Shown here one piece after another: positions 1 to 64,000 of a DNA stretch of 64,000 nt. Made by a program: the position numbers and the translations under genes. How positions within the stretch are numbered: position 1 is the first letter of the stretch; each line of letters opens with the position of its first letter. Source of the stretch: an uncultured Hyphomonadaceae bacterium. GTDB lineage: Bacteria; Pseudomonadota; Alphaproteobacteria; Caulobacterales; Hyphomonadaceae. The stretch spans positions 186,001 through 250,000 of the forward strand of contig CALKFG010000005.1 of NCBI GenBank assembly GCA_938084575.1, read 5' to 3'. Under the pieces are notes generated by a model. The model was given only the letters and a program-made list of their open reading frames with translations. It was not told the DNA's origin and did not search any database.

Positions 1-419
1 TGGCCGCCGCCTGTATCGATCGGCAGCAAAACAAAATTATCCTGATAAGAGTCAAACAAAGCGAGTTCGATGGCCGCAAGCATACCCTCGGATTCGGCGC
101 GGACGCTGGCGCGGCGATCCGAGAAGGGCAGAAGAACACCGGCGCGCACGATCTCGCGTCCAGCCATATGCGGCGGTGTAAATGCCTGCCAGATCGAAGG
201 GGGTATCGGTGTTGGGACGCTTTCGCCGTTGAGCTCCACCTCCGGCGCAATCACGACCTCTGCCGGCGGGGGAGCCACGGGGTCAATCCGGGGCTGGCCG
301 GTGGAAATCGGCCCTACGGGTCCGGCGGGCTGGCTGGCGCAGCCGGATATAAACAGCCCGACGAGTAAAAACAGGCTTGGCGCAAAGCCTTTGAAGCGCG
401 ATGTTGCTCTCAATGGCAT
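1..419 (-). CDS. Putative LppC/LpoA-like penicillin-binding protein activator lipoprotein (partial, runs off window start)
   Basis: Minus-strand reading from ATG at 419: MPLRATSRFKGFAPSLFLLVGLFISGCASQPAGP...GREIVRAGVLLPFSDRRASVRAESEGMLAAIELALFDSYQDNFVLLPIDTGG. Lipobox ISGC, then a periplasmic-binding-like start; divergent from rsmI as is common in alphaproteobacteria. Confidence 0.75.
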   Translation of the reverse strand, partial: MPLRATSRFKGFAPSLFLLVGLFISGCASQPAGPVGPISTGQPRIDPVAPPPAEVVIAPEVELNGESVPTPIPPSIWQAFTPPHMAGREIVRAGVLLPFSDRRASVRAESEGMLAAIELALFDSYQDNFVLLPIDTGGG

Positions 420-1345
420 CAGATCGTCCCTATATTGCGGCCCCGGAGGCGGAAAGTCAGAATCGCTCCGCCGTGAACCCTACGTCCCGTTCAGAAGCGG
501 TGCAACCGCTTGAGCCGGCCCTCTATGTTGTCGCGACGCCGATTGGCAATCTCCGGGATATCACGCTCCGGGCGCTGGATGTGCTCGGGCAGGTTGAAGA
601 AGTGCTGGCCGAGGACACCCGCATGGCGCGGCGATTGTTAGATGCACATGGTCTTCGTGCAAAACTTAGCCCCTATCATGACCATAATGGGGCGCAGCGT
701 AGACCGGACATTCTTGCGCGCCTGGCCGACGGTGCGTCGCTGGCGCTGATCAGCGATGCCGGTACGCCTCTGGTGTCAGATCCGGGCTGGAAGCTTGTCC
801 GGGAGGTGATCGAAGCGGGCCACAAGGTGATTCCCCTGCCGGGACCTTCCGCAGCCCTTGCCGCACTGGTCACCAGCGGGCTGCCAAGCGACCGGTTCTG
901 TTTTTGTGGTTTCCTGCCGCCCCGGACGGGCGCTCGCGCCAAGGTCCTGAAAAGCCTGGCGACGGTTCCGGCAACACTGATTTTCTATGAATCTGCGGCC
1001 CGTCTGAAGGCGAGCCTTTCGGATATGGCCGACCAGCTCGGCCCGACACGCCAGGCGGCTGTGGCGCGGGAGCTGACCAAGCTGTTCGAGGAAACACGCC
1101 GCGGGCGTCTGGATGCCTTGAGGGATCATTATTGTGCCGAGGGCCCGCCGAAGGGAGAAATTGTCATCCTTATTGGCCCGCCGGATCATGACGGACCCGG
1201 CGAGGCGGAGCTCGAGGCGGCGCTTTTGCGGGCGCTTGAGACGCAAACGGTCAAGGCGGCTTCCGCCGAGGTGGCCGACGCTCTCGGGCTGCCGCGTCGA
1301 CAGGTTTATCAAAAGGCCCTGGCGCTGCGAGATGATCGGGACTGA
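401..1345 (+). CDS. rsmI: 16S rRNA (cytidine(1402)-2'-O)-methyltransferase RsmI
   Basis: ORF contains LYVVATPIGNLRDITLRALDVL, AEDTRMARRLL, LISDAGTPLVSDPG and PGPSAALAALVTSGLPSDRFCFCGFLP. The true start may lie downstream of 401. Confidence 0.93.
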   Translation: MLLSMASDRPYIAAPEAESQNRSAVNPTSRSEAVQPLEPALYVVATPIGNLRDITLRALDVLGQVEEVLAEDTRMARRLLDAHGLRAKLSPYHDHNGAQRRPDILARLADGASLALISDAGTPLVSDPGWKLVREVIEAGHKVIPLPGPSAALAALVTSGLPSDRFCFCGFLPPRTGARAKVLKSLATVPATLIFYESAARLKASLSDMADQLGPTRQAAVARELTKLFEETRRGRLDALRDHYCAEGPPKGEIVILIGPPDHDGPGEAELEAALLRALETQTVKAASAEVADALGLPRRQVYQKALALRDDRD

Positions 1346-1703
1346 TCGACATGCGCGCCGGCGGGCTGAGCGGCGCGGTCGCCGTGCAGAAGCCGTGGCG
1401 GCTGTCTGGCTGCAGCTGAAAGGCTATCACATCCTGGCCCGCCGTGCCCGTCCCGGCGCCGGCGAGATTGACGTGATTGCCCGGCATGGCCAGACGCTTG
1501 CCTTCATTGAGGTCAAACGGCGGCCCGACCTGCGCGCAGGCCTTGAGGCAGTTCCGGACGCGGCCTGGCGGCGGATTTCCCGGGCGGCCGCCGCCTGGGC
1601 GTCGGCCCGGCCCGGGCTTGGATATCTGGGCTGGCGGTATGATCTGATTGTGATATCTCCTTGGCGGCTGCCCCGGCACCTGCGCGACTATTGGCGGCCC
1701 TAA
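1332..1703 (+). CDS. YraN family (UPF0102) endonuclease-like protein
   Basis: Subsegment of ORF 1134-1703 from MIGTDRHARRRAERRGRRAEAVAAVWL; contains GEIDVIARHGQTLAFIEVKRR; overlaps the rsmI stop. Confidence 0.88.
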   Translation: MIGTDRHARRRAERRGRRAEAVAAVWLQLKGYHILARRARPGAGEIDVIARHGQTLAFIEVKRRPDLRAGLEAVPDAAWRRISRAAAAWASARPGLGYLGWRYDLIVISPWRLPRHLRDYWRP

Positions 1704-1762
1704 TCTTGCCAAATCTGCCGCTTAGCCGGTGCCGGTGTAATCTGATTAAGAGGATAAATGAT

Positions 1763-2416
1763 ATGTCACGTTCGATCACCGGCCTGATCGCCCTGCTCGC
1801 GGGCTTGCCGCTCCTGACGTCCTGCGCGGCGGCGGCGATTGGTGCCGCAGGCGTCACGGCTGTGAGCCTCAACCAGGAGAAAACTCTCGGGGAAGCCGTG
1901 GACGATGCGGCGCTCTCAGCCGACATCAAGACCCGCCTTCTGACCAATGGCGGCCTTGGTGAGGTCGATGTCGAAGTGTCTGGCCGGCTTGTTCTGCTCT
2001 CCGGCCGGGTCGCTTTCCCGGAACTTCGGGTCAAGGCTGAAAGTCTGGCATGGGCGCCTGAGCTGACCCGCGATGTGGCCAATGAGATCCGGATCGAGGC
2101 GCCGGGCGGCTTTGTGAAGAATGCCAGCGACGAGCTGGTGTCAGCCCGGGTCCGCGCGCGCCTGTTGGGTTCGAGTTCGGTCAAGGCGTCGAACATCAAT
2201 GTCGAGACCTATGATGGCGTCGTCTATCTCATGGGCATTGCGCGCAATGAGAAGGAGCTGCAGCGGGCCGCAGAAGAAGCCAGCCTGGCGGGCGGTGCGC
2301 GTCAGGTTGTGTCCTATATCCGTCTGCGCAACAGCCGGGGCGACATTGTCCCCTACACCCCACGGGAGCCGGCGCCCTATGACCCGAATGAGCTGGCTGG
2401 CGGGCCGGGCGGCTGA
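1763..2416 (+). CDS. BON-domain lipoprotein (OsmY/DolP-like)
   Basis: MSRSITGLIALLAGLPLLTSCAAAAIGAAG lipobox; two BON-like segments (ADIKTRLLTNGGLGEVDVEVSGRLVLLSGRV and ARVRARLLGSSSVKASNINVETYDGVVYLMGIA). Confidence 0.85.
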   Translation: MSRSITGLIALLAGLPLLTSCAAAAIGAAGVTAVSLNQEKTLGEAVDDAALSADIKTRLLTNGGLGEVDVEVSGRLVLLSGRVAFPELRVKAESLAWAPELTRDVANEIRIEAPGGFVKNASDELVSARVRARLLGSSSVKASNINVETYDGVVYLMGIARNEKELQRAAEEASLAGGARQVVSYIRLRNSRGDIVPYTPREPAPYDPNELAGGPGG

Positions 2417-2481
2417 GCGCGCACGACCTTTCCAAACCGGCCAATGCGGCCTAAAGGCGCTGTAATCATGAAGGATGAGGA

Positions 2482-3450
2482 ATGAGCCTGCGAGTCGCGA
2501 TACAGACCGATCCCCTCAACGCCGTCGCGTTTGAGACCAATACGACATTCGCTCTGGCAGAGGCCGCGCAGGCCCTTGGGGCGCAGCTGTTCGAGTATCA
2601 CCCGGCCCAGCTGAGCTATGATTGCGGGCGCATTCTGGCCCACGCCACACCGGTCAGGGTGCAGCGGGTCGCGGGTCAGACGCGGCTGGCGGATGCGCCC
2701 ATCATGCTGGATTTGCGGGCCGACATTGATGTCGTTCTGATGCGTCAGGATCCGCCGTTTGACATGGCCTACATAACCGCCTGTCATCTGCTCGAGGCGC
2801 TGGCGCCGGACACGCTGGTGGTCAACGATCCCGCGCATGTCCGCTCAGGCCCGGAAAAACTGTTCCCCCTGCGGGTGGCAGAGTTCATGCCGCCGACCCT
2901 GATCTCGCGGGACCGCGCCCTGATCACCGCCTTTCGTGAAACTCACAAGGATCTGATTATCAAGCCCCTTTTTGGCTTTGGCGGAGGCGACGTGTTCCAT
3001 ATCAAGCCCGGCGACAGCAATTTCAGCGCTTTGGTGGACCTCTTTCTCAGCCGGTCGCGTGAGCCCCTGATGGCGCAGGCTTACCTGCCTGCCGTGGCCG
3101 AGGGCGATAAGCGGATCATCCTGATTGACGGGACCCCTGTGGGCGGGTTCAACCGCATCCCCCTGAAAGGCCATGCCCGGTCCAACCTTGCGGTGGGTGG
3201 CACGGCCGAGGCGAGTGAGCTGACGCCTGAGGATCTCGCGATTTGTGATGCGATCGGTCCAATCCTGAAGGCGCAGGGACAAATTCTTGTCGGCATTGAC
3301 GTGATCGGGGGACGTTTGACCGAGGTGAACAATACCTCGCCCACCGGCCTGCAGCAGGTCCGTGACTTTACCGGTCAGGATCCTGCCCAGCTGTTCTGGC
3401 AGGTCGTGCAAGAGAAACTTGCCAAGCCACCGGCCGGAGGCCATTCTTGA
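2482..3450 (+). CDS. gshB: Glutathione synthase
   Basis: MSLRVAIQTDPLNAVAFETNTTFALAEAAQALG, DPPFDMAYITACHLLE, IIKPLFGFGGGDVFHI, EVNNTSPTGLQQV. Confidence 0.95.
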   Translation: MSLRVAIQTDPLNAVAFETNTTFALAEAAQALGAQLFEYHPAQLSYDCGRILAHATPVRVQRVAGQTRLADAPIMLDLRADIDVVLMRQDPPFDMAYITACHLLEALAPDTLVVNDPAHVRSGPEKLFPLRVAEFMPPTLISRDRALITAFRETHKDLIIKPLFGFGGGDVFHIKPGDSNFSALVDLFLSRSREPLMAQAYLPAVAEGDKRIILIDGTPVGGFNRIPLKGHARSNLAVGGTAEASELTPEDLAICDAIGPILKAQGQILVGIDVIGGRLTEVNNTSPTGLQQVRDFTGQDPAQLFWQVVQEKLAKPPAGGHS

Positions 3451-3453
3451 GCG

Positions 3454-3786
3454 ATGTTTACCAAGACCCTTTTTACCACGTCGGTGTTTGTTCTGGCCGT
3501 TGCCGGTCCAGGTTTCAGTCAGTCGCAAAACCCTGAGCCGCCATCTGGACCCGGTCCGGCTGCAGAGGCTGCGCCGAAAGCGTCGGATTTTAATCTGCGT
3601 CTGCCCGGCGAACGGCGGGGCGCACCGGCTGCGGCTGGGCCTTTCAATCTTCGCCTGCCAAGCCAGATCGTGCCCCGGGGCTCGATGCAAGCTGGTCTTC
3701 CCGGAGGTGTGAGCCCCGCTCTGGCCCGGCCTGCGCCAGATCCCGAGGATGATCCCGACGCGATCATTCGCCTGCCGGAGAACTGA
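3454..3786 (+). CDS. Small secreted hypothetical protein with repeated FNLRLP motif
   Basis: N-terminal signal peptide MFTKTLFTTSVFVLAVAGPGFSQ; starts 4 nt after gshB stop; SDFNLRLPGERR and GPFNLRLPSQ. Confidence 0.6.
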   Translation: MFTKTLFTTSVFVLAVAGPGFSQSQNPEPPSGPGPAAEAAPKASDFNLRLPGERRGAPAAAGPFNLRLPSQIVPRGSMQAGLPGGVSPALARPAPDPEDDPDAIIRLPEN

Positions 3787-3881
3787 TCTGACGCCTCTGC
3801 AGGGTCGCCCGGCCCGGCACCTCTAAATAAAACTTTCCGGAATATTTTCCTGCTGCTAGTAAAAAGCGGGAGCCGGAAGTC

Positions 3882-5438
3882 ATGGTGTGTCGGATAACGA
3901 CATTTTCATTTGAAGGCATTGCTGCTCGTCCGGTCGACGTTCAGGTCCACCTGGCACAGGCCGTGCAGCCCGGCTTCACCATTGTTGGTTTGCCAGACAA
4001 GGCGGTGGGCGAAAGTCGGGAACGGGTCCGCGCGGCCTTCAGCGCCCTGGGGCTGGCCATGCCGGCGCGGAAGATCACGGTCAACCTGGCGCCCGCGGAT
4101 CTGCCTAAGGAGGGCAGCCATTACGATCTTGCCATCGCCTTGGCGATGATGGCGGGCATGGGCGTTATTCCGCCGGACAGTCTGGATGGCCATGCCGCGA
4201 TGGGTGAACTGTCCCTGGACGGACATTTGCAGCCGACGGTCGGCATTCTGCCCGCGGCGATCCAGGCGCTTGCGATGGATCTGCGACTGATCTGCCCGCA
4301 GGCCTGCGGGCCGGAAGCGGCCTGGTCCGGACCCGGCCATATTGCGGCGGCCACCCTGGCGTCACTGATCAGTCATTTTCACGGGCGTTATACGCTTGGA
4401 TGCCCGGACAGTGTGGGCCTGCCGCTCCCGGCCGATACCGTTGATCTGAGGGATGTCAAAGGCCAGGAAGGGGCAAAGCGGGTGCTCGAAATTGCCGCGG
4501 CAGGGGGGCATAATGTGTTGTTCTGTGGTCCGCCGGGTTCGGGCAAGTCGATGCTGGCGCGCCGCTTGCCCGGGCTGTTACCGCCTTTGTCGGCGGCCGA
4601 GTTGCTGGAGGTGTCACAGGTCCAGTCGGTGGCTGGATTGCTCGAGCGTGGAGAGCTGTCCCGCGCCCGGCCATTTCGGGCGCCGCATCATTCTGCGTCC
4701 ATGCCGGCGCTGGTTGGCGGCGGGGTTCGCATCCGGCCGGGCGAAATTTCACTGGCGCATCATGGCGTCCTCTTTCTCGACGAATTGCCGGAATTTTCCG
4801 GCCAGTCCCTGGACAGTCTCAGGCAGCCTTTGGAGGAGGGGCAGGTCACCATTGCCCGGGCGAATGGCAATGTGCGTTATCCGGCCCGGTTTCAGCTCGT
4901 GGCCGCAATGAATCCCTGCCGCTGCGGCGGGGGTGATGCGGCGCAGGCCTGTCGCCTGGCACCCGGATGCATACTGAAATATCAGGCCCGCCTGTCCGGG
5001 CCGCTACTCGACCGGATCGACCTGTATTATGACACGCCGCCAGTTTCCGTGAGCGACCTGACCCTGCCCCCACCTCAGGAGGGCAGCGCACAGGTTCGTG
5101 AAAGGGTGGCCCGGGCCCGGCAGGTTCAGGCGGGCCGCTTTGGTCCGGACAGCTGTGATGGCCGGCGGCGGGTCAATGCGGATCTCGAGGGCGAACAGGT
5201 TCTGCGGGACGCGGCGCCGGACGGGGCCGGGGCAGCCCTGCTGTCAGATGCCGCCGCCCGGCTCGGCCTGTCGGCCCGGGCTTATTTCCGGGTTTTGAAA
5301 GTCGCCCGCACGATTGCCGACCTTGAGGGGGCCGGCAAGGTTGCCCGCGTGCACCTGGCAGAGGCCCTGTCTTATCGCCGCCGTCGACCGGGTGGGGGCC
5401 GATCCGGCGCAGGGCCGGGACAGGCCCGGACCCGATGA
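3882..5438 (+). CDS. comM: YifB/ComM family Mg-chelatase-like AAA ATPase
   Basis: VQVHLAQAVQPGFTIVGLPDKAVGESRERVRAAF, FCGPPGSGKSMLARRLPGLLPPL, FRAPHHSASMPALVGGG, AAMNPCRCG. Confidence 0.95.
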   Translation: MVCRITTFSFEGIAARPVDVQVHLAQAVQPGFTIVGLPDKAVGESRERVRAAFSALGLAMPARKITVNLAPADLPKEGSHYDLAIALAMMAGMGVIPPDSLDGHAAMGELSLDGHLQPTVGILPAAIQALAMDLRLICPQACGPEAAWSGPGHIAAATLASLISHFHGRYTLGCPDSVGLPLPADTVDLRDVKGQEGAKRVLEIAAAGGHNVLFCGPPGSGKSMLARRLPGLLPPLSAAELLEVSQVQSVAGLLERGELSRARPFRAPHHSASMPALVGGGVRIRPGEISLAHHGVLFLDELPEFSGQSLDSLRQPLEEGQVTIARANGNVRYPARFQLVAAMNPCRCGGGDAAQACRLAPGCILKYQARLSGPLLDRIDLYYDTPPVSVSDLTLPPPQEGSAQVRERVARARQVQAGRFGPDSCDGRRRVNADLEGEQVLRDAAPDGAGAALLSDAAARLGLSARAYFRVLKVARTIADLEGAGKVARVHLAEALSYRRRRPGGGRSGAGPGQARTR

Positions 5439-5481
5439 CGGGTTTAACACTTCGTCAGTCGAACGCTGCCTATAACAGGGC

Positions 5482-6969
5482 ATGACAGGCGCACGTAAAC
5501 ACCTTCGGCCGGAGCAGGCTTTCCTGGCCACCACCAGCCATGAAATCCGGACACCCCTGAACGGTATTCTTGGCACCGTTTCGCTTTTAATGGAGACCGA
5601 GCTCGACCCCGCCCAGCGTGAATATGCCCGGGCCATTCATCAGTCTGGAAACCAGCTGCTCGATCTGCTCAACAATATGCTGGACTTTGCGCGGCTGGAA
5701 TCCGGCGCTGTCGGGGTCGAACGGGCCCCGTTTAAACCGCTGAGCCTGGCTCAGGAATGTGCCGAACTGCTTGCGCCGCGGTGCCAGAGTTCAAGTGTCG
5801 ATCTCGCGGTTCTGGCCCGTCCCGGTATGCCCCGGCACCTTGTCGGGGATGCGAGCCGGCTTCGCCAGATCCTCTTCAACCTGATTGGCAATGCCCTGAA
5901 ATTTACCGTTGAGGGCGGCATCCTCGTCGACATGGATTATGTCGACGGGGCGCTGAAATTGCGCATTCATGATACCGGGCCGGGCATCGAGCCGGATCAG
6001 CAGGCCCGTCTGTTCGAGGCCTTTCACCAGGCGCGGACGAGCGACCAGGCCAAAGGCAACGGGGTCGGACTGGGTCTGGCCATCGTGTCACGGCTGGCCT
6101 CCCTGATGCAGGGACATGTTGGTGTCCGGTCCACTCCGGGGGCCGGAAGTTGCTTTGAGCTGTCCCTGCCCATGAGCGAAGCCCCGGGTGAGACGGCCCT
6201 GCCTGACCGGCGGCCCCGCCTGTCAGGCCGGATCGCGCTGGCCGGCCTGTCCCCCGCCACCACGCTGGCGATTTCGTCCCCGCTTCTGGCGGCTGGCGCC
6301 ACACCTTATATCCCTTCCGCCATTGGACGGGCCGCGACACGTGATGCCGACCTGATCCTGGCCAGTGCCGACCTGCCGGCAAAAACCTTGCTGCATTTAT
6401 GTGAGTCTGCGCCGGTCCTGGTGGTCCTGCGCGCGGAAGACCGCACCGAGGTGCCGCGGTTTCGCCGGCTGGGGGCGGCAGGGTGGCTTGTCCGGCCGCT
6501 GCGGGAAGACACCTTGATTCAACAGGCGGACGAAGCGATGGCTGGACGTCCCGTGCATCTGGAGCCACAGGATCCGGGCCCGCATGGCTTCGGGCGCATC
6601 CTCATTGCCGACGACAATCCCGTAAATGCGCTGATTGCACAAAGGGCCCTGGACTCGGCCGGGTTTAAGACCACGATCGCATCGAATGGCCGCGATGCTC
6701 TTGACCTTGTCGACCGGGTCTCGCCGGGCCTGATCTTGATGGATTTGAGAATGCCGATCATGGATGGCTTTGAAGCGATGCGGCGCCTGCGCGAGGCGGG
6801 TCACGAGGCTCCCATCATTGCCGTCTCAGCGGAAATCAACCCGGATATTGAACGACGTGCGCGTGACTGTGGCGCAAGCGGCGTGGCTGCAAAGCCGCTG
6901 GATGCGGAAACTCTGCGACGGCTGGCGCAGCGCTGGCTTATGCCGGTTGATCAGGCCAGGGTCGCATGA
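5482..6969 (+). CDS. Soluble hybrid histidine kinase with degenerate plus intact receiver domains
   Basis: H-box FLATTSHEIRTPLNGILG near the N-terminus, N-box LFNLIGNALKFT, G-box GVGLGLAIVSRLA, C-terminal receiver RILIADDNPVNALIAQRAL...LILMDLRMPIMDG...AAKPLD; no TM or PAS segment ahead of the H-box. Confidence 0.9.
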   Translation: MTGARKHLRPEQAFLATTSHEIRTPLNGILGTVSLLMETELDPAQREYARAIHQSGNQLLDLLNNMLDFARLESGAVGVERAPFKPLSLAQECAELLAPRCQSSSVDLAVLARPGMPRHLVGDASRLRQILFNLIGNALKFTVEGGILVDMDYVDGALKLRIHDTGPGIEPDQQARLFEAFHQARTSDQAKGNGVGLGLAIVSRLASLMQGHVGVRSTPGAGSCFELSLPMSEAPGETALPDRRPRLSGRIALAGLSPATTLAISSPLLAAGATPYIPSAIGRAATRDADLILASADLPAKTLLHLCESAPVLVVLRAEDRTEVPRFRRLGAAGWLVRPLREDTLIQQADEAMAGRPVHLEPQDPGPHGFGRILIADDNPVNALIAQRALDSAGFKTTIASNGRDALDLVDRVSPGLILMDLRMPIMDGFEAMRRLREAGHEAPIIAVSAEINPDIERRARDCGASGVAAKPLDAETLRRLAQRWLMPVDQARVA

Positions 6970-8369
6970 CGACCACAGAAGGTCGGATCGACCCGAATCA
7001 GCCGCAGACCTGGCGGCAATCGCTGTCAGTTTATCTGAAATGGCAGATGCTGGCGATGCTGCTGCTCGGTTTTGCCAGTGGCCTGCCCCTGATGATGGTG
7101 TTTTCCAAACTGTCGTTCTGGCTGCGGGAGGTCGGCATTGAGCGCTCGGCGATCGGCGGCCTGTACGCGGTGTCCTTTGCGTATTCCCTGAAATTCCTGT
7201 GGGCGCCTGCGGTGGACCGTATACCTCTGCCGGGCCTGCGGGCCTGGCTGGGTCAGCGCCGGAGCTGGATGCTGCTGGCGATCATCGGCACGGTGATCGG
7301 GCTGGCGACCATTGCCGGCTCGGATCCGGCCGAGAAGCTCAGGGTGACCGTCATCGGGGCACTCATTTTGGCTTTTTCGGGGGCTACTCTGGACATCGCT
7401 GTTGATGCCTGGCGGATTGAATCGGCACCGAATGATGAACAGGCCAACATGGCCGCGGTATACAATCTTGGCTATCGGTTGGCGATTATGTTTGCCGGGT
7501 TTGGTCTGGTCATCGCGAACGCAGCCGGCTGGAGCTTCGCCTATCTTCTGATGGCGGGGGTCATGGCGATGGTCGGCCTTCTGGTGCTGGCGATCAGGGA
7601 ACCGGTGCGGGAGCAGCGCGAAGATGCCGCCGCGGACCAGACCGCCCTGCAGCATATGCGGGCAGCAATCATAGAGCCGTTCTGGCAGATTGTGAGCAAA
7701 TTTGGCCCGTGGATCTTTGCTGTTGCCGGCATTGTCACGCTTTATCGCATCAGCGATTTCACCATGGGGGTCATGGCCAGCCCTTATTATGTTGACCTTG
7801 GTTACGGTAAGGACACGGTCGGTTACATTCAGGCCCTGTTTGGTCCGTGGCCGATTATTGTCGGGGGTTTCGCCGGCGGGTTTGTGGCCGTGCGGTTCAG
7901 TCTTCTGCCGGCTTTGCTGGCGGGCGGTGTGCTGACGCTTCTGACCAATGGCGCATTTGCTGCCCTTGGCCTGGCGGCCGGCCCGGAGCTGGATGCTGCC
8001 GCCAATGGTGTTGTCGGCGCAGTGGTCAACACGCCACCGACCTGGGCACTCCTGATCGTGATCGTGTCGGACAATCTCGCCGCAGGCTATGTCGGGGCGG
8101 TGTTTATCGCCTATTTGTCGTCCCTGACGGACCGGTCCTTTGCGGCGACCCAATATGCGCTGCTCAGTTCGGCCTATTCATTTTTCTGTAAGCTGGTGGC
8201 CACAACAACGTCGGGTCCGCTCGCCGAGACGATCGGCTGGGTCGGCTTTTTCACCGTGACGGCCTTGTACACATTGCTGCCCATGGCCCTGATCTTGCTG
8301 GTGATGCGCTATGGACCGGACAATGCCCGTGGCTTGCGTCCGGACAGCGCACCTGAAGGTCAGGCCTGA
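6966..8369 (+). CDS. AmpG-like MFS permease
   Basis: QMLAMLLLGFASGLPLMMVFSKLSFWLREVGIERSAIGGLYAVSFAYSLKFLWAPAVDRIPLP; 4-nt overlap with the preceding kinase. Confidence 0.88.
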   Translation: MTTTEGRIDPNQPQTWRQSLSVYLKWQMLAMLLLGFASGLPLMMVFSKLSFWLREVGIERSAIGGLYAVSFAYSLKFLWAPAVDRIPLPGLRAWLGQRRSWMLLAIIGTVIGLATIAGSDPAEKLRVTVIGALILAFSGATLDIAVDAWRIESAPNDEQANMAAVYNLGYRLAIMFAGFGLVIANAAGWSFAYLLMAGVMAMVGLLVLAIREPVREQREDAAADQTALQHMRAAIIEPFWQIVSKFGPWIFAVAGIVTLYRISDFTMGVMASPYYVDLGYGKDTVGYIQALFGPWPIIVGGFAGGFVAVRFSLLPALLAGGVLTLLTNGAFAALGLAAGPELDAAANGVVGAVVNTPPTWALLIVIVSDNLAAGYVGAVFIAYLSSLTDRSFAATQYALLSSAYSFFCKLVATTTSGPLAETIGWVGFFTVTALYTLLPMALILLVMRYGPDNARGLRPDSAPEGQA

Positions 8370-10648
8370 ACTATTTCTTCTGCGACCCGGTCGACATCGA
8401 AGGCTGCAATCGTTGCCAGATTGACGACATCATTCACCGTGGCGCCGAGCGAGGCAATCTGCACCGATTCAGACATCCCCAGCAGCACCGGACCAATCAC
8501 CGTGGCCCGGCTCATGCTTTCCAACAGGTTGGTCGAGATCGACGCAGAGTGGATGGCTGGCATCACAAGAATATTCGCCGCGCCGGTCAGGCGCGAGAAG
8601 GGATACAGCATCTTGTGCATGGGGTTGAGGGCCATCTCGGCCGAAATGTCGCCCTCATACTCAAAGTCGATGTCGTCCATGCCATCAAGCAGGGCGACGG
8701 CTTCCCGAACCTTTTCGGCCCGCTCTCCCATCGGATTGCCAAAGGTCGAGTAGGACACGAAGGCCACGCGTGGGACGAAGCCGAGACCCCTCGCCCCCTT
8801 GGCCGCTTCGCGGGCAATGCCAGCCAGGTCTGCGCCGGTCGGAAGTTCCGTCACGCTGGTGTCGGCGATGAAAATCGTCTTGCCGCGGTTCAGGACCATG
8901 GACATGCCAATCAGATTGGCGCCTGGCCGCGGATCAAGGCACAGGCGGACATCGGTCAGGCAGACATCATAGTTGCGGGTCACCCCGGTCACCATGCCGT
9001 CCGCGTCGCCAAGGGCGAGCATACAGCAGCCGAAAATATTGCGATCCTGGTTGACCAGGCGCTGAACGTCGCGCTTGAGGTAACCGCGCCGCTGCAGGCG
9101 GCCGTAAAGATAGTCGGTGTAGTCTGTATTCCGGTCTGACAGCCGCGCATTGATGATTTCAAGTGCGCCTCTCGGGACGCCCATCTGCTCCATGCTGCGT
9201 TCAACCTGATCCACCCGACCGATCAGGAGGGGGTGGCCGAGGCCCTGATTCTTGAATGACCAGGCGGCGCGGACCACTTGGGGCTCTTCGCCTTCCGCGA
9301 AGACGATCCGGCGCTGATTGGGACGTATATTCGACTGAATGGATTGCAGGAAGCTGGCTGTTGGATCGAGGCGGCGGGCGAGAGACTGACGGTATTCCTC
9401 CATGTCCTCGATCGGCTTGCGCGCAACCCCGGTATCCATCGCAGCCTGGGCCACGAAGGGCGGAATAAAGCTGATCAGGCGCGGGTCAAACGGGGTCGGT
9501 ATAATATAGTCGCGTCCGAACATGGGACGGGCCCCATGATAGGCTGCCGCCACTTCGTCGGGAACATCTTCCCGGGCCAGCTCGGCCAGGGCGTGGGCAG
9601 CTGCCACTTTCATTTCTTCATTGATGCTGCGGGCCCGGACATCAAGGGCGCCGCGGAAGATGTACGGAAAGCCAAGCACATTATTGACCTGATTGGGATA
9701 GTCGGACCGTCCCGTGGCGATGATCGCGTCGCCGCGGACCTGCCGGATCTCCTCAGGTGTGATTTCCGGGTCAGGGTTTGCCATGGCGAAAATAATTGGA
9801 TTGGCGGCCATGGACCGCACCATGTCCTGGGTCACCGCGCCCTGTATGGACAGGCCAAGGAAGCAATCCGCGCCGTCCATGGCTTCTGCCAGCGTGCGCT
9901 TGTCCGTCTTGACGGTGAAGGCAGATTTGAACTGGTCCATGCGCTCGGTCCGGCCCTCATACAGGACCCCCTTGCTGTCACAGAGCAGAATGTTTTCGCC
10001 GCGGACACCCAGATGCCGGATCAGTCCGGATACCGACAGGCCGGCGGCGCCGGCGCCGGAGACGGCCACTTTCAGATCTTCCATCTTCCGCCCAGTAATG
10101 TGGCAGGCATTGATCAGGCCGGCGGCGGCGATGATCGCGGTCCCGTGCTGGTCATCGTGAAAGACGGGAACATTGAGTTCCTCGCGCAGGCGTTGCTCGA
10201 TAATGAAGCAATCCGGCGAGGCGATGTCTTCAAGGTTGATGCCGCCCCAGCTCGCGCCGATATTCCGGACCACGGTGCAAAATTCATCGGCGTCCTTGGT
10301 GGTGACCTCGACGTCGAAACTGTCAATGTCGGCAAAGCGCTTAAACAGAACGGCCTTGCCCTCCATGACCGGCTTCGAGGCCATGGGTCCGAGATCCCCG
10401 AGACCCAGGATTGCGGTGCCATTGGAGATCACGGCAACCGTATTGCCCTTGGCGGTGTATTCATAAGCAAGGTCTTCGTCTTCAGCGATGGCCTTGACCG
10501 GAACTGCGACGCCCGGGCTGTACGCGAGCGACAGGTCGCGCTGTGTGCCCATTGGCTTGGTCGGCAGCATGGACAGCTTGCCTGGAACGGGATGGGCGTG
10601 AAAATCAAGAGCTTCCTGATCGGTGAAGCTGGGGCGTTTTGACGACAT
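8360..10648 (-). CDS. maeB: NADP-dependent malic enzyme with C-terminal phosphotransacetylase-like domain
   Basis: [62 protein letters not shown]-terminal [26 protein letters not shown]. Confidence 0.95.
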
Positions 10649-10772
10649 TGATCTGGGGTTCCGGCTGAGTGGGGGCGGGGTTGGCTGCTGGCAGTGTCCT
10701 AAGCCGGTCTGTAAGGGGGGACAAGCGGGGGGCGATGTTCTATTTAGGTCTCGCGCGGAAAAAATCGGGAAG

Positions 10773-13484
10773 ATGATGGCAAGAACATCTGGTCAGGACA
10801 GGCCTGCAGCGGCGGAAGGTAAGGGCCCGACGCCGTTTATGGTGCAGTATCTTGACCTCAAGTCGCGGCATCCCGATGCCCTGCTTTTTTTTCGCATGGG
10901 CGACTTCTATGAATTGTTTTTTGACGATGCCCGCATCGCGGCAGACATTCTCAACATTACCCTGACCGCGCGCGGGGCGCATGAGGGTGAGCCGATTCCA
11001 ATGGCCGGTGTCCCTTATCACGCTGCGGAAGGCTATCTTGCGCGCCTGATCCGCGCCGGGCAGCGCGTCGCGGTGTGTGAGCAGACCGAGACGCCGGAAC
11101 AGGCCCGCAAGCGTGCCGGGTCCAAGGCGCTGGTGCAACGCGAGATTGTCCGGATCGTCACGCCGGGAACGTTGACCGAAGAGGCGCTTCTGATCCCCCG
11201 TCAGGGTCAGGCCCTGATCGCGATCGGCTTTGCCGCGGGCGGGGCTGAGGCTGGTCTCGCCGCCTGCGACGTGTCAACGGGGCAATTCGAGGTCAGGCCA
11301 TTAAAGCCGGGCGATCTCAGCGAAACGCTGTCGGCCCGACCCGTATCCGAACTGCTTCTGAGCGAAACCGATGTGTTGCGACCAGACTGTGTCTTGGCTC
11401 TGGAAACACTGGGCCTTAAGCCGACGTTGCGGCCCCCCACGGTCGCGACCGCCGCGACCGGGGAGCGGTTGCTGAAACAGGCATTCAAGCTGGCGACCCT
11501 GGACGCCTTTGGGGCATTCAGCCGGGCTGAGCTCGCCGCCTGTGCCCTGTTGATCGAGTATCTCAGCCTGACCCAGGCGGGGGCGGAAATTCGACTCAAT
11601 CCCCCAAGCCGGCGCGCAGGGCCGGCGCATATGGCCATTGATGCGGCGACGCGGGCCAGCCTGGAAATTGATCGCGCCCTGAATTCCGGCCGCCCGGGCA
11701 GCCTGCTGCATTGCATTGACCGGACGTTGACGGCGCCCGGCGCCCGTTTGCTGGCGGCCAGACTGGCGGAGCCCGAGACTGATCTGGCCGGGATTGAAGC
11801 GCGCCATGCGGCGGTGAGTTTTTTTCTGAGCGAAGCCGATCTGCGGCACAATGTGCGCTCAAGACTGCAGTCAACCCCGGATCTTGAGCGGGCGCGCGGG
11901 CGGATCCGTCTCGGCCGGGGAGGACCACGCGACCTCGCCGCGATTGGCCAGGCCCTGCGCTCGGGGGAAGCCTGCGTTGCCGAAATCGCCCGGCACCGTG
12001 TTGTCATTCCCGACATTCTGGAGGCGGCCTGTCGGGGCCTGACCCTGAGTCACGCGCCCGACATGGCCGGGTTGGCGGGCGATCTGGAAAAGGCGCTGGC
12101 CGGGGATCTTCCCGTCCTGGCACGGGACGGGGGATTCGTGGCCGTTGGATGGGACACGGCGCTCGACGAGGCCCGGGGGCTGAAAGCAGACAGCCGCAAG
12201 GTCATTCTTGAGCTGCAGCAAACCTATATTGAGCAGACGGGCATTTCGGCCCTGAAAATCAAGTTCAATAATGTCCTGGGTTATTTTGTCGACGTGCCGG
12301 CCCGCGCGGCGGACCCCCTGATGCGTGCGCCTCTGGCCGAGACATTCATTCACCGCCAGACTCTGGCATCGAATGTCCGCTTTTCGACCACTGAACTGAA
12401 TGTCCTTGCAGGAAAGATTTCGCGGGCGGAGGACAGCGCCCGGGCGCGGGAAATGGCGATATACGACACCTTTTGTCACCGGGTTGAGGCGTGTGCCGAG
12501 CCGCTTGCCATGGCGGCGGCGGCACTCGCGGAAATCGATGTCGCCGCGGCCAATGCGGGTTGGGCAGATGAGACCGACAGCGTCCGGCCAGAGCTTTGCG
12601 AGGGATCGGTTTTTCACGCCGAGGGCCTGCGGCACCCCGTGGTGGAGGCGGCTCTTCGCCAGACCGGCAGCGGGTTCACGGCCAATCATATCCACCTCGA
12701 TGCCCAGGGTGAGACGGCGCCGCGTCTGGGCTTGGTGACCGGTCCAAACATGGCCGGCAAGTCGACCTATCTGCGCCAGGCCTGCCTCGCGGTGGTTCTG
12801 GCACAGTCGGGCTGCTTTGTGCCGGCGCGCTCGCTGCGCCTTGGTCTGGTCGACCGGATCTTTTCCAGGGTCGGGGCCAGCGATGACCTGGCCCGCGGCC
12901 GGTCGACATTCATGGTGGAAATGGTGGAAACGGCGACCATTCTGAATCAGGCAACGGCACGCAGTTTTGTCATTCTTGATGAAGTCGGGCGCGGTACATC
13001 GACCTATGACGGGTTGGCAATTGCATGGGCTGCGGTCGAGCATTTGCACAATGTGAACCGATGCCGGGCCTTGTTCGCCACACATTATCACGAGCTGACC
13101 GGTCTTGCTGACGAGCTGCCGCATGCCACCAACCTGTCCCTGCGGGCCAGGGAATGGAAGCAGGACCTGGTCTTCCTGCACGAGGTGCAGCCTGGTCCGG
13201 CCGACCGGTCCTATGGGGTCCAGGTCGCCCGCCTGGCGGGACTGCCCCGCGCGGCCGTCAAGCGCGCCGAGCAGGTGCTGATCCGGCTGGAGGCCAAGCC
13301 GGGCAGTGTAGAGGTTTTGCCGCTTTTTGCCGCAGCTCCGCAGCCTCCTCTTGCGGCGGCACCAACTGAGCCGGATCCCGTCCGCCGTGTCCTCGATGCC
13401 GTCGATCCGGACACGCTCAGCCCCCGCGAGGCGCTTGAGCTCGTTTACAGGTTAAAGGCGGTGCCGCCGGAGGGTGGCGCCTGA
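10773..13484 (+). CDS. mutS: DNA mismatch repair protein MutS
   Basis: [34 protein letters not shown], Walker [37 protein letters not shown]. Start taken at MMARTSGQ. Confidence 0.96.
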
Positions 13485-13599
13485 GGCCCGGGCGCCTTCG
13501 ACACAGGCTGGCTCGACCTTGCGCATCGTTTAGATTACGGAGCCGCCATTGCCGCGAGAAAAACACCATGGCAAACAGATGGTGACGATGAGGGAACCG

Positions 13600-14376
13600 A
13601 TGGCTTACGAAACACTTCTCACCGAAGTTGATGGCGCGGTCGCGCTGATCACCCTGAACCGCCCCGACGCGCTCAATGCTTTCAACAATCAGCTGATGGA
13701 TGAACTAACCACGGCGCTGGATCGGTTTGACGCCGACCCCGCGATTGGATGTGTCGTGATTACCGGGTCGAAGAAAGCTTTTGCAGCGGGTGCTGACATC
13801 AAGGAGATGCGCGAACTCGACTATATGAAGGCCTATTATGAGGACTTCATTACCCGCAACTGGGAGCGCGCTGCACGAATGCGCAAACCTCTAATTGCTG
13901 CGGTGAACGGCTATGCTCTGGGCGGAGGGTGCGAGCTGGCCATGATGTGCGATTTCATCCTGGCGGGCGAAAAAGCCAAGTTTGGTCAGCCCGAGATCAC
14001 CATCGGTGTGTCACCGGGTGCCGGGGGAACGCAGCGCCTGACCCGATATGCGGGAAAGTCCAAGGCAATGGAAATGTGCCTGACCGGACGCATGATGGAT
14101 GCGGAGGAAGCAGAACGCTGCGGTCTGGTGTCTCGGGTCGTTCCTGTAGATGAGCTGGTTGAAGAGGCTCGGGCCGTCGCCAAGAAGATCGCCGCAATGC
14201 CGCGTGCCGCCGCGATGCTGACCAAGGAAATGATCAACGCCGCTTACGAAACGCCCCTTAGCCAGGGCGTGATGCTGGAGCGACGGTTGTTTCACTCTCT
14301 GTTTGCCACCGAAGACCAGGTTGAGGGCATGGCGGCCTTTGTGGAAAAGCGTCAGCCGCATTTCAAAAATTTGTAG
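13600..14376 (+). CDS. Enoyl-CoA hydratase
   Basis: [66 protein letters not shown]. Confidence 0.93.
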
Positions 14377-14411
14377 CTGCGGAGAAATGCTTTTTCGCCC
14401 CACCGAGTCTA

Positions 14412-14440
14412 TTGACGTGGGGGCGTCGGTTAGGTAGTCA
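14412..14440 (+). promoter_or_regulatory. Candidate rpsT promoter (-35 TTGACG, 17-nt spacer, -10 TAGTCA)
   Basis: TTGACG at 14412-14417, TAGTCA at 14435-14440, 38 nt before the rpsT ATG. Confidence 0.35.
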
Positions 14441-14478
14441 CGCGCTTCCGCGACAGTTGCGGGCTCGAGGAGTTTGTT

Positions 14479-14742
14479 ATGGCCAATACAAAATCAGCCA
14501 AAAAGATGGTTCGTAAGATTGCTCAGCGGACCGCCGTGAACACGGCCCGCCGGTCACGCATGCGGACGTTTGTTCGCAAGGTTGAGGAAGCCATCACATC
14601 TGGCGATAAGTCGGCGGCACAGGAAGCCCTTCGCGTGGCCCAGCCTGAGATCATGCGTGCGGCGGGTCATGGGGTGCTGCACAAGAACACCTCTTCCCGC
14701 AAGATTTCGCGCCTGTCGGCCCGCATTCGTGCAATGGGCTGA
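14479..14742 (+). CDS. rpsT: 30S ribosomal protein S20
   Basis: [39 protein letters not shown]. Confidence 0.97.
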
Positions 14743-15193
14743 GACGCGCCCTAAACCGTCTCTGTACAAACCAAATTTATGATCGCGACCGTTAACCGGC
14801 GGGCTCATTCCTATGTCGCCGGGCGCGTCATCGGGACATGGCCTGGTCCTGACCTCCGGCGCCGGCGGGTGCGTCTCCTTTAGCGGCCGCAATGGCGCTA
14901 TAAGGCCGGTCAACAAAGGCGGTTATGAAAACGACTGACAAAAATTATTAAAAAATTAACAGCCGCAACAAGGGGTTTCTCGGAGTCAACAGGCCATGGC
15001 GGGAGAATATTATTTTTCGCCTATTGCGTCTGAAAACCCACTCTGGTTTACTCAAAATCTAATCGGAAAGTCCTCTGTGTACAGCGTAATATGGGCTTGA
15101 TTCTCGCGGATCAGGTAGAGGCTCTTTATATAAAAATTATCCTGCTTTCTGGCGTCAGGGGGCCAGCAAGCTGAGATCTGTAAGGGGCGAAAG
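14743..15193. other. rpsT-dnaA intergenic region; possible but unproven oriC or dnaA control region
   Basis: 451 bp without a credible ORF; AT-rich tracts acaaaaattattaaaaaattaac (around 14939-14961) and tctttatataaaaattatcc (around 15122-15141). No clear TTATCCACA boxes seen. Confidence 0.3.
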
Positions 15194-16666
15194 ATGGGGG
15201 TTATGGGGAGTATCGACTCGCGTCTGAACGGCGAGGCTCCAATGCCAAAGAACGTGACGAAAGACGGTCCCGGAGCGCATGAATTGTGGCTTCGTGCTGT
15301 TGAGGTCGTGCGGGGGCGCCAGCCCGCTGAGTCCTACACGAACTGGCTGGCGTCGGTCCGGTTTGTCGCTGAGGTGAACAAAGCTATCCTGATCGCCGCC
15401 AAGGATCCTCTGACGCTCGACCGGATCGAGTCGGAATTCGCGCGCCCGCTGCAAAAGGCGTGGCGGCAGCTTGACCCCAAGGGGCGCCGGTTGCGGTTCC
15501 AGCTTTGGTCGCGGATTGATGCCGAGATCCGCGACATGGTCGGCAATCCCTGGGCGACCCCCGGCGTTTCGGTCAGCCCGGACGTCCCGGTGCGGTCCGC
15601 CTGCGCCACCGGTCCTGGCCAAAGCATGACGTTTGCCAGCCTCGTCGAGGGGGATTCGAACCACCGGGCGGTTGGCCTGGCGCGCCGGTTGGCGAGCGGG
15701 GCGCCGATCCCCGCGGGCATTATCGTGGTGTATGGGCAGCCGGGAACGGGCAAGACTCACCTTCTCAAGGCGATCCAGTCCGCTGCTGCCGGATCCGGAG
15801 ATACCCGGCGCATGGCGTATCTGTCCGCCGAGGAGTTCATGACGCGGTTCGTCGAGGGCGCGCGGGCGGGAGACACCAAGGAGTTGCAGGCTTTCGTCAA
15901 GCAGAATGAATTGCTGATGATTGATGACCTGCACTGGATTGCCGGAAAGGCGAAGACCGACAAGGCGTTCTTCGGCGCCGTTCGCGCCGTAACATCCGAG
16001 GGCGGTCACGTCATCATTACGGCCGACACGGCGCCTGGGGACATGGTTGGGCTGTCGCGGGAATTGAGCAGCGAGATGCGCGGCGCGGCCGCCGTTGAGG
16101 TCGGTCTTCCCTGTAAGGAGATGCGGCGCGAAATCGTCTGTCGCCATGCCCAGCTGATTGCAGATGGAACGCCGAATTTCATCCTCAGCGACGACATGGT
16201 CGAGCGTATCGTTTCGGCGATCCGCGGTCCCGGGCGGGAATTATGCGGCGTGCTGTGGAGCCTGCAGCTGGAAACCGGCTATGGCGAATATGCGCCGACG
16301 ATGGAGAAGCTGGATACGGTCATTCGCCGAATTGCCGGCGAACCCCGGACACCCAGCCTCGACGACATCAAGAGGGCCTGCATGCAGGTCTTTGATCTTG
16401 GCAAGGCCGAAATTGAAAGCGGCAGCAAGGTCCAGTCGATCTGTCATCCGCGCCAGATCGCCATGTATCTGTCCCGGGTGATGACGCAGAAATCCTATCC
16501 GCAGATTGCAATGGTCTATCGGAAGAAGGATCATACCACGGTGCTACACGCCTATCGCAAGGTTAAACGGGCTCTGGAGGCAGGAGATGCCGACATGGTT
16601 GCCGATATCGAGCGAGCCCAGCAGGGGATTTACGAGCGCCTCGCCACTCTAGACGCGCGGTCCTAG
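15194..16666 (+). CDS. dnaA: Chromosomal replication initiator protein DnaA (divergent)
   Basis: VYGQPGTGKTHLLKAIQSAA, LLMIDDLHWIAGKAKTDKAFF, HPRQIAMYLSRVMTQKSYPQIAMVYRKKDHTTVLHAYRKV; followed by dnaN and recF. Confidence 0.92.
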   Translation: MGVMGSIDSRLNGEAPMPKNVTKDGPGAHELWLRAVEVVRGRQPAESYTNWLASVRFVAEVNKAILIAAKDPLTLDRIESEFARPLQKAWRQLDPKGRRLRFQLWSRIDAEIRDMVGNPWATPGVSVSPDVPVRSACATGPGQSMTFASLVEGDSNHRAVGLARRLASGAPIPAGIIVVYGQPGTGKTHLLKAIQSAAAGSGDTRRMAYLSAEEFMTRFVEGARAGDTKELQAFVKQNELLMIDDLHWIAGKAKTDKAFFGAVRAVTSEGGHVIITADTAPGDMVGLSRELSSEMRGAAAVEVGLPCKEMRREIVCRHAQLIADGTPNFILSDDMVERIVSAIRGPGRELCGVLWSLQLETGYGEYAPTMEKLDTVIRRIAGEPRTPSLDDIKRACMQVFDLGKAEIESGSKVQSICHPRQIAMYLSRVMTQKSYPQIAMVYRKKDHTTVLHAYRKVKRALEAGDADMVADIERAQQGIYERLATLDARS

Positions 16667-16815
16667 GCGGTTTTGCCGGCGCTTTCGGTGCCAAGGCTTG
16701 CATTTTGGCCAGAATTCGTAACGGTAGCGTCCCGCGATCGGGTAGGAGCGGGCTGATTCGCCGGGTTTAAAGTGCGGTGACATCCTCGAATTTGGGTCAA
16801 GCAAGAGAAGATGAC

Positions 16816-17934
16816 ATGAAACTGACCATTGAACGCGGCGCGCTGTTAAATGCCCTTTCGCATGTCCAGAACGTGGTGGAGCGACGCAACACGATTCCGA
16901 TCCTGTCGAACATATTAATCGAGGCCAGCGGTCAGGCCGTGCGGTTCACCGCGACCGACCTGGATATCGAGGCGGTGGACAGCGCGGATGCAAAAGTTTC
17001 CCAGGACGGTGCGGTTACGGCGCCCGCCTCCACCCTGTTCGACGTGATCCGTAAACTGCCGACCGGGTCGGATGTTGAGCTTGAGCTGAACCCCGAAAAC
17101 CGCCAGCTGGCGATCCGGTCGGGGCGATCCAATTTCTCCCTGCCAACGCTGCCGGCAACCGATTTCCAGACGATGGTGGCCGACGAGAATGCCACTGAAT
17201 TCAACATTGGTGGGGGCGATTTGCGACGGCTGATCGATAAGACGCGGTTTGCCATTTCGACCGAGGAGACGCGCTATTATCTGAACGGGATCTACCTGCA
17301 CACGATTGAGGGCGATAAGGGGCCCAAGCTGCGGACCGTGGCAACAGACGGCCACCGGCTGGCCCTTGCCGAGGTCGCCGCGCCGAAGGGATCTGATACG
17401 CTTGATGGCGTCATCGTCCCCCGCAAGGCAGTCGGCGAGGTGCGTCGCCTGGTCGATGCGGTTGACGGAGACGTTGCGGTCAGTGTTTCGGATACCAAGA
17501 TCCGCTTCCGCGCCGGCCAGGCACAGCTGACCTCGAAGCTGATCGATGGCTCTTTTCCGGATTATGCCCGGGTCATTCCCAAGGCGAATGAGAAGGCGCT
17601 GATCATCGACAATAAGGCATTTGAAGCGGCCGTGGACCGGGTCTCAACCGTGTCCTCAGAGCGGTCGCGGTCTGTCAAGCTGTCCCTGTCGGCCGGCAAG
17701 CTGGTCCTCGCCGTGTCCAGCGCAGAGTCGGGGCAGGGGCGTGAGGAAATCGAGTGCACCTATGACCAGGACGAGATGGATATTGGCTTTAATGCCAAGT
17801 ATCTTCTGGATGTGACGGCGCAGATCGAAGCCGAGGATGCGCGCTTCCTGTTCAATGATCCGGCATCCCCGGCGCTGGTCCTTGATCCGGGCGATGCAGA
17901 GGCTCAATATGTGCTGATGCCGCTGCGCGTCTGA
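16816..17934 (+). CDS. dnaN: DNA polymerase III beta subunit
   Basis: MKLTIERGALLNALSHVQNVVERRNTIPILSNILIEA ... VLMPLRV. Confidence 0.97.
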   Translation: MKLTIERGALLNALSHVQNVVERRNTIPILSNILIEASGQAVRFTATDLDIEAVDSADAKVSQDGAVTAPASTLFDVIRKLPTGSDVELELNPENRQLAIRSGRSNFSLPTLPATDFQTMVADENATEFNIGGGDLRRLIDKTRFAISTEETRYYLNGIYLHTIEGDKGPKLRTVATDGHRLALAEVAAPKGSDTLDGVIVPRKAVGEVRRLVDAVDGDVAVSVSDTKIRFRAGQAQLTSKLIDGSFPDYARVIPKANEKALIIDNKAFEAAVDRVSTVSSERSRSVKLSLSAGKLVLAVSSAESGQGREEIECTYDQDEMDIGFNAKYLLDVTAQIEAEDARFLFNDPASPALVLDPGDAEAQYVLMPLRV

Positions 17935-17959
17935 TCCTGCATGGCATGGACCTTGTCCG

Positions 17960-19066
17960 ATGACGTCTCTCAGCCGGCTGCGGCTAACAGATTTCCGGAA
18001 CCATGCGGCGCTTGATCTGGACCTGACAGGGGCCCCGGTCTGCCTGTTCGGCTCAAATGGCGCGGGCAAAACCAATATACTTGAGGCGCTCAGCCTGCTC
18101 GGCCCGGGACGCGGCCTGCGGACCGCACCGCTTGGGGATCTGGCGCGCCGGGACGGCCCTGGTGCCTGGACCATTTCAGCGATTCTCGACACGGCCCAGA
18201 AAATAGGCGTCGGGCTGGATGTGGACACGCGCACCCCGAAGCGGGTCATTCGTATTGACGGTGCGCCGGCGACGGCAAGTGATCTGGCCGAACGGGTCCG
18301 AATTGTCTGGCTGACCCCGGCAATGGATGGGGTTTTTCGGGGCGGCGCATCGGACCGGCGCCGGTTTTTCGACCGCCAGGTTCTGGCGCATATGCCCGAT
18401 CATGGTCGTATCAGCGCCCAGTATGAGCGCGCCATGCGTGAACGCAATGCGCTGCTGGAGCGGCCGCATGTCGACCCCGCCTGGGCCGATGCTCTGGAGG
18501 CCCGTATGGCGGCGGCAGGCGCCCAGATCATGCTGAACCGCCAGCGTGTTCTCGACCGGTTGCAGGTGTCCGTGAATGATCGCCCGGAGGGATTTTTCCC
18601 CAAGGCAGATCTGGTTCTGGAGGGCGATGTTGAGGGCCGGGTCGAGGCCGGCTGGGACTCCGGGGCGGTTGAGGACGAATTGCGTGTTGCGTTGATGGCC
18701 GGCCGCGGCCGTGACCGGGCGGCAGGCCGGACGCTCAGCGGCCCCCACCGGGCCGACCTGGGCGTGGTGCACCGTCCCAGCGGAGCTCCGGCCGCACAGG
18801 CCTCGACGGGCCAGCAAAAAGCCCTGCTGATCGGCCTGATCCTGGCCAATGCCCGGGCGCTGGTTGCGACGCGCGCGGGCCCATCGCCCCTGATCCTGCT
18901 GGATGAAGCCGCCGCCCATCTTGATGTGCACAGGCGTGCCGCCCTGTTCGATGAGCTGTCGAGCCTCGGCGGACAGGCCTGGCTGACGGGAACCGAGGCT
19001 CTGCTGTTCGAGGCGTTTGCAGATCGTGCTCAGCTCATCGAGGTCAATGACAGCACAGCGGCCTAG
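17960..19066 (+). CDS. recF: DNA replication/repair protein RecF
   Basis: SRLRLTDFRNHAALDLDLTGAPVCLFGSNGAGKTNILEALSLLGPGRGLR; STGQQKALLIGLILANA; LILLDEAAAHLD. Confidence 0.95.
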   Translation: MTSLSRLRLTDFRNHAALDLDLTGAPVCLFGSNGAGKTNILEALSLLGPGRGLRTAPLGDLARRDGPGAWTISAILDTAQKIGVGLDVDTRTPKRVIRIDGAPATASDLAERVRIVWLTPAMDGVFRGGASDRRRFFDRQVLAHMPDHGRISAQYERAMRERNALLERPHVDPAWADALEARMAAAGAQIMLNRQRVLDRLQVSVNDRPEGFFPKADLVLEGDVEGRVEAGWDSGAVEDELRVALMAGRGRDRAAGRTLSGPHRADLGVVHRPSGAPAAQASTGQQKALLIGLILANARALVATRAGPSPLILLDEAAAHLDVHRRAALFDELSSLGGQAWLTGTEALLFEAFADRAQLIEVNDSTAA

Positions 19067-19105
19067 CCCGCCCGGGCGCCGCGATCCGCTGTGCGGATGG
19101 CCGGC

Positions 19106-20068
19106 CTATTCGAGTGTCGCGGACTCCGCCCATGAGACCAGCCAGGGATTCACGATTTTGTGGTTCTGATAATTAAGGCCGTGACCGGCCGGCCCGATGA
19201 TCCGGATCTGCGCCTGTGGCACATGGTCAGCCAGCGCGACCGCGCTGGAGGGGTCAATGGTTGCATCTGCGCCGCCAAAGATGGCGACAACAGGTCGGTC
19301 CGTCGCCGCGAGGCGGTCGAAAACCTGTCCCTGGCCGGACATGGGCATATGCCTGAGCGTTGACAACAGGGCGGGACCATAGCCGCGATACTGCATCTGG
19401 ACCGTGACGTCGCCGGCAAGGCGGTTCTCGGGGGGCAGCGCGGCATCGGCGGCATATTGAGGGTCGGCCAGAAGGCCGGCGCGCCATTGCAGGCGCCACA
19501 GAACATCCCCCACGACCGGCCAGCCCAGCGCCTGCCTGACCCATCCGCCCTGGCCCCCTTTCAGCGTCAGACCGGCAGGCACGAACAGGAAAAGCCGGGC
19601 AACCCGGTCGGGATGGCGGGCAGTGAATTCGCTGGCGATCAGCCCTCCCATGGACAGGCCGGCCAGTCGCACCGGCGTGTCCAGACCCAGCCGGTCAAGC
19701 AGGGTCAGCAGCGTGGCATCGTAAAAGTCGGCCGTGTAAGCGCGCCGGGGCCGGTCCGACCAGCCGCGGCCAAAATGATCATAGCGCAGCACCCGGTAGC
19801 CCGCCTGCGTCAGCGCCAATACATTCTGGTCAAAGATGAAAGACGGGGTCGAGAAGCCATGCACCAGAACCACGACGGGGCCATTGGCGGGGCCGTCCCA
19901 GCGATAGTGCAGCAGGTCCCCGTCAATATCGAGGAACATCCCCGGGGCTGTGCTGCGCGCGGCCGCGTCAAGCGGCTTATTCGGCCAGTCCATGACCACC
20001 AAAACGGCATAGGCGCCAACCGCCAGAGCGGCACTGGCGAGGCCAAACCATTTCACCAGAGTCAGCAT
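19106..20068 (-). CDS. Alpha/beta hydrolase
   Basis: VVVLVHGFSTPSFIFDQNVLALTQAGYRVLRYDHFGRGWSDRP, LAGLSMGGLIASEFTARHPDRV; N-terminal hydrophobic segment. Confidence 0.9.
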   Translation of the reverse strand: MLTLVKWFGLASAALAVGAYAVLVVMDWPNKPLDAAARSTAPGMFLDIDGDLLHYRWDGPANGPVVVLVHGFSTPSFIFDQNVLALTQAGYRVLRYDHFGRGWSDRPRRAYTADFYDATLLTLLDRLGLDTPVRLAGLSMGGLIASEFTARHPDRVARLFLFVPAGLTLKGGQGGWVRQALGWPVVGDVLWRLQWRAGLLADPQYAADAALPPENRLAGDVTVQMQYRGYGPALLSTLRHMPMSGQGQVFDRLAATDRPVVAIFGGADATIDPSSAVALADHVPQAQIRIIGPAGHGLNYQNHKIVNPWLVSWAESATLE

Positions 20069-20253
20069 CGGGGATCCTTTCTGAGCGGCAGGTAATTGCG
20101 GACCTTATGGGCGATCGTGGCGGGGCTGGCAAATTCCGACGGTATTGACCCCTGCAGCGCCGTGCCATCGGATTTTAGCCTTTGATTGCTAAGCAAAAAA
20201 TCGCATCTCTTTTCCGGTTGGAAATTTCCCTTTTCCCCCAAATGCGCTTATAA

Positions 20254-22719
<2,466 letters not shown>

Positions 22720-22785
22720 GGAAAACCGGTCTTCCCATCCTGCCGAAAGCGCGCGACACTGCGGTCTCAATCCGGGGAGGCCAAG

Positions 22786-23733
22786 ATGGCGACGGCGCAG
22801 TCCATCATCCTACACCATTACGAACGTTCACCTTTTTCTGAGAAAATCCGGCTCGCGCTGAGGATGAAGAATCTGGCCTGGGCCAGTGTTGACATCCCGT
22901 CCATCATGCCAAAGCCAGATTTGATCCCGCTGACCGGGGGATACAGGCGGACTCCGGTCATGCAGATCGGCGCGGATATTTTCTGTGACACGTCGCTGAT
23001 GCTGATCGAGCTTGAGAAGCGCCATCAGATTTCAATGCTGGCCCTGCCGGGTCATGAGGGTCTGGCGAGCATGGTCGGGGCCTGGGCGGATTATAAGTGG
23101 TTCCAGACCAGCGTGGCCGTCATTTTTGGCACCATAGGCGACAATGTTCCGCAGGCCTTCAAGGATGACCGGGCGAAAATGTCGGGCCGGCCTTTCAATG
23201 TGGAGGCGATGAAGGCTGCAGCCTCGATGATGAAAGATCAGTGGCGCAGCCAGCTGATGTGGATCGAAACGCGGCTGGACATGGGCCGGCAAGCCGGAAC
23301 TGGAGACTGGCTTGTCGGGACCAAGCCGGGCCTGGTGGATGTGCAGGCGTATATGAATCCCTGGTTTGTCGAAAAGAATGTACCCGACTTTCTCGCGCGG
23401 TGTTTCGAGGACGCGCCGCTGACCCAGAGCTGGTATCAGCGCCTGAAGGCATTTGAGGGTCAGGCGGGCGAGGTTCTGACCGGCGAAGAGGCCCTGCACA
23501 TCGCCCGTCATGCCCCTCCGCATCTGAAGGCAGCGTCCAGCGCTCAGGAGCTGCGTGACCTCCCGCCCGGCACCCGCGTGGCCGTCGCGCCGGATGATTA
23601 CGGCCAGGACTGGGTTGAGGGGGACCTCGTCATCGCCAATGCGGAGCGGATCATTCTGGCGCGCTATGACGAGCGGGTCGAGAATGTTCACGTCCATTTC
23701 CCCCGCACCGGATATCTTGTCCGGCCGGTTTAG
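22786..23733 (+). CDS. Glutathione S-transferase family protein with C-terminal extension
   Basis: SIILHHYERSPFSEKIRLALRMKNLAWASVDIPSIMPKPDLIPLTGGYRRTPVMQIGADIFCDTSLMLIELE. Confidence 0.88.
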   Translation: MATAQSIILHHYERSPFSEKIRLALRMKNLAWASVDIPSIMPKPDLIPLTGGYRRTPVMQIGADIFCDTSLMLIELEKRHQISMLALPGHEGLASMVGAWADYKWFQTSVAVIFGTIGDNVPQAFKDDRAKMSGRPFNVEAMKAAASMMKDQWRSQLMWIETRLDMGRQAGTGDWLVGTKPGLVDVQAYMNPWFVEKNVPDFLARCFEDAPLTQSWYQRLKAFEGQAGEVLTGEEALHIARHAPPHLKAASSAQELRDLPPGTRVAVAPDDYGQDWVEGDLVIANAERIILARYDERVENVHVHFPRTGYLVRPV

Positions 23734-24347
23734 CGCCCCCTCATCCGGTCGAGGGCGCCGAGAAGCGGTCCAAGGATCTGGCCACCGGCCTGCCCGACCC
23801 GCATGGCCTGCTTGAGGCGCTGTGCGATATAGGCTTTCAGCGCATCCTCTTCTGGTGCGCCGATCCAGTACAGAATGATGGGCGGGATCACCGCGCACAG
23901 CAGACCGCGTTTGGTCTGGCGATTATAATCTGTGGCCGTGTCACCGGCTGCGGTCCAGATCCTGTCTGAAATCGACCAGGTACAGCGCACGGCGCGTCCG
24001 GCCGCCCATGGCATCAGGCCTCGATGGGCTGCCATGGCCACGGCGTCTCGGTCGGCTTCCATCTGGCCGAGCCAGGCAAAAAGCGCGGTCGCGACTTTTT
24101 CATGCGTGCGCTGTTGCGACAGGTCCTGTTCGGCAAGCGCGGTCGCCATCCTGTCTGCAGCCCGCAGGAAATAATGGTCGAGAAGGTCGTTGACGCCCCC
24201 GGGGGCGGCCAGCGCCTGCTCCCCCTCGCTGAGGCCCGCTGCGCGGGCCGCACCGGCCAGCGTGGCCGATGTCCAGCCGCTCTGGCAGACGAGGGGCAAG
24301 GCGGCATCAAGCCAGCGATTGCGGAGCTGATAGGATGGGGTCTGCAT
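23730..24347 (-). CDS. COQ9 family protein (ubiquinone biosynthesis)
   Basis: [44 protein letters not shown]...[23 protein letters not shown]; start chosen at the internal Met. Confidence 0.85.
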
Positions 24348-24469
24348 TCTCTTCTCCTGATCGCTGGTCAAGCGCGATTGCCCATGATATAGCACCGCCT
24401 TTCCCGATAGGTAGGGACCAGATTAACGCACGGGACGACCCGGCGCCAAAAGACAATGGAGAGTTCACC

Positions 24470-24679
24470 ATTATTCAGATCACCGTTCGCGACAATAATG
24501 TCGAGCAGGCGCTGCGCGCGCTGAAGAAGAAAATGCAGCGCGAAGGCCTGTTCCGCGAAATGAAGTCGCGGACATTTTTTGAGAAGCCCTCTGAAAAGAA
24601 GGCGCGTCAGAAAGCTGAGGCTGTTCGCCGGGCGCGCAAGCTTGCACGCAAGCGGGCCCAGCGCGAAGGCCTGCTCTAG
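24470..24679 (+). CDS. rpsU: 30S ribosomal protein S21, probable ATT initiation codon
   Basis: (I)[72 protein letters not shown] at 24458-24461 is spaced 8 nt from ATT at 24470; no in-frame ATG/GTG/TTG near the family start. Confidence 0.85.
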
Positions 24680-24703
24680 TCCAGCCCTTGGCGATATTGA
24701 TCT

Positions 24704-24739
24704 GACCCTTTCGCGACGTGTGTCGCGGGAGGGTTTTTT
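24704..24739 (+). terminator. Rho-independent terminator after rpsU
   Basis: gaccctttcgcgacgtgtgtcgcgggagggttttttc: inverted repeat CCCTTTCGCGAC/GTCGCGGGAGGG followed by T6. Confidence 0.8.
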
Positions 24740-26100
24740 CATGTCCGGGAGTCCGGCCCCGAAGGGCGGCGTCCCGGGATGAGTCGCCGTACCCATGCCC
24801 CGGCATCGCCCAGCCCGGCGCCATGGACGGCGCCGGCGCGGTAGACCTGTGTCGCCAGCCGAAGGATCAGGCCGGTGGTCAGGACCATGACCGCAAGCTG
24901 CGCCAGCACTTCCCAGAGCGGGGGATCGGTCGGCATGCGCAGGATCAAAAGAAACGGCGTGAACAGCGGAACCCATGACATGGCGGCAATGGCTGGCGAG
25001 CCGACATCATCAATCGCTATGGTGAGCATGAATAAGGGCACCATCAGCAGGACGATCAGCGGGGTCATCAGGGTCTGCGCTTCCTGAATGGTGTCACACA
25101 GGGACCCCAGCGCGAGGAAGAGGGCGCCATAGATCAGATAGCCCAGAACGAAACTGATCAGGGCCGGCCCGAGGATCATCGGCTTTAATACAGCCATGCC
25201 GAGGATCGACATTTGCGCGACAAGGCCCGGCGGCAGCTGGCTGCTGGCAAGCCAGGTCAGCAGGATCGATCCGGATGACCAGAAGGCCATCAGCGTCAGG
25301 GACAGGACCAGCACAGCCAGCAGCTTGCCCGTCAGCAGCTGGGGTAGCCTGACCGAGGTCAGAAGGCTGTCGAAAATCTTGTTGGACCGTTCTTCGATGG
25401 TCCCCATCAGAAGATAGTTCACCACAGAAAAGATCAGAAACCACAGGATAAAGGCAAGGCCGATCGAGACCAGGAAGGGCGCCCGGTCCTGCAGAGTAAC
25501 ATCCAGGGCGCGGCCCGCGCCGCCGGATCCGACCCTCTGGGCCACGACGTCACGCCGGGCGCTGCGGGCATCGTCGATCAGGCGGCTGCTGACGCCAGCG
25601 GCGGCAAAGACCCGGTCTTCTGCGACCTTGCGCTCGGCCGCACGGGCAATGTCGAGCAGGGCCTGCGCCTGCAGGTTCTTGCTCAGATACCGGATCGTGC
25701 CGGACGGGTCGGACACGATCAGCGCGGCGAATAGCGGACGGGGACCGGCCGCGGTCGGCACCAGTTTCTCGCCCGCCAGGAAGGCGGCCAGCTCATCCGG
25801 GCCAGACGCTGGCGGCGGCACCAGGATAAAGGCCGGCAAAGACCCGGTCAGGCCGGCCCTGGGGAGGTCTGGGGCGGTCTGCCCGGCCCGGTCCTGCAAT
25901 TCTGCGCGCACGGCCTGGGTGAAGCTGTCCCCGCTTTCGACAATGGTAAAATAGCGCGCGGGCTGCGAGCTGGCGGCGAGCACGGGGGCAAGCATGAAGA
26001 CGCCAAGGATCAGCGGCGTCAGCAGCAGCCCGAGCCAGAAACCCCAGGCGGTGACATAGCCGAGATAATCCCGGCGGGCGACAAGCAGGATGGCAGACAT
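24739..26100 (-). CDS. ABC transporter permease (NatB-like)
   Basis: MSAILLVARRDYLGYVTAWGFWLGLLLTPLILGVFMLAPVLAAS...MGTIEERSNKIFDSLLTSVRLPQLLTGKLLAVLVLSL; start overlaps the stop of the upstream ATPase. Confidence 0.87.
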   Translation of the reverse strand: MSAILLVARRDYLGYVTAWGFWLGLLLTPLILGVFMLAPVLAASSQPARYFTIVESGDSFTQAVRAELQDRAGQTAPDLPRAGLTGSLPAFILVPPPASGPDELAAFLAGEKLVPTAAGPRPLFAALIVSDPSGTIRYLSKNLQAQALLDIARAAERKVAEDRVFAAAGVSSRLIDDARSARRDVVAQRVGSGGAGRALDVTLQDRAPFLVSIGLAFILWFLIFSVVNYLLMGTIEERSNKIFDSLLTSVRLPQLLTGKLLAVLVLSLTLMAFWSSGSILLTWLASSQLPPGLVAQMSILGMAVLKPMILGPALISFVLGYLIYGALFLALGSLCDTIQEAQTLMTPLIVLLMVPLFMLTIAIDDVGSPAIAAMSWVPLFTPFLLILRMPTDPPLWEVLAQLAVMVLTTGLILRLATQVYRAGAVHGAGLGDAGAWVRRLIPGRRPSGPDSRT

Positions 26101-27056
26101 CAGGCGACCTCGGCTCTGGAGTGGCGGGAGTGCTGGCGGTGGCGGGCCTCGGCATCGCTGACCAGATCGACGAAGACGTCGCGCAGCCGCGCCTCTTCCG
26201 GCAGGAAGCTGGTGACCGGCGCACCGGCCTCGATGGCGGTGCGCAAGATGGTCTGGGGATCCTGGTCCGGCGCCAGCGCGACTCGCCAGAGCTCGGCGTC
26301 CTGTACCGCGGTGACGCCCCATGGGGCGAGACAGCCGGCGAGGTCAAAACCCGTCGCCACTTCGATCCGGACGCTCCTCTGGACGGTTTGCAGCGCAGCC
26401 GTCAGCGTGCCGTCAAAGACTTTCCGGCCCCGCGCCATCATCACGATCTTGTCGCACAGGCGTTCCGCATGTTCCATGACATGGGTCGAAAAGATCACCG
26501 TCGCGCCTCTCCGGTGCTCCCCGGCGATGAGCTCTTCGAGGGCCTGCTGGTTGACCGGGTCCAGCCCGGAAAAGGGCTCATCCAGAATCAGAAAATCCGG
26601 TTGGTGCGCCAGGGCGGTCAGGATCTGAACCTTCTGCGCCATGCCCTTGGACAGCCGGGACACTTTCTGGCGCGCAAATGCGGTCAGGCCCAGGGCGTCC
26701 AGCAGGGCATCGGCCCGGTTTTTTGCGGCACGGTGTGACAGGCCCTTAAGCCGCGCAAAATAGGTGATGATCTGGCGCGGGGTCATTTTCTTGTACAGCC
26801 CACGTTCCTCCGGAAGGAAGCCGACCCGGCGCAGGGTGACGAGATTGGGTGGGGCACCAAATAAGGAGATCTCGCCGGAATCGGGGGCAAGCACGCCCAG
26901 CGCCATGCGCAGGCTTGTGGATTTGCCAGCACCGTTTGGTCCCAGAAACCCGACAATCTCACCCGGTTCCACAATCATATCAAGGCTGTCGACCGCGCAG
27001 AATGGCCCGAAGGATTTGCTGGCGGACACGATTTCCAGGGGTGTGGTGGCCTTCAT
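26100..27056 (-). CDS. ABC transporter ATP-binding protein
   Basis: VGFLGPNGAGKSTSLRMALGVL, LSKGMAQKVQILTALAHQPDFLILDEPFSGLDP. Confidence 0.93.
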   Translation of the reverse strand: MKATTPLEIVSASKSFGPFCAVDSLDMIVEPGEIVGFLGPNGAGKSTSLRMALGVLAPDSGEISLFGAPPNLVTLRRVGFLPEERGLYKKMTPRQIITYFARLKGLSHRAAKNRADALLDALGLTAFARQKVSRLSKGMAQKVQILTALAHQPDFLILDEPFSGLDPVNQQALEELIAGEHRRGATVIFSTHVMEHAERLCDKIVMMARGRKVFDGTLTAALQTVQRSVRIEVATGFDLAGCLAPWGVTAVQDAELWRVALAPDQDPQTILRTAIEAGAPVTSFLPEEARLRDVFVDLVSDAEARHRQHSRHSRAEVA

Positions 27057-27151
27057 GCCGGACCTCTTCATGCTCAGGCCTTTTGATAAATCTCATCCCG
27101 GTGTCGCCGTCCAGACTTGCCAAGGCGTTCTGCGCGTATCAGTCTCATCCC

Positions 27152-27436
27152 ATGAAGCGCCCGGGTGCCCCACGTTTGAGGACTCTGGCCGCAGTTCTGG
27201 GGGAAGATGGTGAGCGCATCAGGGTCCCTGCGAAGGCGGTTGCGGCCGGCTGCCCGGTCATTTGCCCGTCAGGCGCGCATGCACAGGCCCAAGCGCTCGT
27301 AGAGATTGAGGCCGCGCTTGGCCGTTTGGACTCCGGACATTATGGCCTTTGCCTGACCTGCGGGGGCCAGATTGGGTTTGCCCGCCTTGATGTCGATCCG
27401 GTTCAGGCATTCTGCGCCCGGTGCGAAATCCATTAA
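27152..27436 (+). CDS. DksA/TraR-type C4 zinc-finger protein (small)
   Basis: EIEAALGRLDSGHYGLCLTCGGQIGFARLDVDPVQAFCARCEIH: CxxC plus CxxC DksA-type finger. Confidence 0.75.
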   Translation: MKRPGAPRLRTLAAVLGEDGERIRVPAKAVAAGCPVICPSGAHAQAQALVEIEAALGRLDSGHYGLCLTCGGQIGFARLDVDPVQAFCARCEIH

Positions 27437-28623
27437 AGTGCATCCAGCGCGGCCATCAGGTCGGCTTCCAGGTCTGCGATATCTTCCAGGCCCACCGACA
27501 GCCGCAGCCAGCTTTCATCCAGTCCCATCTCCTTGCGTTCATCGTCGCTGAGTGCGCGATGCGTGGTCGAGGCCGGGTGGCAGGCGAGCGATTTCGTGTC
27601 GCCGAGATTGTTGGAAATATCGACCAGTTTGAGAGCGTTGAGGAACCGGAAAGCCTCGGCCCGGGCGCCTTTTACGGACAAGGCGATCAGGGTGCCGCCG
27701 CCGCTCATCTGGCGGGCATGGACGGCGTGATCGGGGTGGTCCGGGCGACTGGGATAGTGCAGCCGGGCGACGCTCGGATGCAGGGCCAGCCTGTCTGCGA
27801 GGCGGGTCGCCGTCCGCGAGGCCTGCTGGACCCTGAGCTCCAGCGTCTCTAGGCCTTTCAGCACAACCCAGGCATTAAATGGCGACGCTGCCGGTCCGGT
27901 ATGCTTCAGCCAGGGATCAATCTGGTCCTCGATGAAATCCGCCGGTCCCAGAATGGCGCCCAGCAGGACCCGGCCCTGGCCGTCCATATGCTTGGTCGCA
28001 GAATAGACCACCAGATCGGCCCCGAGGTCGAGCGGCTTCTGGAAGATCGGCGTGGCAAAGACATTGTCGACCACCAGCAGGGCGCCGGCCGCGTGGGCCA
28101 GAGCTGCAACCGCGGCAATGTCGACCGCGCTCAGAAGCGGATTGGAGGGCGACTCGATCAGAACCAGCCGGGTTGGTTTGGACAGGGCTCTGGCCCAGGC
28201 ATCGAGGTCCCCCCCGTCGACGAATTCGGTTTCGATGCCATAGCGGGGCAGGATCTGGCTGCAAATATGCCGGCAGGAGCCGAACAGGGCCGTGGCTGCA
28301 ACGACCCGGTCGCCCGTCTTGCAGGGCGCGATTATCGTCGCGGCGATGGCGCCCATGCCTGATGCTGTCACCCGACAGGTTTGGGCGCCCTCCATGAGGG
28401 CCAGCCGGTCTGCCAGCATCTGGTTGGTCGGATTGCCATAGCGCGAATAGACATAGCCTTCGGCATTGCCAGCCATGCGGGCTGCGGCGTCCTCGGCGCT
28501 GGGATAGGCATAGCCCGAGGTCGCGAAGATCGCTTCGGAGGTCTCTCCGTGTCGGGAGCGCAGCAGCCCTCCCCGAACAAGGCGTGTGGCTGGCCTCCAG
28601 TCTTGATTGTCTGGATCGGGCAT
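27433..28623 (-). CDS. metZ: O-succinylhomoserine sulfhydrylase
   Basis: ATRLVRGGLLRSRHGETSEAIFATSGYAYPSAEDAAARMAGNAEGYVYSRYGNPTNQMLADRLALMEGA; VVYSATKHMDGQGRVLLGA. Confidence 0.92.
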   Translation of the reverse strand: MPDPDNQDWRPATRLVRGGLLRSRHGETSEAIFATSGYAYPSAEDAAARMAGNAEGYVYSRYGNPTNQMLADRLALMEGAQTCRVTASGMGAIAATIIAPCKTGDRVVAATALFGSCRHICSQILPRYGIETEFVDGGDLDAWARALSKPTRLVLIESPSNPLLSAVDIAAVAALAHAAGALLVVDNVFATPIFQKPLDLGADLVVYSATKHMDGQGRVLLGAILGPADFIEDQIDPWLKHTGPAASPFNAWVVLKGLETLELRVQQASRTATRLADRLALHPSVARLHYPSRPDHPDHAVHARQMSGGGTLIALSVKGARAEAFRFLNALKLVDISNNLGDTKSLACHPASTTHRALSDDERKEMGLDESWLRLSVGLEDIADLEADLMAALDAL

Positions 28624-28688
28624 GGCTTCTTCCTTTGCAAATCACGGGCTTCGTCATAAGCCTGTGAGACGAAAGGGATCAAGCCAAT

Positions 28689-29708
28689 ATGACGCAAGTG
28701 CCGGGAGTTCTTCCTGATAAAGCGATCACCGCCCTGTTCAGCACAGGCGCGCTGCGCAGCGAAACTCCCCTGGATCCGGACCAGATTCAGCCGGCCAGCC
28801 TGGATTTGCGGTTGTCCGATATCGCCTATCGGGTCCGCGCCAGTTTCCTGCCGGGTGCCGGGCGCAGCGTCGCGGACATGCTGCAGGAGCCTGAAATCGA
28901 GCTCCACCGTCTCGAAATTCCAGAGCGGGGCGCGGTGTTAGAGACCGGCTGTGTCTACCTCGTGCCGCTGCAGGAGCGGCTGCGTTTGCCGGCCGGCGTG
29001 TCGGGGCGGGCCAACCCGAAAAGCTCGACGGGCCGAATCGATGTCTTCACGCGCGTCGTGACCAATAAATCCAAGGCCTTTGATAAAATTCCGACGGGCT
29101 ATGCTGGTCCCCTATGGCTGGAAATCAGCCCCCGAACCTTTCCCATTCTGGTGCGGCCGGGAGATCGCCTGGCTCAGCTCCGGCTGAGGGTGGGCAAGCC
29201 AGACCCCGTGCAGGAAAAAACCGTATCCATCGATCTGCGGGCTCCGAACGGCGCCCCGATTGGCTGGCGGGCCAAGCGGCATGGCGGTCTGATCGATCTG
29301 CGCAAGCTCGCCGGGCACGAGGTGGCCGCGTTTTGGGAGCCGCTTTATGCCCGGGCCGATCGCCTGGTCCTCGATCCGGAGGCCTTTTATATTCTGGCCT
29401 CATGCGAGTCGGTGAAAGTCGCCGCAAACCGGGCGGCGGAAATGGCTCCGATTGCGCCGGAGCTTGGCGAGTTCAGGGCCCATTATGCCGGATTTTTCGA
29501 TCCGGGCTTCGGAACCAATAGCGGGGGCAGCCGTGCGGTCCTCGAGGTGCGCTCAAGGGACGTGCCATTCATCCTGGAACACGGACAGCCGGTCGCAAAA
29601 CTGGTTTATGAACCAATGTGCCGGAGACCGGCGCAGCTATATGGCCATGTCCGCAGCAATTATCAGGGTCAGGGCCTGAAGCTGTCGAAACATTTCGCGG
29701 CGCCCTGA
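28689..29708 (+). CDS. 2'-deoxycytidine 5'-triphosphate deaminase (long alphaproteobacterial-type)
   Basis: DPDQIQPASLDLRLSDIAYRVRASFLPG; LPAGVSGRANPKSSTGRIDVFTRVVTN; AHYAGFFDPGFGTN; duplicated dUTPase-like architecture. Confidence 0.88.
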   Translation: MTQVPGVLPDKAITALFSTGALRSETPLDPDQIQPASLDLRLSDIAYRVRASFLPGAGRSVADMLQEPEIELHRLEIPERGAVLETGCVYLVPLQERLRLPAGVSGRANPKSSTGRIDVFTRVVTNKSKAFDKIPTGYAGPLWLEISPRTFPILVRPGDRLAQLRLRVGKPDPVQEKTVSIDLRAPNGAPIGWRAKRHGGLIDLRKLAGHEVAAFWEPLYARADRLVLDPEAFYILASCESVKVAANRAAEMAPIAPELGEFRAHYAGFFDPGFGTNSGGSRAVLEVRSRDVPFILEHGQPVAKLVYEPMCRRPAQLYGHVRSNYQGQGLKLSKHFAAP

Positions 29709-29733
29709 TCCGGCATCTTCCCGCGAGTGCCAT

Positions 29734-29768
29734 AAAAAAGGGGTGCACACTTTGCAGTGTACACCCCT
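29734..29768 (-). terminator. Rho-independent terminator reading on the minus strand
   Basis: Minus-strand AGGGGUGUACACU-GCAA-AGUGUGCACCCCU-UUUUU. The one imperfect pair is U-G on the minus strand but C-A on the plus strand, so only minus-strand RNA pairs fully. Confidence 0.85.
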
Positions 29769-30116
29769 CTTGGTCTCAAAACCGAATCAGCCTATCGAGT
29801 TCCTGTGACAGTTCTCTCCGACCGCCGGTCTTAATTCCAGAAGCTCCCCGTGCCGCGGACGCGGCTTTGTTGAGCTCCGACCTGTCAAGTGTTTCCACTT
29901 TAAGGCCCTGCGCTTCGGATCGTCCCCCGGTCGCAGATACGGGCACCTCCGGCCTGTCTAGCTCAGACCTTCAGTCCACCGCGTGTTTTTTTCCCTCATC
30001 TCCACCAGGTCCTTTGCATCCTGCTGTTTCCAGCGCTCGCTCCTGACCCGGTTTCGTCCGGACGCAGTGGTCTGTTCCATCCATCAGACCAGTTTGCTCT
30101 GGCTTTTTTCTGGAAC
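29734..30116 (-). ncRNA. Candidate structured non-coding RNA of unknown family
   Basis: Nested stems: CCGGGUC(30051-30045)/GACCUGG(30011-30005), GCUG-GAAA-CAGC(30034-30023), AGGCC+CUGCG(29955-29951, 29936-29932)/CGCAGGGCCU(29912-29903), AAGUG-GAAA-CACUU(29900-29887), GGAGCUC(29878-29872)/GAGCUUC(29846-29840) enclosing GCCGCG-UC-CGCGGC, then the terminator. Possible promoter TCGACT-N16-CATACT (30150-30123). Confidence 0.5.
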
Positions 30117-30122
30117 AATTTG

Positions 30123-30150
30123 AGTATGCTCCGGCCCCAAAAAGAGTCGA
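30123..30150 (-). promoter_or_regulatory. Possible promoter of the minus-strand RNA
   Basis: TCGACT (30150-30145), 16-nt spacer, CATACT (30128-30123). Weak consensus match. Confidence 0.3.
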
Positions 30151-30185
30151 GGGCGGAAAATGAGAATCGACCGGAAGGTGACGAG

Positions 30186-30216
30186 TCGTCCACAAAATCA
30201 GCCGTTCTGTGGATGA
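30186..30216. promoter_or_regulatory. Inverted pair of DnaA-box-like 9-mers
   Basis: TCGTCCACA (30186-30194) and TGTGGATGA (30208-30216, reverse complement TCATCCACA) compared with consensus TTATCCACA; TCCACA-N13-TGTGGA inverted repeat. Confidence 0.35.
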
Positions 30217-30455
30217 ATTCATGCAAATGTTCTGGAAAGAATCACGTTTGCGGGCCGGGATGGCCTCGATCGCGCCAAGCATGCCCCGCAATGGACCGAT
30301 CGACCCGGTATGTAAATGCGGGTTTTGCAGCACATATGATGCGCGGTGTCTGGTCGAGATCTGCAGGGATCCAGATGCGGCCGGCGCTGGAGACCACGCA
30401 AGCCCGCGGCGCGTGCAGGCCGGGTCGGGCTTTCAGGGCGTCGGGGAGCGTTTGG

Positions 30456-30526
30456 AGCGGGTACACGGAATCGAACCGAGATCCTCAGCTTGGAAGGCTG
30501 CTGCACTACCGTTGTGCTATACCCGC
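30456..30526 (-). tRNA. tRNA-Gly (TCC)
   Basis: Minus strand GCGGGTATAGCACAACGGTAGTGCAGCAGCCTTCCAAGCTGAGGATCTCGGTTCGATTCCGTGTACCCGCT; acceptor stem, GGTTCGATTCC T-arm, anticodon TCC. Confidence 0.95.
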
Positions 30527-30601
30527 TCAGAACGCCGTGATCTAAACGCGAATGCCGTGGGTTTCAAGTGGGCAAGCGCGGTGACCTGCAGGAGCCAAGT
30601 G

Positions 30602-30683
30602 GTGGAGGGGACTGGATTCGAACCAGTGTACGCAAAGCGGCCAGATTTACAGTCTGGTGGATTTAACCACTCTCCCACCCCTC
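30602..30683 (-). tRNA. tRNA-Tyr (GTA)
   Basis: Minus strand GGAGGGGTGGGAGAGTGGTTAAATCCACCAGACTGTAAATCTGGCCGCTTTGCGTACACTGGTTCGAATCCAGTCCCCTCCA; long variable arm; anticodon GTA. Confidence 0.96.
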
Positions 30684-30779
30684 CAGGGCACTTGCGGGAT
30701 CCGTCGATTGACGGCTCCCGTTCCGGGGGTCAGAAGAGGGTTTGACGTCCATCCTCTCAACTCCGGAACCCGGCTTATA

Positions 30780-31568
30780 ATGACCAAGTTACGCCCGCGC
30801 AACCGCCCGAAGTCATCTTCTGGAAAAGCGTCCAGATCTTCATCCGGCAGCGGCAGCTGGCTTTGGGGGCAACATGCGGTGATGGCCGCGCTGTCCAATC
30901 CGAAAAGAGAGGTTGGGCGGATTTTGGCGAGCCGGAACATGATCTCCCGACTGCCACCGGACCTGGCCCGTCAGGTACAGGAGGCGGCCGCGGGCGAACT
31001 TGACCGGATCCTGCCCCCGGGTGCGGTGCATCAGGGCATTGCCGCCGAGGTCCGGCCACTGCCGACACAGGCCCTGGAGGACGTGATTGCGACCGGGGCG
31101 ACACGCCTTGCGGTGCTCGACCAGCTGACAGATCCTCACAATCTCGGGGCGATCTTCCGCTCTGCCGCGGCTTTTGGCTTTTCCGGTATCGTCCTGCAAA
31201 CCCGCAATACCCCGCCGATTACCGGGATTGTGGCCAAGTCAGCGGCCGGGGCCGTCGAAACGGTCACAGAATGCCGGGTGGTGAACATCGCCCGGGCCCT
31301 CGACCTGCTGCAGGATGCCGGCTTCCACACCGTTGGGCTGGACGGGGGCGGGGCGGTCGACGTGACGACGGCGATCCGGGGCGCACCCCGGCTGGCTATT
31401 GTGCTCGGTGCCGAGGGGGCGGGCCTGCGCCCGGGCGTGGCCAAGGCCTGTTCGGAACTGGCCCGCATTCCGATTGCGCAGGCCATGGAAAGCCTCAACG
31501 TGTCCAACGCCGCCGCGATCGCCTTCTACGAAGCAGAGCGGATCTTCCGGGCTTCATCCGGATCATAA
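30780..31568 (+). CDS. rlmB: RlmB-type 23S rRNA (guanosine-2'-O-)-methyltransferase (TrmH/SpoU family)
   Basis: [102 protein letters not shown]. Confidence 0.92.
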
Positions 31569-34168
31569 TTCAGAATCGGGCCAAGCCAGCGCTCCGCCTC
31601 GCGAACCTCCATGCCCTTTCGGCGGGCATAGTCTTCAACCTGGTCGGCTTCGATCCGACCGACGGCGAAATAGACACTCTCGGGATGAGCCAGATACAGG
31701 CCCGAAACGCTGGGCGCCGGGCTCATGGCGAAGCTCGAGGTCAGCTCCATGCCAATCTGGCTGGCGTTCAGGAGGCGAAACAGCGTCTCCTTCTCGGTAT
31801 GGTCGGGCTGGCAGGGATAGCCGGGTGCAGGACGGATGCCCTGATAAGTCTCCTTGATCAGCTTTTCGGTATCGAGATCTTCATCCGGGGCATAGGCCCA
31901 AAGCTCACGCCGGACCCGTAAATGCATATATTCGGCCATGGCTTCGGCGAACCGGTCGGCCAGCGCCTTGACCATGATGGCGCTGTAATCGTCATTTGCC
32001 GCTTCGAACGCCTTGGCCCTTTGGTCGGCTTCGGGGCCCGCGGTCACGGCAAAGCCGCCAATATGGTCATCCTGCTCGGCGATAAAATCCGACAGGGCAA
32101 AATTGGCGCGGCCATTGTCCTTTTGCATTTGCTGTCGCAGCGTATGCAGCCGGGTCCCGTCATCGAGCAGGATGTCGTCGCCGGCCCGTTTTGCAGGCCA
32201 GAACCCAATCACGGCGCGCGGCCTGAACCAGGCCTGGCCGATAATTTGCTGCATCATCGCCTGGGTGTCACGCCACAGGTCGCTGGCGGCTTCGCCAACC
32301 ACCGTGTCGTCAAGGATCTGGGGGAACCGCCCGGCCAGGTTCCAGCTGGCGAAATAGGGGGTCCAGTCGATGAACCGGGCAAGGTCCGCCAGGTCGATAT
32401 CCTCAAAGGTCCGCACGCCGGTATAGCTGGGTGCCGGCACCGCGCCGGTTTCAGGCTGGAACCGCTTCCCGCGGGCTTCGGCCAGGGGCAGGCGGGGTTT
32501 TGGCGGGCCTCCGGCGCGCGCCTCGCGCATGCGCTGATACCGGGCCCGGGTGGTCTCCAGAAGCAACGGTCGGTCCGCCTCCGACAGCAGGGTTGAGACC
32601 ACGCCGACCGCCCGGCTGGCATCGGTGACGTGCAGGGTCGGACCATTGTCACGGACCGGGTCGATCTTCACGGCCGTATGCGCCGGTGAGGTCGTTGCCC
32701 CGCCGATCAGGAGCGGCTGGGTCATGCCGCGGCGCTGCATCTCGCGGGCAACATAGACCATTTCATCGAGGCTGGGCGTGATCAGGCCCGACAGGCCGAT
32801 AATATCGACCTGTTCGGCTTCGGCGCGGTCGAGGATGGCCTCGGCCGGAACCATCACGCCCATGTCAATAATGTCATAGCCATTGCAGGCTAGGACCACG
32901 CCGACAATGTTTTTGCCAATATCGTGGACATCCCCCTTCACAGTGGCCATCAGTACCCGTCCATTCGACAGGTCTTCCGTCCCCAGCGCGGCTTTTTCCG
33001 CCTCGAGAAAGGGGTTGAGATGGGCCACGGCAGCCTTCATCACGCGGGCGGACTTCACCACTTGTGGCAGAAACATCTTTCCGGCCCCGAACAGGTCGCC
33101 GACGACGTTCATTCCGTCCATCAGGGGGCCCTCAATCACGTGCAGGGGACGCGCCATCGCCAGGCGGGCTTCCTCAGTGTCTTCCTCAATGAAGGTCGTG
33201 ATGCCGTTGACCAGAGCATGTTCGAGGCGCTTGGCGACGGGACCATCGCGCCAGCGTGTGTCCTTTTCCTGCACCTTGCCCTTCTGCCCGCGATAGCGCT
33301 CGGCGATTTCGAGCAGGGCGTCGGTGCCCTCGGGTGTCCGGTTCAGGATGACATCCTCGACCCGCAGCCGCAGCTCGGGGTCGATTTCATCATAGATATC
33401 CAGCTGGCCGGCATTGACGATGCCCATATCCATACCGGCCGGGATGGCATGGTAGAGAAAGACCGCATGCATGGCGCGCCGCACCGGTTCATTCCCGCGG
33501 AAGCTGAACGAGATGTTCGACAGACCACCAGAAATATGACAGCCGGGGCAGGTCCGCCGGATTTCGCGGGCGGCCTCGATGAAGTCCACGGCATAATTGT
33601 CATGGTCTGAAATGCCTGTCGCCACCGCGAAAATATTCGGGTCGAAAATGATGTCGCGCGGCGGGAAACCCAGCTGCCCGGTCAGCAGGCGGAAGGCGCG
33701 CTGGCAGATTTCGACCTTGCGGGGCCCGGTGTCGGCCTGCCCGGCTTCATCGAAGGCCATGACGACAACTGCGGCGCCATAAGCCAGGCATTCGCGGGCC
33801 TGATGCAGGAAGGCCGCCTCACCCTCCTTGAGCGAAATGGAGTTCACAACGGCCTTACCCTGAACGCATTTCAGGCCGGCTTCGATCACCTCCCATTTGG
33901 AACTGTCGATCATCACCGGCACGCGGGCAATGTCGGGCTCAGCCGCAATCAGGTTGAGGAAGGTGGTCATGGCCTCGGCGCCGTCAAGCATGCCTTCATC
34001 CATGTTGACATCAATGATCTGGGCGCCATTCTCGACCTGCTGGCGGGCCACTTCAACCGCGCTGGCATAGTCGCCCTCCGTGATCAGCTTACGGAATCTG
34101 GCCGAGCCGGTGACATTGGTGCGTTCGCCAATATTGACGAAGCTTTGGGCAGCTGTGGCTTGGGTCAT
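31526..34168 (-). CDS. metH: Methionine synthase, C-terminal half (pterin-binding, B12-binding and activation domains)
   Basis: [20 protein letters not shown]; cobalamin motif [32 protein letters not shown]; activation domain [17 protein letters not shown]. Confidence 0.95.
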
Positions 34169-34734
34169 TCGGTGGGGTCCGTGTCTGTATAGATGCCGGG
34201 CAGGCCATCAATGCTGGTCGCGTTGGCGGCGAGGCGTTTTTCCGCCCAGTCCGCTGCGCTCATTTTGGGGTTGTCGAGATAGCGTTTGAGCTGGTCACGT
34301 TCACCCCTGAAGTCATAGAAGGGCACACCCCAGCCACAGCTGTCGGCGATACGGGTCAGCCGGATGGTGAAGATGGCGCGGGCGCGGTCGAAATCGGGGA
34401 ACCAGGCCAGCCTGTCATCAAAGCCTGGCTCATCCCACTGGGTGACGTCGGCCTGGCCATACAGCCGCAGGATCACCGGGGCGCCCTCAAAGGCGCAGAA
34501 CATGAGGGTGATCCGGCCATTTTGACGCGTATGGGCCTGTGTTTCGATCCCGGAGCCGCCGGTATCGAGATAGGCGACGGTCTGGTCATCGATGACGTGA
34601 AAAGCATCATAGCCCTTGGGCGACAGATTGACATGCCCGGCCGCGTCCAGCGGCGCGGTGGCCACGAAGAACATTCTCTGCGCCTGGATAAAGGCGATGA
34701 GTTTATCATCGAGGCGGTCATAGACAGTGCTCAT
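34165..34734 (-). CDS. Pyridoxamine 5'-phosphate oxidase family flavoprotein
   Basis: [91 protein letters not shown]; overlaps the metH C-half start by 4 nt. Confidence 0.88.
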
Positions 34735-34773
34735 CCTAGGTCTCCTGCCGGCGCCTACCGGCGCGGGTCGTCC

Positions 34774-35829
34774 TCATGAGGCCAGCTCGAAGGGTTCCAG
34801 TCCTGACAGGCGCATCACCTGCGCCGGCGCGACCGGCGTTCTCGGCGGCGTGTCGCCAACCACGCTGGCAATTGCAGCGATGTGCGCAGGTGTCGTGCCA
34901 CAGCAGCCGCCCAGGACATTGACCAGACCCGACTCGGCCCAGTCCTTGAGATGAGCCGCGGTCTGATCCGGGGTTTCGTCATACTCACCAAACGCATTGG
35001 GCAGGCCGGCATTTGGATAGGCTATGATCCGGGTGTCCGCGATCCGGGACAGGGCCACGATATGCTGGCGCATGGCGTCGGCCCCAAGCGCGCAGTTCAG
35101 CCCGATGGCCCAGGGGCGGGCATGGGCCACGCTGGTCCAGAAGGCTTCCGCTGTCTGCCCCGACAGGGTTCGCCCGGAGGCGTCCGTGATGGTGCCGGAA
35201 ATGATAATCGGCAGGGCTTTCCCTGTCTCCGCCTCCAGGTCCAGCAACGCTTTGATGGCCGCCTTGGCGTTGAGCGTGTCGAACACGGTTTCGATCAGGA
35301 ACATGTCAATATAGGGCGCCATCATCCGGGCCTGGGCGGCATAGGCGTCCCGGACCTGGTCGAAGGTCACTTCGCGATATCCCGGATTGTTGACGTCGGG
35401 GCTCAGCGACAGCGTCTTGTTGGTCGGTCCAATGGCTCCGAGGACCCCGATGGGGCGGCCAAGTTCAGCCGCGGCCCGGTCGGCGGTTTCACGGGCCAGG
35501 CGGGCGCCGGTCTCGGCCAGCTCATCGGCCAGATCCTGAAGCTCATAATCGCCCTGGGCGATCGTGGTGGCCGAGAAGGTGTTGGTTTCGATCAGGTCGG
35601 CACCGGCATCAATGAACTGGCGATGGATGTCTGAAATGATCTCCGGACGGGTCAGGTTGAGCAGCTCATTATTGCCCTTGAGGGGGATTTTCGAGTCGGC
35701 AAAGCAGGTGCCCCGGAAGTCCTCCTCGACGAGGTCGAACCCCTGGATCTGAGTCCCCATGGCGCCATCCAGAACCAGAATCTTGTGGTCTGCAAGAGCA
35801 GTTAGCGTGGTGAGGCGGTCCTGGCTCAT
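34774..35829 (-). CDS. metH: Methionine synthase, N-terminal homocysteine S-methyltransferase half
   Basis: [60 protein letters not shown]. Start MSQDRL at 35829 overlaps the metF stop. Confidence 0.93.
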
Positions 35830-36701
35830 GAGGCGGTCTCCTGATGCGGGTGCACGCCGAGAAGACGGCATGTGTCGAGGGTGAGGTCGGCGCGGTTGAG
35901 GGTATAAAAATGAAACTGGCTGACGCCGGCATCCTGCAGCCGCTGGCAGAGCTCCGCCGCGATGTCTGCTGTGATCCGGTCACGCAGGGCCGGGTCCTGA
36001 TCGCTGCCCTCATATCGTGCATGCAGCCAGTCGGGCAGGCGTGCACCACACAGATTGGCAATTCGCTTCAGGCCGGCAAAGTTCGGCTGCAGCATGATTC
36101 CGGGGATGATCGGCAGGGTGACACCGCCTTTGTGGGCCCGGTCGAGAAAGCGCAGGAAATCGTCGGCCTCAAAGAAGAATTGCGAGATGGCGCGGCTGGC
36201 GCCGGCGTCCTGCTTGGCCCGCAGAAAGGCGATATCGGAGTCCTCACCGCGGCTGTCCGGATGAGGCTCGGGATAGCAGGCCACAGACAGCTCGAACGCG
36301 CCGGGGCCGTGGTCCCGCAGAGCGGCAACCAGCTCAATGCTGCTGGCAAAGCCCTGCGGATGCGGCTGGAAGGGCGCGCCCATGCCATCGGCAGCATCGC
36401 CGCGCAGGGCGACAATATGCCGGACGCCATCCTGCCAGTATTGCTGCGCCACGGCCAGAACGTCTTCCCGGCTGGCCGAGACGCAGGTCAGGTGGGCGGC
36501 GGGCGTCAGCGGCGTTTCCTCGACCATGCGCCGGACCGTATCATGGGTCCGCTCGCGGGTGGACCCGCCGGCCCCGTAGGTGACCGAGACAAAGTCCGGC
36601 CCGACCGGCGCGAGCTTTGACACGCTCTCCCAGAGGCGGGTGGCCATGGTGTCGGATTTGGGCGGGAAAAATTCAAACGAAACAGACGGGGCAAGGCTCA
36701 T
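35826..36701 (-). CDS. metF: Methylenetetrahydrofolate reductase
   Basis: VSFEFFPPKSDTMATRLWESVSKLAPVGPDFVSVTYGAGGSTRERTHDTV; AISQFFFEADDFLRFLDRA. Confidence 0.95.
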   Translation of the reverse strand: MSLAPSVSFEFFPPKSDTMATRLWESVSKLAPVGPDFVSVTYGAGGSTRERTHDTVRRMVEETPLTPAAHLTCVSASREDVLAVAQQYWQDGVRHIVALRGDAADGMGAPFQPHPQGFASSIELVAALRDHGPGAFELSVACYPEPHPDSRGEDSDIAFLRAKQDAGASRAISQFFFEADDFLRFLDRAHKGGVTLPIIPGIMLQPNFAGLKRIANLCGARLPDWLHARYEGSDQDPALRDRITADIAAELCQRLQDAGVSQFHFYTLNRADLTLDTCRLLGVHPHQETAS

Positions 36702-37675
36702 GCGACCCTCTCCTTTTCAAGGGCCGGTTTGTGGGCCTGCCAGATGTGGACCGACAGCCCTTGATCCAGTTCAGGGGGCGGCGCGAACCGGCGCGGCTCC
36801 ATCAGCTCAAGGCCAGCCCCCCGTGACCAGGCTGCCATGTCCTCGCTGCGCAGCCCCAGGCGACGATGTCCGTACTGGGTTCGCAGGAAGTCGAGGGCAT
36901 GGGGTGCGAAATCGACAATCAGGGCGCGACCTCCCGGCTTCAGAAGGCGGGCGGTCTCCTGCAGGACCGTGTCCGGAGAGTCGAGATAGTGGAGGACCTG
37001 ATGGATGATCACCAGATCCGCACTGGCGCTATCGAACGGTGTGTTGGCGGCATCGCCCTGCCGGACCCGGGCATGGGCAATTCCCGCCTGGTTGAGATTG
37101 GCCCGGGCGACGGTCAGCATCTGGTGCGACAGGTCGAGGCCCTCCAGCTCACTGGCCAGGTCGGCAAGAAGAACGAGGATACGCCCGGTACCGGTGCCGA
37201 GATCCACCACCCGGTCAAACGGGCCCGGGCCGGCCAGCGTCCGCAGGGCGGCCTCAATGTCCTGATTGGGAAAATGCAGGGACCGCAGCGTGTCCCATTC
37301 TTCCGCGACATTCGCAAAATAGGAGTCTGCCGCGTCTGATCGCTGCTGGCGAACCGTCTGCAACCGGTCCCGGTCTTCGGCCAGCTGACTGGCCGCCGGA
37401 TCGATTTCGATAAACAACTGATCGACCAGCCGGCGGGCCCATCCGGTCTCGGCCGCGCGGTAAAACACCCACGAGCCTTCTGGCAGGCGGTCGACCAGGC
37501 CGGCCTGAGTCAGAGCTTTCAAATGGTGCGACAGGCGTGGCTGACTCTGGTCCAGGATCTGGACCAGTTCACCCACGGCGAGGTCAGCCTGTCGCAGCAG
37601 GGCGAGAATGCGGAAGCGGGTCGGCTCTCCGGCCGCCCGCAGGGCATCAAGCAAGGGATCAGGACAGGACAGCAT
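36698..37675 (-). CDS. ArsR-type HTH fused to SAM-dependent methyltransferase domain
   Basis: MLSCPDPLLDALRAAGEPTRFRILALLRQADLAVGELVQILDQSQPRLSHHLKALTQAGLVDRLPEG; VVDLGTGTGRILVLLADLASELEGLDLS. ORF extends to 37693. Confidence 0.9.
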   Translation of the reverse strand: MLSCPDPLLDALRAAGEPTRFRILALLRQADLAVGELVQILDQSQPRLSHHLKALTQAGLVDRLPEGSWVFYRAAETGWARRLVDQLFIEIDPAASQLAEDRDRLQTVRQQRSDAADSYFANVAEEWDTLRSLHFPNQDIEAALRTLAGPGPFDRVVDLGTGTGRILVLLADLASELEGLDLSHQMLTVARANLNQAGIAHARVRQGDAANTPFDSASADLVIIHQVLHYLDSPDTVLQETARLLKPGGRALIVDFAPHALDFLRTQYGHRRLGLRSEDMAAWSRGAGLELMEPRRFAPPPELDQGLSVHIWQAHKPALEKERVA

Positions 37676-37682
37676 GGATGAG

Positions 37683-37702
37683 ATATAAACCAATCTTTAT
37701 AT
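37683..37702. promoter_or_regulatory. Candidate ArsR-type palindromic operator (ATATAAA-N6-TTTATAT)
   Basis: Perfect 7+7 inverted repeat immediately upstream of the ArsR-methyltransferase start. Confidence 0.5.
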
Positions 37703-37827
37703 GTTTAGCAATCGCTGATCTGTGGCGGATTGGCAACGCCTTGAAGATTTGGGCCGGGAGGAGGCCGGTTCAATTGCATTGCGCCCTATCTTTGCACATA
37801 TCGGTTAACGATACGAGGAAGTCCGGC

Positions 37828-38580
37828 ATGACACATAAGGCACTGATCGCAGGTCTGGCGCTTCTGATGACCGGGTGTGCCTCGAAGGCGGGGGCGCCGT
37901 CGGGCGCGGTGAATGATCCGTTCGAGGATGTGAACCGCGCGGTGTTCGACTTCAATGAAGCCGTTGACAAGGCTGTTCTGGTGCATCTGGCCGACGGGTA
38001 CCGGAGCGTCACCAACACGCCGATCCGGGGCGGTGTCCGGAATTTTCTCATCAATCTCGACCAGCCGGTCGTTTTTGCCAACACGCTGTTGCAGGGTAAA
38101 TTCGCAGCAGCGCTGGACACGGTCAGCCGCTTTGCCGTCAACACCACGGTTGGAATCGGGGGCATACTCGATCCCGCGACGCCTCTGGGTGTGCCCCGGC
38201 ACAGAGAGGATTTTGGTCAGACCCTCGGTCTTTGGGGGGTCGCGGAAGGCCCCTTTCTGATCCTGCCCCTGCTGGGTCCAAGCAATCTGCGCGATCTGGC
38301 CGGTGCCGGCGTGGATCGCGGGCTTGACCCGCTGACCTCTGCACGGTTTGAGGGCGACACCGGGGTCCGGGTTACGCTCGGCGTGGTCGGCGCTGTGTCG
38401 GCACGCGAGCGGCTGGAGCCCCAGATTGAAATGATGCGGGAGCAGGCCGAGCCCTACACCGCGCTCCGGCGGAATTATACGCAGGCACGGGCTGCGGCCA
38501 TTCGGGATGGGCAGGAAGCGGATGATCCGTTCGCAAATTTGCCTGATTTCGATGATTTTGACTTTGGTGATGAAGATTAA
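37828..38580 (+). CDS. mlaA: MlaA/VacJ family lipoprotein
   Basis: MTHKALIAGLALLMTGCASKA lipobox; NDPFEDVNRAVFDFNEAVDKAVLVHLADGYRSVTNTPIRGGVRNFLINLDQPVVFANTLLQG. Confidence 0.92.
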   Translation: MTHKALIAGLALLMTGCASKAGAPSGAVNDPFEDVNRAVFDFNEAVDKAVLVHLADGYRSVTNTPIRGGVRNFLINLDQPVVFANTLLQGKFAAALDTVSRFAVNTTVGIGGILDPATPLGVPRHREDFGQTLGLWGVAEGPFLILPLLGPSNLRDLAGAGVDRGLDPLTSARFEGDTGVRVTLGVVGAVSARERLEPQIEMMREQAEPYTALRRNYTQARAAAIRDGQEADDPFANLPDFDDFDFGDED

Positions 38581-38591
38581 AGGAGGTCCGG

Positions 38592-39209
38592 GTGACCTAC
38601 AGATACGCAGTGGCCGCCGCGCTGCTGACCCTTGCGCTGACCGGACCGGCACGCAGCGATGCGCGCACCGAGCAATATGTTATATCCAATGCTCAGGATG
38701 TTCTCAGTGCGCTGAATGACCCGGTCCTCGACGCGGCAGGCCGGCGGGCGGCCTTTCAGGGCTATATGGACGAGTTTGCCAATATTGATGCGGTGGCCCG
38801 TTTCGTGATTGGCAAATATGCCCGCCGTTTCAGCGAGGCAGAGTTGGCCGCATACCAGGCGGTCTTTCGGGATTATGCCCTGGCCGTTTATGAGTTTTAC
38901 TTCAATGAATATAAGGGCCAGGAGGTCAGGGTGACGGGCTCGACGGACCGCAACGCCCGGGATTCCATTGTCGACACAAAAATTCTGCGCGCAGATGGCC
39001 GGGAGATGGATGTGCGCTGGCGGGTTCTGCTGCGCGGCGATCAGTACCAGGTGGTGGATGTTGCCCTGAATGCCGAGGGCAATCTGATCTGGATGGCGAT
39101 CGAACAACAGGCCCAGTTCCTGTCCATCCTGGATCAGTCAAACGGGTCTGCCGAGGCGCTGATCGGCAAGATTCAGAGCATGACGCTGGAGATGACCGGC
39201 CCGTCCTGA
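38592..39209 (+). CDS. MlaC family phospholipid-binding protein
   Basis: Signal peptide; ARFVIGKYARRFSEAELAAYQAVFRDYALAVYEFYFNEYKGQEVRVTGS; directly after mlaA. Confidence 0.85.
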   Translation: MTYRYAVAAALLTLALTGPARSDARTEQYVISNAQDVLSALNDPVLDAAGRRAAFQGYMDEFANIDAVARFVIGKYARRFSEAELAAYQAVFRDYALAVYEFYFNEYKGQEVRVTGSTDRNARDSIVDTKILRADGREMDVRWRVLLRGDQYQVVDVALNAEGNLIWMAIEQQAQFLSILDQSNGSAEALIGKIQSMTLEMTGPS

Positions 39210-39238
39210 CAGGTCCGGGCCGGATGTGTGCCCGTTCT

Positions 39239-42200
39239 TTACCAGGTATCGATAAACGGGCGTTTCTTGCCTGTTCGGGGGGCTGGTTCTGGCAGGGACC
39301 GCAGCGCGGCACTGATCCGGTGTCGGGTATCCGCGGGGTCGATGACGTCATCAATCTCGAAATGAGAGGCCATGTTGATGGCCTTGCCGCGTTCATAGGC
39401 CCGGGCAACGCGTTCATCATAGGCTGCCTTGCGTTCTGCCAGGTCTTCAATCGCCTCGAGTTCCTTGCGGAAGCCCAGCTTCACACTGCCCTCCAGGCCC
39501 ATGCCGCCAAATTCGCCGGTTGGCCAGCTGACAGTCATCATCGGGGTGCGGAAACTGCCGCCGGCCATGGCCTGGGCGCCGAGGCCGTAACCCTTGCGGA
39601 TAATCACGGTGATCAGAGGTGTGGTCATATTGGCGCCCACGACCATCAGCCGGGAGGCATGGCGCACAAGCGCCGTGGCTTCAATCTCCGGACCGACCAT
39701 GATGCCGGGACAGTCAACCAGAGACAGGACGGGCAGGTCAAAGGCATCGCATAATTGCAGGAAGCGCGCCGCCTTGTCGGCTCCCGGCGTGTCAATGGCG
39801 CCTGACAGGTGCCCCGGATTGTTGGCAATCAGCCCCATCGGGCGGCCTTCAATCCGGATCAGGGCGGTAATCAGTCCAATGCCGAAAGACTTGCGCAGTT
39901 CCAGCACGCTGCCTGTATCGGCAAGCCCGGTAATGACCTGGTGCATATCGTACCAGCGCAACCGGTTCTCGGGCACAACGGACCGCAATTTCCGGGGATC
40001 TTCGGCGGTCCAGTCGGTGACCGGTCCCTGGAAGTAAGACAGGTAGGTCTTGGCCACCGCCACGGCTTCGGCCTCGTCTTCGACGGCGATGTCGACAACT
40101 CCATTGGGAACCTGAACATCCATGGGGCCGACCTCTTCAGGCGTGAACACGCCGAGGCCACCCCCTTCGATCATGGCCGGGCCGCCAATGCCGATATTGG
40201 CACTGCGCGTGGCGATGATCACATCGCAGCAGCCAAGCAGGACCGCATTGCCCGCGAAGCAGCGTCCATTTACGATACCCAGTGTCGGTACGAGGCCGGA
40301 CAATTGGGCGAAATAATTGAAAGCGAGACAGTCGAGGCCGGCAACGCCGGTGACATCCGTATCGCCCGGACGGCCGCCACCGCCCTCGGCGAATAGGACC
40401 GTCGGCAGGCGCTGGGTCTTGGCCAGCTCGAACATGCGGTCTTTTTTATAATGGTTGAGCGCGCCCTGCGTCCCGGCCAGGACCATATAGTCATAGCTCA
40501 TGGCCATGATGCGCGACTGCGCCTCCGGAAACAGGTCGCCATTTACATGGCCGAGACCACAGACCATTCCGTCGCCGGTCGTATTGGCGATCAGGTCGTC
40601 CAGGCCCCGGCGCTTGCGCTGGGCCGCGAGGACGGTAGCGCCATATTCAACGAAGCTGCCCTCATCGCACAGGTCTGCAATGTTTTCCCGTGCCGTTCTG
40701 AATCCGCGTCCGTGCCGCTTTGCAACCGCGCCGGGTCTGTTTTCATCATGTCCGGATTCCCACCGGAACCGCGCTTCTGCGAGGTCAGGACGGAACGTAT
40801 CCAGATCGATATCCACGCCCTTATCCCCGGTCTGGTCCTCGACGTCTGCAGCCGTCATAATGACCAGTCTCTGACCTTCAAAGACGGTGCTGCCAAGGTC
40901 TGCCGAAAGCGTGGTAACCCGGCCACTGACAGTGGCGCGGACCTCATGCTCCATTTTCATGGATTCCAGAATTGCGACAGTGCGCCCGACCCAGACCTCG
41001 TCGCCTGGGGCGATATCGAGACTGACCAGTGTGCCGGGTAAAGGGGCGTCCACCGCGACCTGGCCGGGCGCCAGGCCAGGCTGCTCGGCCACTGGCGCGG
41101 CGCCAGCTTGGGCCGTCGTGGCGGTCGATCCCGGCCGGGCGTCGAGCACGGCAAGGGGATCTTCAATCGTCTGAGCCGGCGCCGGGATCAGCGTGTCGAG
41201 ATTGTCATCCACAAACCGCGTATGGACCTGATAGGCACGCACGTCCGGATGGCCGGCCAGCGTCTTCTGCAGGTCGAGATTGGAGGCCGCCCCGGTCAGC
41301 TCAAACGCCTCCAGACCAGCCTGAAGATGCGTCAGCGTGTCTGTAAAGCTGCCCTGTGGCACGTGGGCAATCAGCTTGGCGATCAGGGAGTCATAATGGG
41401 CATTAACCGTGTAACCGACATAGCCGGCATCGTCCGTACGCAACCCCTCGCCCTGTGGCGGGTGATAGGTTTCGAGCCTTCCGGACGCTGGAATGATCAG
41501 GCCGTCCGGGCGCAGGGTTTCCAGATTGATCCGGGCCTGAATGGCAAAACCGTTGGGCTCCGGGATCGCGGCCTGGTCGAGCCCGGTGGCTGAGAGGCTC
41601 TGGCCTTCTGCCACCGCCAGCTGCGCCTTGACCAGGTCGATGCCCAGTATGTCTTCAGTGACCGTGTGCTCGACCTGCAGGCGGGCATTGGCCTCGATGA
41701 AATAAAACTCGGCCAGGTTTGGGCTGACCAGAAATTCGAAAGTTCCGAGACCGCGATAATTGACGGCTTTGGCGAGACGGACGGCTGCGGTGCAGAGTGC
41801 GCTGCGTACATCCTCTGACAGGCCCGGGCTGGGCGCGACTTCGAGGAGTTTCTGATGACGACGCTGCAGACTGCAGTCGCGGTCCCAGAGATGGCTGACC
41901 GCCCCCTGGCCATCACCAATAATCTGAACTTCGACATGCCGGGCCTGCTCAAGAAAGCGCTCGGCATAGAGTCGCGGGTCACCAAAGGCCTTGTCGGCCT
42001 CGGACCTGGCTCGCTGCAGCGCGGAGGCCAGCTCATCGCGGGCGCGCACAATCCGGACACCGCGGCCACCGCCGCCTGACAGGGCTTTCAGGATCAATGC
42101 TTCGCCCTCGGCGAGGCTGTCAAAAGCGGCTTCGGCGCCAGCGAGATCAAGCTCTCCCGTGCTCAGGGTCAGCACCGCGACGCCCTCTGTCCGGGCCAGG

Positions 42201-42556
42201 TCGACGGCGGCACCCTTGTCACCCAGCCGATCCAGCGTTTCCGGTGTCGGACCGATGAAGACCAGACCCGCCGCTTCCACCGCCCGTGCGAAATCGCCCC
42301 GTTCGCTGAGCAAGCCATAACCGGGATGGACGGCGTCGGCGTTACTCGCCCGCGCGGCCGCGATGACCGCATCGATATCGAGATAGGCCTGCAGGCCGGT
42401 GCCCGGCAGGGTGACCAGCTCATCGACATCAGCGGCGTGGCGTCCATCCAGATCATCCTGAGCGGCAAGACCAATCGCTATCAGCCCCTCCGATCTGGCA
42501 GAGCGGGCGATCCGACTTGCGATTTCGCCACGATTGGCGATCAGGAGCCGCTTCAT
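39239..42556 (-). CDS. Single-chain acyl-CoA carboxylase (biotin carboxylase + BCCP + carboxyltransferase)
   Basis: MKRLLIANRGEIASRIARSARSEGL; FIEANARLQVEHTVTEDILGIDLVKAQL; biotinylation motif ILESMKMEHEVRATVSG; C-terminal carboxyltransferase with NPGHLSGAIDTPGADKAARFLQLCDAFDLPVLSLVDCPG. Confidence 0.93.
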   Translation of the reverse strand: MKRLLIANRGEIASRIARSARSEGLIAIGLAAQDDLDGRHAADVDELVTLPGTGLQAYLDIDAVIAAARASNADAVHPGYGLLSERGDFARAVEAAGLVFIGPTPETLDRLGDKGAAVDLARTEGVAVLTLSTGELDLAGAEAAFDSLAEGEALILKALSGGGGRGVRIVRARDELASALQRARSEADKAFGDPRLYAERFLEQARHVEVQIIGDGQGAVSHLWDRDCSLQRRHQKLLEVAPSPGLSEDVRSALCTAAVRLAKAVNYRGLGTFEFLVSPNLAEFYFIEANARLQVEHTVTEDILGIDLVKAQLAVAEGQSLSATGLDQAAIPEPNGFAIQARINLETLRPDGLIIPASGRLETYHPPQGEGLRTDDAGYVGYTVNAHYDSLIAKLIAHVPQGSFTDTLTHLQAGLEAFELTGAASNLDLQKTLAGHPDVRAYQVHTRFVDDNLDTLIPAPAQTIEDPLAVLDARPGSTATTAQAGAAPVAEQPGLAPGQVAVDAPLPGTLVSLDIAPGDEVWVGRTVAILESMKMEHEVRATVSGRVTTLSADLGSTVFEGQRLVIMTAADVEDQTGDKGVDIDLDTFRPDLAEARFRWESGHDENRPGAVAKRHGRGFRTARENIADLCDEGSFVEYGATVLAAQRKRRGLDDLIANTTGDGMVCGLGHVNGDLFPEAQSRIMAMSYDYMVLAGTQGALNHYKKDRMFELAKTQRLPTVLFAEGGGGRPGDTDVTGVAGLDCLAFNYFAQLSGLVPTLGIVNGRCFAGNAVLLGCCDVIIATRSANIGIGGPAMIEGGGLGVFTPEEVGPMDVQVPNGVVDIAVEDEAEAVAVAKTYLSYFQGPVTDWTAEDPRKLRSVVPENRLRWYDMHQVITGLADTGSVLELRKSFGIGLITALIRIEGRPMGLIANNPGHLSGAIDTPGADKAARFLQLCDAFDLPVLSLVDCPGIMVGPEIEATALVRHASRLMVVGANMTTPLITVIIRKGYGLGAQAMAGGSFRTPMMTVSWPTGEFGGMGLEGSVKLGFRKELEAIEDLAERKAAYDERVARAYERGKAINMASHFEIDDVIDPADTRHRISAALRSLPEPAPRTGKKRPFIDTW

Positions 42557-44181
42557 TCGGAGACGCCTAATGCGTCCAGAGCGAAGTTTCGGATCGTTTT
42601 ATAGTCGGCCTTGCCATTCGCTGCGCGGCCAAGACTGTCCTTGAACAGGATGCTTTTCGGTGCCTTGTAGCGGGCCAGACGGTCCTGAACGAAAGCCCGA
42701 AGCGTATCGGCGTCAGCATCGCTCCCTGCGTCCCGCTGGACCACGGCGGTGACAGCTTGCCCCCACTTTTCATCTGGCAGCCCAACCACCAGCGCATCCA
42801 CGACGTCCGGATGGGCTTTCAGGGCCTCTTCCACCTCTTCAGGATAAATTTTCTCGCCGCCCGAATTGATGCAAATCGAGCCGCGGCCGAGCAGTGTCAG
42901 CGTCCCGTCCGCGGCGACGGTGCACCAGTCACCGGGTATGGCATAGCGAACGCCATTGATGGTCTGAAACGTCTTTGCGGTTTTGTCTTCATCCTTGTAA
43001 TAGCCGAGCGGGACTGCGCCGCCGCGGGCGATGAAACCCGGTTCGTCGCTGCCCGGCTGAATTTCCCGGCCATCTTCGCTGAACACTTTGCAGCTGTCTC
43101 CAATCGTAAAGCGCGCCGTCTGGGTGCCGGCTTCCGCAGTCGTGACCGACATGCCGAAGCCGACGGCTTCCGACGCCCCGAAACTGTCCATCAGGGCCAC
43201 TTGGGGGATGTGGCGGATCAGGCCCTGCTTCACGTCATGGCTCCACATCACGCCCGACGAGGTGATGGTCTGAACCGCGCTCAGGTCGAACTGGGCCGGC
43301 TTGGCGTCGAGGACGGCCAGCATCGGCTTGGCAAAGGCGTCGCCGACAATGGCCATGGCCGTGACACCATGACGGGCCACGGTGTCCCACAAGGCCTCAG
43401 GATCAAAGGTCAGGCTGTGCTCCAGCGTCACAATCGCCCCTCCGTTCAGCAGTGCACCAAGGGCCGTGAACAGGCCGGTGCCATGCATCAGGGGGCAGGC
43501 CGGCAACTGGCGTCCGTGCCGGCCGATCTCGTCGACAAAGGCCAGGTGTTCGGTCATCGTTTCAGGGGCGCCACCATAGATTTTGCGCATGCCTTCAAGA
43601 TTGGCTTCGCGCCAGATCTGGTGGGTCCACATCACGCCCTTGGGCATGCCCGTCGTGCCGCCGGTATAGAGGAACATCATGTCGTCATCGGCCCGCTCAA
43701 TCTCCAGCGGGGCCGGGTCATGGGCGCTCACGAGCTCATCATAGGCCAAGGCAAAATCGGGGCGGGCCGTATCTGTCCCGACCTCAATCCAGCACTTTAT
43801 CCCGGGAAGGCGCCGGCGAACCCGCTCAACGGAGTCCCGGAACGCGCTATCATAGACAACGGCCACGCTGTCTGAATTGTCAAAGATATAAACCAGTTCA
43901 TCATCCAAATATCGATAATTGACGTTGACGTGGGTCAGTCTGGCTTTGAAACAGGCGGCGACGCTTTCCATATATTCGGGGCAGTTTCTCATATAGAAGC
44001 CGACTTTATCACCTGGCGCTGCACCGTGGGATAAAAAGGCGCGCGCCAGGCTGTTTGAACGTCGGGTCATCTCCGGCCAGGAAATCACCCGATCACCCTG
44101 TATCAGGGCGGGGCTCTCCTCTCCCAGTTTTCGTCCTACAGCGTCTAAAATGTCACCGAAATTCCATATGCTGTCTGCCAT
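42553..44181 (-). CDS. AMP-dependent acyl-CoA synthetase
   Basis: MMFLYTGGTTGMPKGVMWTH; DWCTVAADGTLTLLGRGSICINSGGEKIYPEEVEEALKAHPDVVDALVVGLPDEKWGQAV. Confidence 0.92.
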   Translation of the reverse strand: MADSIWNFGDILDAVGRKLGEESPALIQGDRVISWPEMTRRSNSLARAFLSHGAAPGDKVGFYMRNCPEYMESVAACFKARLTHVNVNYRYLDDELVYIFDNSDSVAVVYDSAFRDSVERVRRRLPGIKCWIEVGTDTARPDFALAYDELVSAHDPAPLEIERADDDMMFLYTGGTTGMPKGVMWTHQIWREANLEGMRKIYGGAPETMTEHLAFVDEIGRHGRQLPACPLMHGTGLFTALGALLNGGAIVTLEHSLTFDPEALWDTVARHGVTAMAIVGDAFAKPMLAVLDAKPAQFDLSAVQTITSSGVMWSHDVKQGLIRHIPQVALMDSFGASEAVGFGMSVTTAEAGTQTARFTIGDSCKVFSEDGREIQPGSDEPGFIARGGAVPLGYYKDEDKTAKTFQTINGVRYAIPGDWCTVAADGTLTLLGRGSICINSGGEKIYPEEVEEALKAHPDVVDALVVGLPDEKWGQAVTAVVQRDAGSDADADTLRAFVQDRLARYKAPKSILFKDSLGRAANGKADYKTIRNFALDALGVSE

Positions 44182-44369
44182 TTACAGATCTCCCAAACAG
44201 TTTGCCTCAGGGGCTACGCCCTCTATTTTTTATGATTTTTCAGATACTTATCGCCACTGCCCGGCAGGCTGCGGTACGATATCCAGCATTGGGAACTGAG
44301 TATAGACTTTTGCCCCAACGAAACCTTTTCGTCAGCCCCTGCTCATTCGTCCGACTTGCAGTGCTCGCC

Positions 44370-44439
44370 AAGCGCTCCTCCATCTTCTGCATTTTAGATA
44401 TACAGGAGCGCTTATGCCCGCCAAGGGTTCGCTTGGCGG
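44370..44439. repeat. Two adjacent stem-loops downstream of the RND permease
   Basis: AAGCGCTCC(44370-44378)...GGAGCGCTT(44405-44413), then CCGCCAAG-ggttcg-CTTGGCGG (44418-44439); both perfect inverted repeats. Confidence 0.6.
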
Positions 44440-44461
44440 CAGGGTCGTAGAAAAAATATTC

Positions 44462-47400
44462 CTACTCGGCTGCCGGTCTGACCCGGACGCCCCGATCATC
44501 AGGGGTCTGCAGGGGATGTGCTGACGTCTCAGCTGGGCTTAGCAGGCGCAGGCGGGCGAGCAATCGGTCCCGCCATCGCCCCAATTTTGTTGGCACCGCG
44601 AGCCAGACCGGGGTCACAATGAGGGTCATCAGGGTTGAAAAGCCGAGACCAAATACCACCGATGTTGCCAGCGGGACCCACCATTCAGCGGTCACACCCC
44701 CGAAGGAAATCGAGCCCTCGCGGAAGTTGACATTCATCATGAAGATCATCGGAAGCAAGCCACAAATTGTGGTCAATGTGGTCAGCAGGATCGGCCGGAT
44801 GCGTTGTGCGGCAGCCGCTATCGCAGCCTCCTCGCTGGATCGATTGTCTTCCCGAAGCCGCTGATATGTATCGATGAGAACGATGTTGTTGTTGACCACA
44901 ATACCGGCCAGCGCGACGATTCCGGTTCCGATCATAAGGACGGAAATATAGGGAAGAACCAGCTGGATGCCGATCAGAACGCCGGCGGTCGATAGAATGA
45001 CCGCTGACAGAGTCAGCAGCACATGGTAAAAATTGTTGAATTCCCAAAGCAATATAATTCCCATGAGAAACAGGGCAGCGATCGCGGCGGTCTGGAAAAA
45101 GGCACTGGCCTCGGCGGCGTCCTCATCTGCGCCTTCGAAATCGATGTCCACGCTGGGATCAAGTCCTGCGCCGGCAACCCAGGTTTTGACCTGCTGCACC
45201 ATTTCGGCGCCGGCGCCTTGCTCCCTGGCATTGGCGCGAACCATGATCAGCCGCTTGCCATCGCGCCGATCAATCTTGGCGACCTTTTGGGCGGGCACAC
45301 GCTCAACAAAAAGGGACAACGGGACTTGCCCCGATCTCGTTGCGATACGAAGCCGGTCCAGAGCCTCAACACTGCGGACAGATTGCGGCAACCGGACGCG
45401 AATGTCCAACTCATCCAGAGCGTCATCCGGTCGGTAGCGGCCAATCAGAATGCCATTGGTCACAAGCTGGACTGCGGCGCCGACCTGGGCAACGTCGATC
45501 CCGAACTTTCCGGCCTGCTGGCGATCGACCTGCAGCTGATATTCAATCCCGGGAAGCGGGCGACTGTCTTCCTGATCGAGAAGCCCATCCATGCTGTCGA
45601 GGTGTTTCCGGACACGGTCCGCCGTCTCTGCCAGAGCGACAGCATTGTCTGCGCGCAGCGCAATCTGCACATCTTTACCGACAGGTGGACCCTGTTCAAG
45701 CTTGACCACCTCTGTGGGAATGGTGCGCAGCTGTTTGAGGGTGTCACGAATTTGCTGTTCGACCTGACGCCCATTGAAACCCTCATCGCGGCCTTTCAGA
45801 TTGATCAATACCCGCCCAATTGTATCGATCGGCGGGGAGGCGATTCCATCAAAGTTGAAGCTTCCGGAGCCTTCGCCGCCCGTGGTTGTGGACATGGAGG
45901 CAATGCCCGGCAACGGCAACAGGCGGTTGGTCACCTGTTTTACAATTGCGAACTCCTCGACAGCCGACAAATTCCCCTGAGCGCGAACAAGGACGTAAAG
46001 TTGTTCTGGCTCCAGATCGAGAAAGAGTTCGGATTTGTGAGGGGTCGAGGCAAACCAGGAAAAAATTGAATAAACCACCACAATCGATGCCACGGTCACG
46101 CTGAGCGGCCGGGCAATAAGGGCGGAGGTAAAGCGGGCATACCGGCCCAGCCAGCCGCGCGCTTCCATGGGGTCGCCAGAAACGCCGGATACGGCGGCAA
46201 GATTATCGGCATCGCGGGAATCGGCTCGTCCCCCTGCCACCGAACCCAGGACGGGGAGAAAAATCAGAGCCATTATCAGGGATGCCAGCAATACGAATAT
46301 GAGTGTGATGGGCAGATAAGACATGAACTTCCCCACCATCGAGTCCCAGAACAGGAAGGGAAAAAAGGCCGCCAGAGTCGTCGCGCTGGAGGCCACAATT
46401 GGCCAGAACATCCGCTTGGCGGCCATGCTGTAGGCGTCGCGGCGATCAAGCCCTTCAGCCATTTTGCGATCGGCATATTCAACCACGACAATCGCACCAT
46501 CAACGAGTATTCCAACGGCAATGACCATGCCGAACATGACCATCATGTTGATGGTGAATCCATACATGGCGAGCATCAGGAACGCCATCACGAAAGACCC
46601 CGGAATCGCGAGGCCGACCATCAGGGCTGACCGCAAACCGAGGGCGGCAACGACAATGATCATAACCAGCACCACGGCGACAGCGATGGATGACTGGAGC
46701 TGTCCAAGCTGGTCATCAATCATTTCCGACATATCCGCCGTCAGAGCGGCCTCAACGGTTTCTGGCCATCTTTCCTCGCCGCGTGCGACCACGGCTCTGA
46801 CGTCGGCCACGGTATCGAGAATGTTCGCCCCCGACCGTTTGATAATCTGGATGCTGACGGCGGGTTTGCCATTGAATTCCGCGAAGACATCGCGATCCTT
46901 AAAGGTCCGCTGGATGTCGGCAACGTCAGCCAGTGTGATCACCGCATCGCCTGAGACCCGAACCGGCAAGGTAAAAGCATCCTCAGCTTTTTTTATCAGG
47001 CCGGGGACTTTGACCGGGAAGCGTCCCTCTCCCATGTCTATTCGACCCGCGGGGACCAGTCGGTTATTCGATGAAACAACTGCCAATATGTCTTGATAGG
47101 ATAAATTGTAGGTTTCGAGTTTGACCGGATCGACCACAATTTCGAGGACTTCTTCCCGATCGCCCTGCAGGCGCGCTTCGAGGACACCATCGAGCATTTC
47201 CAGCTCGTCTCTTAAAGACTGCGCAATCTGGTAAAGGCCCCGCTCGGGTGCATCGCCGTAAAGATTAATCACCAGGACGGGAAACAATGAGGCATTGATT
47301 TCCGTGACAATGGGCTCACGGGTCTCCTCGGGGAATTCCCGTTCTGCCAGATCAATTTTGTCTTTGACATCGAGGACAGCCTGCTTCTGGTCAAAGGAGA

Positions 47401-47692
47401 CTTCAAATTCGGCGACGATCTGCCCGGCGCCCTCCAGGCCAAAAGCATCAAGCTGCTTCAAGCCCTCAATACTTCGCATTTCCGCCTCTACCGGACGCAG
47501 AAGTAAACGTTCAGAATCCTCTGGTGAGATACCCTCGAGAGGAATGGTCACTCCAACATAGGGCAGGGGGATATCAGGGTCTGCTTCCTTCGGCAGATTG
47601 ACATAGGTTGCGGTGCCCCAGATGAGGACGACGACGAGAAGGGCGAGCACCATTCGCGCTCGGCCGATGGCTCCATCAATCAGGGCGTTCAT
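44462..47692 (-). CDS. RND efflux transporter permease
   Basis: MNALIDGAIGRARMVLALLVVVLIWGTATYVNLPKEADPDIPLPYVGVTIPLEGISPEDSERLLLRPVE; VGILVDGAIVVVEYADRKMAEG. Confidence 0.93.
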   Translation of the reverse strand: MNALIDGAIGRARMVLALLVVVLIWGTATYVNLPKEADPDIPLPYVGVTIPLEGISPEDSERLLLRPVEAEMRSIEGLKQLDAFGLEGAGQIVAEFEVSFDQKQAVLDVKDKIDLAEREFPEETREPIVTEINASLFPVLVINLYGDAPERGLYQIAQSLRDELEMLDGVLEARLQGDREEVLEIVVDPVKLETYNLSYQDILAVVSSNNRLVPAGRIDMGEGRFPVKVPGLIKKAEDAFTLPVRVSGDAVITLADVADIQRTFKDRDVFAEFNGKPAVSIQIIKRSGANILDTVADVRAVVARGEERWPETVEAALTADMSEMIDDQLGQLQSSIAVAVVLVMIIVVAALGLRSALMVGLAIPGSFVMAFLMLAMYGFTINMMVMFGMVIAVGILVDGAIVVVEYADRKMAEGLDRRDAYSMAAKRMFWPIVASSATTLAAFFPFLFWDSMVGKFMSYLPITLIFVLLASLIMALIFLPVLGSVAGGRADSRDADNLAAVSGVSGDPMEARGWLGRYARFTSALIARPLSVTVASIVVVYSIFSWFASTPHKSELFLDLEPEQLYVLVRAQGNLSAVEEFAIVKQVTNRLLPLPGIASMSTTTGGEGSGSFNFDGIASPPIDTIGRVLINLKGRDEGFNGRQVEQQIRDTLKQLRTIPTEVVKLEQGPPVGKDVQIALRADNAVALAETADRVRKHLDSMDGLLDQEDSRPLPGIEYQLQVDRQQAGKFGIDVAQVGAAVQLVTNGILIGRYRPDDALDELDIRVRLPQSVRSVEALDRLRIATRSGQVPLSLFVERVPAQKVAKIDRRDGKRLIMVRANAREQGAGAEMVQQVKTWVAGAGLDPSVDIDFEGADEDAAEASAFFQTAAIAALFLMGIILLWEFNNFYHVLLTLSAVILSTAGVLIGIQLVLPYISVLMIGTGIVALAGIVVNNNIVLIDTYQRLREDNRSSEEAAIAAAAQRIRPILLTTLTTICGLLPMIFMMNVNFREGSISFGGVTAEWWVPLATSVVFGLGFSTLMTLIVTPVWLAVPTKLGRWRDRLLARLRLLSPAETSAHPLQTPDDRGVRVRPAAE

Positions 47693-47695
47693 GGA

Positions 47696-48781
47696 CTACC
47701 GTGCCTCCGCATCCAGAGCCTGAACCATCGTGCCTTCCTGAACAAATCCCTGACCCTCGACCAGAAGGGCAGCATCTGCGGGCAGGCCGGTCACCCAGAT
47801 GCCCGTTTCAACATCATCTATAATGTCAACTTCGCTGAACCTGACCATGGATTCGGGGTCGACATATCGGACGCCGACGCGACCGTCATCATGCAGGACA
47901 AGAGACGCGGGCGTCAGTGGAACGGCTTCGGTTTCGCCGACGATCAAACGGATGTCCGCTGTCAGGCCGGCGGCGATGGTGAAATCGGGGTTGCCGACTT
48001 CGAGTTCGACCCGGAATGTACGGGTGGCTGGATCTGCAGTGCGGGCGACGAAGCGAACGGTCCCCTGCATTTGCGAACCATCCGAGAGAGTCGCCGTTGC
48101 CAGCTTGCCGCTTGCAAGCTGTGCGCGTTGGTTTTCGGTGGCCTCGAATACGATCAGGATTGGATCAAGGTCGACGACCTGTCCACATGCTGCGCCCGGT
48201 GAAAGGAAGTCGCCGATTTCAGCCTCGCGCCGTTCGAATATGCCGGCAAAGGGCGCAGTTAACTGGACTCTGGTCCGTTCAATCCTCGCCGCGGCCAGAG
48301 CAGCTTCGGCCTGATCCCGTGCCGCTTTCAGCGCGGCGGTACGATTTGATGTTGTCCATCCCTTTTCAAGCAGGGAGACCGCCGCCTCATAGTCAAGCCT
48401 GCTTGCTGTGAGCGCAGCCTCGGCTTCTGAGATTCGGGCTTGGCGGGAGTCAATCGCAAGCTGGCAGAGGATATCGCCCACTTTGACGATCTGACCCTCT
48501 TTGGCCGGGGCGGCCTGAACGATCCCGGCTGTTTCGGCCCGCACCATGACTGAGCGGTTGGCTTCCGTGCGCCCTTTGAAGCTTGAAAAAATGGTATGTT
48601 GCCTCGGTGTGATCTTGCGGACCAGAACCGTTGGCTTATCGGCTTTCTCGTTTTGAGCTATCGTCGCAACCGGCCGTTCGGAGGACGGTTGGCCTCTTAA
48701 GGCCGATCGCACCCCGAAATAGCCGACCAGCAGGACAAGGATCAGCCCGGCGGTAAGAATGGATTTCGGAAGACGGTGCAT
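47696..48781 (-). CDS. RND efflux periplasmic adaptor (membrane fusion protein)
   Basis: MHRLPKSILTAGLILVLLVGYFGVRSALRG...VMVRAETAGIVQAAPAKEGQIVKVGDILCQLAID; start chosen at internal Met (ORF to 48904). Confidence 0.9.
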   Translation of the reverse strand: MHRLPKSILTAGLILVLLVGYFGVRSALRGQPSSERPVATIAQNEKADKPTVLVRKITPRQHTIFSSFKGRTEANRSVMVRAETAGIVQAAPAKEGQIVKVGDILCQLAIDSRQARISEAEAALTASRLDYEAAVSLLEKGWTTSNRTAALKAARDQAEAALAAARIERTRVQLTAPFAGIFERREAEIGDFLSPGAACGQVVDLDPILIVFEATENQRAQLASGKLATATLSDGSQMQGTVRFVARTADPATRTFRVELEVGNPDFTIAAGLTADIRLIVGETEAVPLTPASLVLHDDGRVGVRYVDPESMVRFSEVDIIDDVETGIWVTGLPADAALLVEGQGFVQEGTMVQALDAEAR

Positions 48782-48934
48782 GATTTCGGTCCGCTTGGTA
48801 AAGGCCAGTGCGTGCATCACGCTGATACGCAAGTGGGGTAATGTGTTGTGGTTACAAGTGCGCAAACGCCACAGCGGGATCTTCTCCCGATGGTGAAAGG
48901 TCACCTTAACCTGTTGTCACCGTCAGCCGGGGGG

Positions 48935-50554
48935 TCAGCTATTTTGAGTAGCAACCGGATTATGGTCTGGCACGGGCAGGCGCGGCTCGCCCCGCATGCC
49001 CAGATAGAGGCACAGGCACGAGGCCAGCAAAACAAAATTAAACGGCAATGCTGCAACGATCGTGCCGGCCTGTAGGGTTTCCAGCGCACCCGTCCCGCCG
49101 CCATAGAGCAGGGCGGACGCCGTCAGTCCAAGCAGGAATGTCCAGAAGGCCCTCTGGCCCACGGGCGCATCTGTTTTTCCGCCCGAGGTTATCGTGTCTA
49201 TGACCAGAGCGCCGGAATCGGCCGATGTCACGATAAACACAATTAACAAAACAATGGCGATCACGCCTGTCAGCAAGGGATAGGGCAGGATGGCGAGCAC
49301 CTGAAACAAAACGACTGCGCTGTTCACAATGCCTTCTGTGATCTCGCTCTGGCCCCGATCATAAGCTGTAAGGGCGGTTTCTCCAAATGTAACGAACCAG
49401 AGCACGCAAATGCCAAAAGTGATCAACAGGATCGTGCCGAGATACTGGCGCACCGTCCGGCCACGCGATATCCGTGCGATGAACATGCCCACGAAAGGTG
49501 ACCAGGAAATCCACCAGGCCCAGTAGAAAATAGTCCAGTCGTGGAACCAGTTAATGTCGGCCCGTTGGATCCAGTTGGACAGAGCCGGAAGATCCTGAAG
49601 ATAGGCGAGGGTATAGCGACCAAAGCCGGTGAAAATTTCGAGGGTCGGCCCGCAGATAAAGACAAAAATCATCAAACCGGCCATGCCCAGCATGTTGATG
49701 TTGCTCAGAACTTTGACACCCCCGTTCATGCCGCGGGTTACGGAAATGATGGCCAGCAGGGTCATTGTCATGATGAGGCCGATCTGGACGCCGATACCGG
49801 GCTCAAAACCGGCCATATAACCTAGCCCTGTTGCAGCCTGAACACCTCCTAGTCCAATGGTTGTTGCCAGGCCAAACACGGTGGAAACGACCGCGAACAG
49901 GTCGATCAGGTTGCCCGGCCAGCCCCAGACGCGCTCGCCAAGAAGCGGGTAGAATACGGAGCGCATGGAGAGGGGAAGACCCTTATTGTGCGCGAAGAAG
50001 CCCAGGGACAGACCGATCACGGCATAAATCCCCCAGGGCGCGATGCCCCAATGAAACAGCGTCGCGGAAAATGCCAGTCGCCGGGCTTCTGCCGAATTCG
50101 CTTCGGCATTTAGAGGCGACCCATACCAGTCGGTATAATAAGCGAGCGGTTCAGCGGCGCCCCAGAACATGAACCCAATTCCCACGCCGGCGGCAAAGAG
50201 CATGGAGATCCATGACAGCGTGCCGAAGTCGGGCTTGGCCGTGCTGCCACCAAGCCGGATCTTGCCGAGAGGGGAGAGGGCGAGGAACAGGCAGAAGGCC
50301 AGCACGATGATCGGCGTAACAGCGAAAAGCCAGTCAAATCGTTGCAGCGTCAGGGCTTTTGTCTGCTGTAGAAGCGCGGCGGACGCCTGTGGGAATAACA
50401 GGGTCAGGCAGCTTATTGTCACGATCAGTCCGGCGGACAGAAAGAAAACGGGGTTGTGTGCGTCGAGGCCGAAAATCCGTGTATTGTCCTGCCCGACCAG
50501 GTGGTCCGTCTCATAGGACAGGTCGTGTGGTGAAAGATTGTCCGGGTCGGACAT
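48935..50554 (-). CDS. BCCT family (betaine/carnitine/choline) transporter
   Basis: NPVFFLSAGLIVTISCLTLLFPQ; SAGVGIGFMFWGAAEPLAYY-like AAGVGIGFMFWGAAEPLAYYTDW; FHDWTIFYWAWWISWSPFVGMFIARISRGRTVRQY; VTSADSGALVIDTITSGG. Confidence 0.95.
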   Translation of the reverse strand: MSDPDNLSPHDLSYETDHLVGQDNTRIFGLDAHNPVFFLSAGLIVTISCLTLLFPQASAALLQQTKALTLQRFDWLFAVTPIIVLAFCLFLALSPLGKIRLGGSTAKPDFGTLSWISMLFAAGVGIGFMFWGAAEPLAYYTDWYGSPLNAEANSAEARRLAFSATLFHWGIAPWGIYAVIGLSLGFFAHNKGLPLSMRSVFYPLLGERVWGWPGNLIDLFAVVSTVFGLATTIGLGGVQAATGLGYMAGFEPGIGVQIGLIMTMTLLAIISVTRGMNGGVKVLSNINMLGMAGLMIFVFICGPTLEIFTGFGRYTLAYLQDLPALSNWIQRADINWFHDWTIFYWAWWISWSPFVGMFIARISRGRTVRQYLGTILLITFGICVLWFVTFGETALTAYDRGQSEITEGIVNSAVVLFQVLAILPYPLLTGVIAIVLLIVFIVTSADSGALVIDTITSGGKTDAPVGQRAFWTFLLGLTASALLYGGGTGALETLQAGTIVAALPFNFVLLASCLCLYLGMRGEPRLPVPDHNPVATQNS

Positions 50555-50679
50555 ACGGAAACCTCCAAAAGTCTGCTTTGTCTGCTAAGGAGATTATTGT
50601 TAAGTGTCGACCATCAATGCAGTAGCCTCCAGCAATCTAGCGGCGCTTTTCTGCGTCAAAGAAGCCATCAATCGCGAGT

Positions 50680-50695
50680 GTTGCATAAATGCAAC
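50680..50695. promoter_or_regulatory. Palindromic operator candidate GTTGCAT-AA-ATGCAAC
   Basis: Perfect 7-bp arms with 2-nt centre in the divergent BCCT/TonB-receptor intergenic region. Confidence 0.45.
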
Positions 50696-50783
50696 GTAAA
50701 TGACTGGCCTCCGGGATTAGAAGAAAAGTTTCAGTTCAAATCTTTTCTAGTTGCGGCTGAGATGTAACTAGGGAGCATCTGTT

Positions 50784-50819
50784 GAACCTGCCGAGAGAGC
50801 CCCCGCTAGTGGCGGGTTC
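50784..50819 (+). promoter_or_regulatory. Leader with mutually exclusive hairpins upstream of TonB-dependent receptor
   Basis: GAACCUGCC(50784-50792) pairs GGCGGGUUC(50811-50819) with one U-G; alternatively CCCGC(50802-50806) pairs GCGGG(50812-50816). Confidence 0.4.
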
Positions 50820-50852
50820 GAAAAACGGCACCAACAATCATAGAGGGACACC

Positions 50853-53423
50853 ATGCAACATCTTATGTGTGGCGCATCACTGATCGCGCTGAGCAGCCTG
50901 ACTTTCACCACCGCCCAGGCGCAGGATTCGGACGGCGCGGGGGCGGAAACGCGGCGGCTTGAATCTGTCATGGTGACGGCAACCAAGCGGGCCGAAAGTG
51001 CCCAGGACATTCCCGTCGCGGTTCAGGCGATCGGCGAGCAGGAGCTTGAGGCGCTCGGTGTCAGCAATTTCACCGATTATCTCGTTCAGCTGCCAGGTGT
51101 CACGGCGGGCGGCTCCGGCCCCGGACAGAACACGATATATATCCGCGGGCTGGCGTCGACGACGCCCAATCTGACGACCGCAGGGGTTGCCGGTCTCGCG
51201 CCGAACGTGGCCTTCTATCTCGACGAGCAGCCGCTTGCCCAGCCCGGTCGAAATCTGGATGTGTATGCCGCCGACCTTGAGCGCGTCGAGGTCCTGTCGG
51301 GACCACAGGGGACCCTGTTCGGTGCGTCATCGCAGGCCGGCACCGTCCGCCTGATCACCAACAAGCCCCTGCTGGGAAGCTTCTCGGCAGGCCTGGATGC
51401 CGGCTTTTCATTCACCGATGGCGGCGAGATGAGCAACAATGTCGAAGCGATGCTGAACGTCCCGGTTTCGGATAAATTCGCCGTACGTGCGGTTGTCTTC
51501 TCCGACACCCAGGGCGGCTATATTGATAATGTTGCCGGCACGGTCGACGCGTCCCAGTCAGCGCGGTTCCGGCCCGAGGGTTTCGTGCGCGCCAATGGCC
51601 TCGCAGTCTCCAGCGTACGCGACGGCTTCCAGTCGCCGACCAGTGTGCCCGGGATCGATTATAGCGGTGTCGACTTCGTGGCGGCGAACAATAGCAATCT
51701 CGTCCGCGACGACATCAACGACACGACGTATGCAGGCTTCCGGGTCAGCGGGCTGTATGAGGTGAATTCTGACTGGTCGGTTTATGTGTCGCACATGCGC
51801 CAGAACATCGAGTCCGACGGTGTGTTCATGGCGGATCCAGAGCTCGATGATTATGAGATTCAGAGATATGCCGACGAGACGCTCGAAGACACCTTCCAGA
51901 ATACGGCCTGGACGGTTGAAGGCCGGCTCGGGGCGCTTGAGGCTGTGTACACCGGCGCGTATACGGAACGCGAAGCTGAGCAGGTGGTCGACTACACCGA
52001 TTATCTCTTCGTAGGTCAGTACCTGCCTTATTATATCTGTGACATCGGCGTGAGCTATCCGGGTGAGGCCACCGCACCGACCGGGACCTGTCAGGCGCCG
52101 AACCTGTTTGTGAACTCGACGACGGAAACCACCGTTCAGACCCATGAGCTGCGCTTCAATACGCCCGCCGAACATGCCCTGCGTGCGACCTTTGGCGGGT
52201 TCTACAGCGACCTCGAGCTGACCGAGTTCAATGATTTCGTGTATCCCGGCTCGATCCCTAATAATTTTGCGCCGAACTATCCGCTGACCAATACCACGGT
52301 CACGGGACTCGTCGGGAATGCGGCTGACGGCTATTATTCCGATCCGGGCCCCTTCCCCGAAGGAGTCATTTTCCGCAACGATATCCGCCGTACAGACAAG
52401 CAGATGGGCCTGTTTGGCGAGGCAACTTATGACCTCAGCGATCAGGTCGCGATCACGCTGGGCGGACGCTATTACGACATTGAAGTGGATCTGGAAGGCA
52501 GCGCCAATTCGTCCTTCTTCAATTTCGGGGCTGGATCCGATGCGCAGGCCTTCGGCACCAACATTTCGGCCCAGTTCGCGCCGGACAACACCGTCGGTGC
52601 CCCCGACAAGGCGGCCACTGACGGCTTTATCTACAAGGTGTCCGGCGAATACCGTCCGGTGGATGATGTCCTGCTCTATGCCACCTATTCCGAAGGGTTC
52701 AGACCAGGCCTGCTGAACCGACCGGGTGGCCGGGCCGGGCCGGGGGGATATACTGTGCCCTACGCCGTCGACACCGATGATGTGACCAATTACGAGTTGG
52801 GCTGGAAAACGGAACTGTTCGACAATACACTGCGCTTCAACGGATCCGCCTTCTTCGTGGAAATTGAAAATCTGCAGACCACGATTTTCGATCCGAGCAT
52901 CACCAACCTGTTCTTCTCGGAGAATGCTGCCAATGCGGAAATCACCGGGATTGAGGGCGATTTCACCTGGTTGCCGGCCTCGATCGATGGCCTGACGGTC
53001 GCCGGGGCGTTTTCCCTTCTGGATACCGAGATCACAGATGTCCTGATCCCGACCGGTGATGTGGTCACCGGGGGTGAGCTGGCCTTTGCCCCGTCCTATC
53101 AGGGCAATCTTCGGGTACGGTATGAATGGGATCTGGAACGCCAGATTGGTGGCTCATCCCTGCGGGCGCACATTATGCCCCAGATCATTTTCTCTGACAG
53201 CTCGGTCAGCGATATTATCGAAATTAACAAAGCCCAGCTCGACTCCTATGTCAGCTTGAACGGGTCCCTTGGGGTCTCCGCCGATCAATGGTCAGCGGAG
53301 ATGTTTGTCAGCAACCTGACCAATGAGTATGCTGAGCTCAGCAACAATTTCGGGTTTGACCGTGAGCGCGTCACCCCGATGCGTCCGCGGACGGTCGGCG
53401 TCCGGCTGTCCTTCGACTACTAG
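50853..53423 (+). CDS. TonB-dependent receptor
   Basis: Signal peptide, ESVMVTATKRAESAQDIPVAVQAIGEQELEALGVSNFTDYLVQLPGV plug; C-terminal RPRTVGVRLSFDY. Confidence 0.95.
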   Translation: MQHLMCGASLIALSSLTFTTAQAQDSDGAGAETRRLESVMVTATKRAESAQDIPVAVQAIGEQELEALGVSNFTDYLVQLPGVTAGGSGPGQNTIYIRGLASTTPNLTTAGVAGLAPNVAFYLDEQPLAQPGRNLDVYAADLERVEVLSGPQGTLFGASSQAGTVRLITNKPLLGSFSAGLDAGFSFTDGGEMSNNVEAMLNVPVSDKFAVRAVVFSDTQGGYIDNVAGTVDASQSARFRPEGFVRANGLAVSSVRDGFQSPTSVPGIDYSGVDFVAANNSNLVRDDINDTTYAGFRVSGLYEVNSDWSVYVSHMRQNIESDGVFMADPELDDYEIQRYADETLEDTFQNTAWTVEGRLGALEAVYTGAYTEREAEQVVDYTDYLFVGQYLPYYICDIGVSYPGEATAPTGTCQAPNLFVNSTTETTVQTHELRFNTPAEHALRATFGGFYSDLELTEFNDFVYPGSIPNNFAPNYPLTNTTVTGLVGNAADGYYSDPGPFPEGVIFRNDIRRTDKQMGLFGEATYDLSDQVAITLGGRYYDIEVDLEGSANSSFFNFGAGSDAQAFGTNISAQFAPDNTVGAPDKAATDGFIYKVSGEYRPVDDVLLYATYSEGFRPGLLNRPGGRAGPGGYTVPYAVDTDDVTNYELGWKTELFDNTLRFNGSAFFVEIENLQTTIFDPSITNLFFSENAANAEITGIEGDFTWLPASIDGLTVAGAFSLLDTEITDVLIPTGDVVTGGELAFAPSYQGNLRVRYEWDLERQIGGSSLRAHIMPQIIFSDSSVSDIIEINKAQLDSYVSLNGSLGVSADQWSAEMFVSNLTNEYAELSNNFGFDRERVTPMRPRTVGVRLSFDY

Positions 53424-53457
53424 GATTTTACACGCCGGGCGTTGAGCCCTAAATCAG

Positions 53458-53490
53458 ACGGCGCCGCCATGCCAGGTGGCGCCGTTTTTC
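53458..53490 (+). terminator. Rho-independent terminator after TonB-dependent receptor
   Basis: acggcgccgcc-atgcca-ggtggcgccgt-ttttc. Confidence 0.8.
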
Positions 53491-53508
53491 TTCGCAGGGC
53501 AGGCCGTG

Positions 53509-55506
53509 ATGTCAGACACAGAGAGCGAGTTTCAGGAGCAGCTCACCCACGCCCGGGGGGCCATTCAGGCCAGTCAGTTTCCGGCTGCAGCCAAGATTCT
53601 CGACGGCCTGCTTGCGGTGCGGCCAGAGCATGAGGACGCCTTGTATATGCGTGCGGTCTGTGGCCGCTATCTTAAGGATTTTGCCACCGCCGAAACATGT
53701 CTTGACCGGCTGCACCACACCGCGCCGGAATTTGGCCGCGGTTTTCAGGAGGCGGGTCACCTTTACCGGGCCCAGAACAAGTCCGCGGAGGCCCTGGCGG
53801 CCTATCTTCAGGCCACCCGCCTGAACCCGGCGCTTAGGGCCAGCTGGACCGCCCAGGCCCGTCTGCTCAGACTGCAGGGGCGCACGCAGGAGGCCCAGCA
53901 GGCCGAGGCTCAGGCCACGCGTCTGGCCCAGCTGCCAAAGCCGCTCCTGGTGGCAACCAATCACCTGCACGAAGGCCGCATTCTCAAGGCAGAGGAACTC
54001 GCGCGCGCCTTCCTGCGCAAGGTGCCACACCACGTCGAAGGCATGCGCCTTCTGGCCGAGGTCGGCGCCCGCCTCGGCGTTCTCGATGACGCCGAATTCC
54101 TGCTCGAAAGTGCCATCGACCTCGAGCCGGACAATATCCAGCTTCGGCTGGACTATATTCAGGTTCTTCGGAAGCGTCAGAAATTTGCTTTGGCGCTGGC
54201 GCAGGCGAAGGCCTTAAAAGACCGGGATCCCGGCAATCCCGTCTTCCTGTCGCATTTCGCCATTGAGAGCCTGCAGTCGGGGAATTATGAAACCGCTCTG
54301 GAGGCCTTTGAGACCGTGCTGCAGGCGTTGCCCGCGGATCCGGCTGTCCTGACATCGCGGGGTCATGCCTTGAAAACCTATGGACGTACCGAAGAGGCCG
54401 TCCGGTCCTACAGGGCGGCGTATCAGGCGCGCCCCGATCACGGGGATGCCTATTATTCCCTCGCCAATCTGAAAACTTATCGGTTTTCCGACCGTGAGCT
54501 CCGCGATATGCAGACCCAGCTTGAAAACCCGCGGCTGAGTTTTGCCTCCCGGGTGCATATCTGCTTCGCGCTGGGTAAGGCGTTCGAAGACCGCGGTGAG
54601 GTTCACGAGGCGTTTGAGCACTATGCCATGGGCAACGCCCTGAAGCAGAAGCAAACCCGCTATACCGCCGAACAGATGAGTGCGGAGTTCGAAGCCCAGA
54701 AGGCGCTATGTGACCCGGACCTGTTTGCCGCCCAGTCCGGCCGCGGAGATCCGTCCCCGGATCCCATTTTTATTGTTGGCTTACCCCGGGCCGGGTCGAC
54801 CTTGCTTGAGCAGATCCTGGCCTCCCACAGCCAGGTCGACGGGACGTTGGAATTGCCCAATGTTCTGTCACTGGCGCATCGGCTGCGGGGGCGCCAATTG
54901 CTGACGGACAGGCACCATTATCCCCGTGTTTTGCGGGAATTAGACAGCGAAGCTTTGTCCGGACTGGGGCGGGACTATATCGACAATACCCGCCTTCACC
55001 GCAAGGGTGCGCCGTTCTTCACCGACAAAATGCCGAATAATTTCAGGCATATAGGATTGATTCACCTCATGCTTCCCCGGGCAAAAATCATTGATGCGCG
55101 GCGCGACCCGATGGATTGCTGCTGGTCCGGCTTCAAGCAGCTTTTTGCCGAGGGTCAGGAATTCACCTATAGCCTCAGTGATATTGGCGCGTATTACCGG
55201 GGCTATGTCGACCTGATGGCGCACTGGCATCGGGTGCTGCCCGCGGGCCGTATTCTGCAAGTCGATCATGACCGGGTGATTGACGATGTTGAGGGCGAAG
55301 TGCGCCGCATATTGGACTATTGCGATCTGCCTTTCGAGCCGGCCTGTGTCGCTTTTCACAAGACGGAGCGGGCTGTCCGCACCGCCAGTTCAGAGCAGGT
55401 CCGACAGCCGATCAACCGCGCAGGGCAGGGTCAGTGGCGTCCCTTCGCGCCCTATCTGGGCCCTCTGAAGGCGGCCCTCGGCCCGGATTTGCTGCCGGAA
55501 GGCTGA
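53509..55506 (+). CDS. TPR-repeat sulfotransferase family protein
   Basis: TPR-like repeats; PAPS-binding motif PIFIVGLPRAGSTLLEQILASHSQVDGTLELPNV. Start placed after the terminator hairpin. Confidence 0.88.
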   Translation: MSDTESEFQEQLTHARGAIQASQFPAAAKILDGLLAVRPEHEDALYMRAVCGRYLKDFATAETCLDRLHHTAPEFGRGFQEAGHLYRAQNKSAEALAAYLQATRLNPALRASWTAQARLLRLQGRTQEAQQAEAQATRLAQLPKPLLVATNHLHEGRILKAEELARAFLRKVPHHVEGMRLLAEVGARLGVLDDAEFLLESAIDLEPDNIQLRLDYIQVLRKRQKFALALAQAKALKDRDPGNPVFLSHFAIESLQSGNYETALEAFETVLQALPADPAVLTSRGHALKTYGRTEEAVRSYRAAYQARPDHGDAYYSLANLKTYRFSDRELRDMQTQLENPRLSFASRVHICFALGKAFEDRGEVHEAFEHYAMGNALKQKQTRYTAEQMSAEFEAQKALCDPDLFAAQSGRGDPSPDPIFIVGLPRAGSTLLEQILASHSQVDGTLELPNVLSLAHRLRGRQLLTDRHHYPRVLRELDSEALSGLGRDYIDNTRLHRKGAPFFTDKMPNNFRHIGLIHLMLPRAKIIDARRDPMDCCWSGFKQLFAEGQEFTYSLSDIGAYYRGYVDLMAHWHRVLPAGRILQVDHDRVIDDVEGEVRRILDYCDLPFEPACVAFHKTERAVRTASSEQVRQPINRAGQGQWRPFAPYLGPLKAALGPDLLPEG

Positions 55507-55590
55507 AAAAATAGCCTGGTGATGTGCCGGAATGCGATCAGATGTAGGCCAGCTATAGGAAACACGCCGATTGGGCTTATCTACCGCGCC

Positions 55591-57039
55591 ATGGCGTATT
55601 ACATTGACCGAAATTGGATCTGGGCAGCTGGCCGGGGCGGGCTGATGGCGCTGTTGCTGGCCGCGTGCACAACGCCGCCGCCGCTGCCGGCAGACCCGGT
55701 CTTGCCAGAATTCCCGGAGGCCTTCAGCGATGGCGACATGACCGTCGCACTGCCGGTGTCCTGGTGGGGGCAATTCGACGACCCGGTGCTCGACGAGCTT
55801 GTGACCGGGACCCTGTCGAACAACCGGAACCTGGTCGAGGCCCGCGCCAATCTCGAGGCCTCCGAGGCCCTGTTACGGCGGGCCCGGCTGAATGGAAACG
55901 TCCTGACCTTATCCTCGGCCGGGCTGTCGGTCAGCGAGTCGTTCGGCGCCGGGTCTGATGTCAGCCTCACAGGGTCAGCCGGTCTGGGCGCCAGCTGGGA
56001 GTGGGATGCATTTGACCGGCTTGCGCTGGCGGCTGAAAGTGCAGCCTTTGGGGTTGAGGTCACGCGCCAGCTGAAGCGGGACATTGCGGTGATAGTGGTC
56101 AGCGAAACCGCTGAGGCTTATCTTGATCTGCGCGGTGCCCAGATACGTCTCGGCGTGGCCGAACGGAATGCCAGCCTTCAAAGGCAGGGCGTTGATTTAT
56201 TGGAAGAACTCTTCCGGAACGGGCGATCCACCCAGCTCGATCTCGATCGTGCCATGGCCCAGTACCAGACCACTCTGGCAAGCCTGCCGACGTTTCAGGC
56301 GACCATCGATGTCTCGCTTGCCCGTATCGCCGCTCTGGGCGCACTGGATCAGACCATGCAGCGCAGCCTGCGCCAGCGGCTTTTGGAGCAGCCCCGTCCA
56401 ATTCCTGAACTCGGGGGCGCGCTGATCACGGGTGTGCCGGAGGATATTCTGCGGCGGCGGCCGGATATCCGGCAGGCGGAAGCCAGAATTGGCCAGCAGC
56501 TCGCCCTCAGCCGGGAGGCACGGGCCCGCCTGTTTCCCAGGGTGACCTTGTCGGCAGACGTGTTGTCGTCCTTTGCCGATGGCCGGGCTCTGTCCGACAG
56601 TGTCGGCCTGCGCCTCGGGCCCCTCCTGCGCTGGGACGGCCCCAATCTCGATCGTGTTGCCGCCGACATTGATTTTGCCGACGCCCGCGCCGTGGCGGCC
56701 GTGGCGGCTTATGAGCAGACGATCTATGAGGCTTTGCGGGATGTTGAGATCGCGCTGTCACGCTATCGCCAGGAGCAAAACCGGCGCGAAAACCTTATTC
56801 TGGCGGCGAAATCGGCGGAGCGGGCCCTCGACCTGGCACGGTTCCGTTTTGAAGAAGGGGTCGACGACTATCTGGACGTGATTGACGCGCAGCGTACCTT
56901 ACTTGATGCACAGGACCGTCTGGAAGCCAGTCGCCTTCAGGCGGCCCGGACGGCCGTTGCGGTTTATCGTGCCCTCGGTGGCATGTGGACGGATGAAGAC
57001 TTGAACGGGCTGTCCAGCAGCCAGGGGAAGACAGGATGA
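55591..57039 (+). CDS. NodT/TolC-family outer membrane efflux lipoprotein
   Basis: LMALLLAACTTPPPLPADPVLPEFP; SWWGQFDDPVLDELVTGTLSNNRNLVEARANLEASEALLRRA; VPEDILRRRPDIRQAEARI. Confidence 0.92.
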   Translation: MAYYIDRNWIWAAGRGGLMALLLAACTTPPPLPADPVLPEFPEAFSDGDMTVALPVSWWGQFDDPVLDELVTGTLSNNRNLVEARANLEASEALLRRARLNGNVLTLSSAGLSVSESFGAGSDVSLTGSAGLGASWEWDAFDRLALAAESAAFGVEVTRQLKRDIAVIVVSETAEAYLDLRGAQIRLGVAERNASLQRQGVDLLEELFRNGRSTQLDLDRAMAQYQTTLASLPTFQATIDVSLARIAALGALDQTMQRSLRQRLLEQPRPIPELGGALITGVPEDILRRRPDIRQAEARIGQQLALSREARARLFPRVTLSADVLSSFADGRALSDSVGLRLGPLLRWDGPNLDRVAADIDFADARAVAAVAAYEQTIYEALRDVEIALSRYRQEQNRRENLILAAKSAERALDLARFRFEEGVDDYLDVIDAQRTLLDAQDRLEASRLQAARTAVAVYRALGGMWTDEDLNGLSSSQGKTG

Positions 57040-58118
57040 TCTGGCGGGTTTTTTCACTCTTTATGGCCGCGCTTCTGGGCTTGTCTGCCGCAGCCGTCGC
57101 GCAGGGGCGCGGGCCGGCCAGCGTGTTCGTAACGCAAGCAGATGAACGGCCCTTTTCCAACCGGATCGAGGCGCTGGGGACCCTGCAGGCAAATGAGCGG
57201 GTCGATCTGACTTTAAACGCCTCCGACCGGATCACGGCGATCTATTTCGAGGATGGCCAGAGGGTCAAGGCCGGTCAGACGCTGCTGTCGCTCGCACAGG
57301 GCGAACAACTGGCTCTGGTGGAAGCTTCGGAAGCGGAGCTGGAAGAGGCTCGCCGTCAGCTCGAACGGGTCGGGCGGCTGAGCGAACGCCAGGCCGTGTC
57401 GGTGTCTGAGCTGGACCAGGCACAACGCAACATGGATCGTGCCAGCGCCAATTTGCGCGCGGTGCAGTCGCGGCAGCGGGACCGTATCCTGGTCGCGCCG
57501 TTTGATGGCGTGCTGGGATTCCGGCAGGTCAGTGTCGGCACTTATCTTCGTCCGGGCGATATCGTCGCAACCCTGATCGATGACAGCCGGATGCGTATGG
57601 ATTTCTCGGTGCCTTCTGTCTTGCTGCAAGCTGTGCGTCCGGGCACGCGCATCCTCACCGAAACCGATGCGCTGTCGGGGCAGGTGTTTGAAGGCGCGGT
57701 GGCCACGGTCAATAATGTGATTGATCCGGTGACACGGGCGGTCCGGGTTCGGGCGATCCTGCCGAACGAGACCGGCGATCTGCGGCCGGGAATGTTCATG
57801 AAAGTGACGGTTCAGGCGTCGGAGCGGACGGTTCTGGCGATCCCGGAACAGGCCCTCGAATCTGTTGGTGCGGATACATTCGTTTACAGGGTGGTGACCG
57901 AGAATGGCGCGGCCATTGCGCGCCGAACCCGGATCCGGCTGGGCGCGCGTCACGACGGCTATGTTGAAGTCGTGGACGGGCTGAGCCGGGGTGAAACCAT
58001 CATCCTTGAAGGCCTCATTCGCGTCCGGGAAGGCGCGCGGGTCGTCGTGCGCAGTCCAAGCCTGCTGCAGCCGGGCGCCGATGCTGCCCGGGCCGGCCCT
58101 GCGGGCGCCGGACGGTAG
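57036..58118 (+). CDS. RND efflux periplasmic adaptor
   Basis: RIEALGTLQANERVDLTLNASDRITAIYFEDGQRVKAGQTLLSLAQGEQLALVEASEAELEEARRQLERVGRL; overlaps the preceding gene by 4 nt. Confidence 0.93.
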   Translation: MIWRVFSLFMAALLGLSAAAVAQGRGPASVFVTQADERPFSNRIEALGTLQANERVDLTLNASDRITAIYFEDGQRVKAGQTLLSLAQGEQLALVEASEAELEEARRQLERVGRLSERQAVSVSELDQAQRNMDRASANLRAVQSRQRDRILVAPFDGVLGFRQVSVGTYLRPGDIVATLIDDSRMRMDFSVPSVLLQAVRPGTRILTETDALSGQVFEGAVATVNNVIDPVTRAVRVRAILPNETGDLRPGMFMKVTVQASERTVLAIPEQALESVGADTFVYRVVTENGAAIARRTRIRLGARHDGYVEVVDGLSRGETIILEGLIRVREGARVVVRSPSLLQPGADAARAGPAGAGR

Positions 58119-58120
58119 TT

Positions 58121-61100
58121 ATGCTGATTTCGGATATCTCCGTGAAGCGCCCTGTTTTTGCGTCAGTGATTGCCCTGGTTCTGCTGATCTTTGGCCTGGT
58201 ATCTTATGACCGGCTGTCGCTGCGCGAATATCCTGACATTGATGCGCCGATCGTCTCCATCAGCACCAATTATCCCGGGGCCTCGGCCAGTGTTGTGGAA
58301 ACCCGCATCACCCAGGTGATTGAGGACCGCATTGCGGGGGTTGAGGGGATCCGGTCGATCAATTCAAGCTCCAGCGACGGACGCTCCCGGATTACCATCG
58401 AATTCTTTTCTGATTCCGACATTGAGGCGGCGGCGAATGATGTCCGCGACCGAATATCCGGGGTTCTGAGAAACCTGCCTGAGGAGGCCAATCCGCCCGA
58501 GGTTGAAAAAGCAGATGCCAATGATGACGTCATTCTCTGGGTCAATCTGGCATCGGATGAACTGAGCACGCCAGAGCTTTCGGATTATGCGGAGCGGTAT
58601 CTTGTCGACCGTTTTTCCGCGCTTGACGGGGTCGCGAGGGTTCGTGTCGGGGGCGCGCGAAACTTTGCTTTGCGGATCTGGCTCGACCGGCGGTCTCTGG
58701 CCGCGCGAAATCTCACGGTCACAGATGTCGAACGGGCCCTGCGATCAGAGAATATTGAAGCGCCGGCCGGCAGTCTGGAATCCGGCCAGCGGACCTATAC
58801 AATGCGGATTGACCGGGCCTTCCGGACGCCGGAGGATTTCGCCAGCCTGGTAATCGCCGAGGGCGACGGGGGCTATCTGGTGCGCCTCGGCGACGTTGCC
58901 CGGGTCGAGCGCGGCACAGAGGAAGATCGCAATGTTTTTCGCGGCAATGGCGTGCCCATGGTCGGGCTGGGCGTGGTCAAGCAGTCGACGGCCAATACGG
59001 TTGAAGTGGCGCAGGCCGTTCGTGATCTTGCTGACCGGCTGAACAAGACGTTTCCCGACGGCATTTACCTGGCGCGGTCCTTTGACAGCTCGGTCTTCAT
59101 CGCCGCCTCGGTTCGGGAAGTCTATGTCACGCTGAGCATTGCGGTGGCGCTTGTTACACTGGTGATTTTCTGTTTTCTCGGCAGCCTGAGAGCGACACTG
59201 ATCCCTGCGGTCACGGTTCCGGTATCAATCACCGCGACATTCATCGTCATTTACGCCCTTGGCCTGTCGGTGAACCTGCTGACGCTTCTGGCTCTGGTGC
59301 TGGCGATTGGTCTGGTGGTGGATGACGCGATTGTCGTCCTGGAAAATGTGTCGCGCCGGATGGATGAAGAGGGAGAGACCCCCCTTGTCGCGGCCTATCG
59401 CGGGACCCGGCAGGTCGGATTTGCCGTGATTGCCACAACCCTGGTTCTGATCTCTGTCTTCATTCCCATTACCTTTATGCGCGGTGATGTCGGCCGTCTT
59501 TTCACGGAGTTTGCACTGACCATGGCGGCGGCTGTCGGGTTTTCCAGCCTGCTTGCGCTGACCTTGACGCCGATGATGGCCTCCAAGCTTCTGAAAAAAC
59601 GCCAGGAACACTCGCTGATTTCGATTCTGCCGCGCCTCGTCGATACGGCCTTTCGGGGCCTTCGTGCGGCCTATGGCTGGCTGCTGGGGCATCTGATCCC
59701 ACGCCCCCTGCTGGTTGGTCTGGCCCTGATTGGCCTGTTCGCCGGCTCGTGGGAACTCAGTTCGCGTATCGAGCAGGAATATGTCCCGCGTGAGGACCGG
59801 GGAGGCTTTTTCGTTGGCATAAGGGGCCCCGAAGGCGCATCGTTCGAATATATGACCAAATATCTCGACGAGGCGGAACGCCGTTTGCTGCCCTATGTCG
59901 ATTCCGGAGAGGTCCAGCGTCTGCTGATCCGGGCGCCGGGCTTTGGCAGCAACGCCTTCAATCAGGCGTTCGTCATTGTTGTTCTCGCCGACTGGGATGC
60001 GCGGCGGGATGCAGATACGATTATTTCTGAGGTCAATCAGAAATTTTCGGATTTGCCTGGGATCCGTGCCTTCGCATCGATGCGACAGGGGCTGGGCGGC
60101 GGCACCGGAAAGCCCGTCCAGTTTGTTCTGGGGGGACCCAGTTTCGATCTCCTGACTCAATGGCGCGACACTCTGGTCGCCCAGCTCGAGGCTGAAGATA
60201 TCGGGCTGATCGATATTGACTGGGACTATAAGGAAACCCAGCCACAGTTCCGTGTAAAGGTTGACTATGACCGGGCTGCAGACCTGGGCGTCACCGTCGC
60301 GGAGATCGGCGCCACGCTGCAAACCATGCTCGGTTCTCGGCGGGTCACGACATACATTGATGGCGGTGAGGAATATGACGTGATTCTTGAGGGCACCCGC
60401 TCGGAACAGAATACCCCGAATGACGTTCAGAATATTTATGTCCGGTCGGCGAGAACGGGACAACTCATCCCTCTGTCGAACCTGATTTCAATCGAGGCCC
60501 GGGCTGACAGTCCCCGCCTGAATCGCTACAATCGGGTCCGGGCGATCACCCTCGAAGCCGGGCTCGCGCCCGGGGCGTCGCTGGGAACGGTTCTTGAGGA
60601 CATGCAGCGGGTTGCGCGAGAAGTCCTCCCGGCCGAGGCCAGCATCGACTTTAAGGGACAGTCTCTGGACTACCAGATTTCAGGCAATTCAATTGTGTTT
60701 GTATTTGCCACCGGGCTGATCATTGTCTTCCTGGTGCTGGCGGCGCAATTTGAAAGTTATCGTCACCCCGTGATTATCATGCTGTGTGTGCCGGCAACAT
60801 TGGCCGGCGGCTTGTTGGGCCTTTGGCTGACCGGCAACACGCTCAACATCTATACTCAGATCGGCTTGATCATGCTGGTGGGCCTGTCGGCGAAGAATGG
60901 CATTCTGATCGTTGAATTTGCCAATCAGCTGCGGGATGAGGGGCTGGGTTTTGAAGCGGCACTGAAGACGGCTGCGCTGGCAAGATTCAGACCGATCATC
61001 ATGACCGGGCTGACCACGGCGGCCGGGGCGCTGCCGCTGATCCTGTCCAGCGGCGCCGGCGCGGAGACCCGGGCTGCTATTGGCGTCGTCATCTTTTACG

Positions 61101-61258
61101 GCGCAATCGCCGCGGTTCTGGTCACGGTTCTGTTTGTGCCGACCGCCTATGCTTTGATCGCCCGGGGGTCAGGCTCACCAAACGATGTCGCGAAGCGCCT
61201 GGCATTACAGGGCGAGGACAGTTCCGATAAGCTGGCACACCGAACGCCCGCAGAATAG
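58121..61258 (+). CDS. RND efflux transporter permease
   Basis: MLISDISVKRPVFASVIALVLLIFGLVSYDRLSLREYPDIDAPIVSISTNYPGASASVVETRITQVIEDRIAGVEGI; LAIGLVVDDAIVVLENVSRRMDEG-like segment. Confidence 0.95.
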   Translation: MLISDISVKRPVFASVIALVLLIFGLVSYDRLSLREYPDIDAPIVSISTNYPGASASVVETRITQVIEDRIAGVEGIRSINSSSSDGRSRITIEFFSDSDIEAAANDVRDRISGVLRNLPEEANPPEVEKADANDDVILWVNLASDELSTPELSDYAERYLVDRFSALDGVARVRVGGARNFALRIWLDRRSLAARNLTVTDVERALRSENIEAPAGSLESGQRTYTMRIDRAFRTPEDFASLVIAEGDGGYLVRLGDVARVERGTEEDRNVFRGNGVPMVGLGVVKQSTANTVEVAQAVRDLADRLNKTFPDGIYLARSFDSSVFIAASVREVYVTLSIAVALVTLVIFCFLGSLRATLIPAVTVPVSITATFIVIYALGLSVNLLTLLALVLAIGLVVDDAIVVLENVSRRMDEEGETPLVAAYRGTRQVGFAVIATTLVLISVFIPITFMRGDVGRLFTEFALTMAAAVGFSSLLALTLTPMMASKLLKKRQEHSLISILPRLVDTAFRGLRAAYGWLLGHLIPRPLLVGLALIGLFAGSWELSSRIEQEYVPREDRGGFFVGIRGPEGASFEYMTKYLDEAERRLLPYVDSGEVQRLLIRAPGFGSNAFNQAFVIVVLADWDARRDADTIISEVNQKFSDLPGIRAFASMRQGLGGGTGKPVQFVLGGPSFDLLTQWRDTLVAQLEAEDIGLIDIDWDYKETQPQFRVKVDYDRAADLGVTVAEIGATLQTMLGSRRVTTYIDGGEEYDVILEGTRSEQNTPNDVQNIYVRSARTGQLIPLSNLISIEARADSPRLNRYNRVRAITLEAGLAPGASLGTVLEDMQRVAREVLPAEASIDFKGQSLDYQISGNSIVFVFATGLIIVFLVLAAQFESYRHPVIIMLCVPATLAGGLLGLWLTGNTLNIYTQIGLIMLVGLSAKNGILIVEFANQLRDEGLGFEAALKTAALARFRPIIMTGLTTAAGALPLILSSGAGAETRAAIGVVIFYGAIAAVLVTVLFVPTAYALIARGSGSPNDVAKRLALQGEDSSDKLAHRTPAE

Positions 61259-61318
61259 TTGATTCTCTGGCACCTCCCCCCTTAAACTGCGTGCAGGTGG
61301 GGGTGATGGAGATTGAAC

Positions 61319-62062
61319 ATGAAACACACCCCAAACATCCTGAGCGCTGTCCTGGTCCTTATTGCGGGTTGCGAGGCACCGGCCGCATCCCCTCCTTTGC
61401 CAGACGGCTTCGTGTATCTTGAGCAGGTTGCCCCCAGCATTGTTCAGGATATGCGTTATGCGACCGCCTATAATTTTACCGGCGCGCCCGTGCCGGGATA
61501 TGAGGCGGGCCGGTGCATTTTGTCCAAACCCGCTGCCGAGGCGCTGGCAGGTGTTCAGGCCAGCCTTGTGGAACAAGGCCTGACCCTGAAAGTGTATGAC
61601 TGCTATCGGCCTCAGCAGGCTGTCAACGCCTTCGTCGCGTGGAGTGAGGCTGATGACACCGCGACTCAGGGCATCTTCTATCCCGCGCTGACAAAGGAGG
61701 TGCTGTTCCCGGAGGGCTATATCGCGCGGCGGTCAGGTCACAGTCGGGGCAGTACCGTCGACCTCGCAATTGCCTTTCAGGCGACGGCTCGCGACGTGGA
61801 CCGCAGCGGACATCCCTGCGATCAGGCCAAGGGGCCAGCCAAACCGGCCGGACAGCTCGACTTTGGTACGGCGTATGACTGCTTTGATACGCTCAGCCAT
61901 ACGTTTGATGCGCGGATTCAAGGCGTTGCGGCGGCAAATCGCGCCCTTCTGGTTGAATCCATGCAACCGCATGGTTTTGAAAACTATCCCAAGGAATGGT
62001 GGCATTTTACATATCAGCCAGAACCCTTTCCGGACTTGTATTTCGACTTCCCGGTAAGATAA
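61319..62062 (+). CDS. M15D family D-alanyl-D-alanine dipeptidase (VanX/DdpX-like), predicted lipoprotein
   Basis: VLVLIAGCEAP lipobox; VQDMRYATAYNFTGAPVPGYEAGRCIL; VYDCYRPQQAV; RSGHSRGSTVDLAI; EWWHFTY. Confidence 0.9.
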   Translation: MKHTPNILSAVLVLIAGCEAPAASPPLPDGFVYLEQVAPSIVQDMRYATAYNFTGAPVPGYEAGRCILSKPAAEALAGVQASLVEQGLTLKVYDCYRPQQAVNAFVAWSEADDTATQGIFYPALTKEVLFPEGYIARRSGHSRGSTVDLAIAFQATARDVDRSGHPCDQAKGPAKPAGQLDFGTAYDCFDTLSHTFDARIQGVAAANRALLVESMQPHGFENYPKEWWHFTYQPEPFPDLYFDFPVR

Positions 62063-62158
62063 GAGACGCCATGCTCTGCGGCGGTCCTTGCCGTGATGAC
62101 AAGAAGTTGACGTCCTGTAGACTGTCGCAGGACAGAGAAAGCGATTCGGTCTGAGCCC

Positions 62159-62629
62159 ATGGCCCACCATCAGGAGATCTTGGTCGCGTTGCGGCAAATC
62201 ACGCGGGCGATTGACCTGCAGTCGAAGCGGCTGCTGAAAAGCGCCGGCCTGACGGTGCCGCAGCTGATGGTGCTGCAGGCTCTGAGCCCGGACGGGCGTG
62301 CCAAGCCGTCGGATATCGCCCGGAGAGTGCACCTGTCACAGGCAACCATTACGTCGATCGTTGACCGGCTTCTGAAGGCCGGGCTGGTCAATCGTGAGCG
62401 CAGCGAAGGCGATCGCAGGGTCGTTGATGTTGTCCTGACTCAGGCAGGAAGCGACCGACTCGACCTCGCCCCGACCCTGTTGCAGGAAGGGTTTGTCGAG
62501 GCCTTTGAGCGCCTGGCCAATTGGGAAAAGTCACAGCTTGTCTATGCCGTGCAGCGGCTGGCATCTATGATGGATGCCGCTGAAATTGAGGCCGCTCCGA
62601 TCCTCGAAATCGGGGATCTGGCCGACTGA
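62159..62629 (+). CDS. MarR family transcriptional regulator
   Basis: LTVPQLMVLQALSPDGRAKPSDIARRVHLSQATITSIVDRLLKAGLVNRERSEGDRRVVDVVLTQAG. Confidence 0.93.
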   Translation: MAHHQEILVALRQITRAIDLQSKRLLKSAGLTVPQLMVLQALSPDGRAKPSDIARRVHLSQATITSIVDRLLKAGLVNRERSEGDRRVVDVVLTQAGSDRLDLAPTLLQEGFVEAFERLANWEKSQLVYAVQRLASMMDAAEIEAAPILEIGDLAD

Positions 62630-62688
62630 GTGGTGGGCCAGCAAAGGAATTTTGAGGCTCTGACAGGGAGCAGAAAGGTAACCCAGTT

Positions 62689-63471
62689 TTGAGACAGGCC
62701 TTGCTGATAGGGTGCGGGAAAATGGGCGGTGCCCTGCTTGGCCAGTGGGTCAGGTCAACACAGTACGCGTTCACCGTGGTTGACCCGGAGCTGGAGTCCG
62801 TGCCGCCAAATGCGCGGCTGGTGCGGGATGCTGACGCCCTTGGGGAGGCGCAGTTCGATACCATTATCGTTGCGGTGAAGCCCCAGCTCATAGACGCGGT
62901 TCTGCCCGCTTATGCCGGCCGCCTGTCTGAGTCCGGGCTGATCGTCTCCATTGCCGCAGGCTATTCGGCCGACCGGTTCCGGGACATCTTTGCGCACGCC
63001 CCGGTGATCCGATTGATGCCGAATCTGGCAGCGGCCGTTGGCAAAGGCGTCAATGGTCTCTTCGCAACCCCGGATGTTTCGGCTGAGGACCGGGCCGATA
63101 TTGTTGCGCTGATGAGCCTGACGGGCATCTCTATCTGGGTTGGCGGAGAGGATGAACTGGATCGGGTCACGGTCATAGCCAGCAGTGGGGTTGGCTTTTT
63201 CTTCGAAATCGCGCGGTCTTTCGTGGCCGCCTCGGAGCGGCTGGGTTTCAATCGGAACGAGGCCCGTGATCTGGTTCTCGGGGCGTTTGCGGGCGCGGCC
63301 GAATTGGCCCGCCAATCGGATCTCGATCTGGAAACTTTGCGGAACAATGTGACAAGCAAGCAGGGCGTGACGCTGGCTGGACTCGACCAGCTGAGACGTG
63401 ACGGGATGCTGGACGGCCTGTCCGACCGAACATTGCAGGCGGCCTATGCACGCGCCATCGAACTGCGCTAG
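62689..63471 (+). CDS. proC: Pyrroline-5-carboxylate reductase
   Basis: [89 protein letters not shown]. Confidence 0.92.
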
Positions 63472-63524
63472 TTAGGGACGGCTATCCGGTCCTCTCTGTC
63501 CGTTTAGATGTACAAAGGGTGGGA

Positions 63525-64000
63525 ATGCGCGTGTCTATGTCGATCAGACCTGAAGAATTATTCTCTCTGGCGGTCTATTTTGTCCTGATGCTTGCCATTG
63601 GCCTTTATGCCTATCGGCGATCCACAAGCGATGTGTCGGAATATATGCTCGGTGGACGCCGTCTGCACCCCGCCGTTGGCGCACTGTCGGCTGGGGCTTC
63701 GGATATGAGCGGCTGGATGCTGCTGGGGCTTCCCGGGGCCATCTATGTTTCGGGTCTGGGTGCCGCCTGGATCGCTGTGGGCCTGACCATGGGCGCCTAT
63801 TTGAATTACCGGTTCGTGGCGCCAAGGTTGCGTTCATATACAGAGCTTGCCGAGGATGCGATCACCATTCCGGATTATTTTGAGAAGCGCTTTCACGACC
63901 GGTCGCATGCGCTCAGGCTTTTATCTTCTCTGGTGATTGTGATTTTCTTCACCCTTTACACCTCGTCCGGACTGGTGGCGGGCGGCAAGCTGTTTGAGTC
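63525..64000 (+). CDS. putP: Sodium/proline symporter (partial, runs off window end)
   Basis: Translation from ATG 63525: [95 protein letters not shown]. Confidence 0.88.

Follow-up and report, generated by a model that had tools for sequence, protein, structure and literature searches.

Our analysis of the window, a stretch of 64,000 nucleotides from an uncultured Hyphomonadaceae bacterium, supports the presence of an undescribed structured non-coding RNA of about 385 nt that is predicted to be encoded on the minus strand between dcd and a tRNA-Gly gene. The intricate fold of this RNA, as deduced by sequence comparison, is proven by covariation. The RNA forms a new family, "undescribed" being meant here with respect to Rfam 15 and a limited open-access literature; as kinds of molecules, both large structured RNAs of bacteria and ncRNAs of the cell cycle are already known. 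Taken together, the data point to what is probably a Hyphomonadaceae-specific, trans-acting structured RNA whose synthesis is timed with replication via DnaA and GcrA/CcrM, and which would serve in S phase as a protein-binding RNP or scaffold.

The locus and its predicted transcription unit

The gap in which the RNA resides (29709-30452) is bounded by dcd (28689-29708, plus strand), which is oriented convergently, and by tRNA-Gly (30453-30526, minus strand), past which a tRNA-Tyr gene and an rlmB/trmH-type gene follow. An earlier note on this DNA had seen no convincing protein gene in the gap, and no open reading frame is kept across the homologues of the RNA, on which ground a small protein gene was rejected. 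Instead, a minus-strand transcription unit can be read from the sequence, with promoter boxes at 30150-30123, a +1 position near 30116, and a terminator with six T residues ending at 29734. The whole predicted RNA (29734-30116, minus strand; about 383 nt from the predicted +1 at 30116 to the terminator end) is delineated by its fold, its homologues and covariation. Its -35 box TCGACTC (30144-30150, with TCGACT at 30150-30145) contains a GANTC methylation site (GACTC), as it does in 41 of 43 distinct loci; this is the position, at or near the -35/-10 elements, that characterizes a CcrM/GcrA promoter. The -10 box CATACT (30123-30128) lies 16 bp from TCGACT, and an equally spaced xATxxT motif is found in the relatives. 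The intrinsic terminator GAGGGGUGUACACU-GCAA-AGUGUGCACCCCUUUUUU (29734-29769, minus strand), mentioned in the earlier note together with its GCAA loop, is evident by eye and has a covarying stem, yet it was missed on the minus strand by a simple scanner. The borders proposed earlier (about 385 nt, minus strand) fall within a few bases of the predicted promoter start and terminator end and can, because of this agreement, be regarded as those of a gene.

Fold, strand and covariation

For 29734-30116, the predicted folding energy of the minus strand is -162.3 kcal/mol (z = -5.6), a stability that none of 100 shuffled sequences attained, whereas the plus strand of the same segment folds more weakly (z = -2.6). 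Across the homologues, 147 G-U pairs stand against 18 A-C mismatches, which fixes the minus strand, the one to which the earlier note had assigned the RNA on account of G-U pairs in two stems and of its GNRA loops.

In a core alignment of 49 distinct sequences, which was fitted to the covariance model and is consequently not independent of the structure, 93% of the cells pair and compensatory changes occur in 37 of the 42 base pairs; pairing falls to about 40% when the partners are slid. We therefore attach particular weight to an independent test, for which the structure of the window's clade was projected onto an alignment that was built from sequence alone and comprises 28 Hyphomonas-type copies and that of the window. 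In this alignment, from which the structure had not been derived, 86% of the positions pair as compared with 36-47% in slid controls, and both-sided changes are present at 30 of the 42 pairs. When the whole RNA is considered within the window's clade, double changes are seen in 52 of its 82 consensus pairs, including the terminator. The covariation exceeds that of phylogeny-preserving controls, as is expected of a structured ncRNA, and the covariation that the earlier note had proposed to look for in relatives is present in both core alignments.

All elements of the predicted structure lie on the minus strand. The 5' domain (30074-30116) consists, according to fold and alignment, of a stem GUUCCA/UGGAAC that closes the hairpin CCAG-AGCAAA-CUGG (30102-30089). 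It is followed by the core helix P2 (29976-30070), in which CCACUGCG (30070-30063) pairs with CGCGGUGG (29983-29976); backed by covariation and by the independent alignment, with compensatory changes in every pair, P2 encloses P3 and P4. P3 is formed by CCGGGUC (30051-30045) and GACCUGG (30011-30005) and has compensatory changes in six of its seven pairs, while the P4 hairpin (30034-30023) has them in each pair; its GAAA loop (30030-30027) stays a GNRA loop in most relatives. The P5 hairpin GGUCUG-AGCUAGA-CAGGCC (29951-29969) presents a conserved CUAGA loop in the core alignment, and the P6 hairpin CUGCGACCGGGGGACGAUCCGAAGCGCAG (29908-29936), the outer stem of which covaries, is the most conserved part of the RNA. 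P8 (29840-29878), seen in the fold and in the full-length covariation, joins GGAGCUC (29878-29872) to GAGCUUC (29846-29840) and contains an inner hairpin with an AACAAA/GCACGGG internal loop. The stems of P3 and P8 had both been quoted in the earlier note, and they are indeed present and conserved. In the alignment, the 3' domain (29783-29830) contains the conserved CUGUCACA (29811-29804) and GAUUCG (29788-29783). CACA and GAUUCG are its conserved elements, and the part between P6 and the 3' domain is variable; this middle part is stretched in other lineages, where the RNA reaches about 500-800 nt as compared with about 385 nt here.

Phylogenetic range and genomic neighborhood

Relatives of the RNA were collected initially by DNA search, then with a covariance model of the 172-nt core, and finally with a broader covariance model. 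The core model found one copy each in 36 genomes of the Hyphomonadaceae (E <= 1e-16), an aquatic family that includes stalked budding bacteria. Homologues in related Alphaproteobacteria, whose existence the earlier note had left as a matter for inspection, were recovered by the broader model as a single copy in 56 of 105 Hyphomonadaceae genomes; a further match, in genome G034 (E = 6.6e-4), is doubtful. A scan of named genomes identified the carriers as Hyphomonas species and Hyphomonadaceae bins. No homologue was found in the sampled sister families of the order with the broader model or in the other alphaproteobacterial families sampled, and a class-wide sample of 385 genomes gave matches in two Hyphomonadaceae genomes only, one of which is the window's own. 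A search for carriage of the RNA on plasmids gave no match. Three weak order-level matches (L068-L070) were rejected, as they consist of coding-like sequence with long gaps relative to the model; L070 is presumably a DNA polymerase III alpha gene. A copy went undetected, even by a laxer search, in roughly half of the Hyphomonadaceae, among them 12 of the 29 genomes from the genus of the window; this laxer search, the promoter pattern and an unfiltered model scan of the tRNA locus yielded nothing convincing by way of diverged copies in these RNA-negative relatives. Since it is undetected in about half of the family, the RNA is not essential to replication in general.

The genes that flank the RNA vary by lineage and comprise dcd plus tRNA-Gly, an NhaC-type antiporter gene, an exo/endonuclease-family gene, a BrkB-family gene, and rnpB. 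Conversely, the trmH-tRNA-Tyr-tRNA-Gly block is kept in genomes G001, G026, G028 and G062 with neither dyad (see below) nor RNA adjoining it, and the RNA gene lies elsewhere in these genomes. A leader, a trailer or an origin-bound element is therefore unlikely. The RNA gene has its own predicted promoter and terminator, it is unlinked to particular neighbors, and the downstream dcd gene is convergent, in line with the earlier view that it is neither a leader nor a trailer; for want of a common neighbor, a riboswitch was rejected along with these. Because the neighboring genes differ between species, we regard the RNA, as judged from gene order, as a stand-alone gene with a presumably trans-acting product.

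A promoter element shared with replication genes and its probable S-phase control

Nearly every copy of the RNA is preceded by a dyad, TYCACAG-N11/12-CTGTGRA or a very similar sequence, which corresponds to two inverted DnaA-type motifs. In the window, it reads TCCACAG-N11-TTGTGGA (30189-30213, minus strand; inverted TCCACA, DnaA-type), is located 61 bp upstream of the -35 box, and is the sole N13-spaced dyad in the genome. Every Hyphomonas genome tested likewise has only this dyad or very few others. In the relatives, the distance from the start of the dyad to the -35 box is 61-63, 53 or 42 bp; such steps of one helical turn are what one expects if an activator sits on a single face of the double helix. 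Further GANTC sites (starts at 30243, 30187 and 30168, within 30164-30243, minus strand) are situated farther upstream. Overall, GANTC occurs at 20.9 per kb in the promoters of the RNA versus 1.4 per kb in the flanks, a 15-fold enrichment, and still at 11.8 per kb when the -35 site is left out.

The exact palindrome TCCACAG-N11/12-CTGTGGA was also read at 15 non-RNA loci of the family (L088, L090, L092, L098-L100, L103-L109, L114 and L115), where it precedes dnaB in seven cases, nrdB in seven and dnaG in one; six of these target genes were checked by NCBIfam and the others were assigned from near-identical protein starts. The control for the exact palindrome was near zero. In Hyphomonas genomes, the strict dyad was found at the RNA only and not at dnaB or nrdB. 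The DnaA motif of Caulobacter is given as ATCCACA, GTCCACA or CTCCACA, and genes of the replisome and of nucleotide synthesis are under DnaA control (PMC4287350), nrdB among them (PMC3193534); the alphaproteobacterial GcrA protein acts at promoters with methylated GANTC, the site of CcrM (PMC3667746). The boxes upstream of the RNA are of the TCCACA type common to known replication targets, as one would look for in a DnaA-controlled promoter, and the dyads before dnaB, nrdB and dnaG outline a small putative replication regulon in the Hyphomonadaceae that is readable from the DNA. As a separate observation, four genomes from other families of the order each have one copy of the palindrome (L101, L102, L116 and L117).

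Since the dyad is common to dnaB, nrdB and dnaG and GANTC is enriched, control by DnaA plus CcrM/GcrA is the best reading of the promoter, and we infer, with good support, that transcription of the RNA would be switched along with chromosome replication. Several of the Hyphomonas half-sites are TTCACAG, which is a weak DnaA box, so that another dimeric regulator could own the dyad. The RNA might then have a housekeeping role unrelated to S phase, constitutive or linked to stress, for instance in RNA metabolism, and the fact that rnpB follows it closely on the same strand in one Hyphomonas clade would fit such a role. We consider this unlikely, as the rnpB adjacency is limited to that one clade, exact dyads elsewhere in the family precede dnaB, nrdB and dnaG, and GANTC clusters far above background. 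Highly improbable, in our view, is a role of the DNA itself as a DnaA-titrating, hemimethylation-sensing site similar to datA, the transcript being incidental. DnaA-type boxes and a GANTC cluster are indeed gathered in one single-copy locus, but the transcribed part shows compensatory changes over its whole length and an excess of G-U pairs, both of which reflect selection on the RNA, and it is this covariation that largely refutes the notion of a DNA site.

Proposed mode of action

We propose the following model. After firing the origin, DnaA would bind the paired inverted boxes upstream of the RNA gene, and GcrA, positioned at the methylated GANTC in the -35 box, would bring in the main RNA polymerase, as it would at dnaB, nrdB and dnaG. 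The RNA gene would thereby be turned on at the start of S phase, and its product would fold, stop at the terminator, and act in trans as a scaffold or RNP.

How the RNA would act in S phase can be stated with low confidence. We lean toward the binding of a protein partner rather than a function mainly in antisense pairing, because it is the folded core with its purine-rich internal loops that is most conserved, while other segments vary freely in length. The main rival to a protein-binding role is base pairing through the 3' domain. The RNA would in that case resemble the regulatory RNAs CcnA and EcpR1 of the cell cycle: produced during S phase under the control of DnaA and GcrA, it would expose conserved single-stranded segments, namely GCU[AG][GU]CACA...GAUUCG of the 3' domain and the CUAGA loop of P5, for pairing with mRNAs of cell-cycle regulators. 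A promoter of the replication type, a 3' domain that is conserved in sequence and has few predicted stems besides the terminator, and the precedent of CcnA, an ncRNA with such a role in the related Caulobacter (PMC8959179), are all compatible with it. Nevertheless, the best-conserved parts are folded elements and not one long single-stranded seed, and a length of 385-800 nt would be unusual for an antisense sRNA; we hence find a base-pairing regulator rather doubtful.

For the protein-binding reading, a more specific version is possible and is offered tentatively: the RNA could belong to the chromosome replication programme as a dedicated member. Paired DnaA boxes and methylation-sensitive sites would place it under the same control as DnaB, DnaG and ribonucleotide reductase, and it could work as an S-phase RNP, perhaps as a dimer via GUGCUAGCAC/GUGCAUGCAC. 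Of 34 copies that have a 3' domain with GATTCG, 27 carry a palindrome of 8-10 bases, which is GUGCUAGCAC in 22 of them and GUGCAUGCAC in five (L015, L016, L031, L040 and others). The centre of this palindrome changes while its self-complementarity stays, and the RNA might for this reason form dimers. The window's lineage carries CUGUCACA where the 3' domain of other lineages has the palindrome.

Relation to known RNAs and promoters

A scan of the locus against Rfam 15 at a permissive E <= 10 returned only the two tRNAs and chance matches, and no family scored above its gathering threshold in the RNA of the window or of the relatives scanned, a comparison that the earlier note had regarded as decisive for novelty. 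RNase P RNA and the alphaproteobacterial tmRNA resemble the new RNA in length and in their purine-rich conserved internal loops; the locus, however, matches neither RF00010 nor RF01849, just as the earlier note had assumed from missing core signatures, and ARAGORN called no tmRNA there. The true genes are located elsewhere in the genome, that for RNase P RNA (RF00010) at G000:C6:36493-36855 (305 bits) and that for tmRNA (RF01849) at G000:C6:56940-57290 (247 bits).

CcnA of Caulobacter crescentus, a member of the same order, is likewise a cell-cycle-linked ncRNA encoded by a single gene, and a master regulator of the cell cycle, presumably CtrA, binds its promoter (PMC8959179). The CcnA gene is found next to hemE within the replication origin and carries a CtrA box, whereas the RNA studied here has variable neighbors, DnaA-type boxes and GANTC sites. 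A CcnA-like replication-origin RNA is accordingly not supported; with dcd and tRNA-Gly as neighbors in the window and different ones in each lineage, the two are set apart by location and promoter. OLE, ROOL and GOLLD (PMC12286853) are similarly large, multi-domain single RNAs with a conserved core, variable arms and GNRA loops. Their Rfam models gave no match at E <= 10, and the present RNA differs in being smaller, chromosomal and preceded by a replication-type promoter. The Caulobacter promoters controlled by DnaA and GcrA-CcrM (PMC4287350, PMC3667746, PMC3193534) are alike in their upstream TCCACA, in GANTC near the -35 box, and in having nrdB and replisome genes as targets. In contrast to them, the boxes described here are inverted, fixed in spacing and part of one helically phased element, and one of the targets is a non-coding RNA. 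In the open-access literature searched, we found no description of the RNA in Hyphomonas or in large-scale ncRNA surveys.

To our knowledge, few large structured RNAs of bacteria that are absent from Rfam have a fold proven by covariation, and most of these come with no clue to their function. Here, the promoter provides such a clue, as its wiring is common to the replicative helicase, primase and ribonucleotide reductase and additionally includes CcrM sites. If this is confirmed, the programme that governs replication and the cell cycle in stalked budding Alphaproteobacteria gains an RNA component, and culturable Hyphomonas strains allow a direct test of its role. Paired boxes phased to a GANTC-containing -35 box also offer a short signature for finding further members of the regulon.

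Two features of the surrounding loci deserve mention in their own right. Within a single Hyphomonas clade, the RNA is followed at a short distance and on the same strand by the RNase P RNA gene (L016, 777-1152, minus strand; also L021, L027, L052, L015, L022 and L054). In RNA-negative relatives (L134, L137 and L142), 240-310 bases separate tRNA-Tyr from tRNA-Gly, as compared with 34-50 in L126, L130 and L132; this long spacer contains a strong hairpin pair and a T-rich end, and it may represent another small RNA or a REP-like insert.
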